Shown here piece by piece: positions 1 to 64,000 of a DNA stretch of 64,000 nt. Where the stretch lies: contig NZ_SJPU01000001.1 in NCBI RefSeq assembly GCF_007860105.1, forward strand, positions 1,190,090 to 1,254,089, read 5' to 3'. This DNA comes from Allorhodopirellula heiligendammensis. GTDB lineage: Bacteria > Planctomycetota > Planctomycetia > Pirellulales > Pirellulaceae. Made by a program: the position numbers and the translations under genes. Each line of letters opens with the position of its first letter. The first letter of the stretch is position 1. The notes under the pieces are model-generated. The model saw nothing but the letters and a program-made list of their open reading frames with translations. It had not been told where the DNA came from and did not search any database.

Positions 1-2810
1 GCGCTGTTGAGCGAGTTGCGAATCCAACGATCGGTTTTGTAGGAGGCCACCGTCAGCAGCACCTCTGCGCCAGTCTTCCCGCCGAGCCATGAACCTGCAG
101 AAAGTGCTTCCAGTCGCACGCGCGGATGCTGGTCCGTCGCCGCGGTCGTCAGGTAGACACTGGGATCGTCGAGTAGATGCAGACAGTGACGGATAACTCG
201 AACTGCAGCCGCACGGACGCGATGATCTTTGGCCTGCAAGCACTTTTCGAGCAGGTCCGTTGATGGGGCTTGCTGTCCCCAGGTCGCCCACAGGGCTTCC
301 AAGACCAAACGTTCATCGTCTGCGTTCTCGCTGGCAAATTGAGCCGCAGCGTCGAGCACACTTTGCTTCGGACGGCCACGTAACTCCATGTGCGATCGCG
401 TACGAGCGTTCACTTCGGGCAACTTCATATTCTCGAACAATTGCGAGATCTCGGCACCTGCCACAGTCGGCGGCTCGACCAGTGGCCGGTCGGAGTGCGT
501 GATGCGGTAAATCCGTCCGTACTCGGAATTACGAAGGGGGTCCCGAGCACTGTGCTGCATGTGACCGATCAGCGTGTTGTGCCAGTCGATGAAGTAAAGG
601 CTACCGTCGGGAGCGACTTGCAGGTCACAGGGGCGGAAATTGCCGTCGGATGACTGGATCAGGTCCTGCCGGAACTTCCCTTTGATCTCAGCACCATCTT
701 CAATCGTCTTGCATTCCTTGATGCCGAGAAATCCGATGGTGTTCGCATACAGATAGTCACCTTGGACTTCATCGGGAAAGTGACTGCTATACAGGAACTC
801 TGCACCCGAGGTGGGGCGTGTGTGATGTTCGTAATTGAACTTCGAAACCTTCGCAATTTCCTTCGAATGCGGAATCTTGACGGAGTAACCTAACAACCAA
901 TATTGATCTCCGCCCGAGGCATCGTTGACAAAGGTCTGGCCATACTCATCGTGGGCAACGCCCCACGGATTGTTGACGTCAATCTGCATCACCCGTTCGA
1001 CCTTCCACGAGCTGGGGTCAAACCGCCATACGCCTCCGTCGGTCATGCGTTGGGGCCCCCACGGCGTTTCAACTTGCGAGTGAAGGAAGCGGCCCTCACA
1101 CATATAGATGCCGCTGCCATGGTCGGTATCGAATGCGGAAATGGCATGGTGGGTGTCGTGTGAATCGAAACCATCGAGCAAGTACTCCATCTTGTCTGCG
1201 TGGTCGTCGCCATCGGTGTCTTTGAGCAGCACCAGAAATGGTTCTTGAGACAAATAGACGCCCTCGGGGGCCAGCTCAAATCCAATGGGCATATGCAACC
1301 CATCGGCAAACACGGTTTCCTTGTCCGCCCGGCCATCGCCATCGGTATCCTCATAGATTAGGAGCATATCATTGGGCTTCGAGTCACCCGGCTTGTAGTG
1401 CGGGTAACTTGGCAGTGTCGACACCCACAACCGCCCTTGATTGTCGAACTCCATTTGGGCTGGGTTGCCGAGATTCGGGAACTCTTGTTCTGAGGCGAAC
1501 AGCGAGACTTCATACCCATCGGGCAGCGTGAATTTTTTCAGCGCCTCGGATTCTTCTTTGAGGTAATCGGGGGTGCCATTCTTCGCACTGGGCTGAAAGT
1601 TGGTTTCCACCGATGAGAGCGGTCGAGTCATCGCGTCATCGACCTCAAGTGTTGACGACTTCCCTTGAGCGATGGCCCAAATGTTTTCATCCCGCAACAC
1701 GGTCATTTGCCGAATCTTCTCGATCTCTTCGGGATAATTGAAGTTGCCGTAGGGTGCCCAGCGGCGTCCGTAGGCGTGAACACCGTTGAGCATCCGATAA
1801 TCATTCCGCCAGAACCACGCCTTGTCTTGAACAGCTTGATACAGCAGGGGGTTGGTATCCGCATCACTGGGGGAAGCCCCAAAGAGTTTCTCCATCAGAA
1901 TCGGAGCGAGCTTTTTGTAGCCTTCCTCGGACAGGTGCACGCCGTTGATGGTCAGCGGCTCATCTGAATTCTCGAACCACTCCAGCGTTGGGGTGAACAG
2001 ATCGACGAAGCCCACGCTTTTCTCTTCAGCAACCGTCCGAACGGCGTCCGCGTAGGCTCGCAAGACTGAGTTTCGCTCGTCGGCATCGGGCAGATTGAAT
2101 TGGGGGAGCTGTTGCATCGCAATGGGCGTAGCGAGCACCAGACGCGGGGGCTTACCCGCCGTGCGTTCGTAGGATCGAGACAAAGTGTGATCGACGAAAG
2201 CACGCAGTTCATCTTGGAAGTTCTCTACGCCGTCGAGCCCGTCAAACGATTCATTGAAACCGAAAAATCCAACGATCGTGTCCGCTTTGACAATTGTTAG
2301 CCATTCGTCTGGTTTGGGGTAGTGTCCCTCTCCGAAGTGCCCTTGGATCTCCGGCCGAAACTTTTCGGCTCCCGGGAACGCCCAAGGGTCGGGTCTACCG
2401 GCCTCTGGACGGAATGCCGGCGTGTGCCCCGGGAAGCCCATGTTGCGAAAGGTCAGCTGCTTGTCAGCAAATTCTTCGTAGAGTGCTGTTTCGAACTCGT
2501 TGAACAGCTCCATACGGGCTGCCAGCGTATTGCCCAGAAACACGATCGATTCACCGTCGCGGGGCTGCAGTGGCATGGTCGTCGTAGGCGCTTCTCCCGC
2601 GACAGGGACCGGCTGCACATACTTCGGTCGCACCCGCTTGGTCTGTTGCAATTCTGCGTCCGTGACCGTTGTGATGACGTCAGGAGCGGTCTGTTTTGAG
2701 CTACTTCCGTCGTCCGCTTGGGCAGAGCAAAGAGGTCCGGTCAAGCAGCTGGCCAAACAGGACAAACCGACAAAACTCTTCAGTTGGCTGAGTGGAGAAT
2801 GTGTTTTCAT
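1..2810 (-). CDS. Secreted SGNH-hydrolase-like / PVC-type membrane-bound dehydrogenase / HEAT-repeat protein (3' end outside window)
   Basis: I translated this frame from the ATG at 2808-2810 and it stays open to the window edge (936 residues, no stop), so the C-terminus is missing. Residues 1-30 are a signal peptide. An SGNH/GDSL-like domain spans about 85-310, with block I FLGNT (91-95), block III GFNES (184-188) and block V NGVHLSEEGY. A beta-propeller dehydrogenase domain of the PVC-type heme protein family follows from about 430 to 790 (FTLPDGYEVSLFASE; Ca-loop-like DTDGDGRAD and DTDGDDHAD). HEAT-like helices run from about 800 to the edge. In the family a C-terminal CxxCH heme domain follows; here it would lie outside the window. 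The GDS serine and the DxxH aspartate positions are replaced (GNT, NGVH), so classical esterase activity is doubtful. It is divergent from the sigma-factor gene, and a role in extracellular polymer oxidation is inferred. Confidence 0.88.
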   Translation of the reverse strand, partial: MKTHSPLSQLKSFVGLSCLASCLTGPLCSAQADDGSSSKQTAPDVITTVTDAELQQTKRVRPKYVQPVPVAGEAPTTTMPLQPRDGESIVFLGNTLAARMELFNEFETALYEEFADKQLTFRNMGFPGHTPAFRPEAGRPDPWAFPGAEKFRPEIQGHFGEGHYPKPDEWLTIVKADTIVGFFGFNESFDGLDGVENFQDELRAFVDHTLSRSYERTAGKPPRLVLATPIAMQQLPQFNLPDADERNSVLRAYADAVRTVAEEKSVGFVDLFTPTLEWFENSDEPLTINGVHLSEEGYKKLAPILMEKLFGASPSDADTNPLLYQAVQDKAWFWRNDYRMLNGVHAYGRRWAPYGNFNYPEEIEKIRQMTVLRDENIWAIAQGKSSTLEVDDAMTRPLSSVETNFQPSAKNGTPDYLKEESEALKKFTLPDGYEVSLFASEQEFPNLGNPAQMEFDNQGRLWVSTLPSYPHYKPGDSKPNDMLLIYEDTDGDGRADKETVFADGLHMPIGFELAPEGVYLSQEPFLVLLKDTDGDDHADKMEYLLDGFDSHDTHHAISAFDTDHGSGIYMCEGRFLHSQVETPWGPQRMTDGGVWRFDPSSWKVERVMQIDVNNPWGVAHDEYGQTFVNDASGGDQYWLLGYSVKIPHSKEIAKVSKFNYEHHTRPTSGAEFLYSSHFPDEVQGDYLYANTIGFLGIKECKTIEDGAEIKGKFRQDLIQSSDGNFRPCDLQVAPDGSLYFIDWHNTLIGHMQHSARDPLRNSEYGRIYRITHSDRPLVEPPTVAGAEISQLFENMKLPEVNARTRSHMELRGRPKQSVLDAAAQFASENADDERLVLEALWATWGQQAPSTDLLEKCLQAKDHRVRAAAVRVIRHCLHLLDDPSVYLTTAATDQHPRVRLEALSAGSWLGGKTGAEVLLTVASYKTDRWIRNSLNS

Positions 2811-3127
2811 AAATAATGTTAGAACTTGGTTGGCGAGCGGACGCTCGCCCCACGTCATGATTGGTGGGGAGGGAACGTGTGGGAGATGGTTGAGGATTAG
2901 GCGTTATTCTAGTTGATCTTAGCGAAATATTCGACTCGATATGCCCAAACCCAGCGATTTCGACTGCCTCGCGGTGTCACACGGGCTCCGTCACTACGCT
3001 GTAACCGCCACGAAAGTTGACCGGTTATGCGGCAGCAATACAAGTCGCAACGAACTCATCAATTCCATCAAAAAAGTGTGTGAGATTTGACCCAGGGCGG
3101 CAGAAGAAAGATGCGAGGACGGATTTA
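2811..3127. promoter_or_regulatory. Divergent intergenic region with one hairpin
   Basis: This stretch separates the SGNH/dehydrogenase gene from the sigma-factor gene, so it should carry both promoters. I cannot place -35/-10 boxes with confidence. A perfect 7-bp hairpin (arms 2832-2838 and 2843-2849, loop GGAC) sits in the presumed 5' leader of the minus-strand gene. GAGGA at 3115-3119 is a good ribosome-binding site for the GTG at 3128. Confidence 0.5.
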
Positions 3128-3682
3128 GTGGACTCTGAGTGTATTTCTGACGCAATTCGGCGGGTGGTCGGCGGTGAACGTGACCAGTTCCGGGTGCTCG
3201 TGCGCGAGTACGGGTTGATGATCCGCAGCTATCTCGGAAGCCACCTTCATCGCGTCGATGAGATCGACGACCTCGCGCAGGACGTCTTTTTGACCGCATT
3301 TCGCCAGCTAGAGCAGTTCGATCATCGCACAGATTTCGGTGCGTGGTTACGAGGCATCGCGCGTAATCGTTTACTCATGCACTTTCGCTCGACCAGTCGA
3401 CGGCATGCTCGCGAAGCTAGGTTTCGCGAAGAGGTGAGCGGCATCGTCGAACGAGATCTGGAAGCTCACTTTGCAAACCAATCGGACCACGCCATCGAGG
3501 CGCTCCTCCGCTGCGTCAATACGCTGCCTGATCGCATGCGACGCGTTGTCCGCGCTGGACTCGATGGCGTGAAGACCGTTGTCCTTGCCAGTGAGCTGCA
3601 GACGTCAACCGGTGCCATCTACAATCTGCAATACCGTGCAAACGCGTTGTTGCGAGAATGTGTTCGCAGGGAGACTGAGTGA
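3128..3682 (+). CDS. ECF-type RNA polymerase sigma factor (planctomycete family)
   Basis: This 184-residue protein has sigma region 2 at about 20-90 (the core-binding stretch around DEIDDLAQDVFLTAFRQL and the -10 recognition helix with WLRGIARN). Region 4 lies at about 125-180 and begins with the usual NTLPDRMRRVV. I chose GTG 3128 because GAGGA lies 8 bases upstream and the protein then begins directly at region 2. An ATG at 3017 is in frame but adds 37 residues with no sigma-like character. The TGA stop overlaps the ATG of the next gene, a FecR-LamG protein that is its likely anti-sigma or signal partner. By analogy with such pairs it probably directs transcription of the adjacent secreted-enzyme genes; that target set is inference. 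Confidence 0.9.
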   Translation: MDSECISDAIRRVVGGERDQFRVLVREYGLMIRSYLGSHLHRVDEIDDLAQDVFLTAFRQLEQFDHRTDFGAWLRGIARNRLLMHFRSTSRRHAREARFREEVSGIVERDLEAHFANQSDHAIEALLRCVNTLPDRMRRVVRAGLDGVKTVVLASELQTSTGAIYNLQYRANALLRECVRRETE

Positions 3683-5484
3683 TGGATCCTGATTTGCAAC
3701 AACTCCTCCAGCGATGGCTTTCGGACGATTGGGACTCCATTTCAGACGTCCAGCAATCAATCTCCCCGATGGTGCGGAGACTGCGTGAGGACGACTCCTT
3801 TCGTGAGTCGTTTGTAGAGGAGTTGGCCCTCCTAGGACAATTGCGAGCGGTCCAGTCGAGCGAGCCCCGCTGGCTGCAACTCGAGGATCTGCTCGGTGTG
3901 AAGGCCGAACCTGGGACGGAGGGTGATTTTGAAACACTGCTCATGCAGCGAATCGATGCCGCTCCATTGGAACCGAAATCTCACCGTTTTCGATGGATGC
4001 CGGCGGTCCTGGCCGCCACCGTGCTGCTAGCATCTGCACTGGTGATTGGAGCGTGGCAGATTGGTCTGAACGGCATCGGACCTAAGGCGGTCGCCCGTCA
4101 AAGTCGGGAGACCGCGGGGGACAGCGGCGCTGCAGCGATCCACTCGCAGGTGAAGTCACCGACCGATGGCATCGCGGTCCTCAGCCAGATGGTGGACGCC
4201 AGATGGGATGGACCGCACCGTCCGGATGTTGGCGATTCGCTCGGTACCGGTCGGTTATTGTTGTCTTCGGGAACTGTGCAAATTGAGTTTTTTGCCGGCG
4301 TTCGTCTGCTGGTCCGAGCGCCAGCTGATTTTGAGTTGATGGCTGCTGACGAAGTCTGGCTCCGGGCAGGGGTGGCCAGTTGTTTCGTCACTGAGATGGG
4401 GCGTGGTTTCAAAATCACCACGTCTAACCTGGAGGTGATCGATCTGGGGACTGCCTTCAGCATCCAGGCTGGCGGGGGACAGGAAAGCGAGGTTCACGTC
4501 CTCGATGGTGCTGTGGAGATCAAGTCGGGCGGAAACACTGCCGTGGAGCTCACCGAGCGTAAGGCCGTGCGGGCCACTACCGTTGGACTCGAAGCCGTTA
4601 CGTATTCACCCGACCGGTTTCCCCAGACAGCAGACCTCCGTGACCAGCTACTGCGTCAAGCCACCCATGCATACCAGCGTTGGCAGAGACAGTCCGAGGA
4701 AATGGATGCTGATCCGGATGTGCTACTCCACTACACATTTGAGGAAGCCGATCCGAGCGCCTTGGAACTTACCAACCGAGTTGTTCGAAAGAGCGCAGCG
4801 ACCGATGGCGTCGTGATTGGCTGTAAGTGGGCGGAGGGTCGCTGGCCCATGAAGCACGCGCTGCTCTATCGAAACGTGAACGATCGCGTTCTCTTTCAAG
4901 TACCTGGTCGTTTCGACGAAGTCACGTTCATGGCGTGGGTCCGCCTGGACGGCTTGACGCAACAGAATACATCTCTGTTAATGACAGAGAATCCAGCCCG
5001 CCGCCTACGATTTGCGCCGATTGAGGATAAATCCATCGCTGACGCCATGCAGCGGCTGCAGACATCGGCGGTCAAAACAGTGCGTTGGGAGCTGACTCGC
5101 CAGCAATCGAATGTCACGCTCAGCATTGGCCATGGATTGCAAAACCGTGCCGACTACGAAACGGTTCGTGCTGACAGCGTAAGCACGCGACCAGACCGGT
5201 GGGGGCATTGGGCATGCATGGCTGTTACATGCGATGTTGCCAAGCAGGAGATTGTGCATTATCTCGACGGCGCGCCGATCGGTCGGGGAAAGCTAAAAAG
5301 TAGCGAGCCGTTGTTATTGGACTTCATGGAGCTGGGCAATTTTGGTGCGTCCATGGAAGAGATCACCAAATCGAATGGTAATTCCATCCGACGATTCTAT
5401 GGCGCCGTCGATGAGCTCGTCATTGCTCGACGAGCAATGACCGCTGCGGAAATCAAAGAGTTTTGGCTCCATGGTAAGCCCTAG
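3682..5484 (+). CDS. FecR-type membrane protein fused to a LamG (concanavalin-like) domain
   Basis: This 600-residue protein follows the sigma gene with a TGATG overlap (GTG 3679 is an alternative start). The N-terminal cytoplasmic part, about 1-100, is acidic and helical, as expected for sigma-interacting anti-sigma regions. One membrane helix lies at about 107-128 (PAVLAATVLLASALVIGAW). A FecR domain spans about 170-310 (LGTGRLLLSSGTVQIEFFAG, IDLGTAFSIQ, VHVLDGAVEI). A LamG/concanavalin-like sandwich occupies about 345-600 (LHYTFEEADPSA, FDEVTFMAWVRLDG, GAVDELVIARRAMTAAEI). The family view is that such proteins sense an extracellular ligand and control the cognate sigma factor. The LamG domain suggests carbohydrate sensing next to sulfatases, which is inference. 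Confidence 0.88.
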   Translation: MDPDLQQLLQRWLSDDWDSISDVQQSISPMVRRLREDDSFRESFVEELALLGQLRAVQSSEPRWLQLEDLLGVKAEPGTEGDFETLLMQRIDAAPLEPKSHRFRWMPAVLAATVLLASALVIGAWQIGLNGIGPKAVARQSRETAGDSGAAAIHSQVKSPTDGIAVLSQMVDARWDGPHRPDVGDSLGTGRLLLSSGTVQIEFFAGVRLLVRAPADFELMAADEVWLRAGVASCFVTEMGRGFKITTSNLEVIDLGTAFSIQAGGGQESEVHVLDGAVEIKSGGNTAVELTERKAVRATTVGLEAVTYSPDRFPQTADLRDQLLRQATHAYQRWQRQSEEMDADPDVLLHYTFEEADPSALELTNRVVRKSAATDGVVIGCKWAEGRWPMKHALLYRNVNDRVLFQVPGRFDEVTFMAWVRLDGLTQQNTSLLMTENPARRLRFAPIEDKSIADAMQRLQTSAVKTVRWELTRQQSNVTLSIGHGLQNRADYETVRADSVSTRPDRWGHWACMAVTCDVAKQEIVHYLDGAPIGRGKLKSSEPLLLDFMELGNFGASMEEITKSNGNSIRRFYGAVDELVIARRAMTAAEIKEFWLHGKP

Positions 5485-5710
5485 GTGCCACGGAGGTGAA
5501 ATTCCCATCGGGCTAACGTCGGCTGACGCCGCGAAACGATGGACATCGCGTCCTGTCCAGTGCGACTATGCTATTGAAGTCATGCCGCAAACCAATTGGC
5601 CGAAAATCCAACCCTCTATCTTGATTGTCGAACGAGTCATACCTAGCAATCGAGTGAAATTAACGACCCCCACCCCGAGATCACCTTTGGATAGTCATCG
5701 AGAATCGATT

Positions 5711-6700
5711 TTGAACTTGCCTCCGTCCTTTCGACGCACGATCCCAAAGCGACCGCGATCGATATTGATCTTCGCCTTGTTGATGTTCAGTACGCCCGCG
5801 TTAGTCGCCGCAGATTTGTTGACCATCGATAACGGTTCTGTGAAGATTGGCATCGATCGGGAAAAGGGTGGCGCGATCACCTGGTTGTCTTCCGATCGCT
5901 ATCCGCAAAACATTGTCAACATCGCTGATCCCGGTCGTCTGATCCAACAATCGTATTACGCTGGTAAACGACTCGACCGAACGTCCGAGGGGCAGAGCAG
6001 TGCATGGAGCCCGTGGTCATGGAATCCAATCCAAGGCGGTGGTGTCGGCAGCGGTGGCCGAACGGGAACATGGGCGCGTGTGACCCAATTCGAAGAGAGT
6101 GACAACGTCCTGTTCTCGGAGACCATTCCGAAACTATGGGATATGGCCGACGAGGAGGCTGATGCTGTCATGCGACAATGGACTGCATTTGAACCCGAGA
6201 TGACTGGCGTCGTGTGCGTACAGTGCGAGCTGCGTACGAAACGGCATGAAGATGATGCATGGGGCGAAGCGAGAATGAGCCCCCAGGAAATCCCGGCGTG
6301 CTACTTCACGAGAAACTTCGACGCGGTGAAAAGCTATCTCGGCGACGGGCGATGGATGGCCGAGCATCAGGCCCCCGGTCCGCCGTGGGGCAAAGCAAAC
6401 CCACCCCGTAAAGCGATGGCGATGTTCGAGCGATCCGGCCAGGGAGTCGCAGTCTTTTCTCCTACCTCTCGGGAGAGCTGGAATTTCGGTCCTCACGGAT
6501 CCGGCCTGAGCAGCGACCCCAGCGAGGGTCCTTGCATGCACGTCGCCCCCATCGATCGCGTCCGACTGGGTCGGCAGTCAACCTTTCGGTATCGTTATTG
6601 GCTTATCGTTGGTGATGAAGCCCAGATTGCATCGCGTTTGGATTCACTGTGGACGAAATACGCCGCGGAACAGTCCCACCTCAACGAACATTCAAATTAA
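5711..6700 (+). CDS. Secreted protein of unknown function, beta-rich, glycan-locus associated
   Basis: The frame is open from 5471, but a clean signal peptide (basic FRRTIPKRPR, hydrophobic SILIFALLMF, cleavage near VAA) appears only if translation starts at TTG 5711; ATG 5582 and ATG 5783 are alternatives. The mature protein of about 300 residues begins LLTIDNGSVKIGIDREKGG. That resembles the first strands of galactose-mutarotase-like or lyase beta-sandwich folds, but I cannot name a family. It is rich in Trp (WSPWSWNP, WMAEHQAPGPPWG). It lies between the FecR-LamG gene and a sulfatase, so a polysaccharide-binding or degrading role is plausible but unproven. Confidence 0.7.
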   Translation: MNLPPSFRRTIPKRPRSILIFALLMFSTPALVAADLLTIDNGSVKIGIDREKGGAITWLSSDRYPQNIVNIADPGRLIQQSYYAGKRLDRTSEGQSSAWSPWSWNPIQGGGVGSGGRTGTWARVTQFEESDNVLFSETIPKLWDMADEEADAVMRQWTAFEPEMTGVVCVQCELRTKRHEDDAWGEARMSPQEIPACYFTRNFDAVKSYLGDGRWMAEHQAPGPPWGKANPPRKAMAMFERSGQGVAVFSPTSRESWNFGPHGSGLSSDPSEGPCMHVAPIDRVRLGRQSTFRYRYWLIVGDEAQIASRLDSLWTKYAAEQSHLNEHSN

Positions 6701-6732
6701 TTTGCTTCTCCACTCATAGAATAGTTTTCCTG

Positions 6733-8145
6733 ATGAACCGGATTTTCACACTCTTCATCTACGCCTGCCTGGCGTCTGCCTCTGCCCATGCTGCGGAGCG
6801 GCCTAACGTATTGTTGATCTCAATTGACGATCTTAATGACTGGGTGGGCTGCCTCGGTGGTCATCCTCAGGCCGAGACCCCAAACATCGACCGTCTCGCT
6901 GACATGGGCACGCTTTTCTCCAATGCACATTGCCAGTCGCCTGTCTGCAATCCATCGCGAGCCAGCATGATGACGGGGCGTTACCCTCATACGACCGGGA
7001 TCTACTTTCTGGCTCCCGACTTGAAACAGGCGCCGGTTCTCGACGGTGTCAAAACACTGCCTGAGGCCTTTGCTGGCGCTGGTTACAAGACCATGGCGAC
7101 CGGAAAAATATTTCACACTGGCGACAAGCGATTCTTTCAAGAGTATCAACCATCGGGCGGATTCGGTCCCACACCAAAAGAGAAAATCTCCCAACCGCAC
7201 GGGCATCCCCTGTGGGATTGGGGCGTCTATCCAGAAGACGACAACCTGATGCCCGATATGAAGGCCGCCAAGTGGGCCGCCATGCAGTTGAAATCAATAC
7301 ACGACAAGCCGTTTTTCATGGGGGTGGGGTTCTATCGACCGCACGTCCCCATGTACGCGCCGCAAAAGTGGTTCGACATGCATCCAATTGAAAAGGTCAA
7401 ACTGCCGCTGGTTCGCGAGGACGATCGCGATGACCTCAGCCAATACGCCATCGACTTGACCAATCTCATGCATGTTTCGCCGACACATCAATGGGTGACT
7501 GAGGCGAACGAGTGGGAGCATGCGGTGCAATCTTATCTCGCCTCAGTATCTTTTGCCGATCACTGCTTGGGGATTGTTTTGGATGCGCTCGAATCGAGTG
7601 AGTACGCAGAGAACACAATTGTCGTACTCTTTTCCGACCACGGTTTTCATCTCGGTGAGAAACAACGGTGGGCGAAACGCTCGCTCTGGGAAGATGGCAC
7701 GCGCGTTCCTGTCATCGTATCCGCCCCAGGATTCGAAAAGGATCAACGAACCAATCAGCCTGTCGAGCTATTGGATGTCTTTCCAACTCTGCTCGAATTG
7801 GCGGATTTGCCCGCCGACGCCGACCAGGAAGGGCAGAGTCTTGTTCCGCTGATGCGTGACCCCGCAGCTGACTGGAATCATCCTGCGATTACTAGCTTTG
7901 GGCGTGGCAACTTCGCGGTCAGGTCTGAGCGATATCGCTTCATTCAGTACCTTGATGGCTCGCAAGAACTCTACGACTTGGCGAACGATCCACACGAATG
8001 GACTAATCTTGCATCCGAGGCTGACTACCAGCAGATCGTTGCCGAACTCGCCGCATCGATTCCAGAAAAGCAGCATGCTGTGTTACCGGGAAACTCGACA
8101 GGTCACCAAGCCTATGGTGCCGCAAACGCGAGGATTTCTAAGTAG
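6733..8145 (+). CDS. Secreted sulfatase, iduronate-2-sulfatase-like
   Basis: This is a 470-residue type I formylglycine sulfatase. Residues 1-21 form a signal peptide. RPNVLLISIDDLNDWVG supplies the metal-binding aspartates (D32, D33). The sulfatase signature CNPSRASMMTGR places the cysteine to be converted to formylglycine at C72. Later motifs FFMGVGFYRPHVP, LFSDHGFHLGEK and the C-terminal NDPHEWTNL are typical of iduronate-sulfatase-like members. The ATG at 6733 is chosen because the signal peptide starts there; the open frame extends 28 codons upstream without signal character. It hydrolyses sulfate esters on carbohydrates, probably in the periplasm. It sits between the secreted beta-rich protein and a second sulfatase on the same strand. 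Confidence 0.93.
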   Translation: MNRIFTLFIYACLASASAHAAERPNVLLISIDDLNDWVGCLGGHPQAETPNIDRLADMGTLFSNAHCQSPVCNPSRASMMTGRYPHTTGIYFLAPDLKQAPVLDGVKTLPEAFAGAGYKTMATGKIFHTGDKRFFQEYQPSGGFGPTPKEKISQPHGHPLWDWGVYPEDDNLMPDMKAAKWAAMQLKSIHDKPFFMGVGFYRPHVPMYAPQKWFDMHPIEKVKLPLVREDDRDDLSQYAIDLTNLMHVSPTHQWVTEANEWEHAVQSYLASVSFADHCLGIVLDALESSEYAENTIVVLFSDHGFHLGEKQRWAKRSLWEDGTRVPVIVSAPGFEKDQRTNQPVELLDVFPTLLELADLPADADQEGQSLVPLMRDPAADWNHPAITSFGRGNFAVRSERYRFIQYLDGSQELYDLANDPHEWTNLASEADYQQIVAELAASIPEKQHAVLPGNSTGHQAYGAANARISK

Positions 8146-8255
8146 CGTCCCTGGAGTACTACCAAGCTTTTGAGCGTGGACGCTGCCTTCCTAGCGACGG
8201 CGGCGGAAACAGCAGATCGCCCCATGTGTATGGCGGCCGCCTGCAAAGAAATGAC

Positions 8256-8271
8256 GCCCGCGTTTGCGGGC
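8256..8271. repeat. Short palindromic element (gcccgc-gttt-gcgggc)
   Basis: A perfect 6-bp hairpin with a GTTT loop lies in the 174-bp spacer between two sulfatase genes. The core and flanks resemble a second palindrome at 28006-28019 inside the kinase gene; over 19 aligned bases 15 are identical by eye. Read in the relevant frame, both give the peptide TPAFAG. It may be a REP-like element, or may act as a weak terminator or mRNA-stability hairpin. Confidence 0.4.
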
Positions 8272-8319
8272 CGTGGACGCGCAGAATTTGAAACCCGTAT
8301 ACCTTGCACTAACAGAAAT

Positions 8320-10068
8320 ATGAAATTACGAATCCCAGCACCTGTATTCATGCTCGTCCTAGCATCGGTCGCCTCTGCGGCAATCGGTGCTGACGATGTG
8401 CGAAAGCCCAATCTGATCGTGATCCTCGCCGACGACCTTGGCATCGTGGACGTCAACGAGTACGCGAAAAGGTTTACTGGCGCGGATCCCACGCAAATGT
8501 ATTACGAGACCCCGAACTTGGACCGACTCACGCGAGAAGGTTTGGCGTTTTCCCAGGCCTACGCCTGTCACCTCTGCTCGCCGGCCAGAGCGAGTTTACT
8601 GACCGGTAAGTACGCCGCTCGCACAGGATTCACGACCGCCGTCGGCGGTAATGTCCGGACCTTCTACAACCAAGCGATTGATCCACCCAAAGGCTATGCG
8701 GCTCAGGACGCTATCGTTTGGCAAGATAAAATTGAGATCCAGCAAGCTCTGCTGAACGGCACGACGCGCGACGCGTTGGCATCCGGCCAACCGTCCGATA
8801 ACGGGCAGGATGAAATCACGATCGCTGAAGCGATGACCGAGCACGACTCGGCGTTCATTGGCAAATGGCACCTGGGAGGGCATGGATCCAAGGGATGGCA
8901 ACCTGCAGATCAAGGTTTTGAAGAGATCTCCTATCTTGATGAGGGCGGATCGCCTTATTTCAACTGGCGCGGTATTTGGGACAGCGGGCAGAAACTGCAT
9001 CCGCGAACACCTCAAGCCAAACTGCTACGGGGAAAGTCAGGCGGCAACTTGGGTCAGGAGTACCTAACCGATGAATTGACTGAGCACGCGATCGACTATC
9101 TGCAGGGTCGGGCAGATTCGCAGTCCGCCGGTGGCAAACCGTTCTTCCTGCATTTTTGTCATTTCGCCGTGCACACTCCGTTCCAGGGACGTGATGGTGA
9201 TGTCGCCCATTTTGAGAAGAAGGCCACACGAGGTTGGAATGGGCATGACAACCCGGTCTATGCGGCGATGATCAAACGCCTCGATGTATCGGTCGGTCGA
9301 ATCCTCGATACGCTCGAAGCCACTGGGCTCGATAAACACACCATTTTAGTTTTTATGAGTGATAATGGTGGGGTGACTTATACGGACCCGATTGCAACCA
9401 ACAATGCACCGTTCAAGGGAGGCAAAGCTTTGCATTTCGAAGGTGGGATTCGAGTGCCCCTCGTGATTCGCTGGAAGGGCCATGTTGACGGCGGCCGTTG
9501 GAGCAACGTCCCCGTGGACTGCACCGACCTCTTTCCCACGGTACTAGAACTGGCAGGGTATGAAATTGAGGAGCACACGAAGCCTGGTGGAATTGACGGG
9601 CGCAGTCTCACGCCTCTGCTCGATGACCCAGCCAACACCAAGGGCGAATACACTCGGGACACCTTCTATCAGCACTACCCTCTTAACGTGATCGTCGAAA
9701 ATCCGGAGGACGGATTCCCTTCAGCTCCCTCCTCCGCCGTCCGCAGTGGCGATTGGAAGTTGATCTTTGATTGGTCAGGCGCGTTACGACTCTACAACAT
9801 CGCCGACGATCCGTTCGAGCAGAATGAACTCTCCGCAGCGATGCCGGATAAGGCCCGAGAGTTGTTTGTTCAGTTGAATGACTGGATTGATGCGCATGTT
9901 GATGTCAAATACACCCCCGCCATCAATCCCGATTATGAACCGGCGAAAGAGTCGCGAGAGCGTCCGTTCGTTGATCTTCGCCGCAAGTACCTGGGGACAG
10001 ACCGAGCGATTCGTAGCGTCGAAGCGGACCCTCGGTTTTCGATACTTCACAATGAGAGTCAGCCTTAA
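8320..10068 (+). CDS. Secreted sulfatase, arylsulfatase A-like
   Basis: This 582-residue type I sulfatase has a signal peptide at 1-23 (MKLRIPAPVFMLVLASVASA). Metal ligands lie in LIVILADDLG (D38, D39). The signature CSPARASLLTGKYAART has its formylglycine cysteine at C86. It also has GKWHLGGHG with the catalytic Lys/His pair, MSDNGG and APFKGGK. An insertion at about 97-150 between the signature and GKWHLGG is longer than in short arylsulfatases. The ATG at 8320 was chosen for the signal peptide; the frame is open 50 codons further upstream but through the palindromic spacer. The exact substrate cannot be read from sequence; context suggests a sulfated glycan. Confidence 0.93.
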   Translation: MKLRIPAPVFMLVLASVASAAIGADDVRKPNLIVILADDLGIVDVNEYAKRFTGADPTQMYYETPNLDRLTREGLAFSQAYACHLCSPARASLLTGKYAARTGFTTAVGGNVRTFYNQAIDPPKGYAAQDAIVWQDKIEIQQALLNGTTRDALASGQPSDNGQDEITIAEAMTEHDSAFIGKWHLGGHGSKGWQPADQGFEEISYLDEGGSPYFNWRGIWDSGQKLHPRTPQAKLLRGKSGGNLGQEYLTDELTEHAIDYLQGRADSQSAGGKPFFLHFCHFAVHTPFQGRDGDVAHFEKKATRGWNGHDNPVYAAMIKRLDVSVGRILDTLEATGLDKHTILVFMSDNGGVTYTDPIATNNAPFKGGKALHFEGGIRVPLVIRWKGHVDGGRWSNVPVDCTDLFPTVLELAGYEIEEHTKPGGIDGRSLTPLLDDPANTKGEYTRDTFYQHYPLNVIVENPEDGFPSAPSSAVRSGDWKLIFDWSGALRLYNIADDPFEQNELSAAMPDKARELFVQLNDWIDAHVDVKYTPAINPDYEPAKESRERPFVDLRRKYLGTDRAIRSVEADPRFSILHNESQP

Positions 10069-10401
10069 TCGAGACGGCCTCCGCAGTAAAAAAGTCAGCG
10101 GCGCAATCATCTTCAGCGCGCCGTCGGAGTAGTCCAGCCGAACAAAGAGGTGGACTAATGCTGAAGTCCGAGTCTGTCGTTGGAGTCCCTCTCCAACGCG
10201 ATGCCGTGATCGCGACTTGACCGGATGCCTGGACCAACAACCACGACCATCCTGCCAAGGTGGCACGAAAGCGAATTTCAGCGAATGCGAGTATGAACGA
10301 AGACAGCCGAGGAGGTGTAGAGTAGCCGAACGTGTTGCTCGTTCCACTTTTCCGGAGCGAAGCAAGTAACTTTTCTTGAATGAAGAACGGAAGGTCCTGA
10401 G
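10069..10401. other. Intergenic region with two consecutive hairpins
   Basis: No gene is supported in these 333 bases. Two perfect stem-loops follow each other: arms 10130-10136/10151-10157 (7 bp, 14-base loop) and arms 10178-10185/10191-10198 (8 bp, TCCCT loop). Neither has a T-run, so they may be a factor-assisted terminator, an mRNA 3' end or part of a small RNA. GGAAGG near 10386-10391 is the likely ribosome-binding site for the SDR gene. Confidence 0.4.
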
Positions 10402-11178
10402 ATGGAAAGAGAAAAGGACGCAGGAACGGTCGTCGTGCTAGGCGCCGCTCGCGGGATTGGGCGAGCGGTCACGGATGCGTTTCTCGATTCGGGTTGCTCA
10501 GTTGTCGCAGCCGATGTCGATAACAGCGTGTCACGGATGTCGCGAGCTGGCGTGTCCAACAGAGTTGTTGATGTGACGTGCTTAGAGCAAGTCGACGAGC
10601 TTGCCCGCGAATGTGTTGACGTATCCCATGTGGTCTTCACCGTGGGTGTTGGAAGTGGACATCGCGGATTCCCGTTTTGGAATGTACCTCCGGCCGAGTG
10701 GCGACGCGTCTTGGACGTCAATCTGATCGGAGCGGTGAATGTGGCCCACACTTTTGGCCCGCGACTTGCCGAACGTGGAAGCGGTAGCATATTGTTCTTT
10801 GCTTCGGTTGCGGGACAAATCGGCTCGCAAACGGATCCACCTTACAGCGCCTCGAAGGCAGCCTTGATCAATTTCACTCAGTGCGCCGCAAAGGACCTGG
10901 CTCCCTTCGGTGTGCGTGTCAATGCAATCGCCCCCGGAATGGTAAAGACAGATCTCAATCAGTCCGTCTGGGAAGCGAGCGTTCGTGGCATGTCTGCCGA
11001 CCAGCAGCCGACCTACGAAGAGTGGGCCGCCGAGAAGATTCGAAGAGTTTCTCCCTTGGGACGTTGGCAAGAGCTCGATGAGATCGCAGCGATGACAGTA
11101 TTTCTCGCATCGGATGCCGCTCGTAACATTACCGGACAAACGATCAACATCGATGGCGGCCAGGTTATGCACTCATAG
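10402..11178 (+). CDS. SDR-family NAD(P)-dependent oxidoreductase
   Basis: This 258-residue classical short-chain dehydrogenase has a Rossmann nucleotide loop GAARGIG at 14-20, an acidic residue D38 after beta-2 (ADVD) that may favour NAD over NADP, and active-site N108. The catalytic triad is S135, Y148 and K152 with the usual 13-residue spacing from Ser to Tyr. PGMVKTDL and a C-terminal NITGQTINIDGGQ complete the family pattern. A GGAAGG element lies upstream of the ATG. Because it follows sulfatase genes it might oxidise a sugar or sugar acid released from the same polymer; the substrate is unknown. Confidence 0.9.
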   Translation: MEREKDAGTVVVLGAARGIGRAVTDAFLDSGCSVVAADVDNSVSRMSRAGVSNRVVDVTCLEQVDELARECVDVSHVVFTVGVGSGHRGFPFWNVPPAEWRRVLDVNLIGAVNVAHTFGPRLAERGSGSILFFASVAGQIGSQTDPPYSASKAALINFTQCAAKDLAPFGVRVNAIAPGMVKTDLNQSVWEASVRGMSADQQPTYEEWAAEKIRRVSPLGRWQELDEIAAMTVFLASDAARNITGQTINIDGGQVMHS

Positions 11179-11291
11179 TAAGAATGACGTCGACGGGTCA
11201 GTCAGGGAGCAACCGTGGGTGTCCAAGCGTTGATCAAGGGGGCGGCATTTTCATGGCTGGCTGGAGCTATCCAAAATTAACCCGGATGAGC

Positions 11292-11322
11292 CAAAAATTT
11301 GGTAGTGGCCACCAAGTTTTTG
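11292..11322. terminator. Probable bidirectional intrinsic terminator downstream of the SDR gene
   Basis: A 12-bp stem with one G-U pair (11292-11303 with 11311-11322) has an AGTGGCC loop, an A5 run in the 5' arm and a T5 run in the 3' arm. It lies about 113 bases after the SDR stop. The rest of the 436-base gap, to the sulfatase start at 11615, shows no supported gene. Confidence 0.5.
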
Positions 11323-11614
11323 TGTGAGTTCTCCATATCCGCGGCATATATCGTGTGATTGGCCATGCTGTTCAGGTCCCATCACGACGCTCTCATCCGC
11401 CCTGGCCGTAATTAAACTATAAACGTGGCTGACGCCTCTGATTGTACGTCATCTAGAAAGACCGTAGGCAAACATTCCCGCCGTCAAGTGTCGCTCACTT
11501 TGGTCTCGCCAACGCGACAATATCTCGTTTGGTTAGTTGCGTTAAAATCCGTCGGACGTTGAGTGACCTCCGATTTGGCACTCACAAATCACCTTTGAAA
11601 GAACGATAGAATCC

Positions 11615-13627
11615 GTGAATACTCTCAATTCATCCGCGTACCATCTCGCCATCGCTCGCTGCAAGCGTGCCATGATGCTTGGCGCTGCGATCGTCGTGGG
11701 GCTCCTCTCGCGGTCTGTTTTAGCTGAGGCTCCTCCGAATGTCGTGTTCATTCTTGCCGATGATCTTGGTTGGAGCGACACCACGCTATTCGACACGACG
11801 GATCTCTATCGGACGCCCAATATTGAGCGACTGGCCGAGCGAGGCATGACGTTCACACGGGCTTATTCGGCTAGCCCGCTGTGCTCACCCACGCGGGCGA
11901 GTATCCTGACGGGCTTGAGCCCGGCGCGGCATGGAATCACTTCGCCCAATTGCCATTTACCGACAGTCACGCTAACAGCAAAGGCGACTGAGAGTGCGCC
12001 ACCCAATCAAAAGGCTACCATTCCCACGTCGGTGTCGCGACTTAATGTCAACTATTACACGCTCGCCGAGATGCTTCGCGATCATGGGTATGCAACGGGA
12101 CATTTCGGGAAATGGCACCTCGGTGCCGAACCCTACTCGCCGCTCGAGCACGGCTTTGATGTGGACGTCCCGCATCACCCTGGTCCAGGCCCTGCCGGCA
12201 GCTACGTAGCGCCGTGGAAATTTAAAGATTTCGATCACGACCCGGATATCCCGGACGAGCACCTCGAAGACCGGATGGCGGAGGAAGCGGTGACGTTCAT
12301 GGAAACGCATCAAGACAAACCTTTCTTCCTCAACTATTGGATGTTCAGCGTTCACGCTCCGTTCGATGCCAAAGCAGCATTGGTGGATAAGTACCGGAAT
12401 CGAATTAACCAGGATGACCCCCAGCGCAGCCCAACCTACGCCGCGATGATTGAGAGCATGGATGATGCCGTCGGGACGCTACTCGATACTCTTGACCGCT
12501 TGAATCTGGCCGAAAATACGATCATCATTTTCGCCTCCGACAATGGTGGCAACATGTACAACGAAGTCGATGGGACCACACCCACGAGTAACACGCCGCT
12601 GCGTGGTGGAAAAGCCACGATGTATGAGGGCGGCGTTCGCGGACCAGCAGTCGTCGCCTATCCCGGCCATGTCGAGCCCGGCAGTCGCAGCGATGAGATT
12701 ATCCAGAGCTGTGACTTCTACCCAACGTTACTGGATCTACTTCAGATCCAAGCACAGCCCAGTCAGGAGTTCGATGGCATCAGCATCGTGCCGGCGCTTC
12801 AAGGCCAGTCGCTCACCCGCGAAGCGATATTTACATACTTCCCGCATGCACCACGCGTGCCGGACTGGTTACCGCCTGCTGTCAGTGTGATTGCGGGTGA
12901 CTGGAAACTGATCCGGACGTTTTACGGTGGCGATGCCGGGACGCACCAATATCAGCTATTCAACCTTGAGACCGACATCGGCGAGCAACATGACCTTGCT
13001 GAACAGTTTCCAGACCGAGTTCAGGATCTCGATCGCCTGATTGAAGAGTTCCTCAGCGACACCCACGCAGTGGTGCCATTGCCAAACCCACGGTTCGACG
13101 TGAGTCAGTATCATCCCGAGCTGATCGGCAAAGGGAATCACAAAAGTTCGGGCAATCAGAAACGCACGCAGAATCGCGTTCCTGCCAAGCCGGTTGCCGG
13201 TTGGCTCCCCGGCGGCACCTGCGAGCTATCGCATGAGGCCGACTCACTGGTCGTAAAAAGCAGCGGCGGTGATCCTCACCTTAGCTACAAACTTCCTAAC
13301 GCGCTCCCTGGCGAAAAGCTCACCGTGAGCTTCACGATGACTTCCACTGCGGCCGGTCCTGGTCAGGTGTTTTGGCAAGAGCAAGGAGTTGCACCAGCGT
13401 TCTTTCGAGAACGCAGTAAGACATTTGACGTACGACACGACAGTCAACCACATCAATATCGCGTCGTTCTGACAGTCCACCATCCAGTTCTTGCAATCCG
13501 CATCGACCCTGCGACCGCCGCCGGGCGAATCACCCTGTCCAATGTCGCGGTGACGACTGAAGGCACGGAAATATCACTATTCCCGCCTCGGAATGAGGAC
13601 GCTGGTGTTGAGCATAGGAAGCAGTGA
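11615..13627 (+). CDS. Secreted sulfatase with C-terminal beta-sandwich extension
   Basis: The protein is 670 residues from GTG 11615, or 651 from ATG 11672. It has an N-terminal signal-like hydrophobic segment ([17 protein letters not shown]). Metal ligands lie in [13 protein letters not shown] (D49, D50), and the signature [11 protein letters not shown] gives formylglycine cysteine C90. Other motifs are [15 protein letters not shown] and [15 protein letters not shown]. The sulfatase domain ends near residue 490. The last 150 or so residues ([20 protein letters not shown] onward) look like a separate jelly-roll domain, possibly carbohydrate-binding, after a linker rich in basic and polar residues. 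Transcription is separate from the SDR gene, with a terminator between. Confidence 0.92.
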
Positions 13628-13646
13628 GGACAATTCTCATTCCGAG
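13587..13646. repeat. Perfect 11-bp inverted repeat spanning the sulfatase stop codon
   Basis: CTCGGAATGAG at 13587-13597 is exactly complemented by CTCATTCCGAG at 13636-13646, with a 38-base spacer that contains the TGA stop. It may form the 3'-end structure of the mRNA or be a binding site; no T-run follows. Confidence 0.45.
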
Positions 13647-13726
13647 CAGTTCGGCAACGCATCATTTCGGTGACCCGCAATTGACGATGAGGACACCACT
13701 GAATCGAAACGGAGCGTAGGTACTCG

Positions 13727-13918
13727 CTAGTTGTACTGAGCTTGCTCTTTCAGTTGTGCAGCTTCCTCCTCTGCACGCGTTTCGTGCTCCTGCATTTGCT
13801 CTTCAATCGTCTTGACTTCTTTTGGCTCGTTGACGGCGTTTTCACCAGATCCTGAGCATCCTGCCGTAAATGTGCAAAGACTCGCCACGATCATGGTTTT
13901 GATAAGTTTCAGATCCAT
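13727..13918 (-). CDS. Small lipoprotein, 63 residues
   Basis: A basic N-terminus and hydrophobic core end in FTAGC, a relaxed lipobox with lipidated C21. The mature part is a short charged helix rich in Glu and Gln (KTIEEQMQEHETRAEEEAAQ), probably coiled-coil. It lies 208 bases downstream of the DUF1559 gene on the same strand. Such small lipoproteins commonly accompany DUF1559 genes in planctomycetes. Function is unknown; it is probably membrane-anchored in the periplasm. Confidence 0.7.
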   Translation of the reverse strand: MDLKLIKTMIVASLCTFTAGCSGSGENAVNEPKEVKTIEEQMQEHETRAEEEAAQLKEQAQYN

Positions 13919-14126
13919 GGAATGATCAACTCACTTTATGTTACACGGGAGAGACACTGCTGCGGGAAGGCGTTGACGCTAATGCCGGTGCGTCCCCAGT
14001 CATGCAGTGAACATATTGTTGTCGCCCAAGGTGGGCTGAGTGAGATCGCCCATTGCCAGAGAAAACCGGTTGGACGACCATTGAATTGAGTTTTGCAAGC
14101 ACTGCGATCTGCATGCGGAAGGCAGT

Positions 14127-15281
14127 CTAGTTCAACGCGTCAGTTGTTTCACGCCCACTCATGCTGCCTGCAGATCCCCAAACTCCATACGGGCTCGCGC
14201 TGCCGGGGGCAGGACCGCCGGTGACTCCCACAGGTCGCGAAGCGAGATTTCCCGTATCAATGCTTTCGGTGACAAAGGTGACCGAACCGTCAAGCTTCAA
14301 CACGTGACAGCCGCCTTGATGGCGGCTTGCTGCACTGAAGTTTCCACCCTGCGAACCTGGATTGTCCCCACGGTTACAGCTCGGTGAATTCGGTGGGAAT
14401 ACGGTCGTGACGCCCGAAAAGAGAGGGTCGCCGCAAACCCAACTGTTCCCACGGGTCCGCCCTGAATCGGCATCAGCGCAAAGCGGCACTCCAACTGCAT
14501 AAAATTGTGGTCGATCCACCGCCACGGTGGCAATTTTGCAATTTTGCAATGGATTGTCACGGGTATCGGTGCCCGATGATGAGACGATGTCGCCGACAAC
14601 CTCTCGGCTCCCGTTGGAAAGCACTAATTCCGCCATCGCAATGGTGTTGCTCGTGCCGTCGAGACAGTCGCGTAGACGCGTGAATTTCTCGTCGATGAAC
14701 GCACCTCGCTGTTGGTCCGGATTGTTCTGATTGACGTTGTTGCAGTTCCAAAAACTATCGCCGTAGCAGAATCCGTAGTTATTCTTTCCCTGGGGAGTCG
14801 GGGACGCCGGCAATGTATCACTAGGACATAGCAAGGTCGCAATCTGGGTATTAAACGGAACGTACTGATCGAACCAATGGGGAGGCCCCATCGGTGGATA
14901 CTGATCGTTGGTATTGGGGTCGAGCCATGGGTTGGAGATCTGCTGCCACACGGCCTGTTGTTCCATAAAGGGCAGCATGCCTGGAAACGCGCTCTGACGC
15001 CCCTTATTGGTCACACCTCCACCGGTTGTGCCTCCCCCTTGCTTGGGCAACCTGTTGTAGGCGGAATGATAATTCAGTAACGCTAGACCGAGTTGCTTGA
15101 CATTGTTGCCACAACTCATTCGCCGAGCGGCTTCGCGGGCGGCTTGAACGGCAGGCAACAGCAGCCCCACGAGCACACCAATGATCGCGATGACAACCAG
15201 TAATTCTACTAATGTGAAGCCGCCCCTCGTAACAGTTTGGTGGGGAACATTACCGGCGGTATCACGTTGAGATAATGACAT
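14127..15281 (-). CDS. DUF1559 protein with type IV pilin-like N-terminus (H-X9-DG family)
   Basis: The protein is 384 residues from ATG 15281; GTG 15290 is an in-frame alternative, and AGGTG upstream fits the ATG. Near the N-terminus is a prepilin cleavage/methylation segment, GGFTLVELLVVIAIIGVLVG, with Glu at +5. PAVQAAREAARRMSC follows, the standard start of DUF1559 proteins. Near the C-terminus HQGGCHVLKLDG matches H-X9-DG exactly. The central region is rich in Asn, Gly and Pro and carries several Cys. The family is greatly expanded in planctomycetes and is presumed to form pseudopilin-like cell-surface structures; the actual role is unknown. Confidence 0.92.
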   Translation of the reverse strand: MSLSQRDTAGNVPHQTVTRGGFTLVELLVVIAIIGVLVGLLLPAVQAAREAARRMSCGNNVKQLGLALLNYHSAYNRLPKQGGGTTGGGVTNKGRQSAFPGMLPFMEQQAVWQQISNPWLDPNTNDQYPPMGPPHWFDQYVPFNTQIATLLCPSDTLPASPTPQGKNNYGFCYGDSFWNCNNVNQNNPDQQRGAFIDEKFTRLRDCLDGTSNTIAMAELVLSNGSREVVGDIVSSSGTDTRDNPLQNCKIATVAVDRPQFYAVGVPLCADADSGRTRGNSWVCGDPLFSGVTTVFPPNSPSCNRGDNPGSQGGNFSAASRHQGGCHVLKLDGSVTFVTESIDTGNLASRPVGVTGGPAPGSASPYGVWGSAGSMSGRETTDALN

Positions 15282-15546
15282 CGTGGGCACCTACAACTTA
15301 AAGATCACTAAGATAGAACGAATCCGCCCCTCGGTCGAGGAACGGCCTCTGTACTCGCACAAGGGTACCCGTGACGGCATACTCGGGCAAGTCAGTTCGA
15401 GGGCGAAGAGAGAGAGGGCCTCGTCTCAGAAAATCAAATCTGTTGGCTCAAGACAATTGGCACGCGATTCGCGTCAGTTCACCATGAGCTCGACACTATT
15501 AGCTTGAAACTCATTCGCACAACTTCACACGCTTTGGAGCGACACG

Positions 15547-15825
15547 ATGGCAACGACAACGACGAATCACCAAGCGATTCAAAATTGGATTGAAGAACGT
15601 GGAGGGGTGCCCGCTACAGTGGAATCGACCGCGGCAACGCCTGATGGAGTCGGTGTGCTTCGGGTCGACTTCCCGTACGGCGGTCGAAATGACAGCTTGT
15701 CCACAATCTCGTGGGAGGATTTTTTCGCAAAATTCGATGAGGCCGAACTCGCGTTTCTGCACGAGGATGAAACTGCCGAGGGCGAGAAAAGTCGATTTTG
15801 TAAATTTGTCAGCCGGGAAAGCTGA
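15547..15825 (+). CDS. Small conserved protein (92 residues) of unknown function
   Basis: ATG 15547 is preceded by GGAG 7 bases upstream. The sequence has the layout I recall for a widespread family of 80-95 residue proteins: an N-terminal helix (HQAIQNWIEERGG), a strand (VGVLRVDFP), then ISWEDFFAKFDEAELAFLHE and a final KFVSRES. Members are sometimes mislabelled as glucan branching enzymes, from which they are clearly distinct. No catalytic motif or membrane segment is visible. It is monocistronic and ends 20 bases from the convergent mfnF-like gene. Confidence 0.75.
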   Translation: MATTTTNHQAIQNWIEERGGVPATVESTAATPDGVGVLRVDFPYGGRNDSLSTISWEDFFAKFDEAELAFLHEDETAEGEKSRFCKFVSRES

Positions 15826-15833
15826 ACCAGCTG

Positions 15834-15858
15834 CCCAGCAATAACTCAGCTAGCTGGG
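15834..15858. terminator. Possible convergent terminator hairpin
   Basis: CCCAGC (15834-15839) pairs with GCTGGG (15853-15858) between the convergent small-protein and mfnF-like genes. The stem is 6 bp with a 13-base loop that includes part of the minus-strand stop region. It is weak and has no long T-run. Confidence 0.3.
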
Positions 15859-16925
15859 TATTTACCGCGATGCAGAACGGCGACCGCCCACGCAGGGGCT
15901 GATCTCGATACGCCGGCAGGCAACTCCCTTCTTAGATCGATTACTCGAATACCTTCGGGAGCAAGCAGCAAATCCTGACCATGTCCGCTGAGGATGAATA
16001 CCGGAGGCTGCCCCGTTTCGTCGCGAAGACGCCGTGCCCAACGACTTACGGCGGCGTTGATCTGTTTAGATGCAGCGTCGATGACCTGGGCGGCCACGTC
16101 GTCCAACGCCTCGCAGCTGATCTGGTCTGCGTCCAGCCCGATCATTCGAGCTAACCTTGCACGGGCGTGAGGTCGATCTCGAGGCTGCGAATCGGCTGTC
16201 GCCAAATCACCAGCTTCCTCTGCTTGCGTGCCCGTCCATATCCTGGCATCGTCAATGGTCGCGAATAACTCGTTCATCACCGGGACGGGCTGGCGATTGA
16301 CGATCAGCTCAGAAACGAGTGCACAGACAGGGGTGCGTCGACAGCCAACATATACCAGTGATTGATCAGCGAGTCGCTCGAAATCAGTACGTGAGTCTGT
16401 AAGTACTTGTCCGTTGCAAATCGCGATCACATCGGTCGTCGTCGACCCAATGTCGATCAGGAGCGCATTTGTCGCAATTCGAGTGCCCACGCAACTTGCG
16501 AGGGCGTGCCAGTTCGAAGCAGCAACATACTCCCAGTTTACTCGAGCACTCAAATCGTCCCGAAAGCGTCCATCGGTTCCATAGAACTCAGCCGACTCGA
16601 TCGTACTGGTTGGAAGACTCTGCATCACCTGATCGACGATGTAGTTCACACCCGCGTGACGACTTAAAAAGCAGTCGGCAAGCTCCCCCGTCATCGTAAC
16701 GGCGAGGCGTCGCACCCCCTGGAAGTGCCTGATATCGGCGGAGAGTTGAGCGGCGAGCTCGTGGGACCTCTCCCACATTGCGAAAGTTCGATCTAAGCAG
16801 CGTCCGTCGGCGGTGGCGTACTTTAAGTTAGCGCCGCCAATGTCCACTCCGAGGATCCCGGCCACCGGCTCAAATGTCTCCGTCATCGTCGGATTAGTCC
16901 CGTTCGCGTCGAAAGACATATTCAT
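15846..16925 (-). CDS. MfnF-like / H4MPT-linked C1-transfer pathway protein (hydantoinase A-like ASKHA fold)
   Basis: The protein is about 359 residues. An ASKHA nucleotide-binding fold shows as GILGVDIGGANLKYA (first phosphate loop) and LLIDIGSTTTDVIAI (second), with a C-terminal VFILSGHGQDLL. This pattern fits the COG1548 family, whose archaeal member MfnF makes the furan-amine part of methanofuran and whose bacterial members accompany tetrahydromethanopterin/methanofuran-linked C1 genes. The start is uncertain: ATG 16925 overlaps the upstream methyltransferase gene by 32 bases, while ATG 16886 lies just past its stop. It is last in a nadB-purQ-methyltransferase run. The role in cofactor synthesis is family knowledge; activity here is inferred. 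Confidence 0.8.
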   Translation of the reverse strand: MNMSFDANGTNPTMTETFEPVAGILGVDIGGANLKYATADGRCLDRTFAMWERSHELAAQLSADIRHFQGVRRLAVTMTGELADCFLSRHAGVNYIVDQVMQSLPTSTIESAEFYGTDGRFRDDLSARVNWEYVAASNWHALASCVGTRIATNALLIDIGSTTTDVIAICNGQVLTDSRTDFERLADQSLVYVGCRRTPVCALVSELIVNRQPVPVMNELFATIDDARIWTGTQAEEAGDLATADSQPRDRPHARARLARMIGLDADQISCEALDDVAAQVIDAASKQINAAVSRWARRLRDETGQPPVFILSGHGQDLLLAPEGIRVIDLRRELPAGVSRSAPAWAVAVLHRGKYPAS

Positions 16926-17763
16926 TGCAACCCCAACCCGATCCAACTGTACGAAGGTTCTCCAGTACAAAGCCTCGTTTGCGAAGTGGTATGATTACGG
17001 CCTCGGGCGTAGCTACTTCGAAGGGGAGGCCACCGATCCAGTCAACCCAGTCATGCCAGACACTCATTCCACGATCAGCACGTTTTGCTCGCCAATCGGT
17101 AAACGGCAAGGGACTGCGCCCGCGTGACAGCCGTGCCAGTGCGAACTTGAATTCGTAGAGGCTTGCCACCCCTGCGACATAGACGCCGCGCGCGAGCACC
17201 GGCAGAGTGTGATAGCCACGTTTGATGGCGAGCCAACGACGACTGGCGCCTCCTTGATCGTTGTAGATTGCAATTGCCAAGCTGCCCTCAAACGCAACTC
17301 GCTCGGAAGCGGTTTCGATGGCAGCGTTCATGTCACCGGTGTGGTGCAAGACACCCCAGCTGTACACGACGTCAAAGGTCCCGAGAGCGGCGACGGCGTC
17401 ACCGTCGAGCACCGAGAGCTGATGGACCCGCCATGCGGGGCGTTGCTCCGCAGCGCCGTCACGTTCGCTTTGCGAGTCAACGAACTGATCCTTCAGGCGG
17501 CGCGTGCAGTCGACGCAATCCTGATCAATGTCAAGGGACACCACCATCGCCGCTCCGAGTGACACGGCGGCGAGCGAGAACAGCCCGCTGCCTGAGCCGA
17601 TATCGAGAAAGGACTTGCCGGCGAGCGGTTCACGATCATCAGGATCCAACTGCAGTAGCTGCCGCAGCGATTTGACAGCTTGATCAGCGCGAGCGGCATC
17701 GACCTGCTTAAGAAACGACGACCAATTTTTGCCAAAGGCAAACCGAGTCTCTTCCGGTGTCAA
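16894..17763 (-). CDS. Class I SAM-dependent methyltransferase
   Basis: The 289-residue protein has the SAM-binding motif I FLDIGSGSGLFSLAA, an acidic end of beta-2 (VVSLDIDQDCV) and FDVVYSWGVLHHTGDM, typical of methyltransferase type 11/12 enzymes. The C-terminal part carries a hydrophobic stretch and an aromatic segment (WHDWVDWIGGLPFEVATPE). TTG 17763 overlaps the purQ stop as TTGA; GTG 17772 is an alternative giving a 13-bp overlap. The tight coupling with purQ upstream and the mfnF-like gene downstream points to co-expression. The substrate is unknown; a small molecule or cofactor precursor is possible, but so is a lipid or glycan. Confidence 0.85.
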   Translation of the reverse strand: MTPEETRFAFGKNWSSFLKQVDAARADQAVKSLRQLLQLDPDDREPLAGKSFLDIGSGSGLFSLAAVSLGAAMVVSLDIDQDCVDCTRRLKDQFVDSQSERDGAAEQRPAWRVHQLSVLDGDAVAALGTFDVVYSWGVLHHTGDMNAAIETASERVAFEGSLAIAIYNDQGGASRRWLAIKRGYHTLPVLARGVYVAGVASLYEFKFALARLSRGRSPLPFTDWRAKRADRGMSVWHDWVDWIGGLPFEVATPEAVIIPLRKRGFVLENLRTVGSGWGCNEYVFRRERD

Positions 17764-18629
17764 GCGAACCACTCGACGGCATTTCGGAACATCGCGAGAC
17801 CGTCACCCTCGGCAGGTTGCGTCTTGCGACGCGTCCAAAATGGATGTTGGGTTGCGTCGATATGACGTTCGGGGTGCGGCATCAAACCGAAAACACGCCC
17901 CGACGCGTCGCAGACACCCGCCACGTTGGCGTCACCACCATTGGGATTACACGGGAACTGCAGCGTTTCGGATTGAATCTTGCCGGACTCGTCACAATAA
18001 CGCAGCGGTAACCGACCGGTGCTGCGGAGTTCCTCGAGAGCGTCCGCGTCGCGGGCCACAAATTTGCCCTCGGCGTGGGCCATCGGCAGGTACATCTGTG
18101 TGATGTTCTTGAGAAAAACGCACGGTGTTTGGTCGACTGTCAAGTGTACCCAGCGGGCTTCGAACCGACCGTGATTATTCCATGTCAACGTCGCGGGCGG
18201 GACCTCGTGCTGGTAACTTGAGTCACCTTGCCAGTTGGTGTTGGAGTCAGTTTCACCTCCGCTGGCTACGGCAACGGCCTCGGGCGTGCTGACGCCCGAG
18301 GTCAATACCCCTAGACGCATTAACACTTGCATGCCGTTGCAAATACCAAGCACAAGGTTGTCGCCGCTGTCAACAAAATGATGAATCATGTCGTCGAGAT
18401 GGTGACGCATCCGTGTCGCTAAGATCCGACCGGCGGCGATATCATCACCGTAGCTGAATCCGCCGGGAATGCACAGGATCTGATATCGCTTGTGCAACGC
18501 CGGGTTGTCCATTAACCGACCAACATGAATTCGCTCAGCAGTCGCACCTGCGACTTCGAAAGCATGAGCGGTTTCCACATCACAGTTGGTGCCGGGAGCA
18601 CGTAATACGAGAACGCGTGGAGCAGACAT
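17760..18629 (-). CDS. purQ: Phosphoribosylformylglycinamidine synthase subunit PurQ (glutamine amidotransferase)
   Basis: The 289-residue class I glutamine amidotransferase supplies ammonia for FGAM formation in purine synthesis. ATG 18629 is chosen because the family begins with short strands such as PRVLVLRAPGTNCDVET. The open frame continues upstream without homology. PGGFSYGDD is the PurQ oxyanion strand. The nucleophile is C97 in VLGICNGMQVL, and MPHPERHIDAT carries the catalytic His and Glu. It is longer than the roughly 225-residue Bacillus-type PurQ, with an extra segment around 110-140 (VASGGETDSNTNWQG). PurL and PurS are not in the window. Confidence 0.93.
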   Translation of the reverse strand: MSAPRVLVLRAPGTNCDVETAHAFEVAGATAERIHVGRLMDNPALHKRYQILCIPGGFSYGDDIAAGRILATRMRHHLDDMIHHFVDSGDNLVLGICNGMQVLMRLGVLTSGVSTPEAVAVASGGETDSNTNWQGDSSYQHEVPPATLTWNNHGRFEARWVHLTVDQTPCVFLKNITQMYLPMAHAEGKFVARDADALEELRSTGRLPLRYCDESGKIQSETLQFPCNPNGGDANVAGVCDASGRVFGLMPHPERHIDATQHPFWTRRKTQPAEGDGLAMFRNAVEWFA

Positions 18630-18718
18630 TACCAGTGAGGGAGTGACGAGGAGGGAGCGGAAAAGTCGTGTGCGAAGGGCAGGAGGGGAACGAAGACCTG
18701 ACTCTCTTGCCAGAAAAC

Positions 18719-20395
18719 TTAGTCGTTTATTTGCGAGGGGGCAACGTGGTCGGAGGTCGGGCGGGTAATCAATTCGCCTCGTTGCGGGTAACCACCATCG
18801 ACATCGATCTGTTGGGTTTGATGGCACCGCCAGTTTTCATTGTCAGCTTCCGGGAAATCACTGCGGAAATGGACGCCTCGCGACTCACAGCGGGACAACG
18901 CCGCTGCGGTCATCGCGGACGCGGTGAGCAGTAAATTCTGCAGTTCCCAGCCTTCCACGGAGTCGAATTGGTGGGGCATCACGTACGCGGAAAGAGAACG
19001 AATCTGTTCGTGTGCCTGGGCCAGCCCCTCCGCGTCCCGTTGGACACCGACTCGTCGACCCATCAGGCTTTTGAGCGATATCCGCACGTCAGCGATATCG
19101 AATGCTCGCGTTTGCTCGCGAGGCGTTTGCTGAATGCGGTAGGCCATCATTCGGTGAGGCCCCTCCGCCGCCGAACGACTGGCTGCCTCCCCCGCGTGAG
19201 CCCCGTAGACGAGGCCCTCGAGCAGACTGTTGCTGGCCAAACGATTGGCACCATGTAATCCTGAACTGGTCGCCTCCCCAGCCGCCCACAATCCAGGTAA
19301 CGAGGTACGTCCCTGACTGTCCACACTGACGCCACCAATCATGTAGTGCGCCCCCGGGCGAACCGGGATGCGGTCGGTCGTAATGTCCAGGCCAAACTGC
19401 AAGCACGCTTCGGCGATACCGGGAAATCGACTGCGGACGTGGTGGGGATCGAGATGGGCAAGACTGAGATACACGCACGCTTGGGAAGTCTCTTTCATCT
19501 GGCTCACGATCGACTGACTGACGATGTCTCGAGGTGCTAACTCAGCGCGATCGTCGTATTTCGGCATGAACCGCTCACCGCTTTCATCGACCAGGTAGGC
19601 ACCTTCACCACGGACCGCTTCGGTGATTAGCGAGCGTGACGAGCCCGCAATGTAAAGAACCGTGGGATGAAACTGGATAAATTCCATGTCACGAAGCTGC
19701 ACGCCGGCCCGGTAAGCCAACGACGTACCATCACCGGTCGCAACGGCAGGATTGGTGGATTCCCGAAAGACCTGTCCGACGCCCCCCGTACATAAAATGG
19801 TTTCCTTTGCCCATACCATGGTGGGCTGCTCACCCGCGCGCACTATCACCGCCCCCCGACAGCGTCCCTCCAGAGTGAGAAGATCGACTGTAAATGCGTT
19901 TTCCCAAACATCGATATTGGGTGCCGAATGGGTATGCTCGATGACCGCTCGCATGATCTCGCGTCCCGTGGCATCACCCATGGCATGGACAATTCGCTCG
20001 TGCGAGTGCCCGCCTTCGCGACCCAATGCGAGTGCGCCGGCGTGCTTATCAAATTGCGTGCCCCAACGAATTAATTCTTCAATCCGCAGCGGGCCCTCAC
20101 GAATGACCCTCTCGACGACATCGCGGTCGCATAGGTTCGCACCTGCAATCAGGGTGTCGCGGATGTGATCGTCGAAGCAATCTTCCGGGTCGAGCACGCC
20201 CGCAATGCCGCCCTGAGCGTAATTACTGTTCGATTCACGCAATTTGTCTTTCGTCACGACCAGCACCGATAGGTTCGGCTCGACCGCGTGGGCAGCACGC
20301 AACCCCGCCAGTCCACCACCGATGATCAGCACGTCAGTGAACCGGTGATTGGCTCGACGCGAATCAAAAGGAACGAGATAGCGAGGCGTGATCAT
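18719..20395 (-). CDS. nadB: L-aspartate oxidase NadB
   Basis: The flavoenzyme of 558 residues oxidises L-aspartate to iminoaspartate in de novo NAD synthesis. The FAD-binding loop is DVLIIGGGLAGLRAA at about 21-35. NYAQGGIAG follows the flavin-site pattern, and HGRE-type catalytic sequence appears as GREGGHSHERIVHA. GEATSSGLHGANRLASNSLLEG is the family hallmark (only part is quoted in other databases as HGANRLASNSL). ATG 20395 is chosen at the usual distance before the FAD loop; ATG 20458 is possible. No clear Shine-Dalgarno is visible. It precedes purQ by 89 bases on the same strand, so co-transcription is likely. Confidence 0.94.
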   Translation of the reverse strand: MITPRYLVPFDSRRANHRFTDVLIIGGGLAGLRAAHAVEPNLSVLVVTKDKLRESNSNYAQGGIAGVLDPEDCFDDHIRDTLIAGANLCDRDVVERVIREGPLRIEELIRWGTQFDKHAGALALGREGGHSHERIVHAMGDATGREIMRAVIEHTHSAPNIDVWENAFTVDLLTLEGRCRGAVIVRAGEQPTMVWAKETILCTGGVGQVFRESTNPAVATGDGTSLAYRAGVQLRDMEFIQFHPTVLYIAGSSRSLITEAVRGEGAYLVDESGERFMPKYDDRAELAPRDIVSQSIVSQMKETSQACVYLSLAHLDPHHVRSRFPGIAEACLQFGLDITTDRIPVRPGAHYMIGGVSVDSQGRTSLPGLWAAGEATSSGLHGANRLASNSLLEGLVYGAHAGEAASRSAAEGPHRMMAYRIQQTPREQTRAFDIADVRISLKSLMGRRVGVQRDAEGLAQAHEQIRSLSAYVMPHQFDSVEGWELQNLLLTASAMTAAALSRCESRGVHFRSDFPEADNENWRCHQTQQIDVDGGYPQRGELITRPTSDHVAPSQIND

Positions 20396-20889
20396 GACGG
20401 GCGAAACACCGGCGACGGGGGCAAAAGTGAGAGGTACGTGTTCTCGACAAGCGTCCATTGTACCCGCTACTCTTGTTCTCCATGAGCACCCCCACCGAAT
20501 CTGCCGTACCCGCCTTGTCGTCACGACCGCTGCGGCGTGACGCCGGCCAGAGATTCCAGGTATTCAAGGTACCACTTGCCCGACCGGACCGGGCCCGGAC
20601 GTCCCACCTTCATCCCCAGGTGAGTCCCCTGCGACGGTTCTGCTGGGCGGAATATTCTGGTTTCGCAGATTACTGTGAGAATCGGCTGTCCGTTTGCCCG
20701 CCAGATAGGGATCGCAGCGGCTTTTTTACCTCCCGAGATGGATTAGATGATTAAACTGGGTTGCAACACGATATCGATCGCCACCAGTCACCCAACGTCC
20801 TCGACAGGCGGCGAGAGCATCCCCGATTGGACGATTGTTTCACCAAATTATCAGAATGACATACCAACTGAATTGGACACGCTCGGATC
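20396..20889. promoter_or_regulatory. Divergent intergenic region between nadB and pssA
   Basis: These 494 bases separate two divergent genes and should hold both promoters. I see no convincing gene; a 98-codon plus-strand frame here is low-complexity and lacks a ribosome-binding site. A weak promoter-like pair, TTGGAC (20827) and TATCAG (20849) with 16 bases between, lies 36 bases before the pssA start. Confidence 0.3.
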
Positions 20890-21903
20890 ATGAGTGAACT
20901 CAAACCGCGGCACCCCGATTCGGATTGGACAGATCCTGATGATGACTCGGACTTGGAAGTCGATCAACTTGCCGATGAGATTGTCTCATCTGCCGATGTC
21001 GACGATGACGATCTCGCTCGACGTAAAATGGAGCGCAATCGTCGCCGGCGTAAACGGCACTCACGCAAACGCCGGCGTCTGACACTGGCCGTCCTACCCA
21101 CCGTGCTTACGCTCGGCAATGGGGTTTGCGGATTGGCTGCGATCGCAATCGCAGTCAGCACCGATACCCTGGCGTGGGATTTGGAGACAAAACTCTATGC
21201 CGCTGGGCTACTCATCTTCGGGGGGATGCTGTTTGATGCCCTCGATGGGTCGGCGGCGCGGTTGACGGGGCAAGCAAGTCGGTTTGGTGCCGAACTCGAC
21301 TCGCTCTGTGATGCCGTGACCTTTGGCGTGGCCCCTGCCGTGATCGTGTGGCGGATCAGTGATGCGTTACCGCAACGGTTGACCTGGGCGATTGGTGTGT
21401 TGTTTGCAATCTGTGTGCTCCTGCGACTAGCCCGATTTAACGTCGAGACACCAGAGGACGATGACCACGAGGGATTTGAAGGGTTGCCCAGTCCGGCGGC
21501 AGCGGGCACTCTGGCAGCCTTCGCGATCGCGATTCCCGATGTCAAATTCTATGCCACCTCAGACGAGTACCATGCATGGATTGGCAGTATGAGTGCTTGG
21601 ACGCTGGAAGCGTCACACTTCTTCATACCGGTCCTGGCGGCGGTGCTGGCCTTTCTGATGGTTTCCCGGTTTCGCTACCCGCATGTGTTCGCGCAGTTGT
21701 TACGCGGACGTCGAACGCCCAATCAGATCGGTCAGGCATTATTCGCGGTCGTCGGCGTGGTATTGCTGCACTGGGTCGCCCTGCCCTTGATGTTGTGCTA
21801 CTTCAGTTTCGGCTCGCCGCTGCGATCTCTGTTCGGTAAAGATCGCCGAGTGGGCACAACTCCGTCTACCGACAGCGGTGAACACCCTGCCGCCCACAGG
21901 TAA
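20890..21903 (+). CDS. pssA: CDP-diacylglycerol--serine O-phosphatidyltransferase
   Basis: The 337-residue membrane enzyme makes phosphatidylserine, the precursor of phosphatidylethanolamine. The CDP-alcohol phosphotransferase signature D-x2-DG-x2-AR-x8-G-x3-D-x3-D is complete, from D116 through D119 and G120 to D141. Several hydrophobic helices surround it (TLAVLPTVLTLGNGVCGLAA; LYAAGLLIFGGMLFDAL; HWVALPLMLCYF). The first 65 residues are unusual: an acidic stretch (DDDSDLEVDQLADE) followed by a very basic one (RRRRKRHSRKRRR), presumably cytosolic and at the membrane surface. It is monocistronic, ending at a shared terminator with trxB. Confidence 0.93.
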   Translation: MSELKPRHPDSDWTDPDDDSDLEVDQLADEIVSSADVDDDDLARRKMERNRRRRKRHSRKRRRLTLAVLPTVLTLGNGVCGLAAIAIAVSTDTLAWDLETKLYAAGLLIFGGMLFDALDGSAARLTGQASRFGAELDSLCDAVTFGVAPAVIVWRISDALPQRLTWAIGVLFAICVLLRLARFNVETPEDDDHEGFEGLPSPAAAGTLAAFAIAIPDVKFYATSDEYHAWIGSMSAWTLEASHFFIPVLAAVLAFLMVSRFRYPHVFAQLLRGRRTPNQIGQALFAVVGVVLLHWVALPLMLCYFSFGSPLRSLFGKDRRVGTTPSTDSGEHPAAHR

Positions 21904-21935
21904 CGGCACGGAGGAAAATCACTCCGCTCGCCCAG

Positions 21936-21957
21936 TGAGGTAGCGGCGGCTACCTCA
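21936..21957. terminator. Convergent terminator hairpin between pssA and trxB
   Basis: TGAGGTAGC (21936-21944) and GCTACCTCA (21949-21957) form a perfect 9-bp stem with a GGCG loop. On the minus strand it is preceded by a T-run, and on the plus strand followed by ATAAAAA, so it fits neither orientation as a textbook U-tract terminator. Its position between two convergent stops still makes termination or 3'-end protection the best reading. Confidence 0.5.
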
Positions 21958-21988
21958 TAAAAATCGTCGCGTGCGAAGCGACCTCGCC

Positions 21989-23116
21989 TTACTCGGCTAC
22001 TGAGGCGCTAACGATCGATTCTTGCTCGACGAGGAAACGTTCGGAATCCAGTGCCGCCATGCAGCCGGTACCGGCCGACGTGATGGCTTGTCGATAGTAG
22101 TCGTCCGCGACATCTCCGGCTGCGAATACGCCCGGCACGTTGGTATTGGTGCGAAACGGCCGCGCCCACTGGATGTAACCAGCAGAATTCATTTCGACGG
22201 CGCCATCGAGAAACGCGGTATTGGGTGTGTGACCAATTGCAACAAACATCCCGCCGACCTCGAGATCGCTAATGGAATCGTCAACCGTGCTCTTGATCTT
22301 AAGGCCGGTGACGATCTTTCCGTCGCCGATCACTTCATCGACAACGGTATTCCATTTCATCTCGATCTTCGGGTGGTTCAGGGCCCGCTCCTGCATCACT
22401 TTGCTCGCCCGCATCTCGTCGCGGCGGACGATCAAGTAGATCTTGTCCGCACCTTTCAGGTTGGCGAGGTAGGTAGCCTCCTCGACCGCCGAATCGCCGC
22501 CCCCGACAACCGCCAGCGGCTTACTACGGAAGATTGGCAGCGCACCGTCGCAAACGGCACAGGCACTAACACCTTTGTTTTTATATTCCTCTTCACTGGG
22601 CAGACCTAAATAGTTTGCGCGCGCGCCCGTTGCGATGATCACAGTGTGCGCCTGAACCGGTTCACCTGCAGCGGGATAGAGAGTATGAGGCGGACCCGAG
22701 AAGTCTACCCGTTCGATGTCGTCGCTGATCACGCGAGTGCCGAAATTAAGTGCCTGCTGCTTCATCAGCTCCATCAACTCGGTGCCCTGAACGGCGTAGT
22801 GAGGCTGGTCATCGCGTGTATGACCGGCCGGCACGGGTGGAAGATTGTAGTGCCGGTCTTTATTGACGGCCGACTCCACGAACGCACGGACGTTGCCCGC
22901 TGGGAAGCCTGCGTAGTTCTCGACCTCTGTCGTGTATGCCAGCTGCCCCAAGGGGATCATGTCCTGACGAAACGTCCCCTCGTACAGCACCGGATCCAGG
23001 TTGGCACGGGCGGCGTAAATTGCCGCTGACCAGCCTGCGGGTCCGCTACCGATGATGATCGTTTTCTCGGGACCGTCGCTGCCAACGGGTCGGGGAGTGT
23101 CAGGGGTCGAAGACAT
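21989..23116 (-). CDS. trxB: Thioredoxin-disulfide reductase
   Basis: This 375-residue flavoprotein transfers electrons from NADPH to thioredoxin. FAD loop: [18 protein letters not shown] (about 20-37). Redox cysteines: CAVC at 186-189, within [19 protein letters not shown] loop: [17 protein letters not shown]-terminal FAD motif: [27 protein letters not shown]. It is about 50 residues longer than the E. coli enzyme, with a 25-residue insertion at about 84-108 ([19 protein letters not shown]) after the first FAD segment. ATG 23116 is chosen; the 33 upstream codons lack homology. Confidence 0.94.
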
Positions 23117-23263
23117 GTCGATTCTCAATAAAAGTGGTTCAGACAATAGCTCAGCGCTGTCACACATGTCCCCCGTACTCGCGGGTGAGTGCGAAGGCGC
23201 TGGCAGTATACGCAAATAATCAGCTTCATTACAGGCTGGAGGCTGCCTGATACCGGGGCTGCT

Positions 23264-24058
23264 CTACCAGCGTCCAGTCCACTGGTCGGCGTGGACAATC
23301 CGCCGCGCCTCCTCGCTAATTCCATATCGCAAATTGGGTTGATTCAACTCCAGAAACACGGTGTACTTCTGGTGAACGGCGTCACTGAAGACCACCGGAG
23401 CATGCGAAATTCTTAACAGGTGTACGGGGATACCATTCCAACGCCGCGTATAGACGCCCGCATCGAGAGACTGTTCGGCGTGCAATCCATAGTGGTTCGT
23501 CAACGTGGCAACAATCCGCTGAGAGTCGCCGGTAAACCCGTGCAGATTAATACGCTGAATCGCTCCGGAATGATCAAAGTAGTAGGTGAGCGTGCCAGCT
23601 AAATCATCCGCGCGGATGCCGGTGACCACCGGGACTCGCAGCCCTTCGAGCTGCAGATCGGCGAGGACTGTTGATACCCGCGAAAAGCGATCGAGAATCA
23701 TCGGAGGAGTCAAGTCGAAACGGAGTGCCTCGCGAATGTCCGCGACGTTATTTCCCACCAAACTCGGGGCTGCATTCTCATCCGCAGGAACGGCACCCAG
23801 CTTTCTCGCGAGGTCGTCTTCGTAGCGATACTTCTCCGACGAGATCGGTCGCAACGTTTCCACCTGATAGAGTGAGTGCGCGGGATAGTCGCTTGAGGTG
23901 ACTGCCGGTGCCGACCCACCCTCACTCGATGTTACACCCAAAACCTGTTTCTGGACGGTGCTGACGGTTTCACGTCCCCACTGCGTTTGATTGGCAACGT
24001 ACGGAGTGCCAACAGCGACCGCGAGTACCGTAGCTTGTCCGAATTTCCCGCCGATCAT
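23264..24058 (-). CDS. Hypothetical protein, planctomycete type
   Basis: This 264-residue protein has a weak N-terminal hydrophobic segment (QATVLAVAVGTPYVA) that may anchor it or act as signal. The C-terminal half has alternating beta/alpha character, with GTLTYYFDHSGAIQRINLHGFTG and a conserved-looking GVYTRRWNGIPVHLLRIS. I recognise no catalytic motif. I have seen similar proteins only as uncharacterised planctomycete entries, so lineage restriction is likely but unchecked. It lies between trxB and the propeller-like protein gene on the same strand. Confidence 0.7.
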   Translation of the reverse strand: MIGGKFGQATVLAVAVGTPYVANQTQWGRETVSTVQKQVLGVTSSEGGSAPAVTSSDYPAHSLYQVETLRPISSEKYRYEDDLARKLGAVPADENAAPSLVGNNVADIREALRFDLTPPMILDRFSRVSTVLADLQLEGLRVPVVTGIRADDLAGTLTYYFDHSGAIQRINLHGFTGDSQRIVATLTNHYGLHAEQSLDAGVYTRRWNGIPVHLLRISHAPVVFSDAVHQKYTVFLELNQPNLRYGISEEARRIVHADQWTGRW

Positions 24059-24284
24059 CCGTGCCTCTCCGGCCTACACATGCGATAACCTTGCCGCAGC
24101 GGACCCGCTGCCCACCGTCCCACTTTGGAATTCATCGTCGCCAGAGACACGCTGCCAACGCAAAAATTTCCCGCACCGCGACAGAGCCTACGATCGGGTT
24201 AATCCTAGCAAGCAACACGACCCCTGGAAGGACGCTGGTCACTCAGCTAATCAGTTAGATCAGTCCGCTCGCGTCCCATGAAAC

Positions 24285-25700
24285 CTAGGGACTGTCCAAG
24301 TCATGAACTTTGCAGACATCGTCGAGATCAATCCGGTACAACATTTGGTTGTAGTCATAGCGTGGTGTCGGGGATGGGTTACCCGAGAATTCTTTCGTAT
24401 AAGTTCCCTCGAATAATAGGACCGGGGAGTCGGTTTGAGTGAGGTCGGCGTGAATTCGCGGATTGTAGAACGTGTACTGCGCGTGACTGAGCACCTTGAC
24501 GGCATTTTCCCAAGGCCCTGTGGGTGCGTCGGCTTCGGCATACCAAACTTCTCCGATCAAGGATGGCTCACCAAATCGCTGCACAAATACCGTCACCCAT
24601 CGCCTGCGGTATTCGCTCCAAGCGATTGATCCACTGTGCGGTTCAATCGGCTTGCCATCCTCTGCGGCGGGGATCGTCTTCTGCGGAGACAGTGGCTCCC
24701 ATTTTGCAGGATCCTGCCACGCCTCAAATGTTGCTGGGAATCGAATCGTTGGCAGCGGGTCACCGAGTAAGATCCAACGCTGGCCATCGGCATCGGTCAC
24801 GGTTGCCGGATGACCCTGTGGCAACACCTTCGGTACCTCATCGTTAACGGTCTTATTCCACAACACTTTGAGTTGCTGGAATTTATCCGTCGCTTCGTCC
24901 CAAACACACAGGCCGCGTTCATACGCCTCCAGAGGAGGTTTTATCTTGGCATAGAATGCGACAAGTTTCTGATCGCCCGTTTCGTCGGGGAGGCTCAGAT
25001 ATCCACTCAGCCAAGTGGGGCCGCTACCCGGCATCGGGGCGACTCCCCGCAGGTTCGATTTGTCATCGCGAAAGTAATCGTACTGCAGACGCACAGGCGG
25101 CTGTGGCAAATCGAGGGGCTGCAAGCTGGTCGTTGCACTACTGCTGTCGAAAATCCCTAACGGATACTTGGCCAGTGTGGTGTCGCCCCACAACCAAAAT
25201 CGCTTTCCGCGATGCACGATCGTCTGCACACTGTCGGAACCGAATACGCCGCTCTCCTGCCACTCGAGGTCCTCGCCGAGGCGTTGGCTGTGAGCAAATT
25301 GCCCCGCACCGGTTAGTCGTCCGAGACGTTTCGCCAACATCGTGCGTGAGACCTCAATCCGCGCCGATCCGCCCAGCGTGGGTCGCAATCGCAGACCACG
25401 ATAGCCAAATCCATCTGCAGGAGCCTCGTATCCATCGCTGCGAACGTGAAAATATACTTCGCGATCGAGCAGCTCCGGGGTGTCAATCGCAATTAGGCCG
25501 GCGTTGTCAGTGACGAATTTTAGGTGGTGAGTTGTCTCCAGAAACACAAGTGGCACGGGCCACCCGTTCTCCTTGTCAACGACTTCAATCCGAAAGGGCG
25601 TTGTGGTGGGCTCGGCAGTGCACCGATTCACGGCGATGCAGCATCCCAGGGCCAACGCGACGCAACAAGTGATTCTCGGTGTGTTGTTCATTCGAGCCAT
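24285..25700 (-). CDS. Secreted beta-propeller-like protein (DUF4185/glycosidase-like)
   Basis: About 471 residues from ATG 25700 (ATG 25691 also possible); upstream open codons are arginine-rich and unlikely. It has a signal peptide ending near CTA. Residues about 30-110 look like a carboxypeptidase-regulatory or Ig-like domain (FRIEVVDKENGWPVPLVFLE). The rest shows repeated short blades with Trp and Asp/Asn: FWLWGDTTLAKYPLGIFDSSS, RWVTVFVQRFG, VWYAEADAPTGPWENAVKV and YTFYNPRIHADL. The blade pattern resembles five-bladed glycosidase or DUF4185 proteins. Substrate and activity are unknown. It follows the phosphofructokinase gene by only five bases, so co-transcription is likely. Confidence 0.75.
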   Translation of the reverse strand: MARMNNTPRITCCVALALGCCIAVNRCTAEPTTTPFRIEVVDKENGWPVPLVFLETTHHLKFVTDNAGLIAIDTPELLDREVYFHVRSDGYEAPADGFGYRGLRLRPTLGGSARIEVSRTMLAKRLGRLTGAGQFAHSQRLGEDLEWQESGVFGSDSVQTIVHRGKRFWLWGDTTLAKYPLGIFDSSSATTSLQPLDLPQPPVRLQYDYFRDDKSNLRGVAPMPGSGPTWLSGYLSLPDETGDQKLVAFYAKIKPPLEAYERGLCVWDEATDKFQQLKVLWNKTVNDEVPKVLPQGHPATVTDADGQRWILLGDPLPTIRFPATFEAWQDPAKWEPLSPQKTIPAAEDGKPIEPHSGSIAWSEYRRRWVTVFVQRFGEPSLIGEVWYAEADAPTGPWENAVKVLSHAQYTFYNPRIHADLTQTDSPVLLFEGTYTKEFSGNPSPTPRYDYNQMLYRIDLDDVCKVHDLDSP

Positions 25701-25705
25701 TCTAG

Positions 25706-26935
25706 CTACGCGTGATGAGTTTGCACCGCAGCATTCTTCGGTTGCCCGATCCCTGCCAAAAGATCCCCAAACCAAGGCACATTGATATCGAATGGCTTGC
25801 CGCCTTTGATCCTGTCGAATTCGATCGCACGCAGTTCGCCCCCCTGATCCTCGTCCTGACCGATCACGCCGCCGTCGCCGGCCAAAGCACACTCAACTGC
25901 TTTACGGGCACACTCACCGATCAGGGAAATGTCTTCCTGATTGGCGGCTGCGGCCCGGGCGTAGTAACCGCTCTTCTGAATCAGAGTCTTTTCGGCACCA
26001 AGCATCTCGGCGAACTGTTTACCGAACCACTTGCCCGGATTGACCGCGTCGAGCTTGTAATGGCCGAAGGCATCGCGTGGGACCACTTCACCCCGCGATT
26101 CCATCTCCTCCACGATTGTCTCCACCCCCGCTCCCTCAGAGATGAAAATATTGACGCAATCGTGTTGATCCATGACCGCCCGCAGACGCTGAGCTTCTGA
26201 CTCCAGCTCAAATCGCATCTCAGGAATGTACACGCCATGCACGTCGACACTCTGCCGAGTCAATCCGACGGCAGGCAGGAATTTTGTATGATCGAGCCGC
26301 TCGCGATACTTCACGGCGGTCGCAGCAGTCAGCCATCCGCAGTTTCGTCCCATGACTTCGTGCACAATCAACATCCGCGGGTTCGCACTGTGTTCGGACA
26401 CGATGTTTTCGAAAAATCGCGCGCCCATCTCTGCGGCCGTCCACGCACCCAAACTCTGCTGGATCGGGATCACGTCGTTGTCGATGGTCTTGGGTAGCCC
26501 CACCACCGTGAGTGCGTAGTCATTCTTGGCCAGAAAAGCAGCCAGGTCAGCTGCGGTGGTATTGGTATCGTCACCACCGATCGTGTGCAGCACGTCAACT
26601 TGGTCGGTACGAAGCCGCTCCGCAGCAACCTGCAGTGGGTCTTGCCCGGGCTCAACCAGTCCCCGTTTCACGCAGTCGTCCACGTTGGTCAATTTCACGC
26701 GACTGTTACCGATCGGACTGCCGCCGTGCTCGTGTAGGATTGCCGCCTTGTCGCGAATGTCAGGCGTGACGACGAAACTGTCACCCAACAGCAATCCTTT
26801 GTAGCCGGAACGGTAGCAGATAATCTCTACTTCAGGAGACGTCTCAGTGTACGTCTGGATCAGCGCACCAATGGCGGACGAGAGGCAGGGAGCTAGCCCA
26901 CCCGCTGTGAGGATTCCAACGCGTTTGACCGACAT
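25706..26935 (-). CDS. Pyrophosphate-type 6-phosphofructokinase
   Basis: The 409-residue protein belongs to the group that uses PPi (or sometimes ATP) to phosphorylate fructose 6-phosphate. VGILTAGGLAPCLSSAIGAL is the N-terminal phosphate loop. GGDDTN carries Asp in place of the Gly of ATP enzymes (GGDG), which is the marker for PPi use. PKTIDND holds the catalytic Asp. HEVMGRNCGWL and ISEGAG are further substrate-site motifs. Biochemically, reversible PPi-PFK acts in both glycolysis and gluconeogenesis. A second, divergent copy of the same type lies at 53104-54444. Confidence 0.9.
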   Translation of the reverse strand: MSVKRVGILTAGGLAPCLSSAIGALIQTYTETSPEVEIICYRSGYKGLLLGDSFVVTPDIRDKAAILHEHGGSPIGNSRVKLTNVDDCVKRGLVEPGQDPLQVAAERLRTDQVDVLHTIGGDDTNTTAADLAAFLAKNDYALTVVGLPKTIDNDVIPIQQSLGAWTAAEMGARFFENIVSEHSANPRMLIVHEVMGRNCGWLTAATAVKYRERLDHTKFLPAVGLTRQSVDVHGVYIPEMRFELESEAQRLRAVMDQHDCVNIFISEGAGVETIVEEMESRGEVVPRDAFGHYKLDAVNPGKWFGKQFAEMLGAEKTLIQKSGYYARAAAANQEDISLIGECARKAVECALAGDGGVIGQDEDQGGELRAIEFDRIKGGKPFDINVPWFGDLLAGIGQPKNAAVQTHHA

Positions 26936-27471
26936 GGGAGACTACTTTCCTAAACGTGAAGCGGATTCATGAACGCGGCACCAACCTGCAGCCTATGGTG
27001 AACAACATTCCACATAGGCGCTAAGCGTGCCCTCTAAATACTTGCTGACGATTCAGTTACGGCTCACCTTTCAAACAGGAGAGCCTGAGAGGTCAACAAA
27101 TCGCAAAGGAATTGTCGCGGAAAGAACGCCAATGCAAAGGGGGAGACCGCGGTAAAATTGCCAGTGGTGTGACCTCTGCACAGAGTGTCCGGTCCGCGTT
27201 CCCAAAAAGCGGCCCGGCGACTGGGAGATTCATGGAGCCGCCGACTTGGGCACGCACCTATCGCGCAGACAAACCGTTTCCGCATGAAACGGAGTCGGCT
27301 GGACGAGCGATCTCGAGGCGATCTGGATTGCAGATCTGATGGCCATCTTCGTGAATCCATTTGCCAAAATTGTGATAATCCTTATTCTTGGTGTTGAGCG
27401 GTGTCCTGTCATCAGTGACGCTGACTGATATCTACATCATTCATTCGTGAGGCAACGGAGGGCCTCGGATC
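26936..27471. promoter_or_regulatory. Divergent intergenic region between phosphofructokinase and kinase genes, with a nested stem-loop
   Basis: No gene is supported in these 536 bases. A nested structure occupies 27240-27299 on the plus strand: outer arms GCCGACT/AGTCGGC (27240-27246, 27293-27299) and inner arms CCGTTTC/GAAACGG (27274-27280, 27286-27292). The two stems are directly stacked on the 3' side, leaving a 27-base bulge on the 5' side. A smaller repeat ATCAGT/ACTGAT spans 27411-27429. GGAGGG at 27457-27462 is the ribosome-binding site for the kinase. Confidence 0.45.
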
Positions 27472-30111
27472 ATGAGTGCAGCTTCCATCGCCGACGCCCC
27501 CCCCTCGCCCGCAGGTGAGACCCAGTCGGTAGTCCCAAGTCCATTGATGGTTGCGGATTTAGGTTGCCCGACTGCGCCGTTGGCAGCCACGCTCGGCGAC
27601 TATGAATTGCATGGTGAGCTCGGTCGCGGAGGAATGGGCATTGTTTATGAAGCCACGCAGATCTCATTGCGACGCAGCGTGGCTATCAAAACTCTGCCAT
27701 TCGCCGCCGTCCTCGATCAGCAGCAGGTCGCTCGCTTCCGTAACGAAGCGCAGGCCGCCGCTTCATTGCATCATCCGCACATTGTTCCGGTCTATGCAGT
27801 CGGTTGTGAACGAGGCGTGCACTACTACAGCATGCAGCTGATCGATGGAGACACCCTCGAACACACCCTGTCGGCGCTACAGGCGAATGAGGCAGAGAAA
27901 CAGCGGGGAGAAAAACTGTCGGAATTGCGCCGCGAAGAGGCGATCCAGGCCGCCGCACAGTTGACGGAGGAACTGCATCACGGAGACAAGCCCGAAAAGA
28001 AAACACCCGCTTTCGCGGGACAGGTGACCTCGCGAGCGGTGAAGGATCACGGCAGTACCGTACAGTCCGTACGAGATCGCCGCAGCATTCACTCGGTCGT
28101 CCGGTTGTTCGTTGATGTGGCCGCAGCGCTCGACTACGCGCACGAGCAAGGTGTCGTGCACCGCGACATTAAACCCTCCAATCTACTCATTGATGGATCG
28201 GGAAAGATTTGGGTTGCTGATTTTGGATTGGCACGGTGCCGCGGTGCCGGCAATCTGACCGCCGACGGAGCCGCTCTCGGGACCGCGCGGTACATGAGCC
28301 CCGAGCAGGTCGCGGGACGCCCGCAAGCCGTCGATCATCGGACGGACGTTTATTCGTTAGGCATCACCCTCTATGAAATGTTGACCTTGCAGCCGGCGTT
28401 CTCGGCGCCGTCGCGTGAGCAGCTATTGCGGGCAGTCGAATCTCAGCAACCCACACCACCGCGGCAGCTCAACTCAGCGATTGAGACGGATCTCGAAACG
28501 ATCGTGCTGAAGGCCATCGCCAAGAATAAAGACGATCGATATGCCACTGCGGGAGATATGGCAGAGGACCTGCGTCGCTACTTGGATGGCCTCCCCACCC
28601 TCGCGAGACGTCCGGGCAAGGTGGACCTGGCGTTCCGCTGGGCCCTGCGTCATCGCCAAATGGTTCTGCTCACACTGCTAATCTTCACGCTTGCTGCAGG
28701 TGGGCTGTCGGTCGCCACAGTGCGGGCGAAACACCAAGCACTGGTCGCACGCACCAACCTGCGATCGGCTTTTGACTTTTTTGATCGCTATAGTGCATTG
28801 GCGGTCACCAAAATGGCAAAGTTGCCAGGTGGTGAGGTGTTGATGCGCGAGATGTTGCTGGAATCTCAAAAGTTTACGGGGGATTTCCTGTTCTACGCCA
28901 ACGAGGATCCGACATTCGTAGCGGAAACTGCAAAGGCTCGCTTGATGCAAGCTGCCATCGCATCCATGCTGGGTGACACGAAGCTTGCTGAGGAGCAGTA
29001 TCTCAGGGCGATTGAACAGTTTGAAGCGATTGAGCAGCAACACCACGCTGACCGCGCTTTGGTCGCCGAGCATGCGCTTTGTCTCCATAACCTCGCGGCG
29101 ATGCGGAAGAAGCTCGGCCGATACCAGGATGCGATGACGCTCTACGAGCGTGCTGCTGAGATGCAACAACTGGCGTTTTCAATGCCCGGAGCTGATTATC
29201 CGTTGGTGCCAAACTGGGCAGCGACACAAACGAATTTTGCCAAACTGCAATGGGAGCGTGGTGAAATCGACGTCGCGATCGCACGAATGACGCAAACGGA
29301 ATCCAAGCTCGCGCATTTCATGAGGGAGGCCCCACACAACGTGGAACTGCGTCTACCCTTGGTCGAATGCCGCAACGCACTCGCCGGGTTGATGTCCGAA
29401 TCGAACCCCACACTCGCGGAAGACCTCTTCCGAAAAAACATTGCGCAGTTGGAGGACGCTCCCACCATGCCGCCCCCGCCTCCACAATGGAGCATCGCGG
29501 GCGCCGTCGATTCGAGAAGCGAATTTGCATCGATGTCGCCGGTATGTCAACGAGCGGTCGCGCAGAATAATTTGGCAAATTTGCTGACTAAAAAGCAGGC
29601 CTTTACTGACGCCATCACGCTGACAACGTCCGCAATCGAAACCTTTCGGAGCGTGCTATCGAAAAATCCCGACGATCGCGTGGTGCAGCAACAGCTAGCC
29701 GTAACGCTCAATAACTATGGTCAGATTCTCTTTAGCCGGCAGGCGACCGGTGACACTGACGAGGCGGACGCGGCATTTGAGCAAGCTCAGCAATCATTCG
29801 AAAAACTCATCGCCGTCGACGATAGCGATCCTCATTTGTTCAGCCGTCTGGCTGGCGTGCTGCACAATTTGGCCATCGTCAAACAGCAACGGGGGGAACT
29901 CGACCTGGCCGTGAAAGATTTAACCAATGCGATCGAGATGCAGTCCATAGCGGTGCGGAAGGCACCGCTCAACACCGTTTTTCGGAACTATCTGCAACTT
30001 CATAGCGAGTCGCTCGATCAGCTATTGCACAAAATCAATCCATCGGCAAACTCGTCAGTGCACGGTGAGCAGGCGACTACAAGGAGGGTAGGTCTCGATG
30101 TTTTCTCATAG
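27472..30111 (+). CDS. Membrane Ser/Thr protein kinase with TPR sensor region
   Basis: The protein has 879 residues. The kinase domain covers about 44-375: G-loop GRGGMGIVYEA (51-61), K73 in VAIKTL, HRDIKPSN with D232, DFGLA with D250, and SPEQ in place of APE. An insertion of about 75 charged residues (about 130-205) interrupts the domain before the catalytic loop. It includes a TPAFAG stretch encoded by a palindrome. One membrane helix lies at about 397-417 (MVLLTLLIFTLAAGGLSVATV). The outer part, 420-879, is helical with TPR-like pairs (AEEQYLRAIEQFEAIEQQ, YQDAMTLYERAAEMQQLA). This is the common planctomycete Pkn layout. GGAGGG fixes the start. It overlaps the next gene by 14 bases, suggesting coupling. 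Confidence 0.93.
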   Translation: MSAASIADAPPSPAGETQSVVPSPLMVADLGCPTAPLAATLGDYELHGELGRGGMGIVYEATQISLRRSVAIKTLPFAAVLDQQQVARFRNEAQAAASLHHPHIVPVYAVGCERGVHYYSMQLIDGDTLEHTLSALQANEAEKQRGEKLSELRREEAIQAAAQLTEELHHGDKPEKKTPAFAGQVTSRAVKDHGSTVQSVRDRRSIHSVVRLFVDVAAALDYAHEQGVVHRDIKPSNLLIDGSGKIWVADFGLARCRGAGNLTADGAALGTARYMSPEQVAGRPQAVDHRTDVYSLGITLYEMLTLQPAFSAPSREQLLRAVESQQPTPPRQLNSAIETDLETIVLKAIAKNKDDRYATAGDMAEDLRRYLDGLPTLARRPGKVDLAFRWALRHRQMVLLTLLIFTLAAGGLSVATVRAKHQALVARTNLRSAFDFFDRYSALAVTKMAKLPGGEVLMREMLLESQKFTGDFLFYANEDPTFVAETAKARLMQAAIASMLGDTKLAEEQYLRAIEQFEAIEQQHHADRALVAEHALCLHNLAAMRKKLGRYQDAMTLYERAAEMQQLAFSMPGADYPLVPNWAATQTNFAKLQWERGEIDVAIARMTQTESKLAHFMREAPHNVELRLPLVECRNALAGLMSESNPTLAEDLFRKNIAQLEDAPTMPPPPPQWSIAGAVDSRSEFASMSPVCQRAVAQNNLANLLTKKQAFTDAITLTTSAIETFRSVLSKNPDDRVVQQQLAVTLNNYGQILFSRQATGDTDEADAAFEQAQQSFEKLIAVDDSDPHLFSRLAGVLHNLAIVKQQRGELDLAVKDLTNAIEMQSIAVRKAPLNTVFRNYLQLHSESLDQLLHKINPSANSSVHGEQATTRRVGLDVFS
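28006..28019. repeat. Intragenic palindrome CCCGC-TTTC-GCGGG in the kinase insertion
   Basis: A 5-bp hairpin with a TTTC loop, embedded in frame in the kinase gene and coding for part of KTPAFAGQ. Sequence and coded peptide resemble the palindrome at 8256-8271. It may be a REP-like insertion that the kinase tolerated within its non-conserved loop. Confidence 0.4.
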
Positions 30112-31222
30112 ACGAACGAGTCAGGCAAGAAAGCGAAGCGAATCGCGAAGGCTCCGTGGAGTGCTGGAGACGTTGGAGTCGCGCAAATTGATGGCTGGCG
30201 ATTTCAACGTTGGTTCATACGCAATCAGCAATAGCGGAACTACAGACGATTCGCCTCCCGTTATCGAGCGTACATTCGAAAACACGCCAGTAGTCGCTCC
30301 AGTTGCACCAACGAGCAGCGCCGCCCCGGCGAGCGTCGATGCCGCGTTAACTGCAGGGACGTCATGGACGCCCACCGATTTCCTGGCCAGCTGCCAGGCA
30401 CAGGTTGCTGAAAATACCTCCCCGGAAACGATGAGTACGGAGAGTGGTCCCGAGGACGCGGACCTAAACGAAGAGGTTAAACCAACTCCGCTGCCGCAAA
30501 TGCTGGGAAGTTTGACCGGCCACGGCTTACGGGATCGGACCTTATCAGGTGCACGCGTAGCGCGTGACGGACGGACGAGTCAGTCTCTTTCGTCAGACAG
30601 TTCCAAACCGGATTACTTTTTAGACGCCTCGCGACCGAGTGGGGGCGCGTCCGCGGGCGATTCAGTTACGGATGAATTCCGATACTTCGATGTGGATAGC
30701 AATCAGGGGCTAAGTGACGGAACGGCCTTGACGAATCAGTCGCTCGCTGGCACCGCGCAAACCGATACCTTCATGGCGATGGCACTGCTTCCGTCACCTC
30801 TGGGCTCGGCTCAGGACCCAGAGTTCGATCTGAGCAAATCGACAGCTCCACTCGTCCATCGCGGCCGGGATGGAGGAGCAACCAGGGACGACGGGGAACT
30901 GGATTTAAACGCCATCCGCGAGGCAGCGTCGGCAGCGGAGCGAGCCGAGTTTTCCGCCGCCCTGGTATTCAGTTCTGCCACGGCAGAGTCCCTCTCGGCG
31001 GCGGTATCTCATATCGTGAGCATGGACTATTTCTACGGTCTAGCGGATTCCCACGTTGACTCCGATGCTTCATTGATAACGAAACTTAATGAAAACCGCT
31101 TTCAGTTCGCAGCGTTCGCGTTCGTTTTTGCCGTTGTGACGGTTCGGATGAATGCGACACCGTCCCAAGACGAACACAGCGATGGTGGGGCCGAACAGGC
31201 AACTTCGCGAGGATCGCATTAA
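30098..31222 (+). CDS. Membrane-anchored protein with N-terminal LExR sorting motif
   Basis: The 374-residue protein begins with a very basic stretch (RRTSQARKRSESRRLRG) followed by LETLESRKLMAGD. This is the LExR-type motif found at the N-terminus of planctomycete extracellular proteins. The body is low-complexity, rich in Ser, Thr, Asp and Ala, with no recognisable domain. A single hydrophobic helix lies near the C-terminus (FQFAAFAFVFAVVTV). AGGAGG at 30082-30087 supports ATG 30098, which overlaps the kinase stop by 14 bases. The pairing suggests a kinase partner or target, which is inference. It may instead be a cell-surface matrix protein. Confidence 0.78.
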   Translation: MFSHRRTSQARKRSESRRLRGVLETLESRKLMAGDFNVGSYAISNSGTTDDSPPVIERTFENTPVVAPVAPTSSAAPASVDAALTAGTSWTPTDFLASCQAQVAENTSPETMSTESGPEDADLNEEVKPTPLPQMLGSLTGHGLRDRTLSGARVARDGRTSQSLSSDSSKPDYFLDASRPSGGASAGDSVTDEFRYFDVDSNQGLSDGTALTNQSLAGTAQTDTFMAMALLPSPLGSAQDPEFDLSKSTAPLVHRGRDGGATRDDGELDLNAIREAASAAERAEFSAALVFSSATAESLSAAVSHIVSMDYFYGLADSHVDSDASLITKLNENRFQFAAFAFVFAVVTVRMNATPSQDEHSDGGAEQATSRGSH

Positions 31223-31322
31223 AAACAGCACGCACACATAACCGCTCTCCCTCGATTGTTGTTACGCGGGTTTGGATTACACTGAGCAATCCATTGCTGC
31301 CGCCACCGACCTGAGCTGATTT

Positions 31323-32381
31323 ATGCTGTCCGATGTTTCGTTTCGTAGGGTGTCGACCGCCTTTGCGCTCGCGTTTTTCGGATGTTTCGCCAACGCCCAA
31401 ACGATCGCCCCCCCATTGGCGTATGCGGCTTCGGGTAGCGTCATTCTCGCTGAATCGACGAGCCTACCGAAGGAAGTGATCCAACAGCGTTTGGAATCGA
31501 CTCCGATCACTGAATTTGACAATCGTGGCAAAGATCAACTTTGGTTGGTGAGTAGCCGTCGGTTGGGATCGCGAAACTGCAGCGTCAATTCGCTCGATGT
31601 TCGACAGCGTGGCGGCGGGGATGTCTGGCAACCATCGTCGGCTAGTGCGTTCTTTGCACCTGATCCAGACGAAATTCGCCGACCCATTGTGATTTTCATA
31701 CATGGCAATCGTTGGTCGCTCGATAAAGCGATCCGTCGCGGTTTACAGACCTACGAGCAAACGATCGTGCCGTGGAATGACGCACCTGCGATGCGATACG
31801 TCATATGGGCTTGGCCCGCCGACCAAATTGCTGGCCCGATTCGCGACGTGCGGATTAAAGCCGAACGCGCCGACGAGCACTCGTTTCACCTCGCACGATT
31901 CCTACAGAATATCGATCCACGAACGCCAGTTTCCATCATCGGCTTCAGTTTCGGCGGGCGCGTTTCCCTGGGGGCCTTGCACCTCATCGGCGGTGGCACC
32001 ATTGATGGTTGCGGGTTGCCGTCTGTCAGCCACCCCATTGCACCGGTGAATCTAACATTGGCGGTTCCCGCGATCCGGAACGACTGCTTGGTCACCACCC
32101 GCTGCCGAGCATACAGCCAAATCAATCATCTCGACTTAGTGTATAACAGTCGTGATTCCTATCTCAGTTTGTTTCGCTTCACATGGTTCGATAATAAACG
32201 GCCAGCTTTGGGATACACCGGAATCAGCGGTCTCAACCAATTACCTGATCACTCGACCCGTGTCCATCAATTCAATGCTGCGCAATTTGTGGGACGGGAA
32301 CACGACTACCTCGAGTACATTTCCGATCAACGTATCGAGGCGAGTCTTCGCCGCCACTTGCTGATCGGATTCCCTCAATGA
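31323..32381 (+). CDS. Secreted alpha/beta hydrolase (DUF900-like)
   Basis: The 352-residue protein has a signal peptide at about 1-25 (FALAFFGCFANA). The alpha/beta-hydrolase core shows IVIFIHGNRW (oxyanion strand), the nucleophile elbow GFSFGG (Ser in G-F-S-F-G) and a late REHDYLEYI that can supply the catalytic His. The insertion and spacing resemble DUF900-type esterase/lipase proteins. The substrate is unknown. It precedes lnt by 18 bases and follows the LExR protein by 100 bases, so a shared transcript with lnt is likely. Confidence 0.82.
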   Translation: MLSDVSFRRVSTAFALAFFGCFANAQTIAPPLAYAASGSVILAESTSLPKEVIQQRLESTPITEFDNRGKDQLWLVSSRRLGSRNCSVNSLDVRQRGGGDVWQPSSASAFFAPDPDEIRRPIVIFIHGNRWSLDKAIRRGLQTYEQTIVPWNDAPAMRYVIWAWPADQIAGPIRDVRIKAERADEHSFHLARFLQNIDPRTPVSIIGFSFGGRVSLGALHLIGGGTIDGCGLPSVSHPIAPVNLTLAVPAIRNDCLVTTRCRAYSQINHLDLVYNSRDSYLSLFRFTWFDNKRPALGYTGISGLNQLPDHSTRVHQFNAAQFVGREHDYLEYISDQRIEASLRRHLLIGFPQ

Positions 32382-32399
32382 GCACACGGATGTTTTGCT

Positions 32400-34244
32400 A
32401 TGAAGTCACGAAGGAGTCGCGTCTGGACTGCTGCCCCGGTAACGGTGCTGCTGCTATTCCTGACTGGCCCGGGATTTAATTTTTGGCCGCTAGCGTTCAT
32501 CGCGCTCGCCCCCCTCGTCAACTTGGCCCGCTCATCCATCACCGGTGGGCGTGTGGCGGTTTACGGATCGTTCTTTGTGTATTACCTGGTGTCGCTCCAG
32601 GGACTTCGCTACGCGCATCCGCTAATGCTGTTTCCGCTCCTGGCGATGGCCGCGTATCTGGCGATTTATCCTCTGCTTTTCTTCGTCATGCTGCGGCGTT
32701 GGTTCCATTCGTCTGCTCAAAACAACGATCTGGCTGCGAAAGCATGCTGCGCTGGAATCTGGATGCCACTGGCGTACGTTCCTTTTGTCCTGATCGCGGC
32801 GGTGTTATGGGTTGGCGGTGAGTGGGTTCGGAATTATTTCGCCACAGGCATCTCCGTGTTGATGCTAGGCCATTCACTCACAGCCATGCCGTCAGCGACG
32901 ATGATCCAGATCGCGGATCTCTGTGGGACGTACGGGGTGAGTTTTCTGCTGGTGTTAACGAGCGTGGCGGTCGCGGACGCGTGGCAATGGTTCGCACAGC
33001 GGCGCACCGAAGCGCACGAGGAAAAGCTAGCGGCCAAGTGCGTCCAGATTGGTAAGGCCTGGCAAACCTCTGTGCCCATTGCTGTCCTTGCAGTCGCTGC
33101 CTCGTACACATACGGAGCTTCATCGCTCCGGTTTGAAACGATCGCCTCGAACACGACGCTGATGCTGATCGGCCGCGACGAGCAGACGGAATACCAGCAG
33201 GACTTGGCCCGTGAACAGGAGATTTTTTCGGCGTTTGCTCGTCAAACGATCGCGGCGGTGTCGGCCAGTACGCAACCCATTGCCGCTGTTGTGTGGCCGG
33301 AATCGATGCTTTCAGGTGGCCAGCCTTGGTATATCGCCGAAGCGGACCTCGAAGTACCTGCCGAACTGGCACAAGGCGGACAAGGTCGACGACTGACCGT
33401 CGATCAGTTGCGTCAAATCATCACGGAGTCACAAGATGACTTTGTCGGCCGCAACGAGAATCTCCAGGCGGCCATGTCCCACGGTACTCCGTTTCCACCT
33501 CCGGCCATCGTTGGTGGTTGCGGAATTGTGAAGTACGGTCCTACCGCCAAGCAGTTCAGCGGGATTGTGTTGGTCGATCCTGACGGGCAGGTCCGCAGCA
33601 CCTACGCCAAAAACCACCTGGTCATGTTTGGTGAGTACATCCCATTGATCAAATCAATCCCAGGACTCAAAGAGTTTGTGCCAGCTGGCTTAGGACTTGA
33701 TGCCGGCACGGATCCTGCAGTCTTCGAGATCGGGACCCTCCGGGCATTGCCAAACCTATGCATCGAAACTGCAGTGGAACGGATTTCGGTGAATCACATG
33801 CGAGCCATTTTAGACCGCGATCCCAACCTTCTACCGCAAGTAATTCTCACGCTGACGAACGACGCCTGGTTTGACAACTCAGCTGTCATTGAGCACCACC
33901 TGCGCTGCGCACAAATGGTTGCGATTGGATGTAGACGCCCGATCTTATCGGCCGCCAATGGAGGCCCAACGGCGTGGATAGACAGCAGCGGGAGAATCGT
34001 CGAGCAGTTACCAGCGGGCACGGCTGGGGAAATTGTTGCCCAGCCAGAGATCGACACTCGTGTGAGTCCCTATGTTCGCTATGGAGCATTGCCCGCCAGC
34101 CTGATGGGGATGGTTTGGCTTGTCGCCTCGTTTTCATGCCTGTCGCAAAGCATCTACGATCGGTACCGTGGCAGCTTGGATCGCGGGGGCGAGGCCGGCA
34201 ACAATTCCGACGAGCAAGGAAACGAGGCCACCCGTCAACGCTAA
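32400..34244 (+). CDS. lnt: Apolipoprotein N-acyltransferase
   Basis: The 614-residue integral membrane enzyme adds the third acyl chain to lipoproteins. The N-terminal half has six or more membrane helices ([41 protein letters not shown]). The periplasmic nitrilase-like domain carries the triad E301 (VWPESML), K404 ([15 protein letters not shown]) and C454 ([10 protein letters not shown]). The distance from E301 to K404 is larger than in E. coli, because of a roughly 30-residue insert ([18 protein letters not shown]). A last helix ([18 protein letters not shown]) is followed by a polar tail. That tail is read antisense through the 3' end of the convergent permease gene, an overlap of 111 bases. 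Confidence 0.9.
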
Positions 34245-35267
34245 GCCAAGCGATGGACGAAACGCAATCGTGGCACCTTCCGCCCCGATTGCAAACCCAC
34301 CCAAGCTCAATGCGAGCAATGCGGCTGCTGTGCCCAGCACCCCACCGACGACGCACAGGACGGTACTCTCAGCCAACACCAGTCGCATCGCGCGAACGGG
34401 GCGCACGCCAATTGTCTGCAATACCGCGTATTCCTTGATTCTGTCTTGTACGCTCATCACTGTTGTTGTCGCGACGAGAGACAGCACAAGCGCCACGCAC
34501 GCGTAACCTAACCAGTGTGCGAACCCGATGAGATCGACCAAGTCTGAAAGCGTATTGGCTTGAAAGGCGCCTTTTCGTCGCGTCTTGGTCGCCACGGTGC
34601 CCGCTCGCAATGCGGAGTCAATTTCCGTCGCGACTTGATCAGGGTCGGCGTCTTCGCTCAACAAAACTTCATGTTGCGTTACCAGCCCCGCGGCATCGAG
34701 CCCGCGGGTGTACTGCAAGAACAGGAGGCTCGTGTAGATCAGGTTCTCTTCTGATGGCACGGTCGACTCGAAAATACCTGCAACCTTGACTGAAACATCG
34801 CCAATTGAGAACTGGTCACCAACCGAAAGCCCACGTCGTTGGGCGACATTGCGACCGACAATCGCGGCGTCGCGCTGCGAGGCAAACTGCTGCCATGACC
34901 CACTGGTGAGCTTGATCGGACGAGTCTTCTGAATCTGCTCCGGATCGGCACCATTGAACACGACAATATCAAGACTGGCGCGGCAGTTGTTAGTCCAGAC
35001 TTGAATGGGCATTACCTCCTTCACCCCCGCCACATCCCTGATCTTGTTTGCGTAGTCCTCCGGTAGGCGGCTACTCGTCGGACAGAAACGGTTTTCCTGA
35101 AAAACGATTAGACTGCGATTCGCGTCCGCGCCCGCTGTTAGCCGGTGCAAGCCCTCCTGCACTGAGCCGACGAAACAAAATACAAACATTGCTACTGCGG
35201 CGCCTGATACGGTCAGGAGCGTGCGAGTGCGATGGCGCCAAAGCGTTTTGAAGACGTAGGTGAACAT
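34134..35267 (-). CDS. FtsX/MacB-like ABC transporter permease (second permease of the exporter operon)
   Basis: The 377-residue protein has one N-terminal membrane helix ([19 protein letters not shown]), a large extracytoplasmic domain of about 200 residues and three C-terminal helices. The FtsX core shows [23 protein letters not shown], and the protein ends in [17 protein letters not shown], the standard C-terminus. Permease genes of this class pair with LolD/MacB-type ATPases. It is last in a five-gene minus-strand operon, 73 bases after the ATPase. Its 3' end overlaps the convergent lnt gene. Confidence 0.9.
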
Positions 35268-35340
35268 GAGATCGGGAGCGGCGGTAGAGGAGGAGGCACG
35301 GGAGCAGCATTAATTCAATTGCGTCGTGTACAGTTGCTTG

Positions 35341-36057
35341 CTAATGGATGGGTTCTAACTTGGAATCAGACGCCGGCGACGCTCCCCGGGGCAGAAACTT
35401 TCCGCGGTCGAGTACCAACTGACGAGACGCAATGCTCGCCACGTCTTGGTCATGAGTAACCATCAACAGCGTGATATCGAGCTCCTGGTTCAATCGTTGC
35501 AATAGCACTTGAACTTGCTCGCTGGTCTCGGTGTCGAGGCTACCGGTGGGTTCATCAGCGACAACGACCTTCGGATGCGCCACAATAGCGCGGGCAATAC
35601 CAACTCGCTGCTCCTGGCCACCGGAGAGTTGCCGTGGATAGTGGTCGGCCCGATCACTCAAACCCACCGCGTCAAGTGCGAGTTCGACACGTTGCCGCCG
35701 CAGAGTTGACGTTAGCTTTAACAGCAGTGTCGGCAGCTCCACATTTTCGTAGGCTGTCAGCACGGGAATCAGATTATGAGTCTGAAAGATATAACCAAGA
35801 TTTGCTGCACGCCAATCAGCAAGTTTGCTACGCGACAACTTAGTCACCTCCGTTCCGTCGACGGTGATTGACCCCGCATCCGGGCGGTCAATCCCGCTGA
35901 CAAGGTTTAGCAACGTACTCTTGCCGGTGCCGCTAGGACCCATCAATGAAACGAACTCGCTCGCTTCAATGTCCAGATCAATGTTGTCGAGCGGCGTGAT
36001 CGTCTCCTCGCCTTTTCGGAAACTTTTGCTGACGCCGCGAAGTTCTACCAATGCCAT
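35341..36057 (-). CDS. ABC transporter ATPase (LolD/MacB type)
   Basis: The 238-residue ATPase has Walker [10 protein letters not shown] (40-48), signature [15 protein letters not shown], Walker [13 protein letters not shown] and the switch His in LLMVTHD. These match the LolD/MacB subfamily that powers FtsX-like permeases. ATG follows the TAA of the adaptor gene directly (TAAATG), so translation is coupled. It would drive both permeases of the operon. Confidence 0.94.
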
Positions 36058-37617
36058 TTAATTCACTCCTAACCTTGGATCGTCCCCGGACACGTTCACC
36101 GGGCTTTCTGGTGTGAGACTTCCCACCCCTGAGGTAATCAATTTGTCGGTAACCTGCAGACCGGCTTTGATTTCAATGAGCCCGTCGGCGGTTTCACTTC
36201 CCACTTCGACGATACGCTGTTGCGCGCTTTCGTTGGCGTCAACGATCCAAACAAAAGCCTCTGCATCACTCTCCTGAAGGAGCGAGACGGGTACGAATAG
36301 CCGCTCGCTCATCGTATCCTCATCGGCACCTGATTCAGTCAGCGGTGCCATGAAGGTTGCCGTGACCAGCATTTCGGGACTGACAGTGATTGGAGGATCG
36401 ATCAACTCCACTTTCACCTCAAGTGTATTTTTCTGGATGTTTGCCGAGCTCGTTGATTGCAACACACGGCCGGCAATGATGTTTTTGCTCGATGCGGTTT
36501 CTATCTCTACCTCTTGGCCCCGCATGACCAATGGCACATCCTCCAGTCGAACGTCGACTCGCACCTGAAGCCGACTGGGCTCGTACATTTCGACCACCGT
36601 GCTGGAGCTCTGCCCGGCCACAGAATCGAGTCCCATCACGCGCGTCCCAGGTGCAGCCACCAGACTCAATACTCGTCCACTGACCGGAGCTAAGACCACG
36701 TTTCGCCGTAAAGCGAGTTCTGCCTGTCGAACTTTCAGAGCAGCTTCTTTGACGAGCGCCTCGGCAGATTCGACCTTCGCTTTCGCTGCAGCGACCTGTC
36801 GATTTTCCTCGATCAGTAATTCCAATTGTCGCTCGAGTGCGTCGACCTTGTCCGTCAAGGCGTCAACCTCACGCTGCAAGTTGGGTTGGCGGTCTCGCAG
36901 CTCCAGGAGATCAGCCTTCGCAGACGCGTAATCACTCTCAGACAAGGCGATGACACGATCGGAGACGGCGCCCTTTGCGGAGCGTTTGCCCTCCATGCTG
37001 CTTAAGGCGTACTCTAATTTGGCCTCGGCGGAACTGATCAAAAATGGCAGCTTGGCAAGCTCTGTCTTGGCCTTCGCCAGCATACTGTGGGCGTCTGCCA
37101 ACGGAGCCTGCAGATGCACCGGATTGGCGACGCGAATCATCGCGGCGTCGAGTTCGGCCTGAGTACCGTTCAGCTCACCTTGCCGAATTGCAAGCGATGC
37201 TTTCGCTTGCTCGACGTTTAACTCGGCGTCGATGGAGATCAACCGCGCCACCGGTTCGCCCTTCTCCACGACTTGCCCCTCCACCACCAGCAATTCTTCG
37301 ATCACGCCAGGTGCGAGCGCCGCAACGCTAATCGCCGTGGGACGCGGTTCAATCCAGCCCGGTGCTTGGAACAATGGAGTTCCCGCTTGCTGAATCGTCG
37401 CGCGTTTAACAATCACAGGAATCACTGTCACGTCCTGACGAGACAATAGGCCTCGCCCAGCGGCTGCTACGAGAAGTGCTAGGAAACCCAGCAGAATGAC
37501 TGCCGGCAGCACATACCGTGTCAACCATTGACGGCGTCGAGGACGTGTCTCTTCTCGCTCACCCTGAGGTGCGCGATCGAGCGCTAATTGACTGAGATCG
37601 AGTGGGGCACTGGTCAT
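36058..37617 (-). CDS. HlyD/MacA-type periplasmic adaptor protein
   Basis: The 519-residue membrane-fusion protein has a cytosolic N-terminus and a single membrane helix (VLPAVILLGFLALLVAAAG). A split biotinyl-lipoyl-like domain lies around GVIEELLVVEGQVVEKGEPVA and VLAPVSGRVLSLVAAPGTRV. Between them is a long coiled-coil hairpin of about 170 residues, rich in Ala, Glu, Lys and Leu. A beta-barrel domain follows (VRVDVRLEDVPLVMRGQEV). It bridges the inner-membrane ABC part to the outer envelope. It starts 3 bases after the lipoprotein stop, and the ATPase start codon follows its own stop. Confidence 0.92.
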   Translation of the reverse strand: MTSAPLDLSQLALDRAPQGEREETRPRRRQWLTRYVLPAVILLGFLALLVAAAGRGLLSRQDVTVIPVIVKRATIQQAGTPLFQAPGWIEPRPTAISVAALAPGVIEELLVVEGQVVEKGEPVARLISIDAELNVEQAKASLAIRQGELNGTQAELDAAMIRVANPVHLQAPLADAHSMLAKAKTELAKLPFLISSAEAKLEYALSSMEGKRSAKGAVSDRVIALSESDYASAKADLLELRDRQPNLQREVDALTDKVDALERQLELLIEENRQVAAAKAKVESAEALVKEAALKVRQAELALRRNVVLAPVSGRVLSLVAAPGTRVMGLDSVAGQSSSTVVEMYEPSRLQVRVDVRLEDVPLVMRGQEVEIETASSKNIIAGRVLQSTSSANIQKNTLEVKVELIDPPITVSPEMLVTATFMAPLTESGADEDTMSERLFVPVSLLQESDAEAFVWIVDANESAQQRIVEVGSETADGLIEIKAGLQVTDKLITSGVGSLTPESPVNVSGDDPRLGVN

Positions 37618-37620
37618 GAC

Positions 37621-38157
37621 TTACGCACCTGGACGGACGAATACTTCGCTGGTGGCGACCGAGAGATTGCCTTGGTCGTCGCGTTTCGCCTTGCCTTTGA
37701 TCACGACGGTGGACAACTCTTTGACTCCCAACAGCTCTCGGGCATCCTGCGCGACCGGCGATCCGGATTCATCAACGATCTTGATAGTCGCGATGTTGTC
37801 TGCGACCTGGTCGGTATGACAGCAGTAGTCCCATGGTGTGGGACAGCCCTCGTCGGCGGCGCAGTACGGTACTTTGGGATCGACAATCGTGAACGCCGCT
37901 AGCCCGTCGACAAAAGGTTCCGAAGAGCCGCCGATCAACCCAACCAAGGTAACTTCTTGGCCATCCTCGGACTTCTCACGTGCTTCGCCGACCGGCATTG
38001 CTCCGGTCGGCTCCAGATCAACGATATAGGCCGATTGGGGCGCACCTGCATCAGTGTCGCCGACTGAGGCTACGTCCGAACTCTTCTGACAACCCGACGC
38101 AACGACCAGAGCCGCAGCGACGCACATACCAACACTTCGACTTAAAAACATCTTCAT
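37621..38157 (-). CDS. Lipoprotein with OB-like fold and Cys/His cluster
   Basis: The 178-residue lipoprotein has a lipobox ASGC with C23; ATG 38157 or 38151 are possible starts. The mature part has OB-fold-like strands ([37 protein letters not shown]). In the middle is [18 protein letters not shown], giving C99, C105, C112, C113 and H114, a plausible metal or redox site. It lies between permease and adaptor genes of an exporter operon and so is probably a periplasmic substrate-binding or gating part. Copper, zinc or heme handling is possible; nothing in sequence decides it. Confidence 0.82.
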
Positions 38158-38177
38158 CTCAACTCTCCAAAGGGAAA

Positions 38178-39332
38178 CTAAACAGCTTTCAAACTTGTTG
38201 CGACTTCAGCTCGCAACGCCTTCAGCGCCGGGGGTAACGCACCCAAGACGCCTAACAACAAACCAACGCCGCATCCGATGAGGATGGCAACGCTGTCGAT
38301 GCGTAAGGTGAACGCACCCATCGTGAATCGTACCGCCACGCCGTTGAGCATGGTCAGCGCTACCACACCCGATAGCAATGACCCGGCCGCCGCCAGTAAT
38401 ACGCCTTCCTGGATTAAACTGATCAAGATCGCGCGGCGGCGAAATCCAATCGCTTGCAAAGTGGCAATCTCGCGTATCCGCCCGGCCACAGCGCCGTACA
38501 TCATGTTCAACCCTGCAAAGACTCCCGCCCCGGAAACCATTACCACCACGAACCAGGCCAGGATCCGGACCGGCTTGTAGTGCTGTTGTAGCGTGGCGTA
38601 ATACTCAGTCTCACCGATCGCGTGAAGCTCCAGGTCGATGCGTTCCTTGCAGAATAGCTTGACCTCCGCCAGTGAGCCGCCGGGAGACATCAACATCGCC
38701 ACCAGACTCAAATCCTGGCGTTTCGTTGCGGTTTGAAAATCGCTGAGCTGGCACCATAACTCGGACTCGTACGCGGCACCGCCAGCGGCGAAGCGGCCAA
38801 CGATCGTCCATTGGTGTCCTTCAAACTCAAGGATGCTTCCAATGCTCATGGCATCATCACTACTGCCCAACTTCGCTGCGGCCAGTCGTCCGACCATGAC
38901 CTCCCCTTCACCAGGCCAGTTGCCATCGATGAGCTGAACGGAACGCCGCACCAAGGGCGCAGCGAGGGTCACACCACGAACCAATCCCAGTCCTTCGTCG
39001 CCAGCAGATGTCTTCACGCGAGTGCCCAGGTACAACTCAGGTGAAACATGGGTGACACCGAAGCGATCGACTACTGAGTCGAAACTCGCTGCCACGAGTG
39101 ATGGCGTTCTGGCGGCTATCGACGAGTTCTCAATGTTCTCCTCCGAGTTCACTGAGTACACCAACACCACGTTCTCGTCGCCACTGACGGACAACGATTG
39201 CTCCAGACCGCGGATAAAACCAACGACGACAAAAACTAACATCACCACCGTCGCCAGCGCGACGAGTGTCAACGTCGTTCGCACCGGGCGCCGGGCCAGA
39301 TTCCGAACTCCGTACTCCCAAGGCAGCAGCAT
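38178..39332 (-). CDS. FtsX/MacB-like ABC transporter permease (first permease of the exporter operon)
   Basis: The 384-residue protein has a first helix [19 protein letters not shown], an extracytoplasmic domain of about 220 residues and three C-terminal helices. The FtsX core shows [26 protein letters not shown], and [20 protein letters not shown] ends the protein. It is clearly related to, but not a recent duplicate of, the operon's last permease. It is the first gene of the operon, followed by the lipoprotein gene 20 bases downstream. A heterodimeric FtsX-like pair, as in LolC/LolE, is the likely architecture. Confidence 0.9.
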
Positions 39333-39714
39333 ATTAAGTGAATTTGCGTGTGTGAAATATATGGAAAATTCTGGGCGCGATGGCGACCAGATCAGGATCG
39401 CTACCAGAACACGTTGGTTGTGCGAGCGATGGAACGTGCGGCCAAACGCGTCGAATGCCAGCAGTCACCGCCTACTTGACTCCGGCTCGCATGGCCGTTG
39501 GAACAGTCATGCTGACCTTCGCAAGTAGAACGAGGAGACGTCGATCCGATTCGTATCGGCCCGCGCAGGAGACCAATCGCGCACGCCCTTCCGATGACTG
39601 GACAGTCCCAAGTTTTCTTCACGCTCGACGGATCGCTCAGCCCAAAGTGTGCCTAGTGGCAAACGACGAACCTGCGAGACGCGCTTGAGGTGAGGTCAGG
39701 CAAATCAGATCTAC
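39333..39714. promoter_or_regulatory. Intergenic region upstream of the exporter operon
   Basis: About 380 bases with no supported gene. It must carry the promoter of the minus-strand exporter operon. Small open frames on both strands here have skewed composition and no ribosome-binding sites. A short CCGAT/ATCGG hairpin is the only structure seen. Confidence 0.4.
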
Positions 39715-39748
39715 GTTCTCGCCGCGGAACTGGCCGCGATAAGAGAAC
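39715..39748 (-). terminator. Stem-loop after the Cys-rich gene
   Basis: GTTCTC/GAGAAC (39715-39720, 39743-39748) encloses CGCGG/CCGCG (39723-39727, 39734-39738) with a 6-base loop. It begins 11 bases past the stop of the minus-strand Cys-rich gene, so it probably ends that transcript. It lacks a U-tract. Confidence 0.45.
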
Positions 39749-39759
39749 TTAAAATCGAC

Positions 39760-40158
39760 TCACAGCAACCAAGATTGGTGCGATACGCGCAGCTCGCGAC
39801 CGCTGAGAAATGGTCTCGCCGAAGACGCTGGATGGTCCAGCAGATTGGCTTGTCGACGACAGAAGGTCGCGGCTACGCAATGCAGCGGCGGTTCGCCAAC
39901 GGAATACTCCATCGGACTGGATAGTTCCACGTCCGCTTCGAGCACAGCACCTTCACAAATGCAATTTTCACAGCCACAGTCATCGCTACATGGCACAGGT
40001 GCTTCTGGATCCGCCGCACATTCCGCATCGGAGCAACAACGACAAATCGCTGGCGCCGACTGCTCACTGACGCTCACATTCGCTGCACATGAGGTGCAAC
40101 GCAGTGGGCACGTCAGCAAATTGACGATCAACAGCAGGGCGATTAGGGCGGATCTCAT
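39760..40158 (-). CDS. Small secreted cysteine-rich protein
   Basis: The protein is 132 residues from ATG 40158 (ATG 40170 possible). It has a signal-like segment ALIALLLIVNLLTC; C17 could be lipidated, but the preceding residues are a poor lipobox. Twelve Cys lie between residues 17 and 68, including ICRCC and CSDDCGCENCIC. The acidic surroundings (SDAECAADPEAPVPC) recall metal-binding proteins. The rest is unremarkable. A stem-loop follows the stop, and it faces the same way as the exporter operon, 427 bases away. It is plausibly a periplasmic metal-binding or disulfide-rich protein; no family recognised. Confidence 0.55.
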   Translation of the reverse strand: MRSALIALLLIVNLLTCPLRCTSCAANVSVSEQSAPAICRCCSDAECAADPEAPVPCSDDCGCENCICEGAVLEADVELSSPMEYSVGEPPLHCVAATFCRRQANLLDHPASSARPFLSGRELRVSHQSWLL

Positions 40159-40479
40159 ACTTGCCAACATAACTCAGAAGAGCAGTGACTGCAAGTTGAA
40201 TCACGACACGTTGAATCACAATGACGGTACAACTTTGCTAAATGGCGTTCGGTGGCGATCCATCACGTGCTGCATGCCCGCTCGGAGCGGGGAGAGGTTC
40301 GTGACGTGTCTCGCTGCGGTTTCGCTCCTGGAAGCATCGTGTTAGTTTGTTGCTGCAACGAAATTTCCTATTTTTCATTTGTGGATCTCGCCGGCGGACC
40401 TAATCCACTTTCACCCATAACAAAGGCACGTGGTTTTTGCGGCCCAGACGCTGGGCGGCGAATCTTGCACAACGTTTTG
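40159..40479. promoter_or_regulatory. Divergent intergenic region before the nitrogen operon
   Basis: About 320 bases that should carry promoters for the Cys-rich gene and the plus-strand operon. A hairpin GCCCAG-ACG-CTGGGC at 40442-40456 lies 23 bases upstream of the ATG at 40480. An AT-rich stretch (about 40361-40381) precedes it. No gene is supported. Confidence 0.4.
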
Positions 40480-40992
40480 ATGCGAGCGAAAACACTCGGT
40501 CTAACGGTTTTCCTATTGTTTCAGGCGCTGCCTGTTGACGCCAAAGATCCGTCGGATCTGCCCGCAATCGCATTTAATCAAACGAGGTTTGTCGACGTCC
40601 GAGAGGGGTACGTTTCGCTCGAGTGGAATGATGTCCTCGGTAGTGAAAGCCTTCACAAGGATGGCGGCAACACCCTCGCGACCGATGCCAGCTACATGGT
40701 CTGGGATGAGCGGGGGACGGTCTACTATCGCGGCCATCTTCCCATGGCGTTTGTTTCTGGCCTGCCCGATGGTGACTATCAGTTCGATGTTGCGGTGGCA
40801 GCGCGGGACGGACAGATTCTGCGACACGCAGACGAGCCCGCCATCGTGATGGTCCGTCACTGGTCGATGCCGCAGGCAATGTCCCTTTTCACGGTTGGGC
40901 TGGTCGTTTTTCTTGCTCTGATCGCCGTCATTGTGCACGGCTCCTGTAGCTGCCGTCGATCAGTTCGCAATTCAGGAGCACCGACTGAATGA
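40480..40992 (+). CDS. Small membrane protein with fibronectin-like ectodomain
   Basis: The 170-residue protein starts at ATG 40480, where a signal peptide begins (LGLTVFLLFQALPVDA). The ectodomain of about 100 residues is beta-rich (VREGYVSLEWNDV, YMVWDERGTVYYRG, LPDGDYQFDVAVAARDGQ), like an Fn3 module. A C-terminal membrane helix (AMSLFTVGLVVFLALIAVIV) follows, then a basic tail. Its TGA overlaps the ATG of the symporter gene (ATGA), so it is very probably an accessory protein of that transporter. No family name is known to me. Confidence 0.75.
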   Translation: MRAKTLGLTVFLLFQALPVDAKDPSDLPAIAFNQTRFVDVREGYVSLEWNDVLGSESLHKDGGNTLATDASYMVWDERGTVYYRGHLPMAFVSGLPDGDYQFDVAVAARDGQILRHADEPAIVMVRHWSMPQAMSLFTVGLVVFLALIAVIVHGSCSCRRSVRNSGAPTE

Positions 40993-42494
40993 CCGTGTAT
41001 GAGGACGTTTGGATGCTCGCCGCGACTCCGATCCTCTCGCCTACGGCGGGGTACACGATGCTCGCAATCTTCAGTGTCTTGTGGATTGCATTGGGCATCT
41101 GGTGGGGACGTCGAGCCAGTACGTATGAAGGTTTCGCGGTGGCGGGACGCAACGTCGGACTCGCCCTTGGCACCGCAACCGCAGTCGCGACTTGGATCAC
41201 ATCCAACACGACAATGCTGGCTCCCCAATTCGCATTGCAACTTGGCATTTGGGGCGCCCTAGCGTATTGCACGGCGAGTTTCGGACTTTTCGCCTTCGCA
41301 CCGATGAGCGGTCGTATCCGCCAATTGATGCCTGAGGGCTATACGGCGGTCGAGTTTGTGCGCCGGCGATACGGCCTCGTCGCGACGGTGCCGTTTCTCA
41401 TCATTTCTTTATTTTACGCGATCACTTGGTTGATCTCGATGTCAATGGCGGGCGGCAAGTTGCTCGAGGTGTTGGCGGGGATTCCCTACGAGGTTGGGAT
41501 GACCGTGGTGATCACGGTATGTGTCGCTTACACACTCTTCGGTGGCATGTATGCGGTCATCGGTACTGACTTTATCCAGAGCCTGATCATTTTGATCGGG
41601 TTGGTCGTCGTCACGATTGCCGTTCTGTCGCAGGTCGAGATTGCCGATGTTCACGAGAAATTGCAAGCCGATCGACCGATGCTGCTATCGATCTTCTTTC
41701 CAGCAGCATTAATGGCTATTTTCAATAACATGCTTTTTGGGTTTGGTGAGATCTTCCACAGCAATGTTTGGTGGAGCCGAGCATTCGCAATGCGCGCAGG
41801 CGTCGGCCCCAAAGCTTACGTGTTGGGCGGTCTGCTTTGGTTGCCAATTCCCATCGTCGCAGGTTTCTTGGGCTTGGCGGCGCCGGCTCTGGGAATTGGC
41901 ATCAGCCAGCCCGATACAGTGGGGCCATTGGTCGCCGCAACATTACTCGGTGATGTCGGTGCGGTGCTCGTGTTTATCGTCGTGTTCTGCTCGTTGGCGT
42001 CGAGCATTGACTCACTACTGGCGGCGACGTCCGACCTCGTCGTCAATGATATTGCTGAGCCGCTCGTGCCGGGCAGCGTCACGCAGCGGCAGAAGCGCCT
42101 GTGGTCCGGGGTGAGCATCGTTGCCCTCGGTGGTCTGGCCTGGGCGGTGGCACTGCCCAATGTGTCTGACTTGGCGACTGTGCTGTTCTTTGCCGGGCCA
42201 CTTGTGGGTAGCTGCATTTGGCCGATCGTCGGAGGACTGTACTATCGACGTCCTGGTCCCATCGCTGCAGCCTCCGCAATGGTTGCTGGCAGCCTGATCG
42301 GACTTGCGGCTTATTTCTTGATAGGTTGGATGGTGGCGTCGCTTGTCGGTGCAGCGGTTTCCGGAATCGTATTTGCAGTCCTGGTTTGGCTGCGGCCCAA
42401 TGGCTACGATTTTAAGTTGTTATCTGCCCCCGCTACGCGACCCCAAGACGTCGCTGACGATGGCAGCTCATCTGTTTCTCCAGCGGGAGCGTGA
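40989..42494 (+). CDS. Sodium:solute symporter (SSS family)
   Basis: The 501-residue protein has about 13 membrane helices. The SSS hallmarks are the N-terminal RRASTYEGFAVAGRNVGL followed by TATAVATWITSNT, and the central GGMYAVIGTDFIQSLIILIGL. CSLASSIDSLLAATSDLVVNDI near residue 330-350 is the Na+-site helix. The sequence is closest in feel to urea, purine or pantothenate carriers, but the substrate cannot be assigned. The downstream amidohydrolase, carbamoyltransferase and asparagine synthetase make a nitrogen compound such as a ureide or urea likely. Confidence 0.9.
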   Translation: MTVYEDVWMLAATPILSPTAGYTMLAIFSVLWIALGIWWGRRASTYEGFAVAGRNVGLALGTATAVATWITSNTTMLAPQFALQLGIWGALAYCTASFGLFAFAPMSGRIRQLMPEGYTAVEFVRRRYGLVATVPFLIISLFYAITWLISMSMAGGKLLEVLAGIPYEVGMTVVITVCVAYTLFGGMYAVIGTDFIQSLIILIGLVVVTIAVLSQVEIADVHEKLQADRPMLLSIFFPAALMAIFNNMLFGFGEIFHSNVWWSRAFAMRAGVGPKAYVLGGLLWLPIPIVAGFLGLAAPALGIGISQPDTVGPLVAATLLGDVGAVLVFIVVFCSLASSIDSLLAATSDLVVNDIAEPLVPGSVTQRQKRLWSGVSIVALGGLAWAVALPNVSDLATVLFFAGPLVGSCIWPIVGGLYYRRPGPIAAASAMVAGSLIGLAAYFLIGWMVASLVGAAVSGIVFAVLVWLRPNGYDFKLLSAPATRPQDVADDGSSSVSPAGA

Positions 42495-42497
42495 GAC

Positions 42498-42617
42498 ATG
42501 TTCCCACTTTGGTTGCTTCAATTTCTTGTGATTGGTGGTTTGGTGCTGACTTGTGTCGGCATCGTCACACTAATCGTTTTCCTGGTGATCGATACGCGGG
42601 ACAAACAGATATGGTGA
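42498..42617 (+). CDS. 39-residue single-span membrane peptide
   Basis: ATG 42498 follows the symporter stop by 3 bases, with the GGGAG of the symporter's last codons as ribosome-binding site. The peptide begins MFPLWLLQFLVIGGLVLTC, has one helix of about 28 residues and ends in the polar DTRDKQIW. Its TGA lies inside the pyrB start region; pyrB ATG 42611 overlaps it by 7 bases. It is below the size many annotations accept. Small partner proteins are known for several secondary transporters, so a symporter subunit is the best reading. Confidence 0.65.
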   Translation: MFPLWLLQFLVIGGLVLTCVGIVTLIVFLVIDTRDKQIW

Positions 42618-43675
42618 GTACGACAGAGATGGCCGCCAATTCTAAAGGGCCGCGATTGTGGCCCGAGCCGCTCTTGGCGGTCACCAACGGCGTTGTGGAT
42701 CGAGAAGCTCTCGCAGATCTCGCGGGCAAGTCCATTCTGAATCCCCGGCAGCTCGACCGCCGGACAGTGACCGCCATCGCCCAGCTCGCGGCGCTATTGG
42801 AATCACGAAACGTCGAGATGGATAAACCACTTGACGGCAAAATTGCGATCACCGCCTTCTTCGAAGCCAGCACGCGGACGCGGCTGTCATTCGAGAGTGC
42901 TGTGTTGAGGCTCGATGGCAAAGTCCTCTCAGTACCCGACGGACAGGTCACTGGGATCGCCAAAGGGGAATCGATCGCAGACATCGGTGAAATGTTCAAT
43001 ACCTACGGCGACGTCGTGATTATGCGGCATCCTGACACGAACTCGATGGAGGAAATCAGTAAGAATCTGCATCGTCCGCTCATCAATGCCGGCAACGGGT
43101 CGGGGCATCATCCTACCCAGGCCTTGATCGATTGGTACGCATTGTTGAAGTGGCGTCCGGATCTGTCACGCATCATCTGCCCCGCCGACAAACAAATCCA
43201 TATCGGGATCATCGGCACTCCCGGCTCGATGCGGGCGGTCAAAAGCTTTTTGCGGCTCGCGCTGATGTTCGCAGGTTCGGTTAAAAAGATCACCATCATC
43301 TCTGAACTGGCGGATCCAGTAGGATTGGATTTGACTGAACCGATTGAAGAATCACCCATTCCGATCGACATCACCAACGACGTACATCAAGTCCTACCAA
43401 ACCTCGACGTTGTCTATGTCAACTCGATTGCGTTTTTAGGCGATAGCTATCGAAACCTAGACGCTCGCTACCAACTGGATTGCAATAGCAACCTCAAACC
43501 AGGGGCGGTGATCTTACATCCGCTCGCTCGTAACAAAGAGCTGTCGGTCGAACTGGATGACACCGACCACAACCTGTACTTCGCTCAGGCAGCCGGCGCC
43601 GTGTTCGTTCGCCAGGCCGTGCTCGCCTCGGTCCTCGATCGCCTCGACCGCATCACCGGCATCGACAACGCCTAA
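42611..43675 (+). CDS. pyrB: Aspartate carbamoyltransferase catalytic chain
   Basis: The 354-residue enzyme joins carbamoyl phosphate and aspartate in pyrimidine synthesis. The carbamoyl-phosphate motif is FFEASTRTRLSFESA, the second site is GHHPTQALIDWY, and the C-terminal HPLARNKELSVELDDT with FAQAAGAVFVRQAVLASVL matches the aspartate-type layout. ATG 42611 gives a 7-bp overlap with the 39-residue peptide; ATG 42629 is possible. It is about 40 residues longer than E. coli PyrB. No pyrI is present. Its place between a transporter and nitrogen genes is unusual for pyrB, so a catabolic transcarbamylase should be kept in mind. Confidence 0.88.
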   Translation: MVSTTEMAANSKGPRLWPEPLLAVTNGVVDREALADLAGKSILNPRQLDRRTVTAIAQLAALLESRNVEMDKPLDGKIAITAFFEASTRTRLSFESAVLRLDGKVLSVPDGQVTGIAKGESIADIGEMFNTYGDVVIMRHPDTNSMEEISKNLHRPLINAGNGSGHHPTQALIDWYALLKWRPDLSRIICPADKQIHIGIIGTPGSMRAVKSFLRLALMFAGSVKKITIISELADPVGLDLTEPIEESPIPIDITNDVHQVLPNLDVVYVNSIAFLGDSYRNLDARYQLDCNSNLKPGAVILHPLARNKELSVELDDTDHNLYFAQAAGAVFVRQAVLASVLDRLDRITGIDNA

Positions 43676-43713
43676 TCTCCCCTCGCCCCATTTCCTCTCT
43701 CCCCCTCTCCCTC

Positions 43714-45636
43714 ATGTGTGGCATCACCGGTTTCTGGAACCCGCGACGAAATAGCGAACGCGAACTCCGCTCGACGCTCGACGGCATGCTCGACGTGCTC
43801 GACCACCGCGGTCCCGACGAACGCGGGAGTCGACTGTTTGTCGATCAAGGGCTCGCCCTTGGGCACACGCGGCTGTCGATCATTGGTTTGGATTGCGGGC
43901 ATCAACCCATCTCGACAACCGACGGCGATTACGCCGTGACCGTCAATGGAGAACTCTACAACTACAAGACCATCCGTACGCAGCTGGCCTGTGAGAAATT
44001 CGAGTGCAATGGCAAGAGTGACAGCGCGATCACGCTACCGCTGTACCTTAAGTACGGTCTGGGAATGGTTGAGCACCTCCGTGGCGAGTTTGCCATCGTG
44101 CTCTACGACCATCGCGAACAGCGGCTGATCTTGATTCGGGACCGGTTTGGGATCAAGCCGCTCTACTATGCCGCGGGAGACAATGGGCTTGTATGGGGAT
44201 CGGAGGTGAAATCGATCCTGCAGCATCCCGATGTCCCGGCCAAATTGTGCCCGCATGCAGCGATCCATCAGATGATGCAGGTGATGGTGCCGGGTTCGAC
44301 AGCATTTGAGGGTGTGCATGCGTTGCAACCAGGCCATATGCTGGTGGCCCAATTGCGCGATGGACGACTCGAGATTGACACCCAGCGATGGTGGGATTTC
44401 ACATTCCCTGATTCGCATGATCCGAATCCGAATCCCGCTGAATACGTACAGGGAGTACAGGATCGATTGATTGACGCTGTTGCCACGCGATTGGAAGCCG
44501 ACGTGCCCGTCGGTTGCTATCTCTCGGGCGGCATCGACAGTTGCTCAATTCTAGGGCTGGCGACGACGTTGATGCAGTCGCCGGTCAAAGCCTTTACGAT
44601 CGCCTTCGACAGCGACGAGTACGATGAATCGAATATCGCCAAATTGATGGCCGATCGCACTGGGGCCGAACAAGAACTCCTGCGTCTGACCGAAAAGGAA
44701 CTCTATGGCCCCGCCTTCGAACGGGCGACGTGGCATGCCGAGCGGACTTTTTACAATACGTTGGCGGTCGCGAAATGGCACATGAGTCGGCGCGTGCGTG
44801 CGTGTAACTACAAAGCCGTCATCACAGGTGAGGGCAGTGACGAACTCTTCGGTGGTTATCCCTTTTTCAAACGCGATTGGCTCGGGCGTGATGGTGAAGA
44901 AGCAGGTGTGTTTGCTGGCGCTATTCTCGCCGAGGAAGACCAGCAGCATGAGGCGTGGCAGGACTTATGCGGATTTACACCATCGTGGCTGCAGCCCTGG
45001 ATGCTGGTACTGCAGCGGTTCTCACCGCTTCTATCGAACGATCTCAAGGATCTGCTAAGCCAGTACGACCCGATTGCTGAGATTGCCGGCGCGATTGACC
45101 CTGCTGCGGTGAGCGGCCGGCACCGGCTCGATATTTCTCAGTACACCTGGAGCAAGACCATGCTCGAAGGCCAGATTCTGACCTGGGGTGGCGACCGTAT
45201 GGACATGGCCAATTCGATGGAGGCGCGGCCAGCATTCTTGGACCATCATCTTGCCGAGTATGCGACCACCATCCCACCGGAGGTTCGCATCCGGGGCGGA
45301 GTTGAAAAGTGGGTACTCCGAGAAGCCATGGTCAATGTGCTCCCACGCGAACTGTATGAACGAAAGAAATTCGCTTTCATGGCTCCGCCCGCTCATACGG
45401 ATCCTGTCAAACGGGCTGCCGTGCAGGAGATGATCGATCATTGGCTGACTCCGGAACGGATCAATGAGCTCGGTTTTTTCGATGGCGAATCTGTTACTCG
45501 CTTCATTAATGACGCGTGGCGGGAAACCGACGGTACGATTGCGCGTCGCAACGACATCATCATCAACCACGTACTGCAGTTGCATATGCTGCACGGCCAA
45601 TACGTCGAAGGCCAACCCCTACCCGCAGTGGACTGA
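43714..45636 (+). CDS. asnB: Asparagine synthase (glutamine-hydrolysing)
   Basis: The 640-residue protein starts MCGITGFWNP, giving the N-terminal nucleophile Cys2 of class II amidotransferases. The glutaminase domain covers about 1-210 (RHRGPDE-type DHRGPDERG, LGHTRLSIIGL, NGELYN). The synthetase domain has the ATP pyrophosphatase motif SGGIDS at 271-276 and GEGSDELFGGYP. A further motif, MDMANSMEARPAFLDHHLAEY, is typical of AsnB. It makes asparagine, or amidates another carboxylate in some homologues. Spacing is 38 bases after pyrB and 1 base before the amidohydrolase. Confidence 0.93.
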   Translation: MCGITGFWNPRRNSERELRSTLDGMLDVLDHRGPDERGSRLFVDQGLALGHTRLSIIGLDCGHQPISTTDGDYAVTVNGELYNYKTIRTQLACEKFECNGKSDSAITLPLYLKYGLGMVEHLRGEFAIVLYDHREQRLILIRDRFGIKPLYYAAGDNGLVWGSEVKSILQHPDVPAKLCPHAAIHQMMQVMVPGSTAFEGVHALQPGHMLVAQLRDGRLEIDTQRWWDFTFPDSHDPNPNPAEYVQGVQDRLIDAVATRLEADVPVGCYLSGGIDSCSILGLATTLMQSPVKAFTIAFDSDEYDESNIAKLMADRTGAEQELLRLTEKELYGPAFERATWHAERTFYNTLAVAKWHMSRRVRACNYKAVITGEGSDELFGGYPFFKRDWLGRDGEEAGVFAGAILAEEDQQHEAWQDLCGFTPSWLQPWMLVLQRFSPLLSNDLKDLLSQYDPIAEIAGAIDPAAVSGRHRLDISQYTWSKTMLEGQILTWGGDRMDMANSMEARPAFLDHHLAEYATTIPPEVRIRGGVEKWVLREAMVNVLPRELYERKKFAFMAPPAHTDPVKRAAVQEMIDHWLTPERINELGFFDGESVTRFINDAWRETDGTIARRNDIIINHVLQLHMLHGQYVEGQPLPAVD

Positions 45637-45637
45637 G

Positions 45638-46873
45638 ATGAAAGTTGAACTCGAACGCATCAAGTCGGACATTCTCACGCTTGCGGAAATCGGTCGCAAC
45701 GCCGCGGACCGCGGCATCTACCGAATGGCGTTCACCGATGCCGATATCGAAGGCAAACGCTGGTTGACAAACCGAATTGAGACGGCAGGCTTGGCGGCGT
45801 CGATGGATGGTGCCGCCAACGTTACCGCGACCCACGCCGGCACTACCAACGCGCCCCGCGTCTTGGTCGGCTCTCACATCGACACCGTTCCCTGCGCCGG
45901 CGCGCTCGACGGCACGCTCGGCGTTGTTGTTGGTTTGGAGTGTTTGAGGCGATTGCACGAGGAAGCGATCTCATTGAAGCGAACGATTGAATTGATCGCG
46001 TTCAGTGACGAAGAGGGTCGCTTCGGCGGTATGTTCGGTTCGCACTCCGTTTGCGGACTGATCAATCCCGAATTGCTCGCGACGATGAGTGATCTCGACG
46101 GAGTGAAGCTTGCTGATGAGATGAGCCGGCACGGTTACAACCCGCTCGCGGCCCTCGACGCGGCCCGTGATCCTGAATCGATCGCGAGTTATCTGGAGCT
46201 GCACATCGAGCAGGGGCCCGTCCTCGACCATCTTAAAAAGCCGATTGGGATCGTTGATGAGATCACCGGTCTATTCACGTGGTCAGTTTGGTTCCGCGGA
46301 GAAGCCAATCATGCGGGGACGACGCCGATGGAGATGCGTAAAGACGCCTTCATGGGCCTGGCTGATTTCGCTCACGAGGTGCCGCGCATCTTGGACGAGA
46401 ATGGCTCACCACGCAGCCGCGCGACCATCGGCAAGGCTCAGATATTGCCGGGCGCCGCAAACACGGTACCTGGTCTGGTCGAGTTCTCACTCGATGTGCG
46501 TGATACGTCTGAAGAGGTTCTCGCGGAACTCTCGGCATCGTTTCAAAAGGCACTCTCTGCGATCGCGCGCCGACGCGGGCTGATGTTCGAATTCCAACAG
46601 AAGAGCTATTTGAAGCCTGTTCAGTGTGGCGGCAACATCGTCGAAGAACTCACGTGCCAAAGCGAACGACTCGGGCTCGACGCCCACCACATGCACAGCG
46701 GCGCCGCTCACGATGCGCAGATCATGGGACGCATGGTGCCCGTCGGCATGATTTTTGTCCCCAGCAAAGGCGGCCAAAGCCATTCACCCGCTGAGTGGAC
46801 CGCATGGGCGGACATCGAAGCAGGGGCAAATCTAATGCTGAACACACTTTTGAGTCTCGCAGACAGCGAGTGA
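45638..46873 (+). CDS. Zn-dependent amidohydrolase (allantoate amidohydrolase / N-carbamoyl-amino-acid hydrolase family)
   Basis: The 411-residue M20-type hydrolase has metal ligands H80 (VGSHIDTVP), D91 (GALDGTLG), E126 (FSDEEGRFG) and H189 (LHIEQGPVLD). The dimerisation domain lies at about 210-325 (NHAGTTPMEMRKDA), and HSGAAHDAQIMGRMVPVGMI is the usual C-terminal signature. It would cleave N-carbamoyl or ureido groups, releasing ammonia and CO2. ATG 45638 follows the asnB stop by 1 base, so it is fully coupled. Allantoate or N-carbamoyl amino acid is the probable substrate. Confidence 0.9.
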   Translation: MKVELERIKSDILTLAEIGRNAADRGIYRMAFTDADIEGKRWLTNRIETAGLAASMDGAANVTATHAGTTNAPRVLVGSHIDTVPCAGALDGTLGVVVGLECLRRLHEEAISLKRTIELIAFSDEEGRFGGMFGSHSVCGLINPELLATMSDLDGVKLADEMSRHGYNPLAALDAARDPESIASYLELHIEQGPVLDHLKKPIGIVDEITGLFTWSVWFRGEANHAGTTPMEMRKDAFMGLADFAHEVPRILDENGSPRSRATIGKAQILPGAANTVPGLVEFSLDVRDTSEEVLAELSASFQKALSAIARRRGLMFEFQQKSYLKPVQCGGNIVEELTCQSERLGLDAHHMHSGAAHDAQIMGRMVPVGMIFVPSKGGQSHSPAEWTAWADIEAGANLMLNTLLSLADSE

Positions 46874-47025
46874 ACGTCAGCCTTACCGTCTTCGACTGCG
46901 AAGTGACAGAAGCTGCGTCGAACGTGGCCGGCGTGTGGTGCAGAATTGTGCGTGGCGATCACTCAGCACTATGAATCATCACGAGGATGAGTCATCGCGA
47001 GGCCCGACCAAACGGTCGCGCCCAC

Positions 47026-48732
47026 TCATTGCACCATCGGCCACAATGTGGCGCCGATCAGCGTCACCACGAAACCTGCCACTCCCATGACAGTCAGTGT
47101 GGTTGAGAATGTCTTCAACGTTTCCTTCGGAGTCATGCCGCTCAATCGGCCAATCACCCAAAACCCGCTGTCATTCATCCATGGCAGCGGTTTGGATCCG
47201 CAACCGATTGCTAAAAACAAATAGACGGGGTGAAACGGCAGCGTCATCGTCGTCGCCATGGGGCCAACGATCGCAACCGATGTGATCATCGCAACCGTTG
47301 CAGAGCCCTGGACAAACCGAATCAAGACGGTCACAAAAAAACCAACGCACAGGATCATTAACCCCGAGCCTTGGTGTGGCATCTCGTCTACCAAAACATC
47401 GGCGATTCCCGTTTCACGAATGACTTGGCCAAGCGCCCCACCGGCGGCGGTGATCAGAATAATCGAGCCCGCTTCCGATAATGCCGTTTGGACATGACTG
47501 GCCAACGGCGCCCCATCGCGTCTGGGAGACCACGCTAGCAAGACCAGTGCGACGGCAGCAGACAGCGTCAACGCGATATTCTTATCGGATGCAAAGGCAA
47601 TCGCAGTCGCGGTCCACGACGCCTCCCCCGGCGAATCAGATCCCTGAGACGCGAGCCCGAGCGCCTGCCAGTCCGCGCCGCTTGCCAGTAAAACGAGTGG
47701 CAATAGAACGGGTAATAACGATAACCACAACGGAGGTAGCGGCTGGGACAAAATCGCCTCACCCGCTGCATTCTCCGCTGATGAAGCTTGAGGTGACGTC
47801 AGCTCGAATTCCGGTATCACCGTCCAGCGACGATTAATCGCTAAGGCATACAGATAGCCCACGACTGCGCAAATCACGCCAACAGCGAGTCCAGCCTTGA
47901 GCGCGATGCCAAGGTCAATGTTCAACTCACTCGCAACAAGCAGGGGGCCTGGTGTCGGGGGCACCATTGAGTGCGCCATCGTGGCTCCGACAACGACGGA
48001 CATCACGTACAGTAGGTAGTTCTTACCTGTCCGCCGGTAGAGTGCTTTGGCCAACGGAATCATTAAGTAGAATACCGTATCGAAGTACACCGGAATGGCG
48101 AGCACAAATCCGCTGATAACGAACCCGATCGATGTTCGTGAATCGCCCAGCAGCGAGCAGGCGGCGTCGATGATTCGTTGGGCACCGCCACTGACGAGCA
48201 AGCAATGCCCAATGATCGCAGCCATCGCGATCAAAATTCCGATCTTGCGACAGGTGTCACCAAATCCGTCGGCGACACGCGCCCCCACGCTGCGACTTGC
48301 GAATGCGGAAATTTTCTGCCAGTCTTGATTGGGCACTAATTGGTCGCCCGGCTCCAAGTCGAACGAATCCGAGTCTAGGCTGACAATGGTCGCGCCCGAG
48401 TTAGCCAGCCCTAGCTGCATGACGCCGACCGGTGTGAGGTCGGCAGACGCTGCCGAGTTCATGCCCGCGTTAGCCCGGAGCACCTGATACGACCCCGGTG
48501 ACAGCTGCATGGCGTCGATCGCTTCACTGCTCAACGAGCCGGCATCCAAGTCGTCAGCATCAACGACTGCCGCGACCTGGCGGATCTCGTGTCGCATCAT
48601 CGTTGCCGGCGAAGTAAGTAGCGCGATTGCAAGAGCTGCTGCAATCAGCGATAAAAACGCGTGCCAACGGAAAAACACGATTCCCGTCAAAACGACGATC
48701 ATGCCAATGAAGAGAATCAGGAGCGGGGGCAT
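47026..48732 (-). CDS. GntP-family gluconate/sugar-acid permease with large N-terminal insertion
   Basis: The 568-residue membrane protein belongs to the GntP family of H+ symporters. Typical motifs include NLYxx-like MVPPTPGPLLVASELNIDLG, IGFVISGFVLAIPVYFDTVFYLMIPL and RFVQGSATVAMITSVAIVGP. Family members have about 440 residues. The excess is mostly an insertion at about 43-150, between helix 2 and GFGDTCRKIG. It is acidic and looks extracytoplasmic. ATG 48732 starts the first helix directly (PPLLILFIGMIVVLTGIVF). It is divergent from the dehydratase gene with only 45 bases between, so one regulator probably serves both. Confidence 0.88.
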   Translation of the reverse strand: MPPLLILFIGMIVVLTGIVFFRWHAFLSLIAAALAIALLTSPATMMRHEIRQVAAVVDADDLDAGSLSSEAIDAMQLSPGSYQVLRANAGMNSAASADLTPVGVMQLGLANSGATIVSLDSDSFDLEPGDQLVPNQDWQKISAFASRSVGARVADGFGDTCRKIGILIAMAAIIGHCLLVSGGAQRIIDAACSLLGDSRTSIGFVISGFVLAIPVYFDTVFYLMIPLAKALYRRTGKNYLLYVMSVVVGATMAHSMVPPTPGPLLVASELNIDLGIALKAGLAVGVICAVVGYLYALAINRRWTVIPEFELTSPQASSAENAAGEAILSQPLPPLWLSLLPVLLPLVLLASGADWQALGLASQGSDSPGEASWTATAIAFASDKNIALTLSAAVALVLLAWSPRRDGAPLASHVQTALSEAGSIILITAAGGALGQVIRETGIADVLVDEMPHQGSGLMILCVGFFVTVLIRFVQGSATVAMITSVAIVGPMATTMTLPFHPVYLFLAIGCGSKPLPWMNDSGFWVIGRLSGMTPKETLKTFSTTLTVMGVAGFVVTLIGATLWPMVQ

Positions 48733-48777
48733 CAAGTAAGTCGCGTAATCAACGTTCTGAAGAATTAATTTATATCC
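48733..48777. promoter_or_regulatory. 45-bp divergent promoter region between permease and dehydratase
   Basis: Only 45 bases separate the two divergent starts. The right part (AATTAATTTATAT) is AT-rich and could hold a -10 element for the dehydratase gene. The region is too short for two full non-overlapping promoters, so they must overlap each other or the coding regions. Confidence 0.45.
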
Positions 48778-50520
48778 ATGCCAACCCCGCCCCCCTCGTC
48801 GCCTGATCCCACCAATCTGCGCAGCCATCGTTGGTTCGGGCCAGATGATCTACGTTCATTTGGGCATCGCTCGCGACTCAAGGGAATGGGCCTCGCCGAT
48901 GACGACTATATGGGAAAACCGGTCATCGGGATTCTCAACACGTGGAGTGATCTTAACACATGCCACTCACACCTGCGGCATCGCGCCGAAGAAATAAAGC
49001 GCGGTGTCTGGCAGGCAGGCGGGTTTCCTGTCGAAGTTCCAATGATGTCCTTGGGCGAGATGTTGATGAAGCCATCGACAATGCTCTATCGCAACCTGCT
49101 TGCGATGGAAACCGAGGAGGTTCTTCGTTGCCATCCGATCGACGCGGCGATCCTGATGGGGGGATGTGATAAGACGACGCCCGCGTTGTTGATGGGGGCC
49201 ATCAGCGCTGACTTGCCTGCGATGTTCTTTCCCGCTGGACCGATGCTCAATGCCCGTTGGAAAAAAGAAACGCTTGGCAGCGGCAGTGATGCGTGGAAAT
49301 ACTGGGCGGAGCGGCGGGCGGGAAATCTCTGTGATCAATCGTGGTGCCAGATCGAAAACGCTATCGCCAGGTCACCCGGCCACTGCATGACGATGGGCAC
49401 TGCATCGACAATGACCGCAATCGCCGAAGCGATGGGAATGTCACTCCCCGGGGCCTCATCAATTCCCGCAGTATTGTCAGAGCATTCACGACTGGCGACG
49501 TTATACGGCCGCCGGATTGTTGAAATGGCCTGGGAAAATTTGAAGCCATCAAGCCTGCTAACGGCAGCCTCGTTTGACAACGCAATCATCACCGATATGG
49601 CGATCGGTGGCTCGACGAACGCAATCATTCATGTCATCGCGATGGCTCGACGCGCCGGTATTCCGCTGACTCTGGATCGCTTTGATGAACTTTCACGATC
49701 CACACCTGTGGTGGCCAACGTGCGACCCTCAGGCGACAAATACCTGATGGAAGACTTTTACAACGCGGGTGGATTGACCGCACTGATGAAACAGATTGAA
49801 TCCTTGCTCGACACAACCTGCCTCACCGTCAGTGGGCGAACACTCGGTGAGAATCTCGTCGATGCCGAGGTGCACGACGACGACGTCATCCGCTCGCTTG
49901 ATCGCCCCGTCTCCACCGCCGGGGGAACCTTTGTTCTGCGCGGTAACTTGGCACCGCAAGGCTGCGTCGTCAAACCGTCCGCCGCCGATCCTCGGCTTTT
50001 CGACCATACTGGCACGGCAGTTGTTTTCGAAAACTACCCTGACATGAAAGCCCGCTTGAACGACGAGAGTCTTGATATCACTGCCGACTCGGTACTCGTG
50101 CTCCGCAGCGCCGGCCCCCTCGGTGCCCCCGGGTTCCCGGAATGGGGCATGTTGCCGATTCCCGATCGCTTGCTCAAAGCTGGCGTTCGTGATCTTGTCC
50201 GAATTTCCGATTCACGGATGAGCGGTACGAGCTATGGCATGTGCATTCTCCACGTTTCGCCGGAGTCCCACCTAGGTGGCCCGTTGGCGCTAGTGCAAAC
50301 GGGCGACAAGATTCATCTCAATGTCAACGAGCGCCGCCTCGATCTCTTGGTCGATGACGACGAACTCGCTCGCCGGCGCGCCGCCTGGACGCCGCCGGAA
50401 CTGCACTACGAGCGAGGCTACGGTCAACTTTTTTGCAAACATGTCACGCAGGCAAACGACGGTTGCGACTTCGATTTTCTTCAACACGGTAAACCAACAC
50501 CTGAACCGGATATTTTCTGA
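48778..50520 (+). CDS. IlvD/Edd-family dehydratase, sugar-acid type
   Basis: The 580-residue enzyme has the family's three cluster cysteines: C62 (NTCHSH), C130 (GGCDKT, with K132 as the metal-ligand lysine) and C203 (GHCMTMGTASTM). The sequence SRLKGMGLADDDYMGKPV at the start and AILMGGCDKTTPA resemble L-arabinonate-type dehydratases more than biosynthetic IlvD; that call is by recollection. It is followed by a DapA-family aldolase gene and sits divergent from a GntP permease. Together this indicates catabolism of an aldonate to a 2-keto-3-deoxy sugar acid. Dihydroxy-acid dehydratase activity for branched-chain amino acids cannot be excluded. Confidence 0.9.
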   Translation: MPTPPPSSPDPTNLRSHRWFGPDDLRSFGHRSRLKGMGLADDDYMGKPVIGILNTWSDLNTCHSHLRHRAEEIKRGVWQAGGFPVEVPMMSLGEMLMKPSTMLYRNLLAMETEEVLRCHPIDAAILMGGCDKTTPALLMGAISADLPAMFFPAGPMLNARWKKETLGSGSDAWKYWAERRAGNLCDQSWCQIENAIARSPGHCMTMGTASTMTAIAEAMGMSLPGASSIPAVLSEHSRLATLYGRRIVEMAWENLKPSSLLTAASFDNAIITDMAIGGSTNAIIHVIAMARRAGIPLTLDRFDELSRSTPVVANVRPSGDKYLMEDFYNAGGLTALMKQIESLLDTTCLTVSGRTLGENLVDAEVHDDDVIRSLDRPVSTAGGTFVLRGNLAPQGCVVKPSAADPRLFDHTGTAVVFENYPDMKARLNDESLDITADSVLVLRSAGPLGAPGFPEWGMLPIPDRLLKAGVRDLVRISDSRMSGTSYGMCILHVSPESHLGGPLALVQTGDKIHLNVNERRLDLLVDDDELARRRAAWTPPELHYERGYGQLFCKHVTQANDGCDFDFLQHGKPTPEPDIF

Positions 50521-50521
50521 T

Positions 50522-51436
50522 ATGAACACCCAACCTATTACCCCAGAACTCTTGGCGAGTTCCGTCATTGCCGTGCCCCCTTTAGCACGTGACAGCAATC
50601 TTGCAATTGATCGAGCTGAGAACCAAAGAATGGTCCAGTATCTCGAGCAGGGAGGAGTCACCACTCTGCTGTATGGAGGCAATGCAGTTCTCTACCACAT
50701 CGCGTTGAGCGAGTACGCGGACCTGCTAGGGATGCTGGCAGATGTTTCGAGTGACACGACGACCGTGATTCCCTCGGTCGGCCCGTCCTATGGCATGATG
50801 ATGGATCAAGCGACGATTCTGCGAGATTTTGACTATCCCACCGTCATGGTTCTGCCCCAAGAAGCCATTGCCACCACAAGCGGCATCACGACGGGAACTC
50901 GTAAGTTTGCCGAAGCCTTCGGGAAACCGGTCGTCTTGTATCTCAAACACGACCGTTACATGGAACCTGAGCAAGTTCGCGGCCTGGTCGACGATGGTCT
51001 GGTCTCAGCGATCAAGTATGCCGTCGTCCGCGATAATACCGAGGATGATCCTTATCTGCGAGAGATCATCGACGCTGTTGGTCCCGAGTTGATTGTCAGC
51101 GGAATTGGCGAACAACCCGCGATCATTCACATGCGAGATTTCGGTCTCACCGGATTTACCTCTGGATGTATCTGCATCACCCCCGCACTGAGCATGCGGA
51201 TGCTGCATGCAATTCAAGCGGAACGGTACGACGAAGCGGAAGAGATCCGCCAGCAATTTTGTGAGCTGGAGGATCTGCGAAACAGTATCAATCCCATTCG
51301 CGTTCTCCATGAAGCGGTCGGTTTCGCCGGTATCGCAAAGACTGGCCCAATCCTACCGCTGCTCAGTGGAATCAGCGATTCCGAATCGAAACTCGTTGAG
51401 CAGGCCGCCAAGTCACTCTATCCAGCCAGCAAATAG
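50522..51436 (+). CDS. DapA/NAL-family aldolase or dehydratase
   Basis: The 304-residue TIM-barrel protein has the Schiff-base lysine K165 in SAIKYAVVRD and catalytic-site Tyr140 in VVLYLKHDRYM. The GGxx-type phosphate/carboxyl loop is altered: GGVTTLLYGGNAVLYH appears where DHDPS has GTTGE. The start lies one base after the dehydratase stop (TGATATG). In sugar-acid pathways this family splits or dehydrates 2-keto-3-deoxy acids (KDG aldolase, 4-deoxy-5-oxoglutarate-type dehydratases). The exact step is not decidable. Lysine biosynthesis is unlikely from context. Confidence 0.9.
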   Translation: MNTQPITPELLASSVIAVPPLARDSNLAIDRAENQRMVQYLEQGGVTTLLYGGNAVLYHIALSEYADLLGMLADVSSDTTTVIPSVGPSYGMMMDQATILRDFDYPTVMVLPQEAIATTSGITTGTRKFAEAFGKPVVLYLKHDRYMEPEQVRGLVDDGLVSAIKYAVVRDNTEDDPYLREIIDAVGPELIVSGIGEQPAIIHMRDFGLTGFTSGCICITPALSMRMLHAIQAERYDEAEEIRQQFCELEDLRNSINPIRVLHEAVGFAGIAKTGPILPLLSGISDSESKLVEQAAKSLYPASK

Positions 51437-51450
51437 CTGCATCGGAGGCG

Positions 51451-51476
51451 TCGCTCGGGAGCAACCTCCCGAGCGA
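51451..51476. terminator. Strong hairpin after the aldolase gene
   Basis: TCGCTCGGGAG (51451-51461) and CTCCCGAGCGA (51466-51476) pair perfectly over 11 bp with a CAAC loop. It begins 15 bases after the aldolase stop. No T-run follows, yet position and stability argue for the end of the dehydratase-aldolase transcript. Confidence 0.55.
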
Positions 51477-51686
51477 TCACGTAGCGGGGGTGCCAATCGC
51501 TCAATCAGCATGCTGGACTGCGGAACGATGCGCAGTCGCTACGACGGAGCGTTCCAACAATCGCGAGTGCACCGAGCCCCAAGGCTAACAGAGTTATGGG
51601 GGCTGAATTGACAGCTACCAGCAGGCTGGTAACTTGTCGGCTCACGACAAGTTCGTGCAGTTGCATCCGTCACGTTTTGGGCTTCC

Positions 51687-52964
51687 ATGGGCATTCTAAT
51701 TCCGCTGATCTTGATTTCATTCACATGCCTGTTGATCTGGCGAGCCTGTGATGGATTCGAGGTGGCGTCGAAGTATATCGGCCGCAATATGTCCGAGGGG
51801 GTGCGGGGCGGCACCATCAACGCGATTTCGAGTTCTGTGCCCGAACTATGCACGACGTTGATTGCCCTGTTCGTACTGTCCGACCGAGACGGATTTGCGA
51901 TCGGCATCGGCACTACCGCGGGCAGTGCCATGTTCAACGGTATGATCATTCCAGCAGCGTGCATTCTGACTGTGATTGGATCGGTTATCTTGGGAATCCG
52001 AGTCACCTCAGTTCACGTCTCCACAAAAGTGTTACTGCGCGACGGGTTGTCTCTGATTTTCTGTGAGTTCGTGCTGATCCTGCTGATCAATGGGGAACAA
52101 CTTCACTGGTGGCAGGGGCTGGTATTGATCGGTCTCTACCTGACGTACTTTGCTTTCATGCTGTTGTCCATGAAGCAAGCAGAGGAGACCGACATCGAAC
52201 CAGAGCGTGTGGAAGAAGAGGGGGATGAGGAGCGACGCGGATATTCAGCGAACTTGTTCTACTGGCTATCGCTCGGTCCCTTGTTGGATCTCGAGAACAT
52301 GTTTGTGCGCGGCAAACAGCAAGAGCAGATTGCAAAGGGAACCTGGAACGGCTGGCCATTGCTACTAACATCCACGGCAATCATCGGCGCTGCCTGCTGG
52401 TTGCTTGTCGAGGCTTGCCAATGGTTGGGCACGGGAAACGCCGAGTCCCCTCACTACACGCTGTTTGGCACCGAGCTGACGGGCCTGGGCATGCCGCCGA
52501 TGTTTGTCGCTGTTATTTTCGCGTCGATGGCTACCAGCGTGCCAGACTTGGTGATGTCGATACGCGACGCGCGCGGGGGCGACTACGACGATGCGGTCGC
52601 CAACGCACTGGGCAGCAATATCTTCGACATCTGTTTTGCCCTCGGCTTCCCGTTGTTTCTCTTCACCTTAGTCCACGGACCGATTGAAATGTCGGCGGAC
52701 ATTGCCGCCGAAAGTGGCGAGTTGCGTTTATTGCTGCTGGCGCTGACGATCATCAGTTTCTTTATCTACTACCTCGGTCGACGCGGTCGTACCCCAGAGG
52801 GTGTGTCGTACGTCGAAATGGGTCGCGGCAAAGCGATCCTATTGCTGGCGATTTACATCACATTCGTGCTCTATATCGTCGGCCGCAGCGAAGGCTATGC
52901 TGCTGCTGAATCGCTTTCCGCATACCTGCAAGGACTGCTGCACGCCTTGCCAGCCCTTGGATGA
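51687..52964 (+). CDS. Ca2+/Na+ (CaCA family) antiporter
   Basis: The 425-residue membrane protein has two alpha-repeats that form the ion site. The first is NAISSSVPELCTTLIAL with GTTAGSAMFNGMIIP. The second is FASMATSVPDLVMSIRDAR with NALGSNIFDICFALG. A loop of about 60 acidic residues (ETDIEPERVEEEGDEERRG) sits between the halves. It exports Ca2+ or another cation against Na+ or K+. It has its own upstream region of about 210 bases and no clear tie to the sugar-acid genes. Confidence 0.9.
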   Translation: MGILIPLILISFTCLLIWRACDGFEVASKYIGRNMSEGVRGGTINAISSSVPELCTTLIALFVLSDRDGFAIGIGTTAGSAMFNGMIIPAACILTVIGSVILGIRVTSVHVSTKVLLRDGLSLIFCEFVLILLINGEQLHWWQGLVLIGLYLTYFAFMLLSMKQAEETDIEPERVEEEGDEERRGYSANLFYWLSLGPLLDLENMFVRGKQQEQIAKGTWNGWPLLLTSTAIIGAACWLLVEACQWLGTGNAESPHYTLFGTELTGLGMPPMFVAVIFASMATSVPDLVMSIRDARGGDYDDAVANALGSNIFDICFALGFPLFLFTLVHGPIEMSADIAAESGELRLLLLALTIISFFIYYLGRRGRTPEGVSYVEMGRGKAILLLAIYITFVLYIVGRSEGYAAAESLSAYLQGLLHALPALG

Positions 52965-53062
52965 TGCCACCCAATCACCGCTGCCGCAAGATAGAATCAG
53001 TTCGGCTGGCCGCTTTGACAACTCACCCGCAGAGGGTTCGATACCGGCGTTCGCAGATGCAA

Positions 53063-53084
53063 CGAGTGCGGGCCTGCGCACTTG
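53063..53084. terminator. Hairpin between convergent antiporter and phosphofructokinase genes
   Basis: The core stem AGTGCG/CGCACT (53065-53070, 53077-53082) has a GGCCTG loop and extends by one G-U and one C-G pair. A further pair GGCTGGCC/GGCCAGCC (53004-53011, 53084-53091) can enclose it. Position between convergent stops suggests a shared terminator. Confidence 0.4.
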
Positions 53085-53103
53085 GCCAGCCAGGTGCCTC
53101 AGT

Positions 53104-54444
53104 CTAGTTGTCCACGCACGTTTCCAAGAACCGTGCCAAGCGGTGGAAGTCGGAGTTTTGCTCGATAAAACGCACTTTCGTCACCAGAGTTTGCGGATCG
53201 ACGAGGTCATCGAAGGGCACGAAGTGCAAGTCGAACTGTCCGGCCACCGACACCATCACCCCATTGAGTTTTTCCTCGACGAGAGCCCGGTACGCTCCCA
53301 CACCCAGCTGGGAACCGAGCAACACGTCGTAGGCTTGCGGCGGTGCACATCGTGCTTCGTATCCCATCTGCAACCCGTTGACCTTGCGGTACTTGCCAGT
53401 GCGTTCGGTGTATCGCTCACCAATTAAGCGTGAGATTAACGCCGAGAGATTGATCGATGAAATGTTGATGTGGCCGTGGTCATCTCGACTAACCCCTTCG
53501 AGATATTTTGCCGGCAGGAACTCGGCCATTCCTTCGGCAATCACAATCGTTCCGTAGGGACGCCCATCGCGTTCGCGGGCCAGCATCATGTCAACCATAC
53601 GGTCAATGACTCGCTCTAGCGCCATGACCTTGCGAGTGGCCCCGGTTTCGGCATTCACGACTTCCTCATCAGCGAGGGCGCCCGTGATGTCCTCGACGCT
53701 GAGCACCATGCTCGCTTCACCAGCAATCGCCGCTCCATACGCCAACCATCCCGCGCTGCGTCCCATGGCTTCGCACAAGAAATAGGCTCGTCCCGCCGCC
53801 GCATCAAAGTTAAGATTGCGAATCTCTTCGGCGAGTGTTTCGACGGCGGTGAAGAACCCAAACGTAAAGTCGATCCCGGAGTAGTCGTTGTCGATCGTCT
53901 TGGGCAGGTGGACCACAGGGAATCGCCTCGCATCACCTGGCAAATTGTCCTGAAACATTTTCAGTTTGTTTGCAGTCTTGAGCGTGTCGTCTCCGCCAAT
54001 GGAAATCAACGCATCGATCTCGAGCGAGCAAAGTCCTTCATAGACCCGCCGTAGCGGCGCGACCAGCTCGGGGTCTTTCAAGTGTTCAGGGCTGCTGACA
54101 TGTTTGCCCGGATTGGTGCGTGCAGTCCCGATCATGATACCGCGGCTGCTGCGAGCATTGATCAGCGTGTCGTGCGAGAATCGAATGTAATCTTCGCCTT
54201 CACACAGTGGACCTGCCGCGGTGTATTCCGCCAAGCGACTATAGCCGTGTTTGATCCCAAACACTTGAGCGCCTTCCTCGAGAAACGAAAAGGCAGCGGT
54301 ACTGATAACCGCATTAGCTGCCGGCGCCGGACCTCCCGCGAACAGGATGGCGACGCGTTTGATGTCGAGATTGTGATGGGCCAGCTCAGGCACGGCGTCA
54401 CGCTTGTGGTTAGGGGAGAAAGATTGGGGACTGCGATGTCTCAT
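53104..54444 (-). CDS. Second pyrophosphate-type 6-phosphofructokinase
   Basis: The 446-residue protein has phosphate loop VAILFAGGPAPAANAVI, GGDDTL (Asp marking PPi use), HLPKTIDNDYSG with the catalytic Asp, and EAMGRSAGWLAYGAA. IVIAEGMAEFLP replaces the ISEG motif of the first copy. It differs widely from the protein at 25706-26935, so the two are old paralogues rather than a recent duplication. The exact start is uncertain; the first 25 residues are polar and not conserved. It may serve as the main glycolytic or gluconeogenic enzyme, or act on another sugar phosphate such as sedoheptulose 7-phosphate. Confidence 0.88.
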   Translation of the reverse strand: MRHRSPQSFSPNHKRDAVPELAHHNLDIKRVAILFAGGPAPAANAVISTAAFSFLEEGAQVFGIKHGYSRLAEYTAAGPLCEGEDYIRFSHDTLINARSSRGIMIGTARTNPGKHVSSPEHLKDPELVAPLRRVYEGLCSLEIDALISIGGDDTLKTANKLKMFQDNLPGDARRFPVVHLPKTIDNDYSGIDFTFGFFTAVETLAEEIRNLNFDAAAGRAYFLCEAMGRSAGWLAYGAAIAGEASMVLSVEDITGALADEEVVNAETGATRKVMALERVIDRMVDMMLARERDGRPYGTIVIAEGMAEFLPAKYLEGVSRDDHGHINISSINLSALISRLIGERYTERTGKYRKVNGLQMGYEARCAPPQAYDVLLGSQLGVGAYRALVEEKLNGVMVSVAGQFDLHFVPFDDLVDPQTLVTKVRFIEQNSDFHRLARFLETCVDN

Positions 54445-54509
54445 GTTCTGGGGAACGGACCAGATTCTAAGGATTTACGGTCGCTCGCCAAGATATCTGA
54501 TTTTGCGAA

Positions 54510-55505
54510 CTACATGTTGCGGAAGTACTCGACGCTCGCCGCGATTTCCTGCTTTGCGGTTGCCACAGGCATCTCAGACCTCCCCACAATGAACGGGCCT
54601 CGATAGGGAATATCCTCCAGTTGGCCGAGCAGCGAAGGAAAATCGGTTGTCCCCTGACCGACCGGAACTGCAATTCCCCGCCCAGCGGAGAGATCGAGCA
54701 CGCCGTCGACCGCGTTCACAATACGAATCCGATCGCCGAGGGCCGCAACGGCGTCACTGACGCTATGCCGGTTGATAATCAATTGCCCGGGATTGAGCGC
54801 TACGGCAATATACGATTCGGCACTCATATCAATCAAACTGGCTAAATGCGCCCCAGGCTCAGTCCCCGTTTCTGCGGCGAAAAATGCACCCACTCGCGCA
54901 CCGAACCGTCCCAGGTCGTCGAGCACTTCACGCATGGTGTTCCAGCGTGGGTCAACCTGCTCACCACCGCCATCGGCGGATCCGGCATGACTGCCTGCGG
55001 ATATGTTGCCGTGCGACGATGCACCGGCGACCCAGGCCTGGGCTTCGGCGACGCTCAATCCCTCGGGCGGCATCGCAGAACTGATGACGGTTGATCCGAA
55101 CGCCCCTGTCGTTTTCGCTGGCGTCCCTGCGCCACGCCGCGATGCTGGTGGAGTGGGGACAGGGCCAATCTGGTTGACAACCAAAGGGGCACCAAGTCGA
55201 TAGGCGGCACGCATCGCATCTTTCGTGGCGTCGACCCGGCGGTCCAAGTTCGGCAAGTAATCGAATCCAAACCGGGTCGGCAGTCGGATCGAGGCAACTT
55301 TCAGATTCAGGTCATCGAGTATCTTTCGCACCGTGCGTACGGCAGTGTCGGATATCTCGGAAACGTCGAGTAATTGTCTTCCGCACAACTCGACACTCGT
55401 CGCGCCCGTTGCGGCCACCCAACCCAACGTACGTCGCAGGGATGCCGCCGAGGGGGTCTGCTCGCCCAACGCATCCACCCGCACACCAATTTTCATTTCT
55501 GCCAT
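54510..55505 (-). CDS. Sugar phosphate isomerase/epimerase-like TIM barrel
   Basis: The 331-residue protein starts MKIGVRV and shows AP-endonuclease-2-type barrel strands (SVELCGRQLLD, KVASIRLP, GAPLVVNQIGP, GAFFAAETGTEPGAHLASLI, IAVALNPGQLII, GPFIVGRSEMPVATAKQEI). The ETG and NPG stretches sit where metal ligands usually occur. About 65 residues at 117-183 are Ser/Gly/Ala-rich and interrupt the barrel after strand 4, unlike normal members. Substrate unknown. It is 65 bases downstream of the RNase Y gene stop side and 65 bases from the phosphofructokinase start, all on the minus strand. Confidence 0.8.
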   Translation of the reverse strand: MAEMKIGVRVDALGEQTPSAASLRRTLGWVAATGATSVELCGRQLLDVSEISDTAVRTVRKILDDLNLKVASIRLPTRFGFDYLPNLDRRVDATKDAMRAAYRLGAPLVVNQIGPVPTPPASRRGAGTPAKTTGAFGSTVISSAMPPEGLSVAEAQAWVAGASSHGNISAGSHAGSADGGGEQVDPRWNTMREVLDDLGRFGARVGAFFAAETGTEPGAHLASLIDMSAESYIAVALNPGQLIINRHSVSDAVAALGDRIRIVNAVDGVLDLSAGRGIAVPVGQGTTDFPSLLGQLEDIPYRGPFIVGRSEMPVATAKQEIAASVEYFRNM

Positions 55506-55580
55506 TTTTGCTACCTGTTTGCGTACTTAAATTCTGCGTTTTGAATTCGAATCTCGCGACAGTCTCCGTCGCGAGCGTAG

Positions 55581-57149
55581 CTACTTCGCCGTACTTGTGA
55601 ATCTCGCCTCGCGAACGACCGTGACTTTAATCTCACCAGGATAGGTGAGCTCTTTTTCGAAGCAGAGGGCAATGTCACGACAGATCGTCGCAGCGGACTC
55701 ATCGCTGATTTTGCCACTGCTGACGATCACACGGACCTCACGTCCCGCGGAGATCGCGTAGGCCTGTTGAACGCCATCGAAGCGGTGGGCAATCGACTCG
55801 AGTTCCTCCATTCGCTTGACGTAACGCTCGAGCGATTCTCGCCGGGCCCCCGGGCGACTGGCGCTGCAGGCGTCGGCGGTTGCCACGAGCATCGTGTAAG
55901 GGTGCTCAGTGACAACTTCGTCGTGGTGACCTCGAGCAGCATGGACGACCTCTTGGCACTCTTTGTGTCGTTGCAAGAGATCGCCGCCAATCTTTGGATG
56001 CCCACCTTCGAGTTCGTGGTCAGCTGCCTTGCCGATATCATGCAGCAGTCCCGCGCGGCGGGCAAGGTCTCCGTCCATGTCAATCATCTCCGCCATCATT
56101 CCCGACAGAAACGCAACTTCGACGCTGTGCCGCAGCACGTTCTGGCTGTACGAAGTCCGAAAATGCAACCGTCCGAGCATCTCGATTACTCGGTCGTGCA
56201 GACCGGAAACATTGACTTCGCTCGCAGCCTCCTGGCCCTTCTTGATAATGAACGTTTTGATCTCCTGCGTCGTCTGTTCAACCATCTCCTCGATCTTCGA
56301 AGGATGAATGCGACCATCGGCAATCAGCTTCTCCAATGACAGACGAGCAATCTCACGGCGCACCGGATCAAAGCCACTGACCACGACGACTCCGGGCGTA
56401 TCGTCGATGATCAGGTCCATGCCCGTCGCTGCTTCGAAGGCGCGAATGTTTCGACCATCTCGGCCGATGATGCGGCCCTTCATGTCATCACTCGGCACCC
56501 CAACGGTGCTCGTCGTCGTATCGGCGGTATGCGGAGACGCGTAACGCTGCATCGCCGTCAACAACATCTCGCGGGCCTGGTCGTCTACTCGGCGGGAAAG
56601 CTCACGCTGTTGCTTCAGCACGGCGGCCCCAATCTCGTGCTCAAGATCGACGTGCACCGATTCAATCAACTTCGCCGCTGCTTGTTCCTCCGTCATGCCG
56701 CTGATCTGCTCCAGCGTGCGTTGACCTTCTTGAACGAGTCGGTCCAACTCAGCGCGTTGTTCGGTCAGCTCGCGCATCTGCGCAGCCAATCGCGTTTGAC
56801 TATTCTCGAGCCCACGCTGCGCTTTCTGAAGGGTCTCCTGGTTGGCCGCAAGTTGGTCCTCACGGATGTCCAGTTTGCGGTCTCTTGCCGCCTCCTTTTC
56901 CTTCAGCAGCGCGACCTCACGCTCGGTTGCGAGCTTGATAGAAATTGCGTTTTCACGCGCTTCGAGGACGACTTTCGCTGCGCTGGTTTCGGCGTCACGT
57001 TGGGCTGCGGAAAGCAGCGCTGCGGCTTCGCTGCGTAAACGTTCGTCGCGTTTGATGGCCTGCCGCCGTACCCAGCCCAGCACAACGGCGATGCCAAGGA
57101 AGAAACAGACGAGACAGTAGAGAATCGTGGTAGCGATTTCGGGATTCAT
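55581..57149 (-). CDS. rny: Ribonuclease Y
   Basis: The 522-residue endoribonuclease starts mRNA decay. It has an N-terminal membrane helix ([21 protein letters not shown]) and a long coiled coil at about 30-190 rich in Glu, Ala, Arg and Gln. A KH domain follows ([19 protein letters not shown]), then an HD domain with [12 protein letters not shown]. Residues continue to [12 protein letters not shown], a normal Rny C-terminus. ATG 57149 is chosen as the usual start just before the helix; ATG 57176 is possible. Position opposite a DEAD-box helicase across a shared non-coding region is notable for RNA turnover. Confidence 0.95.
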
Positions 57150-58034
57150 ATTGATTTGCGATCCGCCTGCTTTCATCGACGCTTCGCTTGATTCGTTGCA
57201 TGCCGACGCTGTGAAGGACTCCACAGGCATATCTCGCTGCAACCCACGGGCTGCTGCGAAATAGAGATGTCAGGAAGTAGGACCAGATTGTGGGCCACAT
57301 GATCGGGAACTTATTCGAGCAAAAAGCGAACGTGATTCGTCGAACGCACCGGGGGATCGATGCGGTAGACGAGCGGGAGTTATTGAGTGGGGAATTTTGA
57401 TGGATAAGAGACGCGAATGGTCGCGCGTCTGGTCCGATAGCATACCAGTGCCGCAGGCGTCCTGCGCGGGGGGTGATGATCCTGTCCAGCATCGTTTTCA
57501 AACGAATCGCTTCGCGTCCGCCCCTTCGATCCACATGGTCCGAACATTCCGCGCAAGGCCTCTGGACGCTCTCCGGCAGAGCGTACTGGGACATTTTCAC
57601 AGTTTGGGCTTGGCGGTTCCGCTGCGGCGATGTATGGTTTGTTCTCAGAGAACTGCCAAACGGATTGGCGGTCCATTGCCAAGGGTCGATCGGCAACAAG
57701 AAATGCAACCGCATTTGATCGACCGACGAGAACACGGTGTAGAGCCAAGGTCTCTGCTGCTCGTCTATCGGTAAACGAACCGTTTACCAACCGCTGCCAA
57801 CCGACTCGGTCCTGTCGACCGACCCAGGAAAGCTGCTCCGCGTTTATGGAAATGAACGCAAATGACTTCGTGACTCTTCTTGTTAGTCCGAGGTTTCCGG
57901 AATTTCGCGTTGGCGACTTTCCTACAGCTCCCCCTTGAGCGTTTGTTCGTCAACTAAGCGTCCATCCGCTCTCGCTCGCAGTTCGTGTTGGAACGTTTTA
58001 TCTCCGCAGCCATTCTTAGGCTGCCCGTCTAGAC
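57150..58034. promoter_or_regulatory. Long non-coding region between rny and the DEAD-box helicase
   Basis: These 885 bases hold no gene I can support. A 246-codon minus-strand frame overlaps rny and the gap but reads as arginine-rich, low-complexity translation with no family resemblance. The region should hold both divergent promoters and a leader for one or both genes. The structured segment at 57684-57822 is listed separately. Confidence 0.5.
57684..57822 (+). ncRNA. Candidate structured RNA or 5' leader of the DEAD-box helicase
   Basis: Three hairpins follow one another. The first is nested: GGTCGATC/GATCGACC (57684-57691, 57717-57724) around AAATGC-AACC-GCATTT (57701-57716). The second is GGTAAACG-AAC-CGTTTACC (57770-57788), perfect. 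The third is TCGGTC-CTGTC-GACCGA (57806-57822). They end 212 bases before the helicase ATG. I tested for RNase P, tmRNA and SRP RNA signatures by eye and found none. The strand is uncertain since hairpins read both ways; plus is chosen because long leaders are known for cold-shock DEAD-box helicase genes. Confidence 0.4.
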
Positions 58035-59399
58035 ATGCATCCCGCGAGTGATTCACTCAAATTTGAAAAAGAAACACTCTTGAAGACTTTCGAATCAATC
58101 GACCTATTCGCTCCCCTCAAACGCGCCCTCGCAGAACAAGAATACGTTACACCGACCCCGATCCAGGCGCAGGCCATCCCCGCAGGCGTGGCGGGCCAAG
58201 ATATTCTCGGATGTGCACAAACGGGTACCGGTAAAACTGCCGCCTTCGCACTGCCGATCCTCGATTTTCTCGGTCACGAGAAACCTCGTGCTGCACCCAA
58301 CCGCCCGACCACACTCGTCCTCGCACCGACTCGCGAACTGGCGATTCAGATCGGCGACAGTTTCCGCGTGTACGGCAAACATATGAAATTCCACTCCGCG
58401 CTTGTCTACGGTGGCGTGGGGCAAACCGGTCAGGTGAATTCGATGCGAAAGGGCGTTGACGTGCTGATCGCGACACCCGGACGACTGATCGACCTCATGG
58501 ATCAAGGGCATATCAACCTTCGTGACGTGCAAATTTTTGTGCTCGACGAGGCTGATCGGATGCTCGACATGGGGTTCCTGCCCGCCCTGAAGAAGATCAT
58601 CGCGGCACTTCCCCAGCAACGCCAGTCAATGTTTTTCTCCGCGACGCTCGCTCCGAAGATTCGTGAACTTGCCAATAGCTTGTTGTTCAATCCGGTATCG
58701 ATCAACGTGACTCCCAAGAAGACGAGCGTCGAACTGATCGAACAGCGATTGCGAATCGTCCGCCGTGACAACAAGGTCTCGTCGTTGACGGAACTATTGC
58801 TCGGGAAGGACGTGACTCGTTCGATCGTGTTCACACGCACCAAACATGGTGCGAACTCATTGGTGAAGAAACTCGACAAAAGCGGTATCCAAGCGGTTGC
58901 GATTCACGGCAATAAAACACAGAACGCTCGTCAAAAAGCGCTCGATGCGTTTCGTAATGATCGCATCAACGTACTTGTTGCGACCGACGTCGCCGCTCGG
59001 GGCATCGATATCGATGGCGTTAGCCATGTGATCAACTACGACATGCCCGTTGAACCGGAGAGCTATGTTCACCGCATCGGCCGTACCGGCCGCGCGGGTG
59101 CGGATGGAATTGCCATTTCGTTCTGCACCGGCGACGAGCGAGGCGAGCTCAGTGCAATCGAAAGCTTGATTGGCCAAAAACTCAAAGTTGAAAATCCTGA
59201 GGAGCGTTTCGAACCGGCTTCGAATGCTCCCAAAGGACGCGGCCAAGGTGGTGGTGGTGGCGGTCGGTCGCGAGGCAGCCGACCGGCTGGTGGTGGTCGC
59301 GCCAGTGGCGGCCAATCACGGCGTGGTTCGAACAGCGGTGGTGGCGGGAAAAGCTCCTTCCCACGAAACAAAAAGCCAGGCCGACACGCCTCGGTGTGA
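58035..59399 (+). CDS. DEAD-box ATP-dependent RNA helicase (RhlE-like)
   Basis: The 454-residue helicase has the Q motif region (FESIDLFAPLKRAL, TPTPIQAQAIP), motif I AQTGTGKT, motif II DEAD within VLDEADRMLDMGF, motif III SAT, and motif VI HRIGRTGRAG. The C-terminal 80 residues are Gly/Arg/Ser-rich (RGQGGGGGGRSRGSRP) and basic, as in RhlE and CsdA-like proteins that bind RNA nonspecifically. It unwinds RNA for ribosome assembly or mRNA decay. The stop overlaps the GTG of the next gene by four bases. It follows a long untranslated region with strong hairpins. Confidence 0.94.
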   Translation: MHPASDSLKFEKETLLKTFESIDLFAPLKRALAEQEYVTPTPIQAQAIPAGVAGQDILGCAQTGTGKTAAFALPILDFLGHEKPRAAPNRPTTLVLAPTRELAIQIGDSFRVYGKHMKFHSALVYGGVGQTGQVNSMRKGVDVLIATPGRLIDLMDQGHINLRDVQIFVLDEADRMLDMGFLPALKKIIAALPQQRQSMFFSATLAPKIRELANSLLFNPVSINVTPKKTSVELIEQRLRIVRRDNKVSSLTELLLGKDVTRSIVFTRTKHGANSLVKKLDKSGIQAVAIHGNKTQNARQKALDAFRNDRINVLVATDVAARGIDIDGVSHVINYDMPVEPESYVHRIGRTGRAGADGIAISFCTGDERGELSAIESLIGQKLKVENPEERFEPASNAPKGRGQGGGGGGRSRGSRPAGGGRASGGQSRRGSNSGGGGKSSFPRNKKPGRHASV

Positions 59400-59404
59400 G
59401 GACC

Positions 59405-60595
59405 ATGACACGCGTTTCTGATTACCTTTCGCAACTCATTGCGTTCGATACCGTCAGCAGCCGTAGCAATGAAGGCATCTCTGACCTCGTTGCCGCATGG
59501 CTGCAAGAACTCGATTTCGATGTTGAGCGGACAAGCTATCGGGATTCTCGTGGTGTGCTCAAATGTAACCTCGTCGCTCGGCGAGGTCCGGAGATGAATG
59601 CGTCGGGCGTTGGCGATAGCGGGCGGCATAGGGCCGATAAGCGGAGCGGTTTAGCTTACTTCTGCCATACCGACACCGTCCCCGCGGATCGATGGACCGG
59701 ACCGGGCCACAATCCGTTTATTGCGACGGTTGAGGGAACACGTATCTACGGTCGTGGAGCCTGCGACATGAAAGGCTCACTGGCGGCGATGCTTACTTCG
59801 GTCAGCCAAGTCGATCCGGCGTTACAAACCAGTCCCCTCTGGTTCGTCTGCACTGCTGACGAAGAAGTCGGATTCGAAGGCGCACGGCATCTCACCGAGC
59901 ATTCTGCCTGCTATGGGCAAATTGCCGCTGCCGATCCGCCCTGCATCATCGGAGAACCCACGGGGCTGCGTGTCATCCATGCCCACAAAGGTATCGTTGG
60001 GTTTCGCGTAGTCTCAGCAGGCCGAGCAGCGCATAGCAGTACCAATACCGGCGTCAATGCCAATGTGGCTATGGTTCCGATGCTGCAAACTCTCTTGGAG
60101 ATCAACGAGCGTTGCCAGACGGACCTTGTCTTACGAAATGGCATGTTCGACCCACCGACCCTCACTTGGAATTTCGGTGTCAGCGATGGAATGGATGCAC
60201 TCAATATCGTTCCCGATCACTGCGCGGCATGGGTGAGTTTCCGCACGATGCCGGGTGTGGATGGCAGCGAGCTGCTGGCGCAGGTCCAGCAGCGGGCTGT
60301 CGAACTGGGGCTAACGTTCCAGCTCTTTCCTGGTGGTGAGCCGATGCAGACTCCCGCCGATGCCGCGTGCGTTCGTGACCTCTGCGAGTTGGCAAAACCC
60401 TTCATCGGTGAAAATCGCTCGGAAGCGGTCTGCTATGCCACGGATGCCTGCGTCCTCAACGGGCTCACTCAACGCATGGTGTGCGGCCCCGGCGAGATTG
60501 CCCAAGCACACACGGTTAACGAATTCATCGAAGTCGATCAACTCGAAAAAGGTGTGCAGCTCTACGAGTCCGCCATCCGCCATTGGTGCGTCTGA
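59405..60595 (+). CDS. M20-family deacylase, ArgE/DapE-like
   Basis: The 396-residue metallopeptidase has metal ligands H88 and D90-neighbour (FCHTDTVPAD), D121 (YGRGACDMKGSLAAML), E153/E154 (TADEEVGFEG), and GEPTGLRVIHAHKG. The dimerisation domain shows AHSSTNTGVNANVAMVPML, as in acetylornithine deacetylase. About 20 polar residues at 62-81 (PEMNASGVGDSGRHRADKRS) are inserted before the first ligand. GTG 59396 would give a GTGA overlap with the helicase; ATG 59405 is preferred. The substrate is probably an N-acyl amino acid such as acetylornithine. Confidence 0.88.
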   Translation: MTRVSDYLSQLIAFDTVSSRSNEGISDLVAAWLQELDFDVERTSYRDSRGVLKCNLVARRGPEMNASGVGDSGRHRADKRSGLAYFCHTDTVPADRWTGPGHNPFIATVEGTRIYGRGACDMKGSLAAMLTSVSQVDPALQTSPLWFVCTADEEVGFEGARHLTEHSACYGQIAAADPPCIIGEPTGLRVIHAHKGIVGFRVVSAGRAAHSSTNTGVNANVAMVPMLQTLLEINERCQTDLVLRNGMFDPPTLTWNFGVSDGMDALNIVPDHCAAWVSFRTMPGVDGSELLAQVQQRAVELGLTFQLFPGGEPMQTPADAACVRDLCELAKPFIGENRSEAVCYATDACVLNGLTQRMVCGPGEIAQAHTVNEFIEVDQLEKGVQLYESAIRHWCV

Positions 60596-60698
60596 CGTAG
60601 AAGGGGCCATCGTCTTGTCCGGTACCGATCGGCCCACCCGAGAAAATGCTCCCGAGTGACGATTAAAGCTGATACCCGGGCCTCGCTCGGCTGAACAC

Positions 60699-61553
60699 TC
60701 ACTGCGGACGAAATCGCGGCAGCTCTGCCCCAGGTTTCGACGTTGACTTCCGAGGTTCCACTTTCGGTTGAAATTTCAGTGGTGGCGTTGTCGACAGCTG
60801 CGGCAAGGTCGACTGCTGTACTGGCGATTCTCCCCCGGCCCGCTGCAGTTGGTCGAGGAACGCCTGCAACCGCCAATGTGTCTGGGTCCGGGTCGCAACG
60901 CACAGAAGTTGCTTGTCCTTCATCGGGAACAGTTGGATTACCGAAACTCCTCCCAATACTTCCCAATCGTCGGGTTCGATGACGGTTTGAATCGTGTGAC
61001 TCAAAAACTTTGTCGCGATTAATTTCTCGCGCACGTCGCCGTCTCCTGTCAGCGATGACACGTCGTAGATCCGCACAGGGAGCCTGTTGTCGGCGGTATC
61101 CTTCGTCGTGATCCGCACCACGCCATGGCGAACTTCGACGACGCAATCGAGATCCTCAAGTGCCGACGAAAGGTGTACCAACAAAGTCTGCGGCGGCGTG
61201 TCGACACGAAAACTGATTGGATGGTCGGTCGTAAGACCAATTCCTTCTAATGCGATCGTGTCGATCTCCATCGGACAGATCGATCTAACGGAAGCGACCC
61301 AGTCATCCAGCGGAATCTTAATCGCGGTGGGTGCGTAGGGCTGACAAAGGGCTTCCCAAATCGCTCGCTCCTGTGCCCGTGTCATCATGGCGTCGACCGG
61401 CCACGATTCGACAACCGTATCCAAGATGGGAATCTCAAGCGTCGGTGACGGCACGTCCTGAGGTTGCCCGTGGCACTGCAGAGTGACCAGCAGACTAAAA
61501 AATAGCGATGCGACAAGCGGCGATGGGCCCCTGAGGGGAAAGTTCAATTTCAT
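60699..61553 (-). CDS. Secreted STN-domain-like protein
   Basis: The 284-residue protein starts at ATG 61553 with signal peptide MKLNFPLRGPSPLVASLFFS. A secretin/TonB short N-terminal (STN)-like domain lies around 90-150 (TIALEGIGLTTDHPISFRVD, LEDLDCVVEVRHGVVRIT), where FRVDTPPQTLLVHLSSAL matches the family rhythm. A further half contains TVIEPDDWEVLGGVSVIQLF, resembling another secretin-type beta-alpha repeat. The C-terminal 60 residues are Pro/Ser-rich and disordered. No secretin barrel is present. Function unknown; it may be an envelope sensor or secretion-system accessory. Confidence 0.72.
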   Translation of the reverse strand: MKLNFPLRGPSPLVASLFFSLLVTLQCHGQPQDVPSPTLEIPILDTVVESWPVDAMMTRAQERAIWEALCQPYAPTAIKIPLDDWVASVRSICPMEIDTIALEGIGLTTDHPISFRVDTPPQTLLVHLSSALEDLDCVVEVRHGVVRITTKDTADNRLPVRIYDVSSLTGDGDVREKLIATKFLSHTIQTVIEPDDWEVLGGVSVIQLFPMKDKQLLCVATRTQTHWRLQAFLDQLQRAGGESPVQQSTLPQLSTTPPLKFQPKVEPRKSTSKPGAELPRFRPQ

Positions 61554-61754
61554 CGATCGATAACCAATTTCAGCTGATTGGACGAAGGTCGATATGAGGA
61601 CGATTCCACGCCAGTCTAACTCGCCCGCTATCGGCACGCACTGACGGTCTTCCTCCGGCGACGCATTGCCGACGACGTATTGCCGACGAGCAAAAAATGA
61701 TTCGATTACAATGAGAGGCTCTCATCCGCTCACCTGAGTTGCTGGAAAATTTCA
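61554..61754. promoter_or_regulatory. Divergent promoter region with a 14-bp tandem repeat
   Basis: 201 bases between two divergent secreted-protein genes. ACGCATTGCCGACG (61661-61674) is followed directly by ACGTATTGCCGACG (61675-61688), differing at one base. The repeat could be an operator or a simple tandem duplication. ATTACAAT near 61706 is a possible AT-rich promoter element; -35/-10 boxes cannot be fixed. Confidence 0.45.
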
Positions 61755-64000
61755 ATGAATCGCATCTGCTTCTCCTTGTTTGCGCTGTTGCTGCTCCCTG
61801 TGCTGAGGGCTGACGAACCCAATGTCCCTGCCGCAGTATTAGACAACGCACACGCTGAAGCGGGCAGCGTCCAGCTGAATCTAACTTCGGTGACGTTGCA
61901 CGCAGCTGGCAAGGGCTGGTTTGAATACTCGGGCACCATCGAGGGATCCGGGAAATTTGCCGTCGATGTGGGGACCTTCGAAGTCGATGAAGCGATTCGC
62001 GTCTCAAGACTAATCGACCCAGCCGGGGCGGGCGAAATTCGTCTGGCGGCCGCCAACGACCCAATCCAGCCGACCCCGCTCGCGCCCGATACGCGGACGC
62101 TCGGAAATTTGCTGTTGTCGATGAAAGGCCAACCCATCGTTGCCGAGATGCGAGATGGTAAGAGCATCCCAGGACGCCTCGTCGCAATCGAACAGAGAAC
62201 AGACCGCGTGGACGATGTGAGCGAGGATCGCGAGTACATGACAGTGCTCACCAGCGAGGGGCTCCAAAAGTTACTCGTCGAAGATACAACCGCGATTCGC
62301 TCTACAGATGCGGCCTTCCAAGCACGCTTAGAAGCGGCTCTCTCTAGCGTCGCCCGCACCCACGAACTACCCACCAGTCAAATCGAGTTCGTATTCCCGA
62401 AGGGTGAAAAACGCCAGGTCACTGTGGGTGTGATGCGACGCGTGCCCAGATGGAAGATCGGCTATCGAATTGAGGACGACAAGTTGATCCATCGGAGTAT
62501 CGTTGATAATACCTCGGGAACCGATTGGTCAGACGTTGACCTGCGCCTGGTCGATGGCAATCCCGTGCTGTTCGCTATGGATATGCACTCGGTCGCCCGC
62601 GCAAGATTTTCCCGCCTCGATCGGCCCGAAGGTCACGTCGCCATGGCACCCTCGTTCAACGAATCGCTCAGCCGCGATGATAGTGCCGAGAATCGCGATC
62701 TGCTGGTATCCCCCGATATGGACGGTGAGGGCAATGACGCCGCAGATGCCGCCTTCATGGAAAGCGAGATGATGATGGGTATGGGAGGCTTCGGAGGTGG
62801 TTTTGGAGGCGGGATGGGAGGAGGTGGCGCTTTCGGCGGCGGCCCGCCACGCCGCACCCAGACCAAACGTGACGAAACGGGGCTCGATCCCACCGCCGCC
62901 ATGAATCATGCTCTCGCCCAAACTCAAGATGCGCCAGCAGGCAGTACGCTCGCACTGAATTTCGAAGGCGTTGATTTGCCCAGCGGCGAAACGGCTCTGC
63001 TTGACACGGTGGTCTCGCCAATTTCGATCGCGGACGTCTCGGTGTATCGCGAGACCTATCATCCGACTGCGACCCTACTGTGCGTGGAGATCGAAAACAA
63101 CACGCCTTCCTTGTTGCCATCAGGCCCCCTCACTGTCCTGGCCGGTGACCACCAGCGCTCCATTTTGGGCGAACTGGTACTGCCGGCCCTCGGTCCCCAA
63201 TCCAAAAGGCTGGCGGGCTATGCCATCGATGGTGGCGTCCGCGTCACCGTGAAACCTACCAGTACAAAAGCTGTGGTCCAAGCGATCACCTTGGATCGGG
63301 ACCAACACGATATCGAGATCGAGACGCTGCATGAGAGATCGACGGACTATGAATTTCTCAACCGCTCGGGAGAATCCCGCACTGTTGTCCTCGAGTCTGC
63401 CGCACCCACCTCACCCTTTCAGTGGGCCCACGGAAGTGAAGAGGGTACTACCTACGAACAGGCTGACCAATTCAACCGTGAACGATTCTCGCTCGGAGAT
63501 GGAGAATCCGAGACTCGGACCGTGCTGCATCAACATAGCGCAACTGAGTCGAAAGAGTGGGGCGCCATCGCTGTGACCCAGCTCGAGGCCTGGATCAACG
63601 ACTCAAGATGGGGCGCAGAACTGAAGTCGTCGCTCCAGGGCATTCTGGAATCACGGCGGGGACTTGATCAGACGAACGAACAGCTTGCGTCACTCCTTGC
63701 GCTGCGGGGCCAACTGATTCAAGAAATCGAGCGCGTCACTACCCAGCTCACCAGACGGTACAACGGCGCGTCGCTCCCGAAAGAAGTCGTCGCTCAGTAT
63801 CAAGATCGCCTGATCGCCTTAGAACACCGACGCGAAAAATCCGAGCTGCGGATGCGAGAACTCGAGGCAATCCGACGAACATGGACAGCATCGCTGGGGA
63901 TGCCTCCGCAGCTGCCCGACGAGCTGCTGCCACTCCGCGCGTTCATCGTTGATACCGACCTACTCCCTGCCGGAACAGCCGACGGCATTTCGCCTGGCGA
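61755..64000 (+). CDS. Secreted DUF4139-like protein with Gly/Met-rich linker (3' end outside window)
   Basis: I translated ATG 61755 to the window edge, 748 residues without a stop, so the C-terminus is missing. Residues 1-19 are a signal peptide (MNRICFSLFALLLLPVLRA). The DUF4139-like region is seen in WKIGYRIEDDKLIHRSIVDN and SGTDWSDVDLRLVDGNPVLF. Around residues 335-360 the sequence becomes Gly/Met-rich (MMMGMGGFGGGFGG), a flexible linker. A coiled coil of Gln/Glu/Arg follows near 645-720. Members are usually mucoidy-inhibitor-like or outer-surface proteins of unknown role. It is divergent from the STN-like gene. Confidence 0.82.
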   Translation, partial: MNRICFSLFALLLLPVLRADEPNVPAAVLDNAHAEAGSVQLNLTSVTLHAAGKGWFEYSGTIEGSGKFAVDVGTFEVDEAIRVSRLIDPAGAGEIRLAAANDPIQPTPLAPDTRTLGNLLLSMKGQPIVAEMRDGKSIPGRLVAIEQRTDRVDDVSEDREYMTVLTSEGLQKLLVEDTTAIRSTDAAFQARLEAALSSVARTHELPTSQIEFVFPKGEKRQVTVGVMRRVPRWKIGYRIEDDKLIHRSIVDNTSGTDWSDVDLRLVDGNPVLFAMDMHSVARARFSRLDRPEGHVAMAPSFNESLSRDDSAENRDLLVSPDMDGEGNDAADAAFMESEMMMGMGGFGGGFGGGMGGGGAFGGGPPRRTQTKRDETGLDPTAAMNHALAQTQDAPAGSTLALNFEGVDLPSGETALLDTVVSPISIADVSVYRETYHPTATLLCVEIENNTPSLLPSGPLTVLAGDHQRSILGELVLPALGPQSKRLAGYAIDGGVRVTVKPTSTKAVVQAITLDRDQHDIEIETLHERSTDYEFLNRSGESRTVVLESAAPTSPFQWAHGSEEGTTYEQADQFNRERFSLGDGESETRTVLHQHSATESKEWGAIAVTQLEAWINDSRWGAELKSSLQGILESRRGLDQTNEQLASLLALRGQLIQEIERVTTQLTRRYNGASLPKEVVAQYQDRLIALEHRREKSELRMRELEAIRRTWTASLGMPPQLPDELLPLRAFIVDTDLLPAGTADGISPG

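Follow-up and report, generated by a model that had tools for sequence, protein, structure and literature searches.

Which cargo is carried by an exporter that combines two different permeases with a cysteine-bearing lipoprotein is the question raised by a gene set of Allorhodopirellula heiligendammensis, located in the stretch of 64,000 nucleotides analysed here (the window). All genes of the set lie on the minus strand. An earlier note on this DNA had described five of them in the order permease, lipoprotein, adaptor, ATPase, permease, and all five reading frames were found open, with domains matching that description. They encode a first MacB/FtsX-type permease, PermA (38178..39332), the lipoprotein LipB (37621..38157), the periplasmic adaptor Adapt (36058..37617), the ABC ATPase ATP (35341..36057) and a second MacB/FtsX-type permease, PermE (34134..35267), separated by 20, 3, 0 and 73 bases. 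These five stand as described, but at roughly half of the loci a sixth gene forms part of the set, and in the window it is the first of six: CysR (39760..40170), a leader gene 427 bases upstream of PermA, encodes a Cys-rich exported protein of 136 amino acids with an N-terminal hydrophobic stretch. The set is flanked by genes without metal function, and at its 3' end PermE overlaps an Lnt-like gene. A promoter and terminator scan of positions 33900-40400 yielded fewer matches than shuffled sequences did on average. We consider the set to be probably a MacB-type ABC exporter of thiophilic heavy-metal ions across the envelope, with a heteromeric permease and a putative metal-binding lipoprotein, resembling CusCBA/CzcCBA but driven by ATP.

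Both permeases scored above the Pfam cut-offs for MacB_PCD and FtsX and contain four hydrophobic segments each, the features of the MacB/FtsX (Type VII) ABC superfamily. The adaptor, a member of the HlyD/RND_mfp family with a membrane segment at its N-terminus, exceeded the cut-offs of HlyD_3 and TIGR01730 RND_mfp; the closest PDB sequence matches of the set were MacB and MacA. An HlyD/MacA-kind adaptor shares the operon with the permeases, as in MacAB-TolC-like tripartite systems. The ATPase is LolD/MacB-like by its profile matches. It matched ABC_tran of Pfam, and its best NCBIfam model was LolD (TIGR02211), but with 223.5 bits it stayed below the cut-off of 307.8. The LolCE model TIGR02212 gave 49.1 and 12.6 bits for the permeases, far below its cut-off of 362, and the MacB equivalog NF007826 with its cut-off of 966 was not reached either (ATPase 201 bits, permeases 21 and 27), the ATPase gene being unfused. 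PermA and PermE form two separate clades of 54 sequences each, with one of each per operon. The heteromeric permease pair, a feature of LolCDE which the earlier note had suspected here, is supported by this.

The gene-neighbour survey which the note had called for covered 77 distinct fetched LipB loci from across the phylum. At 54 of them all five genes lie together, arranged in three different orders. This sample was non-random: it comprised all 15 loci from a LipB scan of the genome collection, 40 stretches chosen from a score list, 20 of the 38 CysR places and 20 further places, while the 3.5-kb loci L028-L043 were read but excluded from the locus counts. The 15 scan loci were all titled planctomycetes, the scan detecting close relatives only. 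Given this recurrence, the five-gene set is more than chance. The PermE core and LipB were found on the same strand and at most 6 kb apart at 54 of 58 places, counted with the best 67 LipB rows of a longer list. Each genome with one of the four remaining PermE places (two in G014, one each in G026 and G182) has an unpaired LipB on another contig, and these places were read as putative contig breaks. CysR adjoins 27 of the 54 complete sets and is not found beside the other 27. An outer-membrane channel gene lies inside the fetched locus of 21 of the 54 sets; in the window's genome such genes occur elsewhere only. In the plasmid collection, PermE gave 11 weak FtsX matches (20-27% identity), all from proteobacteria, and a class C LipB used as query gave zero matches.

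A feature beyond the earlier note is a pair of periplasmic cysteines on PermE, C62 and C95 (34983..35084, minus strand), embedded in FCPxxSxLP and NNCRASLD. The pair was present in 54 of 55 PermE sequences, and the sole exception is truncated at the end of its contig; neither the 54 PermA nor the 7 FtsX permeases used as controls (6 genes) have it. LipB has a lipobox cysteine (C23) and a Cys4 motif, C-x5-C-x2-P-W-D-Y-C-C, spanning C99 to C113 (37819..37863, minus strand). No family was matched by LipB in Pfam (E up to 1) or NCBIfam (E up to 0.1), and a comparison with PDB sequences returned three chance-level matches only (best E 0.52). All five residues highlighted earlier, C99, C105, C112, C113 and H114, exist in the window's protein, and the cysteines, on whose conservation the note had made its proposal depend, are conserved to different degrees in the alignment columns: C112 and C113 are invariant (55/55), C105 occurs in 42 and C99 in 37 of the 55 sequences, class B LipB lacking both of the latter. 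H114 was dropped as a ligand, the position being His in just 3 of 38 operon-type orthologues. Disulfide formation is another possible role of conserved cysteines. LipB and the DUF3299 family both carry a Cys-Cys behind a putatively OB-like strand pattern.

Besides the cysteines, gene context supports a link to metals. A CysR profile, built solely from loci of the ABC set and comprising 22 sequences in which C21, C25, C45, C46 and C72 are invariant, matched directly upstream of RND pump genes at 17 of 19 other, non-ABC fetched places; CysR itself matched nothing in Pfam and NCBIfam. The four RND proteins scanned belong to the CusA/CzcA family (1129-1245 bits, cut-off 701). The window's genome already has three RND genes above the cut-off of this family, and the role of the ABC set may therefore be a special one. 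The surroundings of complete sets (546 kb) contain 12 HMA genes and 17 outer-membrane factors (TolC-like channels), compared with 2 and 5 in 511 kb of more distant flank; around other LipB loci (128 kb) there are 6 HMA genes. Neighbours of LipB had served as seeds for both profiles, which favours this enrichment. For 42 of the 54 complete sets, the same strand carries no HMA gene up to 6 kb away. At two loci (L010 and L130) an HMA gene sits between CysR and PermA, where the window has its 427-base gap; a lost HMA gene in that gap was rejected, as its three-frame translation, inspected by eye, contained no HMA-like open frame.

With respect to the metal itself, one locus (L056) carries a whole metal-resistance island beside the ABC set; a thioredoxin-like gene is also present there. 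The P-type ATPases near this set and at the CysR-RND locus L113 both exceeded the Cd-type cut-off, and with the Cu-type model (cut-off 397) that of L056 scored 382.6, which is below, and that of L113 397.6, which is just over. Of the RND proteins encoded downstream of CysR, 16 were aligned; DFGxxVDSS occurs in 15 of them, while the one from L121 has another form. We take DFG to be the divalent type of this motif and DAAIV the CusA type. For the channel of locus L019 the best NCBIfam model was the divalent metal exporter IhpA, far below cut-off. The P-type ATPase scores, this reading of the RND motif and the IhpA match only lean toward divalent metals. Zn/Cd/Pb rather than Cu/Ag are slightly favoured as the putative cargo.

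According to the proposed mechanism PermA and PermE would form a LolCE-like heteromeric MacB-type permease, with one PermA, one PermE and two ATP subunits. In the periplasm, the Cys4 site of LipB, or its equivalent, would bind a thiophilic metal ion and pass it to C62/C95 of PermE, and the ATP-driven MacB-type motion would then drive the ion through the adaptor into a TolC/CzcC-like outer-membrane channel. The adaptor would join permease and channel, the latter encoded nearby in some species and, as a presumed partner, elsewhere in the window's genome. CysR, and HMA proteins in some species, may serve as additional periplasmic metal binders. The adaptor and the presumed channel argue for export as the direction. 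Envelope-spanning metal efflux in outer-membrane bacteria is mainly attributed to RND pumps; an ABC system with a leader gene common to such pumps suggests a second, ATP-driven solution. We see about even chances for the wider claim that Planctomycetota have an ATP-driven counterpart of CusCBA/CzcCBA, in which a MacB-type ABC transporter with a heteromeric permease bears a built-in cysteine site on one of its two permeases, receives metal from a Cys4 lipoprotein and has CysR in common with RND metal pumps. If true, this would be, to our knowledge, the first MacB-family tripartite pump for metal ions, the only metal links mentioned in the literature consulted being the one suggested for YbbAP and that of an Anabaena paralogue to iron metabolism. 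It would also add metal ions to the substrates of MacB-type mechanotransmission pumps. PermE C62 and C95 and the one lipoprotein motif are directly testable, and a hypothesis for the function of LipB and CysR, families without Pfam or NCBIfam match, is now at hand.

Among other explanations, the export of an organic, metal-related or thiol substrate (a metallophore, haem, a metal-thiol complex or a peptide), with the cysteines as disulfides or redox relay, deserves most attention, albeit we judge it rather unlikely. Tripartite MacB-type pumps carry organic cargo such as pyoverdine, glycolipids and dispersin (PMC5985334), iron metabolism has been connected with a paralogue from Anabaena (PMC8277102), and L056 contains a thioredoxin-like gene. 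However, ions are indicated by the occurrence of CysR with RND metal pumps and by the HMA genes nearby, and no recurring biosynthesis genes were seen beside the set among the neighbours classified. An ordinary exporter of drugs or peptides of the MacAB type, its cysteines being incidental, would fit the domain matches alone, but two subunits have near-invariant cysteines, which together with the metal-pump context makes it very improbable.

An exporter of lipoproteins, as considered in the earlier note, would turn LipB from a pump part into a Lol- or Aat-like cargo taken to the cell surface. The LolCE/LolD-like permease pair and ATPase and the Lnt-like gene at the PermE end agree with it, and AatPABCD exports an acylated protein via a MacB/Lol-like ABC transporter, adaptor, TolC and an Lnt-like enzyme (PMC7943197). 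Yet Lnt homologues were found in none of the 107 other loci scanned, and an Aat-like acyltransferase of the system was thereby rejected; moreover, LipB paralogues occur without exporter at 20 solo loci, and neither the cysteines of PermE nor the link to CysR would have a role. Improbable on these grounds, lipoprotein export is less likely than a metal-linked tripartite exporter. Slightly more doubtful still is metal uptake or sensing in the manner of ZrgABCDE, a zinc acquisition system in which an ABC permease with its ATPase is paired with a DUF3299 protein and a protein predicted to bind zinc (PMC9817125). Next to the second LipB of the window's genome lie an ABC pair and a His-rich lipoprotein whose ZrgA match is weak and below cut-off. 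Against uptake stand the export parts, namely the adaptor (54/54 complete sets, by definition of complete) and the nearby channel genes, and the association of CysR with efflux RND genes. A kinship of LipB with DUF3299 (ZrgE) was rejected, since the hhalign probability of 0.6% (score 15.7) fell inside the range of 20 column shuffles, which reached 3.5% (20.9), reversals giving 1.0%.

The earlier proposal of a tripartite exporter linked to metals is supported by gene context and cysteine conservation, the metal itself being inferred, and searches of the open literature listed no characterised exporter that unites all five parts. The preferred heavy-metal exporter resembles MacAB-TolC, a Type VII ABC tripartite exporter, in its four-helix MacB-type permease, MacA-like adaptor and presumed TolC-like channel, but differs by two distinct permease genes, an ATPase encoded on its own, a lipoprotein with cysteines, a cysteine pair in one of the permeases and a metal-gene context. 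With LolCDE, described as LolCED2 in PMC8277102, it shares the heteromeric permease pair and the single ATPase gene, in contrast to which its adaptor, presumed channel link and own LipB family stand apart. CusCBA/CzcCBA are alike in the CysR-type leader, adaptor, presumed CzcC/TolC-like channel and HMA neighbours; unlike them, the set is powered by an ABC transporter, and its FtsX/MacB-type pump subunits are unrelated in sequence to a TIGR00914 RND permease, which the operon lacks. DevBCA-HgdD and AatPABCD, as described in the literature consulted, likewise have a MacB-type permease, a separate ATPase and an adaptor, together with TolC, but one permease each, glycolipid or acylated protein as cargo and no Cys lipoprotein. 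ZrgABCDE also ties an ABC permease and ATPase to metal-binding envelope proteins; it is reported for uptake with a single permease gene and an operon without adaptor, whereas the set has two permeases and an adaptor. YbbAP, a MacB-family ABC system with a suggested link to heavy metals, differs as a two-gene complex and is described as poorly understood (PMC8277102).

In the window, the genome of which comprises 7.18 Mb, the five genes of the set lay on the reverse strand in the order PermA (38178-39332), LipB (37621-38157), Adapt (36058-37617), ATP (35341-36057) and PermE (34134-35267), separated by 20, 3, 0 and 73 bases. Both permeases, PermA and PermE, exceeded the Pfam cut-offs for MacB_PCD and FtsX and contained four hydrophobic segments each. 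The adaptor belonged to the HlyD/RND_mfp type with TIGR01730 above cut-off, and the ATPase was LolD/MacB-like. The lipoprotein LipB found no family match in Pfam or NCBIfam; its relatives in the genome collection scan were from planctomycetes. The positions of the LipB cysteines and of the histidine named in the earlier note agreed with the window sequence. The five genes proposed there were recovered as a set, with 54 of 77 distinct LipB loci carrying all of them, while the upstream gene for a Cys-rich protein of 136 aa on the same strand (CysR, 39760-40170) had been left out. Divergent from CysR, a gene for a protein lacking a Pfam match (40252-40992, forward strand) extends into the beginning of a sodium:solute symporter gene (40989-42494, forward strand). 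On the other side, a convergent Lnt-like apolipoprotein N-acyltransferase gene (32400-34244, forward strand; LNT_N and CN_hydrolase) overlaps PermE with its 3' end by 111 bases; this neighbor was seen in the window only and was not found at the 107 other loci scanned.

Within the order, 109 of 196 genomes carried relatives of LipB, with solo paralogues without adjacent exporter genes included; in the phylum sample, 75 of 246 genomes did. For the 77 distinct LipB loci retrieved with enough context, a set counted as complete when all five genes shared a strand and fell within 6 kb. Three gene orders were observed among the 54 complete sets: PermA-LipB-Adapt-ATP-PermE (class A, 31), LipB-PermA-Adapt-ATP-PermE (class B, 11) and Adapt-ATP-PermE-PermA-LipB (class C, 12, all from outside the taxonomic class of the window). 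As gene order varied and content stayed constant, a joint function of the five genes is suggested. The remaining 23 loci comprised 20 solo paralogues, one locus cut by a contig end (L016) and two without the set (L144, L145). A PermE-core profile matched 58 places in 50 of the 196 genomes, and 54 of these had a same-strand LipB no more than 6 kb away. In a tree with seven control permeases from six genes, PermA and PermE each grouped into a clade of its own with 54 sequences (FastTree support 0.96 and 0.999), which suggests a heteromeric permease of old origin. The five-gene set is a real, conserved and apparently uncharacterized system.

Cysteines were counted by alignment column in the 54 complete sets plus the window (55 sequences). 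LipB C23 of the lipobox, C112 and C113 were each found in all 55, C105 in 42 and C99 in 37. Class A sequences carried C99 and C105 in 29 of 31 cases each, and LipB of the exceptions L080 and L081 retained three cysteines. Neither residue occurred in the 11 class B sequences, but in a separate alignment all nine class B sequences included showed Cys at columns 108 and 121 plus the C-C pair. All 12 class C sequences, read by eye from the alignment, had a Cys, a second Cys 5-8 residues on, and then x2-P-W-D-Y/F-C-C. The histidine H114, grouped with these cysteines in the earlier note, did not hold up, being His in only 3 of 38 operon-type sequences. PermE C62 and C95 were present in 54 of 55 sequences, the sole miss (L012) ending at a contig border just ahead of C62. 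Both lie between hydrophobic segments one and two, the periplasmic part in MacB topology, and no Cys occupied these columns in the seven control FtsX permeases or in 54 PermA sequences.

Based on gene context and residue conservation, a metal exporter is the best-supported reading. LipB would collect a thiophilic ion and pass it to PermE C62/C95, and the ATPase would then drive it into the adaptor channel. The gene context leans weakly toward Zn, Cd or Pb. In the parts of the sources used, the tripartite MacB-type systems MacB, PvdT, AatP, DevC and CexP are named with one permease each and organic cargo (PMC5985334, PMC8277102), and the view given for MacB and homologous proteins is that they act through mechanotransmission, together with an adaptor and TolC, and do not move substrates across the inner membrane (PMC5985334). 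The same portions of PMC8277102 list LolCE as the heterodimeric member of the MacB kind, suggest a heavy-metal link for YbbAP and connect an Anabaena paralogue to iron metabolism. Nearest to the set in parts or theme, as far as the sections used describe them, were AatPABCD (PMC7943197) and ZrgABCDE (PMC9817125, Table 1). No paper describing this gene set was found in the open-access literature searched.

Of 117 genomes, 31 contained matches to a CysR profile built from 22 sequences of exporter loci only, at 38 places in all. Among the 20 places retrieved for gene context, one (L125) was another exporter set, and at 17 of the other 19 an RND gene followed directly downstream, two of them cut by contig ends; L114 lay at a contig end, and L110, among the weakest matches, adjoined a radical SAM gene. 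Four RND proteins scanned belonged to the CusA/CzcA family (1129-1245 bits versus a cut-off of 701). Outside the retrieved places, six of 18 were exporter sets (in the window or at other loci of the survey), a further 11 lay by coordinates 1.3-1.8 kb upstream of a same-strand LipB match, and the last (G074) was unplaced. At L115 and L116 the exporter set and the CysR-RND set were divergent neighbors. Against the metal reading, CysR was absent beside 27 of the 54 complete sets. None of the three CusA/CzcA-family RND genes above cut-off in the genome of the window had a CysR match of its own. The CysR-led CusA/CzcA-type RND operons of planctomycetes (L106-L109, L111-L113, L115-L124) encode pumps with an unusual VDSS motif in 15 of 16 aligned, versus VDGA in the same segment of the top RND protein of the genome of the window.

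For heavy-metal-associated-type (HMA) proteins, the counts were 12 in the 546 kb surrounding complete sets and 6 in the 128 kb surrounding other LipB loci, versus 2 in 511 kb of more distant flank. For outer-membrane factors they were 17 in the same 546 kb versus 5 in the 511 kb. Both enrichments are somewhat favored by profiles seeded from LipB-adjacent genes. L056 reads as a metal-resistance island: besides the set it encodes a channel, two HMA proteins and a P-type ATPase above the Cd-type cut-off, along with a fragment of the Cation_efflux family. Also against the metal reading, a same-strand HMA gene within 6 kb was absent from 42 of 54 complete sets, and the genes flanking the set in the window were not metal genes. 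An outer-membrane factor lay within the retrieved locus for 21 of 54 sets; in the genome of the window the nearest on the same contig was about 147 kb past the end of the window.

The second LipB copy of this genome (contig C3, L044, 5106-9237) is preceded by genes for an ABC ATPase and an FtsX permease and by one for a His-rich lipoprotein that matches ZrgA weakly, below cut-off; this may be a separate metal system. Putative lipoproteins rich in His, a family with called lengths of about 160-280 aa, also stand directly beside solo LipB at nine loci (L064-L068, L075-L078) as well as at L044. At L069, L070, L072, L073, L074 and L083 solo LipB is divergent from a cluster of FHA protein and Ser/Thr kinase, mostly with a sigma factor, and an HMA gene adjoins it at five of the six. 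Of 57 genomes from the order, 47 encoded DUF3299 proteins, and all 31 sequences extracted (L152, L160-L188) carried a Cys-Cys pair.
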